Assembly (NCBI GenBank): GCA_903845155.1
Contig: CAIMWN010000314.1
Span: 1 to 33,397, forward strand
DNA: 33,397 nt
Source of the DNA: Oligoflexia bacterium
GTDB taxonomy: Bacteria > Bdellovibrionota > UBA1018 > CAIMNF01
Reading direction: 5' to 3'
Each line of letters opens with the position of its first letter. Position 1 is the first letter of the stretch. A model generated the notes under the pieces. The model ran no database searches. It had not been told where the DNA came from and saw only the letters and a program-made list of their open reading frames with translations. This document shows positions 1 to 33,397 of the stretch, one piece after another. The translations under genes were made by a program, and so were the position numbers.

Positions 1-208
1 ATAAGCCATTACTCAAACCTCAATCGGCCTAATTTTTTCTGACATTTCAACACGACATCTATCCTGACATATAGGGATCAGCGGGCATCCTTGCCCTCTC
101 GATCCACTCGCCATTCCATGGCTGATCGATGTGCTCAAAAGAGAACTGAGAGAAATAAAGTTAAAAATATAAGCTATAGCTGGCAAACAAGATGGACTTG
201 GTACTTAG
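1..208. other. Non-coding left edge, no gene recognised
   Basis: No convincing reading frame starts or ends here on either strand. The minus strand holds short protein-like stretches broken by stops, so a decayed gene end is possible but unproven. The heptamer CTGACAT occurs twice about 34 bp apart (near 39 and 73), which could be part of a mobile-element end. I can assign no function. Confidence 0.3.
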
Positions 209-457
209 TTTCTTTGGGTAAAGAAAATGGAGGAGGGGGTGGGTGAGAAGGCACGCGCGTGGAACACGCTCACGTGGGTTCGACAAAAATGCCATGGAAG
301 TGAGCAAAGCGAACGTTGGCATTTTTGCACAATGCGAACGAAGTGAGTATTGCCTCACCGAGGCAGGAGCCGAGGTGTGAGGTGCGCAGCGCATGCCGGA
401 GCAGGAAGCGTAGGCAAACGGGCGAGCGCAGGAGGCGCGAGATGAATCCCATCCCCC
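209..457. other. Multi-hairpin element, possible structured RNA or non-coding repeat
   Basis: This block is purine- and G+C-rich compared with the A/T-rich DNA on both sides and is built of successive inverted repeats. TTTCTTT/AAAGAAA with a GGGT loop lies at 209-226. GGGGGTGGG at 235-243 can pair with CCCATCCCCC at 448-457 (one bulged A), closing the block. Inside are an 11-bp perfect stem CAAAAATGCCA/TGGCATTTTTG (284-294 with 317-327), CAAT/ATTG (330-333 with 349-352), CCTCAC/GTGAGG (353-358 with 377-382) and TGCC/GGCA (393-396 with 413-416). The loops are purine-rich and resemble one another. Reading frames across it are low-complexity and unconvincing. It could be a structured RNA, a multi-copy repeat or a mobile-element remnant; orientation is unknown. 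Confidence 0.55.
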
Positions 458-632
458 ACTCTACTTAAAAACGAACGAATCAGAATCAAAAAGCAAAAAC
501 GAAGTAAAATCCAAAAATACTAACTACATATAATCATTGAAGAGTGCCAAGCAGTCTTCTCGTGAATCTTTCAAGATATTTCATGAAATGTCGTGAGTTT
601 GCTTCAGAATGCTTCTTTGTTGCTTCTTCGTT

Positions 633-914
633 TTAAGCGGCTTTTCTCACACGGGTTTCAACAGTTAAGCCTACAGCTTCAATTAAACGTAAGATTCGAT
701 CTAAGGTAACTTTTTGAAGACTGCCTGAAAGAATGCCTGTAACTGCTGATCTTGGCAAACCTGAGCGTTTAGAGATCTCAGCATGGGTAAGGTCTTGGTC
801 TTCTGCTGATTTTAAAACAGCGGTAATCAAATCGGCCTTGATCACGGATTCAAGGCTCCTACTTTTTGAAATTTTAAGTTTTTTAGCTAAGTCTGAAGCA
901 CTAGTCGTTTTCAT
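633..914 (-). CDS. XRE-type HTH antitoxin (HigA-like)
   Basis: This 93-residue protein is the likely antitoxin of the pair with the upstream toxin gene. Residues about 40-85 form an XRE-type helix-turn-helix: the stretch HAEISKRSGLPRSAVTGIL is the recognition region, followed by LDRILRLIEAVG, as in short HigA-like antitoxins. It should bind the toxin and repress the operon at the palindrome at 1241-1258. Its ATG overlaps the toxin stop by ATGA (911-914), so the two are translationally coupled. The order is toxin then antitoxin, typical of HigBA-like modules. The frame after its stop stays open for about 32 codons, which could mean an ancestrally longer C-terminus but may be chance. Confidence 0.85.
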   Translation of the reverse strand: MKTTSASDLAKKLKISKSRSLESVIKADLITAVLKSAEDQDLTHAEISKRSGLPRSAVTGILSGSLQKVTLDRILRLIEAVGLTVETRVRKAA

Positions 915-1231
915 TTTAAAATCCTCTTTAGTCTTTCTTTTGCCACCGAAATATCTTGGGGTGACGTTTGTTGAGTCTTTTTCTTAAAAGCATGGATTAA
1001 ATGGATTTCAGATGATCCTGCCAAAAAGTAAACCACTCGAAAAATGCCTGAGCGATCTCTAAAACGCAGCTCATGCACCCCAGCGCCAATGCTAGGCATC
1101 GGTCGAGATAACGGCATTGACAACAAATGACCTCGCTCTAAACGAGCCAGAGCATCAGCCAAATCTTCACGGATTTCTTCAGGCCAATCCAAAATCTCTT
1201 TTTCGCATTGTTTTAAGAACTCAATTGCCAT
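911..1231 (-). CDS. RelE/HigB-like toxin (phage Gp49-like family)
   Basis: A protein of about 106 residues of the RelE/ParE superfamily, Gp49-like branch, whose members cut mRNA on the ribosome. Family features include the core HELRFRDRSGIFRVVYF, a following strand and helix IHLIHAFKKKTQ, and a final basic helix ending AKERLKRILK. The frame is open upstream to 1297, but I choose the ATG at 1231. It gives a family-typical N-terminus, and the upstream extension runs through the operator (1241-1258) and into the terminator (1271-1310). No good Shine-Dalgarno is visible, so expression may be weak or leaderless. It overlaps the antitoxin gene by four bases. Toxin activity is inferred from family and gene order. 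Confidence 0.82.
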   Translation of the reverse strand: MAIEFLKQCEKEILDWPEEIREDLADALARLERGHLLSMPLSRPMPSIGAGVHELRFRDRSGIFRVVYFLAGSSEIHLIHAFKKKTQQTSPQDISVAKERLKRILK

Positions 1232-1240
1232 GTTTATTAA

Positions 1241-1258
1241 TGTCTCATATATAAGACA
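1241..1258. promoter_or_regulatory. Palindromic operator of the toxin-antitoxin operon
   Basis: An 18-bp near-perfect palindrome, TGTCTCATATATAAGACA, starts 10 bp upstream of the toxin ATG. The arms TGTCT/AGACA are perfect and the ATATAT core could double as a promoter -10 region. Placement and symmetry fit autoregulation by the HTH antitoxin; this is inferred. Confidence 0.6.
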
Positions 1259-1270
1259 TAATGGCAAGAA

Positions 1271-1310
1271 AAAAAGCGGGCACTCGAGTTGAGTCAAATG
1301 CCCGCTTTTT
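1271..1310. terminator. Rho-independent terminator, both directions
   Basis: A perfect 12-bp stem AAAAAGCGGGCA (1271-1282) pairs with TGCCCGCTTTTT (1299-1310) around a 16-nt loop, with T-runs on both strands. On the minus strand it ends the transcript of the secreted-protein gene at 1344-1637 and insulates the toxin-antitoxin operon from it. Confidence 0.85.
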
Positions 1311-1343
1311 CTTTATATTTTGATCAGAGGGTTGGACTAAAGA

Positions 1344-1637
1344 TTAGGGGTTGCTGCTCGATGATCCATTTGGTTTAGCAAAGAATTGGCAAAGTATTTC
1401 CCCGGTTTTCACGGTCGTGTAGCATGAAAAATTTTTCCCATTTTTTGTGAGCACACCATACGCTTCGGTAGGTGCGCTGTTCAACAAGTCATACAAAGTC
1501 TTCGCTGCATCACCTTTAATCGAGACCAAAGCCAAAGCGGGGTTTAGATCATTATTTACAGTAGCGGCACCTGTTGTAGTATCAGCAAATGAACTGCCAC
1601 TCAGTAATGTCATCAATATTAAAATCAGGGCTTTCAT
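1344..1637 (-). CDS. Small secreted protein, function unknown
   Basis: A 97-residue protein I do not recognise. Residues 1-18 form a signal peptide (basic start, hydrophobic core LILILMTLLSG, cleavage after SFA), leaving a mature protein of about 79 residues. The mature part holds two cysteines (in FSCYT and ILCQF) that could form a disulfide, and it ends in a Ser/Asn-rich tail. The pattern YGVLTKNGKNFSCYTTVK looks like a small beta-domain. A strong Shine-Dalgarno, AAGGAG, precedes the ATG, and a terminator follows at 1271-1310, so it is a monocistronic gene. Location is periplasmic or extracellular. Confidence 0.7.
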   Translation of the reverse strand: MKALILILMTLLSGSSFADTTTGAATVNNDLNPALALVSIKGDAAKTLYDLLNSAPTEAYGVLTKNGKNFSCYTTVKTGEILCQFFAKPNGSSSSNP

Positions 1638-2090
1638 AACAACTCCTTATTTAAGATCCTATATCACTCCGAGCATCACCGGATCTAATTTGGCTGCTCT
1701 TTTATCCAATGTTATTGTCCCAACCCCCGAGTCAAAATTGTTTGCTTTATAGGTTGAAACTTTTGATTATTTATACATCAGTTGTGTAATTAACTCAATA
1801 TAAATTCCTCTTCATAATCCTAAAAACGCCGAATCCTCAATCATCGCTTTTCGTTCAAAACGGCGAGATTTGGCCACCCGTTTCGAGCGCTTTTCAGCGT
1901 TTCGTTAATCATTCCATAAACTTAAGCCAGAAATAAACTACTGGCGAAAAGTGGCCAACAAAGGCCAGATTTCGCCATTTTGTACACAATCCGGACCCGC
2001 TAACTTCTTTGAATGTAACTGCTTTTCAAAAACCTCTATTTAATAAAAAGTTGGCACGGCCTTGCACTACAGAGAATAGGAGAAAATCAC
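1638..2090. repeat. Intergenic region with twin 15-bp repeats and a long hairpin
   Basis: No gene is seen in this 450-bp gap. Two related 15-mers lie 101 bp apart: GGCGAGATTTGGCCA at 1862-1876 and GGCCAGATTTCGCCA at 1963-1977 (13 of 15 identical). The second is the right arm of a 36-nt hairpin at 1942-1977: TGGCGAAA pairs with TTTCGCCA and the inner TGGCC with GGCCA, separated by a 2x2 internal loop. AAACGG/CCGTTT (1858-1863 with 1878-1883) flanks the first copy. They may be recombinase- or regulator-binding sites for the adjacent integrase module. The hairpin lacks a T-run and is not an obvious terminator. Confidence 0.4.
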
Positions 2091-2405
2091 ATGAAACAAC
2101 CCTTGCCCTATGATCGCGGAAAACAAATCTTAAAACTACTCGCGCTGCATGAGCCCTTATCAGTGCGTGGCCTAAGCCAAATGCTTGAGCCGCAGATAAA
2201 CCCAAGACGACTCAGAGATGCGCTCTCAAGGCTCTATGCAAAGAATCTGATCACTAAAAGAAATGATCGAGTCTTTGGCGGTGCCGGAACTTTTTATCAA
2301 ACTAGCCGTGACAAGCGAGCACGTGAAGAGATTTCAGCACTCAGTGGCGTCGACATTAAATCACTCGACCGAAACCATCCGAGGCATACAAGGAGAATCG
2401 CATGA
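2091..2405 (+). CDS. Small winged-helix-like protein paired with the integrase
   Basis: A 104-residue basic protein. Residues about 8-75 look like a winged helix: helices GKQILKLLALHE and VRGLSQMLE, then RRLRDALSRLYAKNLITKR followed by a short wing ending GTFYQTS. This suggests DNA binding, for example a recombination directionality factor or element regulator, but no specific family is certain. The Shine-Dalgarno AGGAG sits 8 nt before the ATG. Its stop overlaps the integrase ATG (ATGA, 2402-2405), so the two form one translationally coupled unit. A decayed paralogue of this gene lies at 17098-17182, so the gene type has been in this region more than once. Confidence 0.65.
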   Translation: MKQPLPYDRGKQILKLLALHEPLSVRGLSQMLEPQINPRRLRDALSRLYAKNLITKRNDRVFGGAGTFYQTSRDKRAREEISALSGVDIKSLDRNHPRHTRRIA

Positions 2406-3061
2406 TCCAAAAATACGTTACCAGGAAAAATAATGAAGAAATAACCAAGTACAAAATCAGAGTATTCTTCAGATCAAAAATAAACCCTACCCTTCGCTTT
2501 ACCAAATATGAAGCTGGAATTCTAACCGAAGCTCAGGCAATCAAACGAGAAGCTCAACTCAAAAAAGAGGGTGAGCGAGAAATGTTTGATCTGGATAGCA
2601 AGGAGGTACTCTGTTCTGGTCTTGTTTCAAGGTGGTACACACACTTTGAAAAACTCAAAGTGGCAACCGGCCAGCGAACGAAAGCTACCCATGATGATTA
2701 TTTCGGTACCATCAGAAAGTGGTTTAAAGACTACTGGAACAGGCCCGCTGCTGAAATCAATCCCTATGTGATGAACCAGATTTTTATTCAAATGAAAGAA
2801 AAGGGACTTTGCTTTGCTCAACGAAAGAAGATCAAACAAATCCTTAAATCTGTCTTTGATTACGGAATTCAAAGTGGTTTACTCAATATTCAAAGATCCC
2901 CCACTTTTGAGGTGGTTCTCAAAAAAGCTACCGAGAAGAGGCCGGAAATTCTGAAATGCTCGGCCCCTTTTTACGTAACCCGACGTCACAGCAGTTTGAC
3001 CTGCTTCGTGATCAACTTAATTCGCTTGTGTGAAACTCTTGGTAGCGTTCTCGTTGTCTAG
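2402..3061 (+). pseudogene. Tyrosine integrase, catalytic domain missing
   Basis: The open frame encodes 219 residues. Residues about 1-60 resemble the N-terminal arm-binding domain of phage-type integrases (KYKIRVFFRSKINPTLRF). Residues about 70-175 resemble the SAM-like core-binding domain (VSRWYTHFEKLKVATGQRTK, then KIKQILKSVFDYGIQSGLL). Integrases of this type normally continue past a KRPEIL-like motif into a domain of about 180 residues bearing the Arg-His-Arg-Tyr catalytic set. Here, directly after KRPEIL (about 2935-2955), the sequence becomes unrelated and stops. None of the catalytic residues is present, so the protein cannot recombine DNA. It marks a dead integrated element whose right part has been lost. 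Confidence 0.75.
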
Positions 3062-3300
3062 TGATATAAACATGCCTGTCCTCGTTGCTCATTTCGCCTC
3101 CTCAATTGAATTCGTTTATTTCTAAGCAAAATCAATATTTCACCGGCAGGCTTATGAGTCAACGAGCGAGGGCGATTTTCATAGCCTACCCCGTTTATAT
3201 TCACCGGCAATTAATTCGTTTCAATGTGTCAGATTACACGCATTGCTATAATTTACTATATAACTTATATTTATTATATAATGAGATGGGGACACATTAA
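2953..3300. other. Deletion scar after the integrase, with short relic frames
   Basis: Just after the integrase homology ends, a different + frame (2953-3033) reads 26 protein-like residues including GPFLRNPTSQQFDLLRDQL before a stop, as if the end of another gene had been joined on. On the minus strand, 3012-3092 is a 26-codon frame starting MSNEDRHVYITRQRERYQ behind a GGAGGCG Shine-Dalgarno-like sequence. I cannot name either. TTCACCGGCA occurs twice (3139-3148 and 3200-3209). The rest is A/T-rich and contains TATAAT (3247-3252), a possible -10 box for the next gene, but no good -35 is seen. Confidence 0.35.
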
Positions 3301-3327
3301 TTGCGTGCATTTAGGAAGTATTTTTTT

Positions 3328-6024
3328 ATGATTAGGGGTTTTATTTTAAGCCTTATTCTAAACGCTTGCTTCGTGCAATCTTCCTTCGCTGCCTCCGTAA
3401 CAACATCCCCTTCACCGAGCATCTCAAACAGTTCTGTTTTTTGTTGGGGCGATAGCCTGACCGAGGGTTACGATGGCACGCTCAATACCCTCACGACCTC
3501 TTACCCTACTGATTTAGCCAACCTCATTCAACTGCCCGCTTTGACTGAGGGCTTTCCTGGACAAGACTCCACTTATATTTTAAATCAATTACAAAATTAT
3601 ATTTCAAATACAAATCCAAATTACAACTACAGTACGGTCATTTGGGTTGGACGAAATGATATTAATGAATTGTATACCAATAATATTACAGACCCGACCG
3701 CAATAGTTGGAAGAATGCAAACACTCTACAGCAACATTGCACAAATGGTTAAACTCGCAAATACTCCGAATTACATCGTTCTTGGCGTGACAAACGCAAG
3801 CGCTTTAGCGCCCGCTCAAACTGAAGTTAAAGGTAAGCCCATGTATAACACCATTCTGGGCATCAATCAGTACCTCGCAAGTCAATATGGATCTCATTTT
3901 GTTGATGTGAGAAAATACCTGGTGAACCGTTACGATCCTACGCAACCAAACGATGTCTTAAGCATTCAAGACGACACGCCTCCTGCTTCGCTCATGTCTG
4001 ACCATGTTCATTTAAACGCAAGGGGATACGCAGTCGTTGCAATGGCTGTTTTTCAAAATCACACCCTCTCTCCTCCCATTCCGGGTGACGTGAATAATGA
4101 TGGCTCGGTTGATTTCTATGATGTAGTTGCACTCAAAACGATAATCAAAAATTATGATTTCAATAAAAGTGGCTCGGTAGATTCAACCGATGTAGCCCTA
4201 CTGCAAAGTGCGATTGCGGGTAATCAAACTGCCCAATCCTTAGTCTGTAACGGAGCCACTTATCCTTGCAGCCTCATTGATTTTAATCACAATGGTGTAA
4301 TTGATACTACAGATGTCACTCAACTCCAAAGCATAATTACTGAATCCGATATGACTGGCGACAAAAAACTAAATGATGACGATGTCCAGATTATTTATAA
4401 AATGGCTTCTGGGATTGGCCCGACTAACCCCATGTATGCTGTTCCAACAGGAACAGATTATCTCATTCAAGCCGAAGACACGAGTACTGATACGACACTG
4501 CTCCACAAGTTTCTCTATGTAAGTAAAGCGGGCAGTAACAGTGAGTCCGCTGATCCGAGTTCAGTTTATTACAATATGGGAGAAGCAAATAAAGTTTTAG
4601 ATTATGCCATCATTTCTGGTACAGGCCCTTTTACCCTTCAAATTACGAAATTAGGATCATCGGCAAGTTCCGCCCTCATCCGTCCAGCACGACTTGGCAT
4701 CGGAACAGTGAGTGCAACGACTTCAAGTTTAGGAAGTAGCGTTACTATTACATTGAATCAACCCGCAAAGCTAACAGTTGAATTTAACGACGATCCTAAC
4801 GATCTCGATCAACTCGCCTTACTCGTTCATGCGACCGAAGTGAATATTCCAAGCTCGACTGCCACAACTGTTTTTAATGCAATAGCCCCGAGCTACCTCT
4901 CTTTATCTTCATCCACTAATAATTCATCATTAAACACGCTTAGCCCATCCTTCACTACCGTTTACTTTCCACCCGGTGTGCACGAAGTGGGACGTTGGAC
5001 GATCCCTCCAACAGTAAATGAAGTATATTTAGAAAAGGGCGCCTATGTACGTGGCTATTTTGATGCCTTCCGTACAAATAACACCCCCATAAATATCCAT
5101 GGGCGAGGGATATTAACAAACGATACTTACGCGTTTCATTCGGGAGCTGTGACGAGCCCTACCGCACTTCTAGACACTTGGTTTACTCTGAATCTCAGGG
5201 GGTCAATGTATGGTGATGCTTCAGTTAAAGGAAATGTTGTGGATGGGATTACGATCGCAGATTCCTCTGATTATAATTTGTCTTTTCAAGGCTCAAATTC
5301 CAGTGTCACAGATATCTTTCTTCATGGCTGGCAATTCAATAATGATGGCATCCACATCAGTGGAGCGAACAATTTAATCAGCAATGTTTTTTTTCATGTG
5401 AATGATGATCAAATTGCGCCAGACAGTAACGTCAGTAACCTCACCATTCAAAATTGTACATTCTGGTCAATGGTCGGTGGATCAGTTCTACAACTCGGCT
5501 GGTGGCCTCATTCCATTAATACGATACTCTTTCAAAATTCGGACCTCATCCATCAGGAGTGGAATCTTTCCGTTCAAGCAGGAGCGCTCATCAGTGGAAT
5601 CAATACTCAAATTGGAGACATTCCTCAACCCGTTCCACTCGTTCAAAACATAACCGTAAAAAATATCAATCTGGATGTTCCTGTCACTCGTTTGATCGAT
5701 CTTAGCCATATTCGAAATAACGCTCAAGGACCACTTACGACTTATGTCGTGAACTACTCCAATTTTTCATTTTCGAATATCAACCTTAACAATCAAGGCA
5801 CCATCCAAAATCCGCTTATTTTCTTAGACAATCAAACTTATTCACAACTGAACAATTCAAATCAGCTGCAAAACTTCCAAGGACTAACTACCGGATTTAC
5901 CTTTAAAGGTCTCATGATCAATGGCACAGACATGGGTAGTTCCACACTTTTAAATTCCATGAACCTGCTTAAGCTTAATACTTATTCAGGTGGAAGTTTA
6001 CCGAGTGTAAGTTTTTCTCCGTGA
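3328..6024 (+). CDS. Secreted SGNH esterase - dockerin-like - GH49 dextranase fusion
   Basis: An exported protein of 898 residues. The frame opens at a TTG at 3301, but the ATG at 3328 has AGGAAG 9 nt upstream and gives a clean signal peptide (MIRGFILSLILNACFVQSSF, cleavage after AFA). Residues about 35-240 are an SGNH/GDSL hydrolase: GDSLTEG with Ser43, a GRND block with Asn110, and Asp225/His228 in DHVHLNARGY. Residues about 252-360 carry dockerin-like or EF-hand-like calcium loops (GDVNNDGSVDFYDVV and relatives). From about 380 comes a beta-sandwich and then, from about 540, a GH49 parallel beta-helix. FHVNDDQIAPD (Asp693/Asp694) and FNNDGIHI (Asp673) match the three catalytic aspartates known in GH49 dextranases. 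A deacylating esterase joined to an alpha-glucan hydrolase is inferred. It converges with 6236-6589. Confidence 0.85.
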   Translation: MIRGFILSLILNACFVQSSFAASVTTSPSPSISNSSVFCWGDSLTEGYDGTLNTLTTSYPTDLANLIQLPALTEGFPGQDSTYILNQLQNYISNTNPNYNYSTVIWVGRNDINELYTNNITDPTAIVGRMQTLYSNIAQMVKLANTPNYIVLGVTNASALAPAQTEVKGKPMYNTILGINQYLASQYGSHFVDVRKYLVNRYDPTQPNDVLSIQDDTPPASLMSDHVHLNARGYAVVAMAVFQNHTLSPPIPGDVNNDGSVDFYDVVALKTIIKNYDFNKSGSVDSTDVALLQSAIAGNQTAQSLVCNGATYPCSLIDFNHNGVIDTTDVTQLQSIITESDMTGDKKLNDDDVQIIYKMASGIGPTNPMYAVPTGTDYLIQAEDTSTDTTLLHKFLYVSKAGSNSESADPSSVYYNMGEANKVLDYAIISGTGPFTLQITKLGSSASSALIRPARLGIGTVSATTSSLGSSVTITLNQPAKLTVEFNDDPNDLDQLALLVHATEVNIPSSTATTVFNAIAPSYLSLSSSTNNSSLNTLSPSFTTVYFPPGVHEVGRWTIPPTVNEVYLEKGAYVRGYFDAFRTNNTPINIHGRGILTNDTYAFHSGAVTSPTALLDTWFTLNLRGSMYGDASVKGNVVDGITIADSSDYNLSFQGSNSSVTDIFLHGWQFNNDGIHISGANNLISNVFFHVNDDQIAPDSNVSNLTIQNCTFWSMVGGSVLQLGWWPHSINTILFQNSDLIHQEWNLSVQAGALISGINTQIGDIPQPVPLVQNITVKNINLDVPVTRLIDLSHIRNNAQGPLTTYVVNYSNFSFSNINLNNQGTIQNPLIFLDNQTYSQLNNSNQLQNFQGLTTGFTFKGLMINGTDMGSSTLLNSMNLLKLNTYSGGSLPSVSFSP

Positions 6025-6235
6025 TTTTTGGGATTAGCGAGTTCACGTAGACAAACCCTTTCAGATTGTCGGAATTTTAGACCGCATCAGAATGTACTTT
6101 TTATCTGTCAGACAGATGCAATCAAAGAGAAAATAGTCCGTACGATTACGGGCTACAGTCACCTTCAATCAAACTTAAGTGATGAGCTTGGAATATTTAT
6201 GTTCAAAAAGTTGTCTCAGCTTGTCCAATTACTAT

Positions 6236-6589
6236 TTAGGTATGATCATGATCACAGTCATCACCTGCATGTGCATGCTTGTGTTTTTCTTTTTCATGAT
6301 TGCGTTCATGGTTTTCTAAATCACACATCCCATGAACTCGCACAAATTCCTGAATACCCCGAAGTAGAGCTTGAGCCACTTCTACCTCTGGTACTCGGCC
6401 TTCATCGTAAGTCACCAAAGCATTCCTGGTGCGATTGCTATAAGCTTCTAGCTTTGCAGTTCCAACTCTACCAATTTCACGCCGGAGGTAGTCGGCCAGA
6501 ATTTCATCACCTTGAAAACCCAAGTGAAACCGGATTCTTCCGGGAACGTAAGATACCACGCTCACTGCGTTAAACATTTCTTCAATCAT
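6236..6589 (-). CDS. HMA-like metal-binding protein with His-rich tail
   Basis: A 117-residue cytoplasmic protein. Residues about 10-80 resemble the HMA_2-type ferredoxin-like fold (VSYVPGRIRFHLGF at the start, NALVTYDEGRVP near the end). That fold is found as an accessory domain with metal transporters, and this copy lacks the classical CxxC motif. The last 25 residues alternate His, Glu, Lys and Asp (for example HKHAHAGDDCDHDH), a likely zinc or nickel-binding tail. It begins 1 bp after the ZIP transporter stop, so both come from one mRNA. A chaperone, buffer or sensor for the transporter is my inference. A longer antisense frame overlaps it but has no support. Confidence 0.72.
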   Translation of the reverse strand: MIEEMFNAVSVVSYVPGRIRFHLGFQGDEILADYLRREIGRVGTAKLEAYSNRTRNALVTYDEGRVPEVEVAQALLRGIQEFVRVHGMCDLENHERNHEKEKHKHAHAGDDCDHDHT

Positions 6590-6590
6590 C

Positions 6591-7328
6591 TTAGTGGGAC
6601 CTCATCATGAGTTCGGTTAATGCGAGACCGAGAAAGACCCAAACTAACTCTATTCTTCGTTTCCGAATCTGATTAAAACTCGGGATTAAAAAGTCAAACA
6701 CCATACAGCCGAGTAACGTACCCAGCGCAAAGCTCGTGGCAAATATTGCAAGATCGAGATTAATTTGTTCATTAAACAACGAAGCAAGCATTGCTCCAAA
6801 AGGAAAGGAAAGTGAATAAAGTACGATACAAAGGACGGCATTAAATCTTGTTTTTGCCTTATCTAAAACAATAGAAGAAACAATGAGCGACTCGTAACAT
6901 TTATGGGCGATGAGGGCTAAGAAAACTGCATGACTAAAACTTTCACTCACCTTTGCTGAAATCACGAGTAAAATCCCGCTAGAGATACAATGGATCATCA
7001 TGGAAGTCAGAAAAACAGTGATCCCTTTATCTCCCACATGAAGATGATTTTCATCTTCAGAATGATGATGCGACTTATGATGTCGGTAGTGCAATAAATG
7101 GATGATGGAATAAATTACCCAAACACAAAAAACGAGAACTAAACTTTTATTTCCACCCATCTCTACGACATCGGGCATCAGATCAAAAGACACAATTCCT
7201 ACCAGCGCTCCCGTACCCACCAAAAAGAGCAAGCGGGAGATCTGCGTCACGTGCTTAAAAAATATCGGCAAACAACACAGTGCGATCATCATCAGTGAAA
7301 TGATGGTAGTTTGAAGAAGTAAACTCAT
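6591..7328 (-). CDS. ZIP-family metal importer
   Basis: A 245-residue inner-membrane protein with about eight hydrophobic segments, the size and topology of ZIP-family divalent-metal transporters. The long His-rich loop (HHKSHHHSEDENHLH, residues about 85-100) between membrane helices 3 and 4 is typical. The metal-site helices are recognisable: HCISSG in helix 4 and HKCYES in helix 5, variants of the family's H-x-x-x-x-G and H-x-x-x-E signatures. The substrate is most likely zinc, though iron or manganese cannot be excluded. AGGA lies 6 nt before the ATG. The gene leads the operon with the His-tailed HMA-like protein and sits 48 nt downstream of a predicted Fur-family operator (7376-7393). 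Confidence 0.85.
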   Translation of the reverse strand: MSLLLQTTIISLMMIALCCLPIFFKHVTQISRLLFLVGTGALVGIVSFDLMPDVVEMGGNKSLVLVFCVWVIYSIIHLLHYRHHKSHHHSEDENHLHVGDKGITVFLTSMMIHCISSGILLVISAKVSESFSHAVFLALIAHKCYESLIVSSIVLDKAKTRFNAVLCIVLYSLSFPFGAMLASLFNEQINLDLAIFATSFALGTLLGCMVFDFLIPSFNQIRKRRIELVWVFLGLALTELMMRSH

Positions 7329-7375
7329 TTTTGTCCTGATTTCCCATCGGCAAGTATCTTAAAAAAGTTTAGCTA

Positions 7376-7393
7376 AATGCGAATGATTTGTAT
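7376..7393. promoter_or_regulatory. Predicted Fur-family operator (box C), ZIP/regulator intergenic
   Basis: AATGCGAATGATTTGTAT matches 15 of 18 positions of box B (10448-10465). Its core is a 7-1-7 inverted repeat, TGCGAAT-G-ATTTGTA. It lies 48 nt before the ZIP start and 85 nt before the regulator start, so it could control both divergent genes. An 8-bp inverted copy of its left half (GCGAATGA at 7379-7386, TCATTCGC at 7401-7408) may form a second half-site. Confidence 0.6.
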
Positions 7394-7467
7394 TAGCTGC
7401 TCATTCGCGTCTGCAGACGTCTTACATCCAACTGTTTTATAAAGCTTTTTATAAGTCATTCCGATAA

Positions 7468-7483
7468 GCTCATTGCAATGAGC
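7468..7483. promoter_or_regulatory. Perfect palindrome over the regulator start codon
   Basis: GCTCATTGCAATGAGC is a perfect 16-bp palindrome with the ATG of the Fur-family gene (7478-7480) in its right arm. No clear Shine-Dalgarno precedes this ATG. The palindrome could be an autoregulatory operator or an mRNA hairpin hiding the start. It may equally be coincidence. Confidence 0.4.
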
Positions 7484-7939
7484 AAAAAAGCCGTCGTTAA
7501 AGAAAAAACCGTAAAGACATTAGAGACCCTTTTTCAAGAGATGAAAAAAAACCATCTGAGAATGACCGGACCACGGAAGATGATCATTGAGGCTCTGTTT
7601 GAAAACCATGGCCCTTTCACTGCTGAAGAAATCCATAAAAAATTTATTCGCTCTTCATGTGACCTAGCCACCATTTACAGATGCTTAGTGAGCCTTGAAC
7701 AAGCAGGGCTAGTCAGAAAATGTGAATTCGGTGATGGTTTCGCCAGATATGAATTGGCGAATAACGATCAATCCCACCACCACCACCATTTGATTTGCAC
7801 CGAATGTAAAAAGGTAGAAATTGTAGAAGAGTGTGAAATCGAAAGTCACATTGATCGGTTCGCCAAGAAGCGGGGCTTCACGAGCGTCTCTCACATGCTG
7901 GAGTTTTTTGGCATCTGTCCTGACTGCCAAGCCGCTTAA
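7478..7939 (+). CDS. Fur-family metal-responsive regulator (Zur-like)
   Basis: A 153-residue Fur-superfamily repressor. Residues about 22-95 form the winged-helix DNA-binding domain (RMTGPRKMIIEALF, then ATIYRCLVSLEQAGLV). The dimerisation and metal domain follows with HHHHHLICTECKKVE and GICPDC; the two CxxC pairs form the structural zinc site of the family. Family level is secure. Zur rather than Fur is suggested by the adjacent ZIP importer and His-rich accessory protein. It is divergent from the ZIP operon and convergent with the receptor gene 18 bp away. It probably binds the three 7-1-7 boxes described here. The ATG used has no good Shine-Dalgarno; an internal ATG at 7541 is a less likely start because it would trim the first helix. 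Confidence 0.9.
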   Translation: MSKKAVVKEKTVKTLETLFQEMKKNHLRMTGPRKMIIEALFENHGPFTAEEIHKKFIRSSCDLATIYRCLVSLEQAGLVRKCEFGDGFARYELANNDQSHHHHHLICTECKKVEIVEECEIESHIDRFAKKRGFTSVSHMLEFFGICPDCQAA

Positions 7940-7957
7940 ACTTACACCGCTATTGAA

Positions 7958-10387
7958 TTAAAGTTCTTTCGTGAGTCTTAAAAACAACTCGCGTCCTGCA
8001 GCATAGTGAGATCCATTGAATCCATTTGCGACCGTAATTGGATATAAAGTATCAAAGATATTGAGAAGATCCATTGAAACCTTGGTTTTAGATAACCATG
8101 ATTCATTACTAAAATCATAACCCACACTCGTATCAAAAGTTAAATGGCAAGGGAGGTTCAGAGAATTATTAACCCCAGTTCTGAGCCCACTACCAAATAG
8201 CCCTTCTCCCGTCCACCACCATGAGTTCTTCTTATAGATCACCCCTGCATTCGCAGTATGCACTTGAACATGATCTAAAAACTGGTACCCACCCGTATCG
8301 GGGCTCGTTCCAGCAGGGAAGGAAAAGAGCCCCCCACTGATTCCATTTCCCTTTGCGATCTCGTAAGAGTAGTTGGCATAATCCGACCATTCCTCGTTGA
8401 TTTTCCCGTTGATCGAAAACTCCACTCCATAAGCATACCCGTCGGCAAAATTATAAGGTTGTGCAATAGAAGTATTCAACAACTGACTATCATCAAGCAT
8501 ATCTTTCGCTTTTTTGTAGTAAGTATTAATGGTGACTACGTGATCACTCATTTGCTGGCTAATACCGAGCTCGTAATAGTTGTCTTTCTCGGCTTTGATA
8601 TCATACGGAACGAGTGAATTTCCCGCCCCGGTATTCACAAACGTATCCCTCAAATTCTCAACCGGTGCCGGCTGGAACAGAAGACCGTAAAAAATATGTA
8701 ATTTGGTAGTATCCGTGACCATGTAGCTCAAACCAATTCGTGGTTCAATCCACGAGTCACTGGTCGAATCAGTAGAAAATTTGAATTGAGTGGCATCTAC
8801 TCTTACTCCAGCATTCAAGATTAGTTTTTTAGTGATACTAAAATCGTCTTGTACGTACAAACTCTCAAGGTACCCAGTATCATTGCTATTGTCTGAGCTA
8901 GTGACTGCAGCGCTGCCTTGTTGTTGTGTAATGACGGTCAGTGGGCCACTCGATTTTGACTGTTGTACTTGAAACCCGATCTTCAGGAGATTTCGGTCAT
9001 TGAAGCGATCCGAATAGTCGCCCTTCAAGCCAAAGTTATTGGTACTTTTATTTTCAGTAAAACTGGAAGGATTACTTCCTACAATGCCACCCGCATTTGC
9101 CGCATAGAGATCATTTGTGGGATCATTGGTAATGTGAATATTTGAATATTTATAATAAGGCGCCAATTGTAAAAACGAATGGGCATCAAAACTATGTTTC
9201 CACACCACTTGAGTGTATGCATTCGTTTCAGCCTGAGTGTCATCCGTCCCAGCGGGCACATAGTTCAACGGACCATTTCCCCAGCGATCAGAATACCCTT
9301 GATTAAAAATAGGGCTGGTAGGTCCAAAGGAAGATGGGAAATTAGGAATCTGGAAGAAACTATAAGCATGGTAAGCAATCATGGAAAGTTTATCGTCGTT
9401 TCCAAGTTGCCAGTCGAGCTTAACAAACTGGTCGTTACCATTGCTTTGATCGTGAATCGCCTCTGATGTACCCTGAGTCACATCATTCACACTGACGGGT
9501 TGTGGAGTATCGAGTCCACGATCTGTTTTGTTGTAGCTAGCAGAAACATAATAATGCAAATGGCCCGACTCTGTTGAGCCGCTGTAATTAGCCTGTGGAG
9601 TAATGGTGTTATAAGCACCGTATCCAACTCCTGCACTTCCACCCGGTACTTCAGAACCTGTCTTTGTAATAATATTTACCACCGCAGCTAATCGCTCACC
9701 GTACTCTGCAGGAATTCCACCCGTGATGACTTCCATGTGATCAATATTTCTTGGGCTAAAAGCTTGTCCAAAAGTATTGGAGGGAGAGTCAGGAAGTTGA
9801 ACTCCATCAATTTGATATTGAATGTTCGCATGATTCCCACGAATAAAAGTTTGCCCGAATGGCCCTTGGATAATCCCAGGGGTGGTAGTTGCAAGAAGCT
9901 TCGGAAGTTTGATATCGTCGCCCTGGGGAAGCTTTTGAATCATCTCTTTATTGATTTCGCGCGTGCTTGAAGGGGCAGATCCGCTCACTAAATTCTTTTT
10001 AGCTTTTACTTTTAGGGTTAGTACTTTGTCATTGCTTTGGGTGCTCGTGGCAGAATGCGAGGAAACAAGCTTCGCATTGACTTGAGCAGCGCCACCCGAC
10101 GCGAGATGAACTTCGGTTTTAAAGGGAGTAAAATCTTGCGTGTCCACTTGAACTGTATAATCGCCAAAATCGAGGGGAAACACTTCGAAATCTCCCGAAG
10201 CACCGCTCATGACCTTCCCCACTTGCTTTTTCTCACTATTGAAGACCTGAACTTGAACTCCGCTAATAGCAATTCCTTGTTCATCAGTGACACTTCCAGA
10301 AATTGACCCAGCGGTTCCTGCATAAGCAGTTAACGTCAAAAAGAACACACCCATCATCAAGCAATAGTTTTTAAAGTTCATATTCAT
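7958..10387 (-). CDS. TonB-dependent outer-membrane receptor, probably for metal
   Basis: An 809-residue outer-membrane receptor. A signal peptide (residues 1-23, ending AYA) is followed by a carboxypeptidase-regulatory-like beta domain (about 26-105; SGSVTDEQGIAISGVQVQVF). Next comes the plug (about 135-250; GQTFIRGNHANIQYQIDGV, then VVNIITKTGS), then a 22-stranded-type barrel to the end. The C-terminus is LFLRLTKEL, without the usual final Phe. Divergent transcription from exbB-exbD-tonB gives the receptor its own energiser. Two predicted Fur-family boxes lie in the 126-bp gap, box A only 15 nt from this start. A metal or metallophore substrate is inferred from context. The ATG at 10387 or the in-frame one at 10381 may be used; neither has a good Shine-Dalgarno. 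Confidence 0.9.
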   Translation of the reverse strand: MNMNFKNYCLMMGVFFLTLTAYAGTAGSISGSVTDEQGIAISGVQVQVFNSEKKQVGKVMSGASGDFEVFPLDFGDYTVQVDTQDFTPFKTEVHLASGGAAQVNAKLVSSHSATSTQSNDKVLTLKVKAKKNLVSGSAPSSTREINKEMIQKLPQGDDIKLPKLLATTTPGIIQGPFGQTFIRGNHANIQYQIDGVQLPDSPSNTFGQAFSPRNIDHMEVITGGIPAEYGERLAAVVNIITKTGSEVPGGSAGVGYGAYNTITPQANYSGSTESGHLHYYVSASYNKTDRGLDTPQPVSVNDVTQGTSEAIHDQSNGNDQFVKLDWQLGNDDKLSMIAYHAYSFFQIPNFPSSFGPTSPIFNQGYSDRWGNGPLNYVPAGTDDTQAETNAYTQVVWKHSFDAHSFLQLAPYYKYSNIHITNDPTNDLYAANAGGIVGSNPSSFTENKSTNNFGLKGDYSDRFNDRNLLKIGFQVQQSKSSGPLTVITQQQGSAAVTSSDNSNDTGYLESLYVQDDFSITKKLILNAGVRVDATQFKFSTDSTSDSWIEPRIGLSYMVTDTTKLHIFYGLLFQPAPVENLRDTFVNTGAGNSLVPYDIKAEKDNYYELGISQQMSDHVVTINTYYKKAKDMLDDSQLLNTSIAQPYNFADGYAYGVEFSINGKINEEWSDYANYSYEIAKGNGISGGLFSFPAGTSPDTGGYQFLDHVQVHTANAGVIYKKNSWWWTGEGLFGSGLRTGVNNSLNLPCHLTFDTSVGYDFSNESWLSKTKVSMDLLNIFDTLYPITVANGFNGSHYAAGRELFLRLTKEL

Positions 10388-10401
10388 TTGAAATATTACA
10401 G

Positions 10402-10419
10402 ATGCAAGTCATTTGCAAT
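10402..10419. promoter_or_regulatory. Predicted Fur-family operator (box A), upstream of the receptor
   Basis: ATGCAAGTCATTTGCAAT; on the minus strand its core TGCAAAT-G-ACTTGCA is a 7-1-7 inverted repeat with 6 of 7 pairs, the best of the three boxes. It is 15 nt upstream of the receptor ATG, where a bound repressor would block transcription. Confidence 0.65.
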
Positions 10420-10447
10420 AACATTAGTGGTAACCACGGGAATAATG

Positions 10448-10465
10448 ATTGCGATTGATTTGCAT
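10448..10465. promoter_or_regulatory. Predicted Fur-family operator (box B), upstream of exbB
   Basis: ATTGCGATTGATTTGCAT lies 49 nt before the exbB ATG at 10514. It shares the core with boxes A and C and points opposite to box A. The frame of exbB is open across this site, which is one reason to reject the upstream start at 10388. Confidence 0.62.
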
Positions 10466-10513
10466 GTAAGGTGCGCCTATTCTAGCTTAAGCACTAAGAT
10501 CGAAAGGCAAATC

Positions 10514-11134
10514 ATGCACACACTTATTTCTATTACCGAATGGATTACTCATGGCGGATTCATGATGATTCCGCTTCTATTTTCAGCTTTTGTAGCCCTC
10601 ACGGTAATTTTTGAACGACTCTACTTACTCAAGAAAAAATACCATTTACCACGCGCGTCAATCGCGGGAATTAAAACTTCCTTAAGCAAAGGCAATCTTC
10701 AGGATTTAAAAAGCATCCTCGAAGGCAGCGAAAGCCCCATCGCCGCAGTCCTCCATGAAGGACTTGCATACTATGATACGTCAACCGATGAATTAGAAAG
10801 AAGAATGTCAGATGAGGCACAACGATGGATTCCTAAACTTGAAAAACGTCTAGAAATTTTGGATACCATCATCACAGCAGCCCCTCTGATGGGGCTTTTG
10901 GGAACGATCACAGGAATGATGTCATCTTTTCAAGTGTTATCCACAAAAGGGGTGAATGAACCAAATGCAATCACGGGAGGTGTAGCTGAAGCCCTGATTG
11001 CTACCGCAACAGGACTGATAATCGCTCTTGTTTGCCTTCTCGCTTATAATTATTTTAATTCATTAGTAAGACAGTATGTCCAAAGCATTGAAGATGCCGC
11101 AAACCTTGTAATTGAAGCAAAATTAAGAAAATGA
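10514..11134 (+). CDS. exbB: ExbB, proton-channel subunit of the TonB energiser
   Basis: A 206-residue MotA/TolQ/ExbB-family inner-membrane protein that, with ExbD, turns the proton gradient into work by TonB on outer-membrane receptors. It has an N-terminal membrane helix (GGFMMIPLLFSAFVALTVIF), a cytoplasmic stretch (ERRMSDEAQRWIPKLEKRLE), and the conserved pair of helices starting TAAPLMGLLGTITGM and ending GLIIALVCLLAYNYF. The frame is open from 10388, but the ATG at 10514 has AAAGG 6 nt upstream and gives the normal family N-terminus, whereas the extension covers both operator boxes. It overlaps exbD by ATGA. First gene of exbB-exbD-tonB, divergent from the receptor. Confidence 0.93.
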   Translation: MHTLISITEWITHGGFMMIPLLFSAFVALTVIFERLYLLKKKYHLPRASIAGIKTSLSKGNLQDLKSILEGSESPIAAVLHEGLAYYDTSTDELERRMSDEAQRWIPKLEKRLEILDTIITAAPLMGLLGTITGMMSSFQVLSTKGVNEPNAITGGVAEALIATATGLIIALVCLLAYNYFNSLVRQYVQSIEDAANLVIEAKLRK

Positions 11135-11544
11135 AAATTGAACGCAAACCATTAAAAAAAGCACGCATTGAAATCATTCCCATGATTGATGTGATTTTTT
11201 TTCTGCTCGTGTTTTTCATGATTTCATCTTTGGCGCATGAGAAATTTAACAGTGTCCCAGTCAATCTCCCGAAGACTGCGTCCAACCCTAATTCCATTCC
11301 ACAAAAAATTACCCTCACCATAGAAAAAACAGGGGACCTTTACCTAAATAAAAATAAAATCACGCTTGAAAGTCTTTCAGAAACACTCGCCCATGTGATG
11401 CGAGACATGCCGGACGAAACAGTCATTATCAATGCTGATCAAGGGGTTAATTACGGTTTAGTCATGTCTGCAATGGATGAAGCTAAAAAAATTGGAGTAA
11501 GAAAATTCGCGCTTCTTTCTCAGTTTGAAAGAATGAAGAAGTAA
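11131..11544 (+). CDS. exbD: ExbD, TonB energiser subunit
   Basis: A 137-residue ExbD/TolR-family protein. It has a short basic cytoplasmic N-terminus, one membrane helix (IEIIPMIDVIFFLLVFFMIS) with the conserved proton-carrying Asp in MIDVIFF, and a periplasmic domain containing a TIEKTGDLYLNKNKI strand and the VIINADQGVNYGLVMSAMD segment typical of ExbD. Its start overlaps the exbB stop, and its own stop directly abuts the tonB ATG, so the three subunits are made in tight coupling. Confidence 0.93.
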   Translation: MKIERKPLKKARIEIIPMIDVIFFLLVFFMISSLAHEKFNSVPVNLPKTASNPNSIPQKITLTIEKTGDLYLNKNKITLESLSETLAHVMRDMPDETVIINADQGVNYGLVMSAMDEAKKIGVRKFALLSQFERMKK

Positions 11545-12156
11545 ATGAGGTTCAGCGCTAAAAAAAATACCGATACTCATTTTGATGATCTCAGCCTCCT
11601 CATTCGTTGTGCGATTATCGCTGCCTTGGTTGAATTGAGCTTCATCTCAGTTGCCGGAATGCACTTTCCCACATTTTCGTCTGAGCCGCCTCATCCATCT
11701 GCCGAGGCAATGGAGGCAGAAGTGATCACACTTCCAGAAGAGCAGCCCAAACTCGTTGCTCAAAACGCCGAGCCCAGTGCACCGGAAGAAACCATTGCGA
11801 AAAAAGATGCTCCTCCCACGAATGCAAATCCAAAAACTCTGACTGGGCCCACCTCTAATCGAGTAGAAAAGGGAAAGCCGCTTTCTCCTACCCATGGACC
11901 CATTCTCATTGAATCACCTTCACCCGTCATCCCTGAATACTTAAAGAACAAAGACCTCAATAGTAAAGTGGTGATTGAATTTGTAGTTCAAGCAACTGGA
12001 CAAGCTACACCTCACTTGCTGGTTTCTAGCGGGGAAGAAGAGCTCGATCAGATCGCTCTTAGCACTGCAAGTAAGTGGAAGTTTTACCCCGCAGAATCTG
12101 AGCACGTAGCAATTGATTCAAAAATTAAACTCAGGATTCTATTTGAAGTAAAATAA
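11545..12156 (+). CDS. tonB: TonB-family energy transducer
   Basis: A 203-residue TonB-like protein. A membrane helix lies at residues about 12-32 (LIRCAIIAALVELSFISVAG). A Pro/Glu/Ala-rich periplasm-spanning region follows, and then a C-terminal domain from about 125 (VIPEYLKNKDLNSKVVIEF, ending KIKLRILFEVK) in the standard TonB fold. The spacer is short for TonB. The ATG follows the exbD stop with no gap. It presumably serves the adjacent receptor. Directly downstream are a 28-codon frame and a decayed cation exporter, which may once have belonged to the operon. Confidence 0.88.
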   Translation: MRFSAKKNTDTHFDDLSLLIRCAIIAALVELSFISVAGMHFPTFSSEPPHPSAEAMEAEVITLPEEQPKLVAQNAEPSAPEETIAKKDAPPTNANPKTLTGPTSNRVEKGKPLSPTHGPILIESPSPVIPEYLKNKDLNSKVVIEFVVQATGQATPHLLVSSGEEELDQIALSTASKWKFYPAESEHVAIDSKIKLRILFEVK

Positions 12157-12157
12157 T

Positions 12158-12244
12158 ATGGAACTCTACTGTAAAGATTGCCGCGATCACATTAAAGACG
12201 ATCTACAACTTAAAATAAATGAGAAAAAACATTTTGGGTTCTAA
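12158..12244 (+). CDS. Possible 28-residue CxxC peptide after tonB
   Basis: The frame starts 1 bp after the tonB stop and encodes 28 residues beginning MELYCKDCRDHIKDDL, with a CxxC and a nearby His that could bind metal. It is in frame with the exporter relic at 12245-12370 and separated from it by one TAA, so it may be the head of a broken gene rather than a functional peptide. No Shine-Dalgarno is evident; translation could be coupled to tonB. Confidence 0.3.
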   Translation: MELYCKDCRDHIKDDLQLKINEKKHFGF

Positions 12245-12370
12245 TCCTCCCTTCTTTGGCCTGATCCCAGCGTTGGAATTGTTGGCTCAGTCGTTATTTT
12301 CAGTTGGGCTTTTCAACTAGGCAAGCAAACTGACTTTGAGCTACTAACCACCGACACTAAGCGCGTCTAA
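12245..12370 (+). pseudogene. Relic of a cation-diffusion-facilitator metal exporter
   Basis: Intergenic frame of 41 codons without a start. It contains DPSVGIVGSVVIFSW followed by AFQLGKQT. This pattern matches the sixth membrane helix and its flank in DmeF-type cation-diffusion-facilitator exporters (typically DPxMGIVGAxVIxxW). No other part of the transporter is found, so it is a fragment. Its place directly after the metal-uptake operon suggests a deleted efflux gene. The last part overlaps the receiver relic on the opposite strand, so the true junction probably lies near 12340. Confidence 0.5.
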
Positions 12371-12433
12371 CAGAACCTCCAGCAGTTCTTTCTCATCACC
12401 AACAACTAAAATTGAGGGTCTGTGTGCATTCAT
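12344..12433 (-). pseudogene. Relic of a response-regulator receiver domain
   Basis: The minus-strand frame reads 29 residues from an ATG at 12433, including ILVVGDEKELLEVLLDAL, then a stop. This is the first strand and helix of a two-component receiver domain, where the usual ILVVDDE acidic pair is here GDE. Receiver domains are about 120 residues, so three quarters are missing, including the phosphorylated Asp. The remaining gap to 12542 holds only A/T-rich DNA. Confidence 0.5.
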
Positions 12434-12542
12434 ATCTAAGAATAATTTTACGATAAAATGAAAAAGGAAGGCATAGAACGTTGATCCATATGTTTATTAA
12501 CCTATATTCATGATAGCTTGACTTAAAATAAGGAGATTCCCC

Positions 12543-12938
12543 ATGCTAAAAACCTTTTCAAAACTATCTTTAGGAATTATTTTCTTCACTGCTTTGAACG
12601 CGTCAGCTTCAACACCCAAGATTCCATTTGGTATTGATTGCATGATTCATGACAGCCAAGGAAAAATGCTATCAGATCTTGGAATGGTTGGAACCATGAT
12701 GGATGGCAGCTACATGAGTTCTGCAAACTTTGAATATCAGACTCTAAAAATTGTTGCTGATTTAAATGGACCCTTCTCTCAGGCAGAAATAACTTCTCCC
12801 CAAATTAAATTCACGGTAATAGATCAAAGCGGCAACATGCTTGCGTTACTCATCACTTCAGCGAATCCGGATACGAATATTGCTCTATTCATTCCTAATG
12901 AGAAAATATTCCTTCACTGCAATAAAATGGAGATGTAG
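12543..12938 (+). CDS. Exported protein, function unknown
   Basis: A 131-residue protein I do not recognise. Residues 1-22 form a signal peptide (MLKTFSKLSLGIIFFTALN, cleavage after ASA). The mature part has two cysteines, one near the start (GIDCMIHD) and one near the end (FLHCNKME), placed to form one disulfide around a predicted all-beta domain. AAGGAG precedes the ATG by 8 nt. The next gene starts 9 bp after its stop, also encodes a small exported two-or-more-Cys protein, and is probably co-transcribed. Confidence 0.75.
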   Translation: MLKTFSKLSLGIIFFTALNASASTPKIPFGIDCMIHDSQGKMLSDLGMVGTMMDGSYMSSANFEYQTLKIVADLNGPFSQAEITSPQIKFTVIDQSGNMLALLITSANPDTNIALFIPNEKIFLHCNKMEM

Positions 12939-12947
12939 GATTTAATA

Positions 12948-13316
12948 ATGAAAAACAATAAAGCTTTAAAGCTAATTCTGATCACGTTTTTTACTTTCAC
13001 TTATTCTTCAAATGCTTTTTCGGAAATACTCTATTCTTGTAAAAAGAAAAACGCATTCATCAACACTTCTTACTTATGGACCGAAATAGAGAAGTCCGAG
13101 ACAGGCGAAATCATTTTCCGATATGGAAATGGAATTGACACTCAGATGCTTGATGTTTTTTTTGACACGAAAGTGACCGAACTTACACCTGGCATCTATC
13201 AAGCAAATGACCCTAATTTCACCTTGGATATTCTTGTGAAAAACTCACTCCTGTCCTTTCAGATTAAAACCGATAAGAAAAATTATTCAAAAAACAAATT
13301 CAAGTGCGGCAATTAA
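12948..13316 (+). CDS. Exported protein, function unknown
   Basis: A 122-residue protein I do not recognise. A signal peptide with a Lys/Asn-rich start covers residues about 1-25 (core LKLILITFFTFTYSS, cleavage near AFS). The mature protein begins EILYSCKKKNAF and ends KFKCGN, so two cysteines bracket the domain as in the preceding gene, although the sequences are otherwise dissimilar. AGGA is 7 nt before the ATG. It likely shares an mRNA with 12543-12938. Confidence 0.72.
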   Translation: MKNNKALKLILITFFTFTYSSNAFSEILYSCKKKNAFINTSYLWTEIEKSETGEIIFRYGNGIDTQMLDVFFDTKVTELTPGIYQANDPNFTLDILVKNSLLSFQIKTDKKNYSKNKFKCGN

Positions 13317-13360
13317 AATAGTGTTTTGACATTTTATTGTCCGACTAATAGATTTACATA

Positions 13361-14071
13361 ATGAAATCACCTTTTCTAATAACAGTTCGTCTTTTTGCGA
13401 TTCTCGCCACACCCGCGTTGCTTCCTGAACAACTCCCTGCCCAATACTTATCACATCAGGGCTTCATTTCTTTTCAAGAGCCTGAAGGTGGTTTCAAACC
13501 ATTATTTGCTTCACTGAGCGTCGACGGAGTACCAGTAAGAGGCACCGGAGCACCTCAAGTATCTCAGCTGTTTTCAGATACCACTTTCGCCAATATTCCA
13601 AATGGCACTACTATTCAAAAAATGAAAGATTCGTCTGGACGGGAAATATGGAACTACCCGCTTGGTGCAGAGGTTGCTCATAAGATTGAATTCAAAGATT
13701 TATCTCACACGCTTTTCGAGTTGCGAATTCTCCGTAAGATTACTGAGACCCAATGGGATTTTGCAAGTTATTCACCGAATACGACTCGACTGCAAGAAGC
13801 AACACTCAGCAGAAATCACTATATGGGCAATATCCCATTTACAATCACACTTCAAATATCTGACCACATTAGCTCACGACTTGATCTAAGACGAATCAGT
13901 TTGACTTCTTGTAAAAACTGTCACTTTTCAAATTCTCAAGCGTCCTACCAATATCCTACCGTTAGTGAAGCAGGTCCGTGTGGATTTACGCCTGGAAATG
14001 AAAATGGAATTAGGAGTTGGATTGATACTTATCAAGCAAAATTCGGCCATTCACCATTTAGCAACCTGTAA
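13361..14071 (+). CDS. Exported protein with one CKNCH cytochrome c-like motif
   Basis: A 236-residue protein with a plausible signal peptide (residues about 1-27, RLFAILATPALLPEQLPA). The C-terminal third holds SCKNCHFSNSQAS with Cys184, Cys187 and His188, the haem c attachment motif. The axial ligand would have to be a later Met, but no Met follows the motif, so His or another ligand would be needed. The N-terminal part (QGFISFQEPEGGF, then IWNYPLGAEVAHKIEF) resembles the haem-domain regions of secreted enzymes that I cannot place. No good Shine-Dalgarno is seen. Cytochrome function is uncertain; a single CxxCH can occur by chance. Confidence 0.6.
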   Translation: MKSPFLITVRLFAILATPALLPEQLPAQYLSHQGFISFQEPEGGFKPLFASLSVDGVPVRGTGAPQVSQLFSDTTFANIPNGTTIQKMKDSSGREIWNYPLGAEVAHKIEFKDLSHTLFELRILRKITETQWDFASYSPNTTRLQEATLSRNHYMGNIPFTITLQISDHISSRLDLRRISLTSCKNCHFSNSQASYQYPTVSEAGPCGFTPGNENGIRSWIDTYQAKFGHSPFSNL

Positions 14072-14089
14072 AACAATATCAAATTTGAC

Positions 14090-14155
14090 CTAAGCCGCGA
14101 ACTTCCGTTTCAGCTTCTTAAGCTCTTTTTCAACGCGAGCAAGACGAGTTTCCGA
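14090..14155 (-). pseudogene. Short coiled-coil gene-end relic
   Basis: The minus strand reads about 20 residues, ETRLARVEKELKKLKRKF, then Ala-Ala and a stop. The adjacent upstream DNA continues in a different frame as FEREIAQNE. This looks like the frameshifted tail of a basic coiled-coil protein, possibly an antitoxin. The family is unknown. Confidence 0.3.
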
Positions 14156-14191
14156 AGTGGCTCATTCTGGGCTATCTCTCGTTCAAAACTT

Positions 14192-14314
14192 TTAGAAGAA
14201 ACCTTTGTTAAGTCTAACAGGTAGATCATTTACCGTGATCGCCACTTGAGTAGTTGCCATTGCGGGTGGCATTGAAAGAAGTGAGAAAATTGCGAAAATT
14301 TTAGACGGTTTCAT
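14192..14314 (-). pseudogene. Relic: signal peptide and start of a polysaccharide deacetylase
   Basis: A 40-codon frame begins with a good signal peptide (MKPSKIFAIFSLLSMPPAMA) and then reads QVAITVNDLPV before running off family homology to a stop. The V-A-I-T-x-D-D-L-P pattern is the first catalytic strand of NodB-like polysaccharide deacetylases; the first Asp is Asn here. The remaining 200 or so residues are absent. The rest of the 14072-14423 gap holds only the tail relic at 14090-14155 and a weak 5-bp hairpin near 14412-14433. Confidence 0.45.
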
Positions 14315-14423
14315 TTTGATCAGATTAAGTTGAATTCCCACCATTGACAACGGGCTAATGACCGGCCCCGAATATGCTGGGACTTGTCTGATTGATGGTT
14401 ACGGACTGCCTAGCGCGTTCCGC

Positions 14424-17009
14424 TCAATGCGCTATTTCACTAATCTTTTGATTACTAGTATCAGTGAAATAAACGTCTCCAGCTGAATCCACCGCCACCC
14501 CTCCAGAGTTAGTTACGGTCGCGAGTGCAGGAGCATCACCAATACTATATGCATTTCCAAAGTAAGTTCCAGCTTGGTTCACTATCATGAGAACTGAATT
14601 ATCCCCACCAGTGCCATTGCTTCCATCTGACGTGTAGATATTCCCCAATGAATCAACAGCAATTCCAATTGGATCAATCACCACTGAATTAATCGTATTA
14701 AGACTCCCAGCGGCCCATGAGTTTCCAAAGTAAGTACCCGTGCTGTTCACCAACATTTTAAGATCACCGTAAACAGGGAAACCTTGACCATAGTTGGAGT
14801 CATATGCTTCCGCAATATAGATATTTCCCAAAACATCAACGGCCACTCCATTAGGATTTAAACTCAATGTAGTAATGGTATAGATGTTTCCAACGGCGTA
14901 TGAATTACCAAAATAAGTCCCCGCGGTATTAATGACAATACGAATACAACTGTTCCACGTGTCGGCGATGAATAAGTTTCCATTTGAATCTACGGCCACA
15001 CCGTTTGGACGACTTAGCTGAGCATTGACCGCAGAAGCACCATCACCGGCATATCCAAAACCGTTCATGAGCGTTCCTGCCACAGTATAAACATTGCCAA
15101 CCGTTTCAGAATTTCCAAAGTAGGTGCCGGAGACATTTACTACCATTCTGACCACATTATTATTCGTATCAGTAATGTATAAATTACCTAACGAATCTAC
15201 TGCTACACTTGTTGGATTATTAAATTGAGCAAGTGTAGCCAAACCGGTATCACCAGTGCTTCCGGCAGAACCGTTCCCAGCAACGGTATAGATATTACCA
15301 GTAGTTAAGGTATTACCAAAATAAACACCAGTGGTTCCCACAATCATCCTAATGACATTGTTTCCTGTATCTACAAAGTATAAATTATTAGCAGCATCAA
15401 TCGCAAGCCCTGATGGTATGAACATTGTCGCGTTTGAAGCAGGCCCGTTGTCGCCCGTATAAGCATTGATCCCCGCAAACGTAGAAATAATGTTATTGGT
15501 ATAATTTACTTCACGAATCAAATTGTTACGACTGTCTGAGATAAAGAGATTTCCGCTAGAATCGGTAACGACTCCAGTTGGCTGATATATGGATGCAAGA
15601 GTAGCTAAACCTCCATCACCGACTGAACCAGCTAAGCCATTCCCCGCCACCGTGTAGATGTCTCCAGTAGAATAGTCGTTTCCGAAATAAGTTCCTGATA
15701 AATTTACGGCCATTCTGATCACATTATTGCCAGTATCCGCAATAAAAACATTACCTAAAAAATCAACAAAAACTCCCTGAGTATTAATCCCTGCATCGAT
15801 GGCGGGTCCACCGTCTCCGCTATAAGTACCCGCATGACTCACACTACCAGCAACTCCATAGATATTTCCGGCACTTAGATTATTTCCGAAGTAAGTCCCG
15901 GCAGATTGGACTAACATTCTCACTGTGTTGTAACTTGCTAAATAAAGATTACCAATTGAATCTACAGCAATTCCTTGGGGATTGAATAAAAGTGCAGCAC
16001 TTGCTGGGCCGCCATTCCCAGTGGTTCCCAAAGTACCATTTCCGGAAATTGTATAGATTTTGCCAGTCGAAAGTGTATTTTCAAAATAAGTCCCTCCTAC
16101 TGCGACCACCATCCGTATCGCATTGTTACCAGTATCACTAATGTAGATATTACCAACTGAATCTACTGCAACACCAGTTGGCGCATTTAGTTTTGCTTGG
16201 GTGGGTAATCCACCATCGCCTGAATAACCCGCGTAAGCTTCACCACAACCAATAATAGCGTTACTTTTTCCCGCCACTGTATAAATATTATTTGCAGCCA
16301 AGAAATTACCAAAATAGACGCCTGCTGTTTGTACCACCATGCGAACAGTATTATCGATTGTGTCCGCAATATATAAGTTGCCAGAGGAATCTACCGCAAC
16401 CGCTTGCGGCGCATTGAGCCTTGCTGCACTTGCAAGTCCACCATCACCACTACACCCCTGATTACCATTTCCCACGATGGTATAGATGTTTTCAGCGGTT
16501 AAATAGTTACCAAAATAAGTATTAGAGACTTTTACGATCATCCGAATAGCGTTGTCATTCATATCAGCAACATAAATATTACCTACGGAATCAATCGCTA
16601 AAGTTGCAGGTGTCATCAGTCCTGCAGCTGTGGGCAATCCACCATCGCCATAAAAACCTGCGTAAAAACCGGAGGGGCTAGGAGGAGTTGTTCCAGAATA
16701 ACTCACTGCCGGAGATGGTGTTGGTATCGGTATCGGTGTTGGAGTTGGTGTTGGAGTTGGAGTTGGAGTTGGAGTTGGAGTTGGAGTTGGAGCTGGAGTT
16801 GGTGTTGGAGTTGGAGTTGGTGTTGGAGTTGGAGTTGGAGTTGGTGTTGGAGTTGGTGTTGAGGATATCCCTTTTGAAGTGTTTGCCGGTAAACTATATC
16901 TCAACGTATTTCCGCAACCTGTAAAAATGATTAAGGGCAGAATCAACCCCATTGCTGATCTACCTAAGCCATTTAAAAATCGCCTGAAAACCCTCCCTGA
17001 GAGTAACAT
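14424..17009 (-). CDS. NHL-repeat beta-propeller lipoprotein with (PT)n linker
   Basis: A protein of about 861 residues. A signal peptide ends in a lipobox (LIIFTGC), so it is probably lipid-anchored. Next comes a Pro-Thr linker of about 50 residues, and then about 11 NHL-type repeats of 60-70 residues. Each follows the pattern [24 protein letters not shown], then TYFGN, then [10 protein letters not shown], with an SGDGG/STGDGG-like turn. Ten repeats carry the YFGN insertion; one (at [12 protein letters not shown]) lacks it. NHL propellers bind proteins or sugars; a surface adhesin or scaffold role is inferred. The start is uncertain: TTG at 17018, ATG at 17009 (used here) or ATG at 16952. 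The first two give a basic n-region suited to a lipoprotein signal. Confidence 0.85.
16717..16861. repeat. Hexanucleotide tandem repeat encoding the Pro-Thr linker
   Basis: About two dozen copies of GGAGTT or GGTGTT in tandem (+ strand) encode alternating Pro-Thr in the lipoprotein. Units of six keep the frame, so slippage would change linker length without breaking the gene. Confidence 0.92.
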
Positions 17010-17097
17010 ATCTCTCAATAATCCGATACCAGACCGATTTAGTCAAGAATAAATCAAGATTGTTTAATTTATCGAAAGATGGATATTTACCACCGGG

Positions 17098-17182
17098 TCA
17101 CTGGTGACACAGCCAGATGATCAATCCACAGTCGGCCTTTATTATAGCCAAACGTGCGCGTGAGGAGATTTCAGCACTCTGA
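17098..17182 (+). pseudogene. Relic of a paralogue of the integrase-linked 104-residue protein
   Basis: One frame reads SLVTQPDDQSTVGLYYSQ, aligning with the NLITKRNDRVFGGAGTFYQ region of the protein at 2091-2405. A shifted frame (17150-17182) then reads KRAREEISAL and stops, identical to residues in that protein. At DNA level, 17150-17180 matches 2325-2355 with few mismatches. It is frameshifted and truncated at both ends. The rest of 17019-17465 holds no recognisable gene. Confidence 0.6.
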
Positions 17183-17367
17183 GTTTCTGGCCCATCCACT
17201 CAGAGTGCAAAACGGTATCAATCGAAACATAAGTCAGTTTTTGCGAAGAACAGCTATGAACTTGAGGAGAAACGGAGAACTGGAATCTCCAGGCCATCCG
17301 GAAGTGAATGACTTGCTCACCATCTGCTGAATTAGCTGTATGCTTTCAACAAATAATGAATGATGAT

Positions 17368-17390
17368 ATCCATCACCTTAAATGATGGAT
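17368..17390. other. Perfect 8-bp hairpin in intergenic DNA
   Basis: ATCCATCA (17368-17375) pairs with TGATGGAT (17383-17390) around a 7-nt loop, about 75 bp before the sterol-desaturase-like gene. No T-run follows. It may be a regulator site or an mRNA leader hairpin. Confidence 0.3.
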
Positions 17391-17465
17391 GCTGATCCCG
17401 TTGACCACCAGTGAGTTTTCCTTACCTGAGTTGCCAGCATCCGCTATTACTCATATACTGAGATC

Positions 17466-18206
17466 ATGACCATGCTTACGGATTACGCCAGAACATTTTT
17501 TGTCATCACCACTTTCCAAGCTTTGCGTTATTTATTTTTTGCGGGAGGAACTACTCTTCTGATTCTAAAAGCCTCGGATCACTGGCTTGAAAAACACCGC
17601 GTCCAGAAAGTTTCCCTTCAAAAAAAGGATTTTCTGCGTGAACTCAAATACTCGGTGGTCACGTTTTTTATTTACGGTTCGATCTTTGCATTTATCTTTA
17701 ACCCGCATGTTCGCCCCTATACTCAAGTTTATTCGAACATCAAAGATTACGGCATCCTATGGGCTATTTTCTCAATTCTTCTCCTCATGCTCATTCACGA
17801 TACTTACTTTTACTGGATGCACAGGATCGTCCACGCCCCGGTTCTTTTTAACCGCGTGCATCGCATCCACCATCTCTCAACCAACCCTTCACCGCTCGCG
17901 GCTCAATCATTTCATCCGGTTGAGGCCATGCTTGAAATGATTTGGATCTTTCCGCTTGTATTTATCGTGCCGATCAACCAAAAACTCCTCATTACTTTCA
18001 GCTTCTTTTCAATGCTTTACAACGTCTATGGACACCTGAGTGTGGAAATAATGCCGGAGGGCGTTCGCAAGAATATTTTTGGAAAATGGCTCAACACTGC
18101 CACCCATCACAATGGCCATCATCGATACTATAACGGCAATTACGGACTTTATTTTCTTTTCTGGGATCGAATTATGAAAACAGAGCAAAAAACAAAGCTC
18201 ACGTAA
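17466..18206 (+). CDS. Sterol desaturase / fatty-acid hydroxylase family protein
   Basis: A 246-residue membrane-bound di-iron oxygenase. Membrane helices lie at about 12-35, 60-80, 95-110 and 155-185. The family's histidine clusters are present: HDTYFYWMH (His111, His119) followed by H123, HRIHH (132-136), and near the end HHNGHH. These bind two irons for O2-dependent hydroxylation or desaturation of a lipid. The substrate cannot be read from sequence. The gene stands alone, followed convergently by the CsgG-like lipoprotein gene. Confidence 0.88.
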   Translation: MTMLTDYARTFFVITTFQALRYLFFAGGTTLLILKASDHWLEKHRVQKVSLQKKDFLRELKYSVVTFFIYGSIFAFIFNPHVRPYTQVYSNIKDYGILWAIFSILLLMLIHDTYFYWMHRIVHAPVLFNRVHRIHHLSTNPSPLAAQSFHPVEAMLEMIWIFPLVFIVPINQKLLITFSFFSMLYNVYGHLSVEIMPEGVRKNIFGKWLNTATHHNGHHRYYNGNYGLYFLFWDRIMKTEQKTKLT

Positions 18207-18240
18207 AGTCTGTGCGCTTAATTTCACCAAAGCGAGGTGT

Positions 18241-18942
18241 TCACAGCTTCGCCTTCTTTAATAATTCACTCGTGCCATGATGAATAGCTTCTTTGATGGC
18301 ACTCGCTAAAGAGGACTGCTTATAATTCGCACCGTCCACGTCAAACCTTGACCCAAGTAGCCCAAAGTTTGATGAAATATTTCGTCTCGTTTGTTCGCCT
18401 GCTCCACTTGCCGTCGCGACGACTGCGCCGGTTTTAGTATCCACTAATCGTAAAAGTACATTTACCGTTGCCTTCTCTTCTCTTACACCTCCGCCCAAGG
18501 CAAAACCAGAGAGCACCGTATTTAACCCTATTCCGCTCCTTCCTGCACAATATTCAAAAGAATCTACTGTTCCGACAATGGTATATTGTGCCCGCTTAAA
18601 ATGTCCTCGCTCAATGGGTGCTGTTTTTTCAGCATTCATCAGATTCACCTCTTGATTGTAGATCCTCGCTATATTTGCTCTCTCTAAAACTTGAATCTTG
18701 GAATAGTTTGAGAGTTCCTGAATGGCGGTATCCACAAATGCATCGCCGAGCGTACTACTGAAATAGAGCCAACTATGGCAAGCGCCCTCGTCTGTGGATG
18801 CAGATTTGTTATTGAATGCTGCAATCGAGAAAGGAATCACCTTTTCACTTTGCATGGGATAATAGTCCTTTGCTTTAAACTCACTCGTACTGGCGCACGC
18901 CGATAAAACACCACCAAAGATCAACACTAATAACATATTCAT
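18241..18942 (-). CDS. CsgG-family lipoprotein
   Basis: A lipoprotein of 233 residues. The frame is open to 19083, but the ATG at 18942 has AAGGAG 6 nt upstream and a textbook lipoprotein signal (MNMLLVLIFGGVLSAC). The mature domain shows CsgG/curli-assembly family features: IPFSIAAFNNKSAS, FVDTAIQELSNYSKIQVLER, IVGTVDSFEYC, NVLLRLVDTKTGAVVATASG. CsgG itself is an outer-membrane secretion pore, but many homologues lack the pore hairpins. No curlin genes are nearby, so it is better called CsgG/HfaB-like, function unknown. Confidence 0.82.
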   Translation of the reverse strand: MNMLLVLIFGGVLSACASTSEFKAKDYYPMQSEKVIPFSIAAFNNKSASTDEGACHSWLYFSSTLGDAFVDTAIQELSNYSKIQVLERANIARIYNQEVNLMNAEKTAPIERGHFKRAQYTIVGTVDSFEYCAGRSGIGLNTVLSGFALGGGVREEKATVNVLLRLVDTKTGAVVATASGAGEQTRRNISSNFGLLGSRFDVDGANYKQSSLASAIKEAIHHGTSELLKKAKL

Positions 18943-19064
18943 AAATTCTCCTTGCGCGCACTTAAGCAAGTTCGGGGCCAACGCGTTCAGTGTGTAAAAC
19001 CCACTAGAGCACATTGCGTATGAGTTAATTTTGGAAAAATGTAGGTGGTAGGCCTCCCCTTTAA

Positions 19065-19355
19065 AAAAGGTGTGGGATTTCAACTAGCGTTGTCAACGGG
19101 ACTGTTTCTAACTCTTACGCTACCGGCAATGTATCAGGATCACTCAACTGGTCGGGAGGTTTTGCCGCATCTACCCCAGGTGGTATTATTAATAATTCGT
19201 TTTCAATCGGTACGGTCACTGGCTCCAATCCAGGAGGATTCATGGGCTATTGCGGCGCTACCACCAACAACTCGTTTTGGGATTCGAGCACGTATTCTGG
19301 CTGGGATACATCTGTGTGGAATATTCAAAACGCGCAGTACCCCCTCCTCTATTAA
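19065..19355 (+). pseudogene. Relic C-terminus of a GLUG-repeat surface protein
   Basis: A 96-codon frame without a start reads repeats of the GLUG type: NGTVSNSYATGNVSG, then GGIINNSFSIGTVTGS, then a TNNSFWDSSTYSGW terminal segment and stop. GLUG repeats occur in large secreted or surface-anchored adhesin-like proteins. Only the last one or two repeats and the tail survive; upstream is an in-frame stop at 19062. A longer overlapping frame (19045-19413) is not protein-like. The remainder of 18943-19426 contains nothing I recognise. Confidence 0.6.
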
Positions 19356-19426
19356 TCAACTGAACTTCAATCATTTCTCAAACGAATCCATAGACCTACC
19401 CGCTAAAAAGTAATAGATTATCAGTT

Positions 19427-22400
19427 ATGTTTAGCATATCAGATATCTCGATTAAGAAGCCCGTTTTCGCGTGGATGCTCATGGCCGGACTCCTCGTTTT
19501 TGGTGCCATTTCGTGGAGCATGATGGGAATCAGTCAGCTCCCCGATGTAGATTTTCCCGTCGTCACGATCACTACTTCTTGGGCCGGAGCTTCACCTGAT
19601 GTGATGGAATCTACAGTTTCCGACATCATCGAAAGTGCGGTGATGAGTGTGGACGGAATTCAGCTCGTGCAATCCACCTCCCAACAAAGTCAATCGACGG
19701 TGACCGTTCAATTCAGTCTCGACCAAGACATCAACGTCGCACTCCAACAAGTTCAAACCAAAGTTTCACAAGCTCAGAAAAATTTACCGCAAACGATTGA
19801 TCCACCTGTGATCACTAAAACCAATCCTGCCGATCAGCCCATCATGTTTGTAGCGGCCTATGCACCAGGAATGAAACTGCGCGAATTAGCGCTCTTCATT
19901 CGCGATCACCTCAAAGACATGCTTACTACTGTCAATGGCGTGGGTGATTTATTTTTAGGTGGGTATGTGGAACCCCAGATGCGCGTTTGGATGGATGCAG
20001 AGAGAATGCGTAAAGCTGAAATCACTTCAGATGATATTATCGCTGGCATTAACAATGAACATCAAATTGCTCCCACTGGCTTTCAAGATACAGAAAAAAC
20101 AGAAACCTTTATTCGAGTCCATTCAGAATTCAGTAACGCTATTGAATGCAACCATCTCATCATCCCTTCCAGAGTGGGTCTACCGGTTTGGAAAAAAATT
20201 CATATCGGTGACGTGGCCAATTGCGAAGAAGGTACAGATGAAGTTCGACGTATTTCACGATTTAACGGCATTTTCCCCACCATTGGTATGGGGATCATTA
20301 AACAACGTGGAACGAACGCGGTGGCCATCGCAGACTTGGTACGCGAAAAACTGAAGAAAATTGCAGAAATTCTACCCTCAGGTCTAAAGCTCGGCGTGGT
20401 TACTGACTCGACACAGTTCATCAAAGACTCAATTCATGAACTCAATTTTACATTGCTCATGGCGGTCTTACTCACCGCTTTTGTTTGTTACTTATTTCTA
20501 GGAACCTTCAGTTCTGCTTTCAACGTAATTTTGGCAATCCCCGTGTCTCTCATCGGTTCATTCATCGTACTGAAAGCACTCGGCTTTACCGTTAATACCT
20601 TTACATTGCTTGGCCTTTCTCTTTCAATTGGTATCGTCGTTGATGATGCCATTATGGTGCTCGAGAATATTACTCGACACAATGAATTAGGAAAACATCG
20701 CGTTCATGCCGCCCTCGTCGGCGCACGCGAGATCACAGGTGCTGCCACTGCGGCCTCACTTGCCATTCTCGCCATTTTCATCCCCGTGGTTTTTATGAAG
20801 GGCATCGTGGGGAAATTCTTTTATCAGTTTGGTGTTACTATGTCGGTGGCGGTGATGATTTCCTTACTGGAGGCACTCACTCTCGCGCCGATGCGTTGTT
20901 CACAATTTCTGAAAGTGGGCGGAGGAAACTTTCTTACAAAGTGGGTCCAAGTGCAGATGGATAAATTGGCAGCTCTGTACAAGCGCGCACTTCAATGGTG
21001 CCTCACCAACAAGCAGCGCCGCTGGGGGGTGATCATCTCCGCGTTTACTTTATTTGGTATTTCACTCGCACTTCAAAACGGACTAAGAAAGGAATTTATT
21101 CCTCCACAGGATCAGAGTAGGTTTTTAGTCACCATTTACACCAAAATGGGCTCTTCGATGACAGTTACCGATCATGTTTTCAAAGAAGCAGAAAAGGTTT
21201 ACCAACACTGGAAAGACATCAACGTGATGAAAGATTATTACGTTGCTGTCGGCGGCTTTGGGAACGGCGGCCTCGTCAATCAAGGAATCAGCTATATCAC
21301 CATGAAGGATATTGAAGATCGCGCTACCGTTGAACCCTTCAAAAAGCGTCCAACGCAACAGGATTTCATGCCAGTACTCCGTGAGGACCTCAAAAAAATT
21401 CCGGGTGTGGTGCGCGTTGCGGTTCTCGACCTTTCACTTACTGGCTTCAGTGCGCAACGGGGATATCCTATTGAGTTTGTACTTCAGGGACCAGAGTGGA
21501 AAAAACTTTCAGATGTTTCGATTGAAATGCGTAAACGACTTACCGATTCGGGCCTCATGACTGATATTGATACCGATTATAACCCCAACATGCCAGAGAC
21601 CGAAATTTATCCGGATCGCGATCACGCCTTCACTCGCGGTGTACCGATCACCACTATTGCACAAAATGTTTCGGCGATGGTGGGAGGGATAAAACTATTA
21701 CCCAATAAGTACACTGATGCTGCTGGTCACCGAGAAGACATTCAAGTGAAACTAGTAGCAGATGCTAACCGCGGACCTCCCGACATTGAAAAAATTTGGG
21801 TGAGAAATGTTCACGGGGAAATTGTTCCACTGAAAAGCCTCATCGATATGAAAAGCGAATCAACCCTTCTTACCATCACACGCTATAACCGCGAGCGTGG
21901 GATCATGGTATTCGGTAACTTCGCAAACGGCAGATCGCAATCAGAAGTCATTAGCTTCATTGAAAAGACGGCGAAAGAAATCATGCCGGCGGGATATCAC
22001 GTCACTATGTCGGGAAGCTCGCAAGCATTTAACGAATCGATTTCAAGCTTATTTGGAGCCCTCATTTTAGGTATTTTTGTTGCCTACATGGTGCTCGCCA
22101 GCCAATTCAATAGTTTCATCCATCCTGCCATTATTCTGCTAGCTTTGCCGTTTAGTCTCACCGGCGCTTTTCTTGCCATGCGGATGACGGATACTTCGAT
22201 TAATATTTATAGCTTGATTGGTATCCTGCTCTTGATGGGAATTGTAAAAAAGAATTCCATCTTGCTCGTGGAGTTTACCAATCACAAACGCGAAGAGGGA
22301 ATGGAAGTGGGCCCGGCCTTGCTCGACGCGTGCCCCACGCGTTTGCGTCCAATCCTCATGACCTCGTTTGCCACTATCGCGGGTGCAATCCCCGAAGCGT

Positions 22401-22582
22401 TAGCCAGAGGATCAGGATCTGAAGTGGTGCGCCCGATGGCGATTGCCGTCATTGGCGGCGTGCTGGTGTCTACTTTTCTGACCTTGTTTGTGGTTCCGTG
22501 TGCTTATTCACTAAGCGCGCGTTTCGAAAGCAAGAAGCACGACAAGAACCTCAAAGAGGCGTTTGCAACAATGCAGGAATAA
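19427..22582 (+). CDS. RND multidrug-efflux pump (HAE1/AcrB type)
   Basis: A full-length 1051-residue inner-membrane RND pump. It has the N-terminal helix, two large periplasmic porter and docking domains and twelve membrane helices. The proton-relay residues are present: the Asp pair at 406-407 in GIVVDDAIMVLEN, and Lys941 in GIVKKNSILL, aligned with AcrB's Asp407/Asp408 and Lys940. Such pumps work in a tripartite complex with a periplasmic fusion protein and an outer-membrane channel; neither gene is in this window, so partners must lie elsewhere. Upstream is a relic rather than an adaptor gene. A hairpin terminator overlaps the stop codon. Confidence 0.93.
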   Translation: MFSISDISIKKPVFAWMLMAGLLVFGAISWSMMGISQLPDVDFPVVTITTSWAGASPDVMESTVSDIIESAVMSVDGIQLVQSTSQQSQSTVTVQFSLDQDINVALQQVQTKVSQAQKNLPQTIDPPVITKTNPADQPIMFVAAYAPGMKLRELALFIRDHLKDMLTTVNGVGDLFLGGYVEPQMRVWMDAERMRKAEITSDDIIAGINNEHQIAPTGFQDTEKTETFIRVHSEFSNAIECNHLIIPSRVGLPVWKKIHIGDVANCEEGTDEVRRISRFNGIFPTIGMGIIKQRGTNAVAIADLVREKLKKIAEILPSGLKLGVVTDSTQFIKDSIHELNFTLLMAVLLTAFVCYLFLGTFSSAFNVILAIPVSLIGSFIVLKALGFTVNTFTLLGLSLSIGIVVDDAIMVLENITRHNELGKHRVHAALVGAREITGAATAASLAILAIFIPVVFMKGIVGKFFYQFGVTMSVAVMISLLEALTLAPMRCSQFLKVGGGNFLTKWVQVQMDKLAALYKRALQWCLTNKQRRWGVIISAFTLFGISLALQNGLRKEFIPPQDQSRFLVTIYTKMGSSMTVTDHVFKEAEKVYQHWKDINVMKDYYVAVGGFGNGGLVNQGISYITMKDIEDRATVEPFKKRPTQQDFMPVLREDLKKIPGVVRVAVLDLSLTGFSAQRGYPIEFVLQGPEWKKLSDVSIEMRKRLTDSGLMTDIDTDYNPNMPETEIYPDRDHAFTRGVPITTIAQNVSAMVGGIKLLPNKYTDAAGHREDIQVKLVADANRGPPDIEKIWVRNVHGEIVPLKSLIDMKSESTLLTITRYNRERGIMVFGNFANGRSQSEVISFIEKTAKEIMPAGYHVTMSGSSQAFNESISSLFGALILGIFVAYMVLASQFNSFIHPAIILLALPFSLTGAFLAMRMTDTSINIYSLIGILLLMGIVKKNSILLVEFTNHKREEGMEVGPALLDACPTRLRPILMTSFATIAGAIPEALARGSGSEVVRPMAIAVIGGVLVSTFLTLFVVPCAYSLSARFESKKHDKNLKEAFATMQE

Positions 22583-22601
22583 GGGTTATTCCTTTACTTT
22601 T
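22575..22601 (+). terminator. Terminator overlapping the RND pump stop codon
   Basis: AGGAATAA (22575-22582) pairs perfectly with TTATTCCT (22586-22593) around GGG, followed by TTACTTTT. The TAA stop is inside the left arm. The stem is A/T-rich, so termination may be partial. Confidence 0.55.
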
Positions 22602-22630
22602 AGCGCCCTTATTAATAGATACAAAGCCTT

Positions 22631-23185
22631 ATGGCTCATCCTTCCACTCTCTACCGATTTCGGATTGAATTGACCGACATTGATCGCGGTGTTTATCAGC
22701 GTGTAGATTTTAGAACAGCCATGCACCCCTCCGAATCAGAAACTTTTTTGATGACCCGGGTCCTCGCCTATGCGCTAAATTTTCAAGATGACCTGCAATT
22801 TTCTAAAGAGGGTTTAGCAACTCCAGAGGATCCCTGCATCAGCGTCAAGGGAGCCGATGGAGCGTATGAACTGTGGATTGAAATTGGAAATCCGAGCACA
22901 AAAAAACTGCATAAGGCAACGAAGTCGAGCACCAAGGTTAAAATCTATACCTACAAGAACCCTGAATTTATCATTGCCGAACTTCATGCCGCAAAAATCT
23001 ATCAACCGGAGCGCATTGAACTATTTTCATTTGCTGAAAGTTTACTGAACCCGCTCGCCGCACGCCTCATGCGCGACAATGCGTGGAATCTTATCCATAA
23101 CGAAGGCTCACTCATGATTCAGGTCAACGACGAAACCATTGAGGGCGACGTACAGTCACAGTCTCTCGCAAGGTTATTCAAATAA
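22631..23185 (+). CDS. yaeQ: YaeQ family protein
   Basis: A 184-residue YaeQ-family protein, the usual length. Recognisable segments are YRFRIELTDIDRGVYQ at the N-terminus, MHPSESETFLMTRVLAYAL, and LWIEIGNPSTKKLHKATK. The fold is PD-(D/E)xK nuclease-like in solved homologues, but the cellular role is unsettled; it was first noted as a suppressor in RfaH mutants. Its stop overlaps the DTW gene start by one base (TAATG), so the two are translationally coupled. Confidence 0.9.
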   Translation: MAHPSTLYRFRIELTDIDRGVYQRVDFRTAMHPSESETFLMTRVLAYALNFQDDLQFSKEGLATPEDPCISVKGADGAYELWIEIGNPSTKKLHKATKSSTKVKIYTYKNPEFIIAELHAAKIYQPERIELFSFAESLLNPLAARLMRDNAWNLIHNEGSLMIQVNDETIEGDVQSQSLARLFK

Positions 23186-23829
23186 TGGGACGCGATACTT
23201 GCTTACGCTGCTTTCGGGTACGTGATCTTTGTCTTTGCTCCACTATCACTCGCTTTGAAATCGAGCCACTGATTGTACTATTGGTGCATCCGCGCGAATT
23301 CATGAAGACGGTAGGCACCGTGCGAATTGTAAAATTGTCGCTCACCAATTCCATTCTTTTGCGAGGCACAGGGCCGCAATTCGACGAAGACAAAACTTTT
23401 CTTTGCTTGTTAAACGACCCTACCCTCTACCCCATGATTCTTTTCCCGGGTGAAAAAAGTTTAAATCTCAGTACCGCGACCGCTGATGTTTTAGCGGCAG
23501 GAATTCCGGCAAACCGACGGCTCGCTATTTTTGTAATTGATGGAACCTGGACGAGTGCCAAACAAATCATCCGGACCAGCAAACGCTTGAGCGAACTTCC
23601 TAAACTCAGTTTTAACGTAAACACACCTTCTACTTATGAATTTAGAAAACAGCCCGAGGTTTTTTGCCTCTCCACTGTAGAGGCAGTGAGTGTACTGATA
23701 GAGAATTTGAGGCAAAAAGGACTGTGCAGCCCCAAACCTATTGGTGCACATCATGCAATGTTACGTGGATTTAATAAACTCGTTGAGACACAAGTGGGAC
23801 GAGAAAGAACGGCCATGAATGGAAAGTAG
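23185..23829 (+). CDS. DTW-domain tRNA aminocarboxypropyltransferase-like protein
   Basis: A 214-residue DTW-domain protein. It opens with a cysteine cluster (CLRCFRVRDLCLC) expected to bind zinc. The signature appears as IDGTWTSAK (residues about 113-121), with Gly inside the usual D-T-W spacing as in many members. Family enzymes (TapT/YfiP) attach the acp group from S-adenosylmethionine to uridine in tRNA. The conserved later segment STVEAVSVLIENL is present. Translationally coupled to yaeQ. Confidence 0.87.
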   Translation: MGRDTCLRCFRVRDLCLCSTITRFEIEPLIVLLVHPREFMKTVGTVRIVKLSLTNSILLRGTGPQFDEDKTFLCLLNDPTLYPMILFPGEKSLNLSTATADVLAAGIPANRRLAIFVIDGTWTSAKQIIRTSKRLSELPKLSFNVNTPSTYEFRKQPEVFCLSTVEAVSVLIENLRQKGLCSPKPIGAHHAMLRGFNKLVETQVGRERTAMNGK

Positions 23830-24042
23830 GAAGTAACATCATGCCTCTCAGCATCAATCTACCAAGGCCTCCTACGCTCCTTCAAAAAACTCTCCTTTTA
23901 TAAATAAACTCTGCATTTTTTCCCCATAATAACAAATAGCTATCACTGACGCTGCGTTCGTGCTTTCATACGCAATTTTCAAGCATGTTTTTACGTCAAC
24001 GAACACTCAAGCTGCGCAAAAGAAATGACGAAATGAAAACAT

Positions 24043-25071
24043 ATGAAATCGTCGACACAATATATTGCTCTCACACTCGCTACTTCACTCATCCTTTTTG
24101 GATGTAAAACGCTGCCAACCCCGACCACCAATAATGGCTGCGCACCTGCTGGAACGGGAACCGCGCTTTCAACACCAGGTGGCGCATCAGGTAGTGGAAC
24201 AAACTCAGGAGTAGGAACCAACACGGGGACCGGCACTGCCACTTGTACTAACACCGGCACTGATACCGGCACCGGCACCAACACCGGAACAGGCACAAAC
24301 GGAAATAGTTCACCGAGCACTGGCTCAGGCGGTACGCCTGCATCTACCTATGGCGTCGCTGTATCCGTGGCACAAAAATTAGTGCTCGATCAATTTATCT
24401 CTGTTTTTGAAAACTCAACCACCACTTTGCAATATGCATACGTGGAAGCATTGAATGATGGCCGTGGCTACACCGCAGGCCGTGCGGGCTTTACGTCGCG
24501 CGACGGTGATATGTTACAAGTCATACAATATTACCTCACCCTTAACCCAAGCTCTCCACTGGGTTCACTCATTCCCACTTTGCAAAAGCTGAACTCGAGT
24601 GACAGCGGCTCCATCACCGGACTCTCTTCTCTGCCTACACTGTGGGCGCAAGCTGCTGAAGACCCAGCATTCAGAGCGGCACAAGATAAAATATCAGATC
24701 AACTCTATTACATACCCGCGATGCAAAGAGTAAAAACACTAAATCTGAAAACACAAATTGGGGTACTCGCCATGTACGATGCCTCCATTGAGCACGGTGT
24801 AGACGGAGTTGATGGTGTAGACGATATGATCAGCAAAATGGGAAATCTTTCTCAATACGCTACAGAGACCGAACTTCTTACCGAGTTCTTAGCCATCAGA
24901 CGTGAAACACTCTTAGACCCGGCCGATCCAAGCACTCAAGAAGAATGGAGCCAATCGGTGGGCAGAGTAGATACTCAGTCGGCTATTCTGAAGGCAGGAA
25001 ATCTAGAACTCATCACTCCTCTCACCATTGATCCATTCGGTGATACTTTCGTGATTGGCTCTACTCCTTAG
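24043..25071 (+). CDS. GH46 chitosanase lipoprotein
   Basis: A 342-residue exported lipoprotein (lipobox LILFGC, Cys21). Residues 25-105 are a Gly/Thr/Asn/Ser-rich linker with GTNTGTGT-like repeats. Residues about 107-340 are a glycoside hydrolase family 46 domain: FENS with Glu123 and NDGRGYTAG with Asp139 match the acid and base residues known in Streptomyces chitosanase (Glu22, Asp40), though the spacing is two residues shorter. Other family blocks are AAEDPAFRAAQDKISDQLYY, GVLAMYDASIEHG and a terminal VDTQSAILKAGNLELITPL. It should cut chitosan or partly deacetylated chitin outside the cell. Three GVD units follow EH in the substrate-loop region. Convergent with the PD40 gene, 3 bp apart. 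Confidence 0.9.
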   Translation: MKSSTQYIALTLATSLILFGCKTLPTPTTNNGCAPAGTGTALSTPGGASGSGTNSGVGTNTGTGTATCTNTGTDTGTGTNTGTGTNGNSSPSTGSGGTPASTYGVAVSVAQKLVLDQFISVFENSTTTLQYAYVEALNDGRGYTAGRAGFTSRDGDMLQVIQYYLTLNPSSPLGSLIPTLQKLNSSDSGSITGLSSLPTLWAQAAEDPAFRAAQDKISDQLYYIPAMQRVKTLNLKTQIGVLAMYDASIEHGVDGVDGVDDMISKMGNLSQYATETELLTEFLAIRRETLLDPADPSTQEEWSQSVGRVDTQSAILKAGNLELITPLTIDPFGDTFVIGSTP

Positions 25072-25074
25072 ACA

Positions 25075-26337
25075 TTACCTTGCATTGACGGTGAAAATCT
25101 TTGAGCCCTCATCACGCTTGCGATGGGCAGCAAAGGTAACCAAGCGTCCATCTTCGTTGGTAGATATGCTTCCAAAAATCTGGAAGGAATCAAAATCATG
25201 GTCATTTTTCCCCACTTGAATCAGTTCGCCTGTTTGGATGTTCTTTTGGTAAATGCGAACCGTCGCTCGTGGGTTTTCAAATCCTGCAAATTGAGTAGAT
25301 GCGCTCACAAATGTAACCCACTTGCCATCTTCACTCACGACCGGAAATGAGCTAATTGCATCTCCCGGTATTCCGTGTGCATCAGAAGATACGAGTACGA
25401 CTCTACCAGTATCAAGATCTTTTAAATATATTTGTACAACAGTGCCCAATTTCAGATTTGTATTTTTACTTCCGCCTTTGGATCCACTGACTAAGTTATG
25501 CGCTTTACTCGCAAACGCTGCAAAGCGACCGCCTTTACTTACACTCACCTGTGCGCTGTCGGAATCTGCCACTTTCCCGGCTGCGCTCGCACTCACGAGC
25601 ATTACTTCGCCAGAAATTAAATCTTTACGAAAAACTTGGTTACCCACTACGCCACCCACCAGGTTCGTTGATTTGCTCTCGAAGAAAAGGTACTCATCAC
25701 TTGTGTCGAGCACAATATTGAGGCTCGCTGCATTTGCCAAAACGTTTCTGGAATCAGTAGTGACCACACGAACCGCACCCGTTAAAATATTTTTATCGAA
25801 GATCCGGTAAAGGCGGTCGCCGTTAGGAACCAAATTTTGTGCATTGCTTTGAAAATAAACATGGTGCCCGTTGGAACTCACCACCGGGAAGTTACTAAAA
25901 TAATCTCCTGCAATATTAGTCTGACTTTTAGAAACATGGGTAAGTTGTTGTGTCTGCGTATCCTTTAAGTAAACTTGTTCTGCTAGCGCACCTCCCACTA
26001 GGTTACGGGCTATGCTTTCAAAAGTAACGAAGCGGCCGTCACTACTGATATGGGGAATATAACTTTCACGATCGCCAGGCTGATCAACGGTATTCGTTGA
26101 TACCAGCGTAAGCGCACCCGACTTCAGGTCTTTTTTATATATTTGTAATTGATTTTGAAACACTACGACCCGACCGTCGGCACTCATCACGGGGTTTTTA
26201 CTTTTTCCGGCGAGCGGGCTTCCCTTGATAGTGGTGGAAATCACTTCGGCAGCCGAAACAACACTTGAAAAAGAGGGCACAAGTAAGATAACATGCAGCG
26301 TCAATAGTGGTAGACCGAGCTTCAACATGGGGGGCAT
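25075..26337 (-). CDS. Exported PD40/TolB-like beta-propeller protein
   Basis: A 420-residue protein with a signal peptide (residues about 1-29, ending VSAA). It contains about seven repeats of the WD40-like PD40 kind: NPVMSADGRVVVFQ, IPHISSDGRFVTFES, FPVVSSNGHHVYFQS, FPVVSEDGKWVTFVS and similar, each followed by a blade strand such as VYLKDTQTQQLTHVS. This is the TolB-type propeller, but there is no TolB N-terminal domain and no tol-pal neighbours, so it is a stand-alone secreted propeller of unknown ligand. The start is the ATG at 26337 or the one at 26328; neither has a clear Shine-Dalgarno. Confidence 0.82.
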   Translation of the reverse strand: MPPMLKLGLPLLTLHVILLVPSFSSVVSAAEVISTTIKGSPLAGKSKNPVMSADGRVVVFQNQLQIYKKDLKSGALTLVSTNTVDQPGDRESYIPHISSDGRFVTFESIARNLVGGALAEQVYLKDTQTQQLTHVSKSQTNIAGDYFSNFPVVSSNGHHVYFQSNAQNLVPNGDRLYRIFDKNILTGAVRVVTTDSRNVLANAASLNIVLDTSDEYLFFESKSTNLVGGVVGNQVFRKDLISGEVMLVSASAAGKVADSDSAQVSVSKGGRFAAFASKAHNLVSGSKGGSKNTNLKLGTVVQIYLKDLDTGRVVLVSSDAHGIPGDAISSFPVVSEDGKWVTFVSASTQFAGFENPRATVRIYQKNIQTGELIQVGKNDHDFDSFQIFGSISTNEDGRLVTFAAHRKRDEGSKIFTVNAR

Positions 26338-26405
26338 TCTACTAATAAAGTTGCATAAAAAGCAAGACTTATTAAACTAATTTAGTTTATTTAACTGGAG
26401 GCCGT

Positions 26406-28580
26406 ATCCACACCTTTTTTTTGATCCTTTTAGCATCATTTTCTATGATCGCGGCCCCTTTTGCGCAAGCTCAAGATCTCGATATTATTAGGGATCACTT
26501 TAAATCAGAAATCTTCGAAAGTATTCCGCTTGAAGGCCGAGCAACGTGGGCCCTAAAAGACATTAACGAATTTCAAGCCTATCAATCTCCCGACGGGAGC
26601 TATAGTGACCTCAATTACCTTGATTCCTCTGCTCTCAACTGGGGTCCCGTCATCACACTTGGCCGCGCGCTCAGCATGATCATGGCAACCCAAGTTCCAG
26701 GTCATGTGCTTTTTCATCATCAAAAAACAGAAGACGCTGCCCTAAACGCCATTCGCTTTGTCGCGCGATCCAATTTCTGGCACTACAACTGGTGGATGAT
26801 GGAGATCGGCGTTCCACTAACCACTTATAAAATCCTTCTGCTCATTGAACCTAAACTCGATGCACTTTCTCGCGATTACTTAATGGACGCTACTTACAAG
26901 GGACACATCACCGAACATCCAAGTCAATGGTCTGTGGCAGGGCAAAACTTGGTATGGTATGCAGAGATTACTATCGCCCTTGGTGTTTTATACAAACGCC
27001 CCGATTGGGTGAATACTGCAGTCGCCGCTCTCTCTAATCAGATACTAATGGGCCACAATCAAGGGATTCAAGCTGACTATACCTTTTTCCAACACGGCCA
27101 ATTATTTTACTCGGGCAGTTACGGCCTTGCTTTTTCAAATGATACTTCGCGAATGTTTCGTCTTATTTCGGGGACAAAGCTTTCCTTTAGCGATGAGAAC
27201 TATCAAACATTGAGCCACTATATATTGGATGGTCAACTTTGGCTCATTCATGGTGCAACGATTGACGTGAGTTCAATGGGCAGAACCTATGCCCGTATCA
27301 ATGATGCAAAATCTGATCGACTCCTACCTGCGTGTCACCTCATGGCAAAGGTAGTGGGCACTCGTCAAAAGGAATTTGTCGAATGTGAACGACGCCTCAC
27401 CGAAGGAACCGAGAACGGACGCGATGGTAATCAGCATTTTTGGAAAAGCGATTTCATGGCTCACAATCGACCCGGGTATGGCATTTCAGTGCGGATGGAT
27501 TCTACTCGTACGATGAATGCCGATGCATCGCCTATGGGCGAAGGACTAAAATCAGAACACCTTGCAGATGGACTTACTTATATCTATCGTACCGGAAAGG
27601 AATATTTTAATATCTACCCACTGTGGGATTTTAAACGACTACCCGGTACCACGACCGAATACCAAGCAGTTTATCCTAGCGTACCCAACAGCGATTATTT
27701 TCCAAAAAATGGCGAAACAGAATTTGTAGGCGGAGTGTCTGATGGTAACACGGGTGCCGCTGCCATGGATTTTAGAAAAGGAAGATTAAGCGCAAAAAAA
27801 TCGTGGTTCTTTTTTGAGAAAGGGATGGTTGCGTTGGGCGCAGCTATTCATTGCGAAGGCTGCCTCCCAGTGAATACGACGTTGAATCAGGAATGGGCTC
27901 AAACACCAATTCAATACTCTTTTAAAAACCAAAGCAATAGAGTGGCATCATTAAGCGAGGGCAAAGCAAGTGCCAATAACCTCGCATGGGCACTAGCCAA
28001 CGGTACGGGCTACCTTTTTCTTGATCATAACAATGTGACTCTTCAAACGACCGAACAAGTGGGAAGTTGGAAATCACTTGCGGTACAACTTTCGGCTGAT
28101 CCGGTGAAAGGAAAAGTAACGAGCCTTTGGATTGATCACTGCTCAAATCCACTTCACGACTCTTATGCTTATGCCGTGTTACCGAATATTAGCGAAAAGG
28201 ATCTGCAAAAAGACGCACTTCAGCCGCCATTTTCAATACTCGCCAATACTGAAGAAATCCAAGCTGTAGAATTTAACAAGGAAAAATCAATACAGGTCAT
28301 CTTTTACAAAGCAGGCACCCTCACCTTCAATGAAGGTAAGTCGTGGATCAAAGTAGATGCTCCGCTAGCTCTTCAATTTAGATTTTCTATAGAAAAGAAT
28401 TCGCTATCGGTATCAGCTCCCAATCAAAAAGTGAGCACCGCGAAGATTTCCTGGCATATCGAACATTATGGAGCAGGGTCCAAAACCATCCTCTTCCCCA
28501 AGAGCCAATATGCCGGACAGTCACAGACCCTGGTACTGCAAGGACTGATGAATCGCTTAGGCCAATTCCTTCATTTATAA
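26406..28580 (+). CDS. PL8 polysaccharide lyase with unusual ATC start
   Basis: An exported polysaccharide lyase of family 8 (hyaluronate/chondroitin AC/xanthan lyases), about 724 residues. The alpha-toroid part shows FWHYNWWMMEIGVPLTTYK, GQNLVW (Asn181), FFQHGQLF (His230) and SGSYG (Tyr239), equivalent to the catalytic Asn, His and Tyr of family members, and SSMGRTYAR. A beta-sandwich part follows. Numbering is from the ATC at 26406. No ATG fits: the TTG at 26421 lies 19 nt from the GGAGG at 26397-26401 and would leave a signal peptide without a basic or polar start. The ATC is 4 nt after GGAGG and gives (M)HTFFLILLASFSMIAAPFAQA. Either a rare ATC start is used or the start codon has mutated from ATG. 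Confidence 0.85.
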   Translation: MHTFFLILLASFSMIAAPFAQAQDLDIIRDHFKSEIFESIPLEGRATWALKDINEFQAYQSPDGSYSDLNYLDSSALNWGPVITLGRALSMIMATQVPGHVLFHHQKTEDAALNAIRFVARSNFWHYNWWMMEIGVPLTTYKILLLIEPKLDALSRDYLMDATYKGHITEHPSQWSVAGQNLVWYAEITIALGVLYKRPDWVNTAVAALSNQILMGHNQGIQADYTFFQHGQLFYSGSYGLAFSNDTSRMFRLISGTKLSFSDENYQTLSHYILDGQLWLIHGATIDVSSMGRTYARINDAKSDRLLPACHLMAKVVGTRQKEFVECERRLTEGTENGRDGNQHFWKSDFMAHNRPGYGISVRMDSTRTMNADASPMGEGLKSEHLADGLTYIYRTGKEYFNIYPLWDFKRLPGTTTEYQAVYPSVPNSDYFPKNGETEFVGGVSDGNTGAAAMDFRKGRLSAKKSWFFFEKGMVALGAAIHCEGCLPVNTTLNQEWAQTPIQYSFKNQSNRVASLSEGKASANNLAWALANGTGYLFLDHNNVTLQTTEQVGSWKSLAVQLSADPVKGKVTSLWIDHCSNPLHDSYAYAVLPNISEKDLQKDALQPPFSILANTEEIQAVEFNKEKSIQVIFYKAGTLTFNEGKSWIKVDAPLALQFRFSIEKNSLSVSAPNQKVSTAKISWHIEHYGAGSKTILFPKSQYAGQSQTLVLQGLMNRLGQFLHL

Positions 28581-28656
28581 TTAAACAATTTTCATTTAAA
28601 ATACTTTCTGTGTTCTTTCTCCGTCGTTATTGTTAAAATAGCGATAGGGGAAAACT

Positions 28657-30722
28657 ATTTACTTTTTTACGAAACAACAGAATCGCTGTATTTTATTTAT
28701 CCTTTTGGGCTGCATCCTGCAGATTCAAACCCTGGCCTATGCTATTGACCTGAACGAAACCCAAATCAGGCAACAAATGGCAAACTACACACAGGTCTAC
28801 TTTCAGCCCTCGTCCTTCTACGAAATCAAACCACTTATTTTGGCAAAAACAAAGACGCGCCCGTCACCAAAGCGTATATTAAAAATTATTTGGCAGCCTA
28901 CGAATCAAAATCTGCATTCGAACAATTGAGTGCCTGCGCCGGATCCACAAAAAGTTTGCAAAGAAAAGCCGGAGAATTCATCATTGCAGCCGAGCACTCA
29001 AAGGTCTGCACACTCCATCAGGACAAAGCAGTAAACAGCATTCGCAACTTAATGGCTCAATCTGAGAAAATTGCGCTTGCACCTCATAATGAAACTTGGT
29101 TTAGCGATAACCTAAAAAAAATGACGGATGACTATCAAACTCTCTCGTCCCGCGCTGCCAATGACCACCTCGGCAATTCTCGATCACTTCCGATTTCAAT
29201 GCGCGCTCCTGCTAGTATTGAAATAGCTAAAAGCAACGACCGGTACAAAGCGGATGCAGCCAAAGCAAATCAGAATCTCGTCACTTTTTCTCAAGCTGGC
29301 ACTTCACAAATGGACGACTATATCCGTGCCAAATATGGCTTTGAATCAAAATTGAGCTTGGACGAAGAAACCAAAAGAGCACAAAAACTTCATCAACTAG
29401 TGATGAGCGGCAACCGAGACAATGCGCTTGCAAACTATCTGAACTTCAGCCAGAACTTTGATTTTTCAGATGAACCAAAAATCACGGATGCTTCGGGGGC
29501 TGGTGCCCAGGCTGAAAAAATGTTCGGAAAAGAGGCCGGCTACCGCATTGACGGCGACGTGCATGTAGTATCTAATCTAGACGATTCAACGGCAGAGATG
29601 TATCGCTTGGGTGATGAGGGAGAAAAAATGTTAAAAACTTTCTCTCAACGAAGAAAGGGTGCTCCACCCTATACGGTAGATCAAGTTTATAATGAACTTA
29701 AACCGTATCTTGAACAATTAAAGAAAATAAATACAAGTTACCAAAATGAAATTGCAGACCTAAGAAAGCCAAATAACAACAACAACGCTGGTACCTCAGG
29801 TACTGATCTTAAAGACCGTGCCGATCGAGCCGCTGCATATCACTATGGAGGAAAGCGAACGCTTGCCCAGCTCGAAACCATTTCACAAAAAACGGAAAAA
29901 ACACCTTTTGGTTTTCTGTTTCAAACCAATGCCTTCAAAAACTCTTTAAATCAGTTCGGCTCCCTATCACCCGCCCAAATGAAAGCCGTCTTAAAACGCT
30001 CACTCAAGGAACAAGTCAAAAACACCATGGATTACGCTCAAAAATTTGTAGCCAAGAATCAAGGAACCATGGATTTTATCGGAGGTGAAAAAGGAAAATG
30101 GAGTTATGACCACGCCGTCGATCTTCTGATGTATTCTTCACCTTCTGTCATCCAAAAGGCACTCCTCACCGATCCCAAACTACTAGGAAGCCTCTGCGCG
30201 CCGATGAAACTCATTAACGAAACAAAAGACGTCATTGAAACCCCGGGTTACATGAAATGGGGCGGAGCTGCGATGGGTGTGATTCCCATCGTAGGCACCA
30301 CTGCTTCATTTATGTTTGCGACAGCTGTAAATGGAAACGCGGTTGCGGATGCCAATAATAAAATTGATGAGAATCAAGAACGAATTAATAATAATCAACG
30401 GGGCGAGTTGGTAGCCAATGTTAATTTAACAAATCAAAATGAAGAAAATGCCGAGGCAAGCAAAAACATTCGCGTACTTAAATCCGAACGCACACAAGCA
30501 ATTGTCAGGATTCCCACTAACTTAGCAATTTCGGTTGGAATCGCAAAAACGATAAGCGCAGTGGAAGAGTACGCGGAATTTCATCCCGACATTTTAGATG
30601 TAGGCCAACGCGCTTCCAATATATATGTGAAAGATAAAGTCCGTAATGCAATGAAAGAAGCTTTAGTGGATCGAGTGAAGGAAGAAACAACGGAGCAAGC
30701 GGTTGATGGAGCAATTCACTAA
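28657..30722 (+). pseudogene. Large exported protein of unknown function, frameshifted, ATT start
   Basis: Read in two frames, the product is about 690 residues. The first frame has AGGGG at 28646-28650, 6 nt before an ATT at 28657, then a signal peptide (basic KQQNR, core CILFILLGC, ending TLAYA) and the mature start IDLNETQIRQQM. At 28828-28835 the sense passes to the next frame, which continues KDAPVTKAYIKNYLAAYESK to the stop at 30722. The long frame is alpha-helical and hydrophilic, with an Asn run (PNNNNNAG) and one membrane hairpin-like segment (GGAAMGVIPIVGTTASFMF). I do not recognise the family. A single sequencing error or a true mutation could explain the shift. Its stop overlaps the ceramidase stop by four bases. 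Confidence 0.6.
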
Positions 30723-32443
30723 CGTCCTTCGAGCGCTTTCCAATACTCTTTGCTTGGCTGCTTAGGCCTAAGGTCACTGGGTTTTTGTTTTGAAATCAGC
30801 TTTTCACTCATTTTTCTAAACACCATCAGGTACCCGGGTAAAGTGAAACGGCCATAAATAGTGCAGCCACCCTCATACCCTTGCTGATCGTACTCTTCAG
30901 GCGTGGTGACATAACTCGAAAACGCATTCGCATAGCCTTGAATGATCACGCGTTCAACTCCATGGGGCTTAAAGCAATTCTCCAAAAGTGCGCGCAAACG
31001 ACGGCCTGAAACCACCGTAAATTCGGCGGGAACAGCGGCAATCATTAAGTTCCCCATGCGGGCGAGTTGAATGGGCAGAATATGCGGAGATAAAGTGCGT
31101 TCTCTTAATACTCCTTTTCGTGCCCAACGCTTTAAGGTTGCAATAGTGGGATGAAGCCAATCAGGAAATACCAAATCCTCGATTCTTCCCGTTTGAAAAA
31201 TCTCTGCTTTGCCTGAATCAATGACTGTAATTTTATTGCCTTGAATTTCATCATCGGTCCACGGAAAGCGCGTTGCTTTGCCATGGATGCGATCACCAAT
31301 ATAATTGAAGAGTTGAGACACCCGGATGGAAAGATGAATCAAGAGCAGAACAGGATAGGTCGCACCTCGGCCCTCGGACGTTCCGTACAATTGCGGTAAA
31401 CCCACTTGCGCGGGACCAGTTCTACACCCCTCTAGACCATTGACTAAATCGGCATCAATGTGGATGGATGAAAAATCATGAAATTCAAAAATTCCTTCCA
31501 TCAATCCCTGAATTGGAGGTGCGTTCTTGGCGCTTTCAAAAAGCTCCATTGCTTGTTCAAGTTGAAGAGCAGCATTTTTTTTACAACTGGTTTCATCATC
31601 ACGATCAGATCCTCTTTTTTCACGAATCCCTGAAAACCAATTGTAATTGGGTGTGATGTCGCCAGCAGCACCTTGAGCAAAAACAGCAACAAAAGAATCA
31701 GCACCTTGGTCCCGTAAAGTTTTTTCCATTTCGGCTGCAGCCACGCCCTTATTGTCGCCGTGAATCTTCAGGTGATCGCGATGCATGGATGTCGCATGCA
31801 CCGGAAACCAATTCCAACACGCAATGGGAGTACCGTCTTCAGCATCAAAACGAAGGAGAATCATTTCACGATCGAGCGCAAGATGTCTTTGGGTGCGATC
31901 ATACTTAATTACATCGGGGTTTCGATTCCAAGCGCGAATAGAACGATTAAACGCAACTTGCTTTTCGGGCGCGAACACGCCACTTGCGAAGCGTACCTTA
32001 CCAGGCTTTAAGTTAGAGAGAGCTTCTTTCGCCGCACGGACGGCCCCTTCCACATAGGTTTCAAAAACATTTCGATCAAAACCGTCGCTCGTCAATGCGT
32101 ACACAATATAAGTTGAAAAACCACCCGGAGCACTATGGGTATGAGTAGCAGAAATAATAATTTCGTCATCTGCTACTTGATGGGATTCCTGCAATCGCTC
32201 GACAATTGCGTGCCCTAACGCTTCCGTGATTACACAAATATCTAAACAAAGCATAATCAGGCGTCGCGCTCGCGTGCTGCCCTCAAGAGGCTTCTTCGAC
32301 ACCGCTACTGCCCGCACATAAAGTGGAGTAGCGACACCATTGACACCATTGACACGATGCTGATGATCACCCCACCCGAACATAATCGCTCCCGGTGCGT
32401 TAGGCGTAATATCAATTCGGGAGGCGGCGATGAAATCAGTCAT
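30719..32443 (-). CDS. Neutral/alkaline ceramidase family hydrolase, Thr at nucleophile site
   Basis: A 574-residue member of the neutral (non-lysosomal) ceramidase family, which cleaves the N-acyl link of ceramide. Family blocks are SATHTHSAPGG, WFPVHATSM, PAEFTVVSGRRLR and GYANAFSSYVTTPEEY, containing the zinc-binding His, His, Glu and Tyr positions. The block that is GDVSPN in characterised ceramidases is GDITPN here, putting Thr264 where the nucleophilic Ser lies. No signal peptide is seen, unlike secreted ceramidases, so it may be cytoplasmic. Characterised bacterial ceramidases are somewhat longer, with a C-terminal Ig-like domain that seems reduced here. A 9-bp tandem duplication encodes NGVNGV near residue 33. 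Substrate is uncertain. Confidence 0.85.
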   Translation of the reverse strand: MTDFIAASRIDITPNAPGAIMFGWGDHQHRVNGVNGVATPLYVRAVAVSKKPLEGSTRARRLIMLCLDICVITEALGHAIVERLQESHQVADDEIIISATHTHSAPGGFSTYIVYALTSDGFDRNVFETYVEGAVRAAKEALSNLKPGKVRFASGVFAPEKQVAFNRSIRAWNRNPDVIKYDRTQRHLALDREMILLRFDAEDGTPIACWNWFPVHATSMHRDHLKIHGDNKGVAAAEMEKTLRDQGADSFVAVFAQGAAGDITPNYNWFSGIREKRGSDRDDETSCKKNAALQLEQAMELFESAKNAPPIQGLMEGIFEFHDFSSIHIDADLVNGLEGCRTGPAQVGLPQLYGTSEGRGATYPVLLLIHLSIRVSQLFNYIGDRIHGKATRFPWTDDEIQGNKITVIDSGKAEIFQTGRIEDLVFPDWLHPTIATLKRWARKGVLRERTLSPHILPIQLARMGNLMIAAVPAEFTVVSGRRLRALLENCFKPHGVERVIIQGYANAFSSYVTTPEEYDQQGYEGGCTIYGRFTLPGYLMVFRKMSEKLISKQKPSDLRPKQPSKEYWKALEGR

Positions 32444-32482
32444 CCCTAAATTTTCACATAGGCTTTGTATTTTTGCACCACT

Positions 32483-32522
32483 GAAAAAAAAAGCAGCTCG
32501 AGGGCTTCCCCTAGAGCTGCTT
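32483..32522 (-). terminator. Rho-independent terminator of the lipoprotein gene
   Basis: AAGCAGCTC (32491-32499) pairs with GAGCTGCTT (32514-32522). On the minus strand a T-run follows (complement of 32484-32492). It lies just beyond the stop of the lipoprotein gene and before the ceramidase-family gene. Confidence 0.85.
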
Positions 32523-32551
32523 CTTCAATTGCAAAATAATTACGCTAAAAA

Positions 32552-33040
32552 CTAATTAGCGGTTGTAGCTGCTGGAGCTGCGTCAGATTTTTTCTTTTTA
32601 ACTTTTACTTTAGCTGGTGCAGCAACTGCTGCTGCAGGTGCAGCTTTCAAAGTGCTTGCAGGTGGAAGCGGAGTGGTATCAGTAACCATATATCCGTCAC
32701 CAGGAGCAGTTAAGTCAAACTCACCACCGGCGAAACCCACTGGCCAATAAATGATCGCAGCAGGTGGCCAAAAAATGGAAACAACGCGAAACTTAGTTTT
32801 CACTTTCCCAGTTCTAATCACTTTTCCGTTTTTGTCGGTCAATTTATACTCTGCTCCACCAATAGAACTCCAGAAAAACGGAGTAGTACTTACTTCACCA
32901 TTTGAGCTTGGAGTTAACTGACGGTCGGTAATGGTTAATTTGGTATCAGCAGGAATTTTGAATTTCCCCATTGTTGAACATCCGGTTCCTACTACCATTC
33001 CAACTGACATGACTACGATCGCTAATAAAATTTTTTTCAT
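32552..33040 (-). CDS. Lipoprotein with Ala/Lys/Pro-rich tail, function unknown
   Basis: A 162-residue protein. The signal peptide ends in a lipobox (VVGTGC, Cys21). Residues about 30-115 form a beta-rich domain with FFWSSIGGAEYKLTDKNGKV and a hydrophobic aromatic segment (VVSIFWPPAAIIYWPVGFAG) that could touch the membrane. The last 40 residues are an Ala/Lys/Pro-rich tail (KVKVKKKKSDAAPAA), possibly contacting peptidoglycan or another polymer. AAAGGA is 6 nt before the ATG and a strong terminator follows, so it is probably well expressed on its own. I do not recognise the family. Confidence 0.8.
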   Translation of the reverse strand: MKKILLAIVVMSVGMVVGTGCSTMGKFKIPADTKLTITDRQLTPSSNGEVSTTPFFWSSIGGAEYKLTDKNGKVIRTGKVKTKFRVVSIFWPPAAIIYWPVGFAGGEFDLTAPGDGYMVTDTTPLPPASTLKAAPAAAVAAPAKVKVKKKKSDAAPAATTAN

Positions 33041-33128
33041 TTTATGTCCTTTATTATGTGTGTTTTATCGAATGACACAAGAATTTCAAAAAAGCTTGAG
33101 TTTGGCTACCAGAATATTAAACAACACA

Positions 33129-33397
33129 TCATAAACAACTAAACTGAGGGTGATTGAGTAACTGAAAATCAAAAGAATTTTGCTCATTTGTGGGCAAATC
33201 AAGCGGATATCTCGATCCACTGCGCTTCCATTTCGACAACCATTCTGGTCCTAGCAGAGTATGACTCGCTAGGACGTCACTTTGGTGATTATAAGCGATC
33301 GTCGTTTCGGCTTTCGGGCCTGTTTTTGAGCCCATTCCCACATAAAAACCAGCGCCAAGAAGCGCTGCGCGAACCGCGGTCGAGGCAGAGTAAGTCA
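33129..33397 (-). CDS. C-terminus of an MnmD-like tRNA methyltransferase (partial)
   Basis: The frame is open to the right edge and ends at 33129, giving the last 88 or so residues. TYSASTAVRAALLGAGFYVG and the following GSKTGPKAETTIA match the end of the Methyltransf_30 / MnmC-N (MnmD) domain, where a Ser/Cys-A-x-x-VR-x-x-L-x-x-AGF strand-helix precedes a Gly-Lys motif. These enzymes methylate the aminomethyl group at wobble uridine 34 of tRNA using S-adenosylmethionine. A further 50-residue tail (GPEWLSKWKRSGSRYP and after) is unusual. Upstream parts, including the SAM-binding motif, are outside the window. Confidence 0.6.
   Translation of the reverse strand, partial: TYSASTAVRAALLGAGFYVGMGSKTGPKAETTIAYNHQSDVLASHTLLGPEWLSKWKRSGSRYPLDLPTNEQNSFDFQLLNHPQFSCL

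Follow-up and report, generated by a model that had tools for sequence, protein, structure and literature searches.

A candidate Zur regulon linking a ZIP permease with a TonB-dependent receptor and its energiser in a Bdellovibrionota genome

Three copies of a 7-1-7 palindrome lie in gaps between divergent genes of the 33,397-nucleotide contig analysed here in full (the window), one between a ZIP permease gene and a Fur-family regulator gene and two between a TonB-dependent receptor gene and exbB. From comparison with related genomes, it is highly likely that all three serve as operators for the Fur-family protein encoded next to them, acting as Zur. The features of the locus are:

6236..6589, minus strand: small HMA_2-like protein with a His-rich C-terminus (Pfam HMA_2 E=7e-5, below the gathering cut-off)
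6591..7328, minus strand: metal permease of the ZIP family with a distant likeness to ZupT (Pfam Zip E=1e-10; the NCBIfam ZupT score, 33.7 bits, falls short of the cut-off)
7378..7392, plus strand: candidate Zur box 1, TGCGAATGATTTGTA, in the ZIP/zur intergenic region (matrix score 16.0 bits, window rank 3), centred about 57 bp before the ATG of ZIP and 93 bp before that of zur
7478..7939, plus strand: putative zur, a Fur-family metalloregulator of 153 aa (Pfam FUR E=1.2e-27; two CxxC motifs, HHHH and an extra Cys119)
7958..10387, minus strand: TonB-dependent receptor with an N-terminal CarboxypepD_reg domain (Pfam; same-order orthologues)
10403..10417, minus strand in the orientation of the preliminary description: candidate Zur box 2, TGCAAATGACTTGCA, directly upstream of the receptor gene (24.8 bits, window rank 1)
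10450..10464, plus strand: candidate Zur box 3, TGCGATTGATTTGCA, upstream of exbB (17.7 bits, window rank 2)
10514..11134, plus strand: exbB (MotA/TolQ/ExbB family; Pfam E=1e-33)
11131..11544, plus strand: exbD (Pfam E=1e-29)
11545..12156, plus strand: tonB (Pfam TonB_C E=2e-10)

A preliminary description of this DNA had reported three 18-mers, and the sequence read-out recovered them letter for letter: AATGCGAATGATTTGTAT at 7376, ATGCAAGTCATTTGCAAT at 10402 and ATTGCGATTGATTTGCAT at 10448, with cores at 7378-7392, 10403-10417 and 10450-10464. The 7-1-7 spacing of Fur-superfamily operators and the placement in the two divergent intergenic regions, ZIP/regulator and receptor/exbB, likewise proved to be as it had claimed. 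With this palindromic half-site and its spacing, and with their place in promoter regions next to zur, the boxes belong to the TGCAA-N5-TTGCA class of Zur boxes. Box 3 overlaps a candidate -35 element (TTGATT, with TATTCT 17 bp downstream), and box 2 lies within the spacer of a receptor promoter candidate, TTATTG-17-TAATAT; these elements were read by eye and are weak, and a strict promoter scan, whose list does not contain them, gave no promoter that clearly paired with the boxes. A TTG-started reading frame at 10388-11134 seemingly covers two of the boxes, but we regard it as a mechanical over-extension, the ATG at 10514, behind a Shine-Dalgarno-like GAAAGG, being the likelier start of exbB. 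The HMA_2-like gene lies 1 bp downstream of the ZIP gene and is apparently co-transcribed with it.

Two further gene groups of the window were recorded. A large protein encoded at 3301-6024 on the plus strand has a dockerin type I match (35.6 bits, cut-off 22.9) after its GDSL lipase domain; to our knowledge, dockerins would not be expected in this lineage. Genes for a family 46, chitosanase-type glycoside hydrolase and for a polysaccharide lyase of family 8 lie near each other (24043-25071 and 26421-28580), which suggests polysaccharide breakdown.

The exact TGCAA-N5-TTGCA palindrome was present in all seven genus relatives with a clear regulator orthologue (G003, G005, G006, G007, G009, G010 and G011), where it stands in front of genes in the regulator's cluster or in the gaps between them. 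In an unbiased enumeration of all 11,264 palindromic 5-N(0-10)-5 patterns, scored by presence per locus, this pattern was the most widespread in the genus loci (7/7), and it again came first in 69 further zur loci, mainly from Verrucomicrobiota with Bdellovibrionota and a few others, where it occurred in 49 and the runner-up, a G+C-rich pattern, in 28. These counts support two points of the preliminary description, namely that the box would be conserved in relatives and that the adjacent Fur-family protein is its likely ligand.

In G070, from another family of the same order, receptor, zur and ZIP genes are adjacent; one box precedes the receptor and another lies between zur and ZIP, an arrangement that matches the anatomy of the window. 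The position corresponding to box 1 is also boxed there (L197:10203), and receptor orthologues in G070, G066, G103 and G019 have a box in front of them, as counterparts of box 2. In the latter three genomes, which also encode the regulator, strong boxes lie at or just before the receptor starts; their receptor loci adjoining exbBD-tonB carry no strong box, although the receptor paralogue is boxed. No regulator orthologue was found in G004 and G123, and their receptor/exbB loci are without a good box. An exception is G167 (82% complete), where a 15-bit box is present and the regulator was not found. The co-occurrence of box and regulator among receptor loci would support the link between them, but the numbers are small and we take it as supportive only. 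No box was detected near the zur loci of three other members of the order (G087, G106 and G110). This, like the receptor loci of G066, G103 and G019 that adjoin exbBD-tonB and carry no strong box, counts against the Zur reading. As separate observations, the congener G004 retains only a decayed half-box, AAATGCAATTGAATTGAGTGG, in its receptor/exbB gap (L196, 10298), and its receptor, exbBD-tonB and ZIP are 68-70% identical to those of the window, with no Zur orthologue detected; G070 has a second Zur-like gene (L235, G070:C32) with two more boxes (9241 and 9785) on the flanks of genes for small secreted proteins and an ABC transporter, possibly an additional metal-uptake cluster.

The regulator belongs to the Fur superfamily, with Pfam FUR (PF01475) matched at E=1.2e-27 over residues 25-143. 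Its structural zinc site, C107/C110 and C147/C150, is conserved in nearly all of 85 relatives, and it keeps the HHHH stretch, His139 and Glu92, the last of which appears to be the retained equivalent of E. coli Fur Glu81. Some Zurs use Cys at this position, and characterised Zurs have a Cys ligand in the regulatory site. Beyond the CxxC pairs, Cys119 occurs in 76 of 85 clade members and is absent from the other Fur-family protein of the genome; it could be a ligand. PDB matches include the Zur proteins of M. tuberculosis and Streptomyces. Among NCBIfam models, none of the curated ones scored above its cut-off: the nearest were those of Fur and PerR, and the enterobacterial Zur model NF008646, which is a convenience test and does not define all Zurs, came fifth with 39.1 bits against a cut-off of 167. 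This ranking and the apparently retained Glu92 both weigh against a Zur. The genome encodes two Fur-family proteins; the second, on contig C74, is 29% identical to the regulator, and no box was found around its gene on that contig. In the tree, the regulator grouped with same-order sequences (support 99/98), and this placement does not support a horizontal gain of zur from Verrucomicrobiota.

The case for zinc comes largely from what the box and zur adjoin in relatives. In Verrucomicrobiota, zur is the last gene of a znuA-znuB-zur cluster whose box stands where znuA begins. In genus relatives, the box precedes either a ZnuD-type receptor or a porin-znuA-znuB cluster; the best PDB match of this receptor is ZnuD (E=8e-48; next 8e-12), which is also its best NCBIfam match. 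In G149, of the same order, a box lies between zur and the gene for type B L31, followed by paralogues of L24, L28 and S14 with no cysteine or one, and a further box stands in front of a gene that scores above the cut-off of ZigA, a zinc metallochaperone GTPase. Zinc-free ribosomal paralogues, ZigA and the like are classical zinc-starvation targets (review PMC6103462). Zinc-uptake and zinc-sparing genes are thus linked to the box through relatives (znuA-znuB, ZnuD-type receptor, type B L31 and ZigA), and because of this linkage zinc is strongly favoured, where the preliminary description had left the choice of metal open; the regulator is most likely a Zur. Inside the window, the ZIP gene is the only recognisable zinc-type target. 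The window receptor had no PDB match at E<=0.001 and is not ZnuD-like by sequence.

We also considered that the boxes might be iron operators, with either the local protein or the second Fur-family protein (C74) serving as an iron-responsive Fur and keeping a siderophore receptor and the associated TonB system repressed. Consistent with this, a Magnetospirillum Fur binds this palindrome and was crystallised on it (PMC4506495), the window receptor's best NCBIfam match is TonB-siderophore, below cut-off, and the equivalog models nearest to the regulator are those of Fur. However, the regulator orthologues are tied to zinc genes as described above, the second Fur-family gene is distant and has no box found around it on its contig, and a ZIP permease would be an unusual partner for siderophore uptake; an iron regulon is accordingly unlikely. 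It is very unlikely that manganese, nickel or cobalt is both the signal of the regulator and the cargo of the receptor and ZIP: ZIP permeases are promiscuous, as are ZnuA-like binding proteins, and manganese models score nearly as well as zinc models on the relatives' substrate-binding proteins, which by themselves do not separate the two, but the ZnuD, type B L31 and ZigA neighbours indicate zinc.

The boxes recognised by Zur as proposed here are also statistically distinct from their surroundings. The 15-mer of the preliminary description, allowed up to two mismatches, gave 4 window matches against 1.68 expected, which is not significant; its zero-mismatch matches are circular because the consensus was derived from the same three sites, and we discarded it as a scan tool for both window and genome, given this circularity and its excess of background matches. 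With an independent matrix, its 56 training sites all taken from other genomes, the three boxes took ranks 1, 2 and 3 of all window positions (24.8, 17.7 and 16.0 bits), the next-best position scoring 12.8 bits, and under a Markov null even the weakest box, at 16.0 bits, is expected 0.13 times per 33 kb. Scanning the genome with the relatives' consensus TGCAAATNATTTGCA at up to two mismatches, a setting that weaker sites elsewhere could escape, yielded 45 sites. Given that number, three sites inside 3.1 kb have a Poisson P of ~5.5e-6; the remaining 42 lie nearly all inside genes, and neither a site before a response regulator gene (C100) nor one between convergent genes (C284) was accepted as a target. 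The preliminary description had suggested looking genome-wide for hits at zinc genes; no ZnuA was detected in this genome, and its sole L31 gene has no box. Chance occurrence of look-alike sites in A+T-rich intergenic DNA, for which the plain consensus scan and the many similar, mostly intragenic sites might speak, has a practically negligible probability in view of the foreign-trained ranks and the clustering, and is already refuted by the boxes at corresponding positions in relatives.

The boxes at the ZIP and receptor/exbB gaps support the earlier proposal that metal import across both membranes is united in one compact regulon. When zinc is sufficient, zinc-loaded Zur dimers would sit on the 7-1-7 palindromes over the promoters and repress the ZIP-HMA_2 operon, the receptor and exbB-exbD-tonB, and zur itself would probably be autoregulated by way of the lone box between ZIP and zur. 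When zinc becomes scarce, Zur would leave, and the outer-membrane receptor, its own energiser and the inner-membrane ZIP permease would be made, the presumed substrate of the receptor being zinc, free or chelated. A search for Zur targets from the gene side of the genome gave only marginal CobW-family matches. The sole L31 gene (G000:C276:6000-6236, L237) encodes the Cys-free type B form, and this zinc-sparing form appears to be constitutive. The predicted Zur regulon of this genome appears confined to one locus, comprising the ZIP and HMA_2-like genes and the CarboxypepD_reg receptor with ExbB-ExbD-TonB. We tentatively raise the possibility that this receptor, served by an ExbB-ExbD-TonB of its own, represents an undescribed type of outer-membrane importer for zinc or a zinc chelate, which together with ZIP replaces ZnuD/ZnuABC under a Zur with C119 in a variant sensing site.

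Taken together, the locus is very probably a well-supported, ordinary member of a known Zur system with a mildly unusual set of target genes. The same kind of regulator and box would control different zinc importers in neighbouring genomes, and an otherwise unplaceable family of TonB-dependent receptors in this Bdellovibrionota lineage gains a likely role in zinc uptake. One Zur operator type, TGCAA-N5-TTGCA, spans Bdellovibrionota and Verrucomicrobiota and, according to the literature, also Clostridia and Desulfovibrio, and the matrix can be used to annotate zinc regulons in these groups, which are little studied and for the most part uncultured. A literature search, with most subscription journals outside its reach, returned no description of such a regulon in Bdellovibrionota or Verrucomicrobiota.

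The suggestion that the operator is lineage-specific has to be abandoned, since the same box has been published for Desulfovibrio and Clostridium thermocellum and is present in the Magnetospirillum Fur crystal. In C. thermocellum, DAP-seq of Fur_1691 (Zur) gave the motif TGCAAATcATTTGCA at a zinc ABC operon (PMC8457756, 2021). This protein is likewise of the Fur family, its palindrome and spacing are identical to those of the window and its top target is the zinc ABC transporter; however, the organism is Gram-positive, the target is an ABC importer and there is no outer-membrane receptor or TonB system. The Desulfovibrio Zur_D sites, ATGCAACNNNGTTGCAT, predicted in 2004 upstream of znuABC-zur (PMC545781), have TGCAA-N5-TTGCA in common with the window but differ in their central bases (CNNNG), and are a prediction only; the authors treat Zur_D as a separate branch. 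In the work on the feoAB1 operator, the Fur of Magnetospirillum gryphiswaldense was crystallised on TTAATTGCAAATCATTTGCAATTGC (PMC4506495), and the likeness to the window's boxes lies in a Fur-family dimer on TTGCAAATCATTTGCAA; this Fur, however, is an iron regulator, and the crystallised palindrome is three changes away from the native TTAATCGCAACTCATTCGCAATTGC. In Caulobacter and Pseudomonas, Zur co-controls outer-membrane receptors and inner-membrane zinc import as proposed here (PMC4176598, PMC6103462), but with other Zur boxes and with znuABC and ZnuD-type receptors, whereas the window combines ZIP with a non-ZnuD receptor that has its own ExbBD-TonB.
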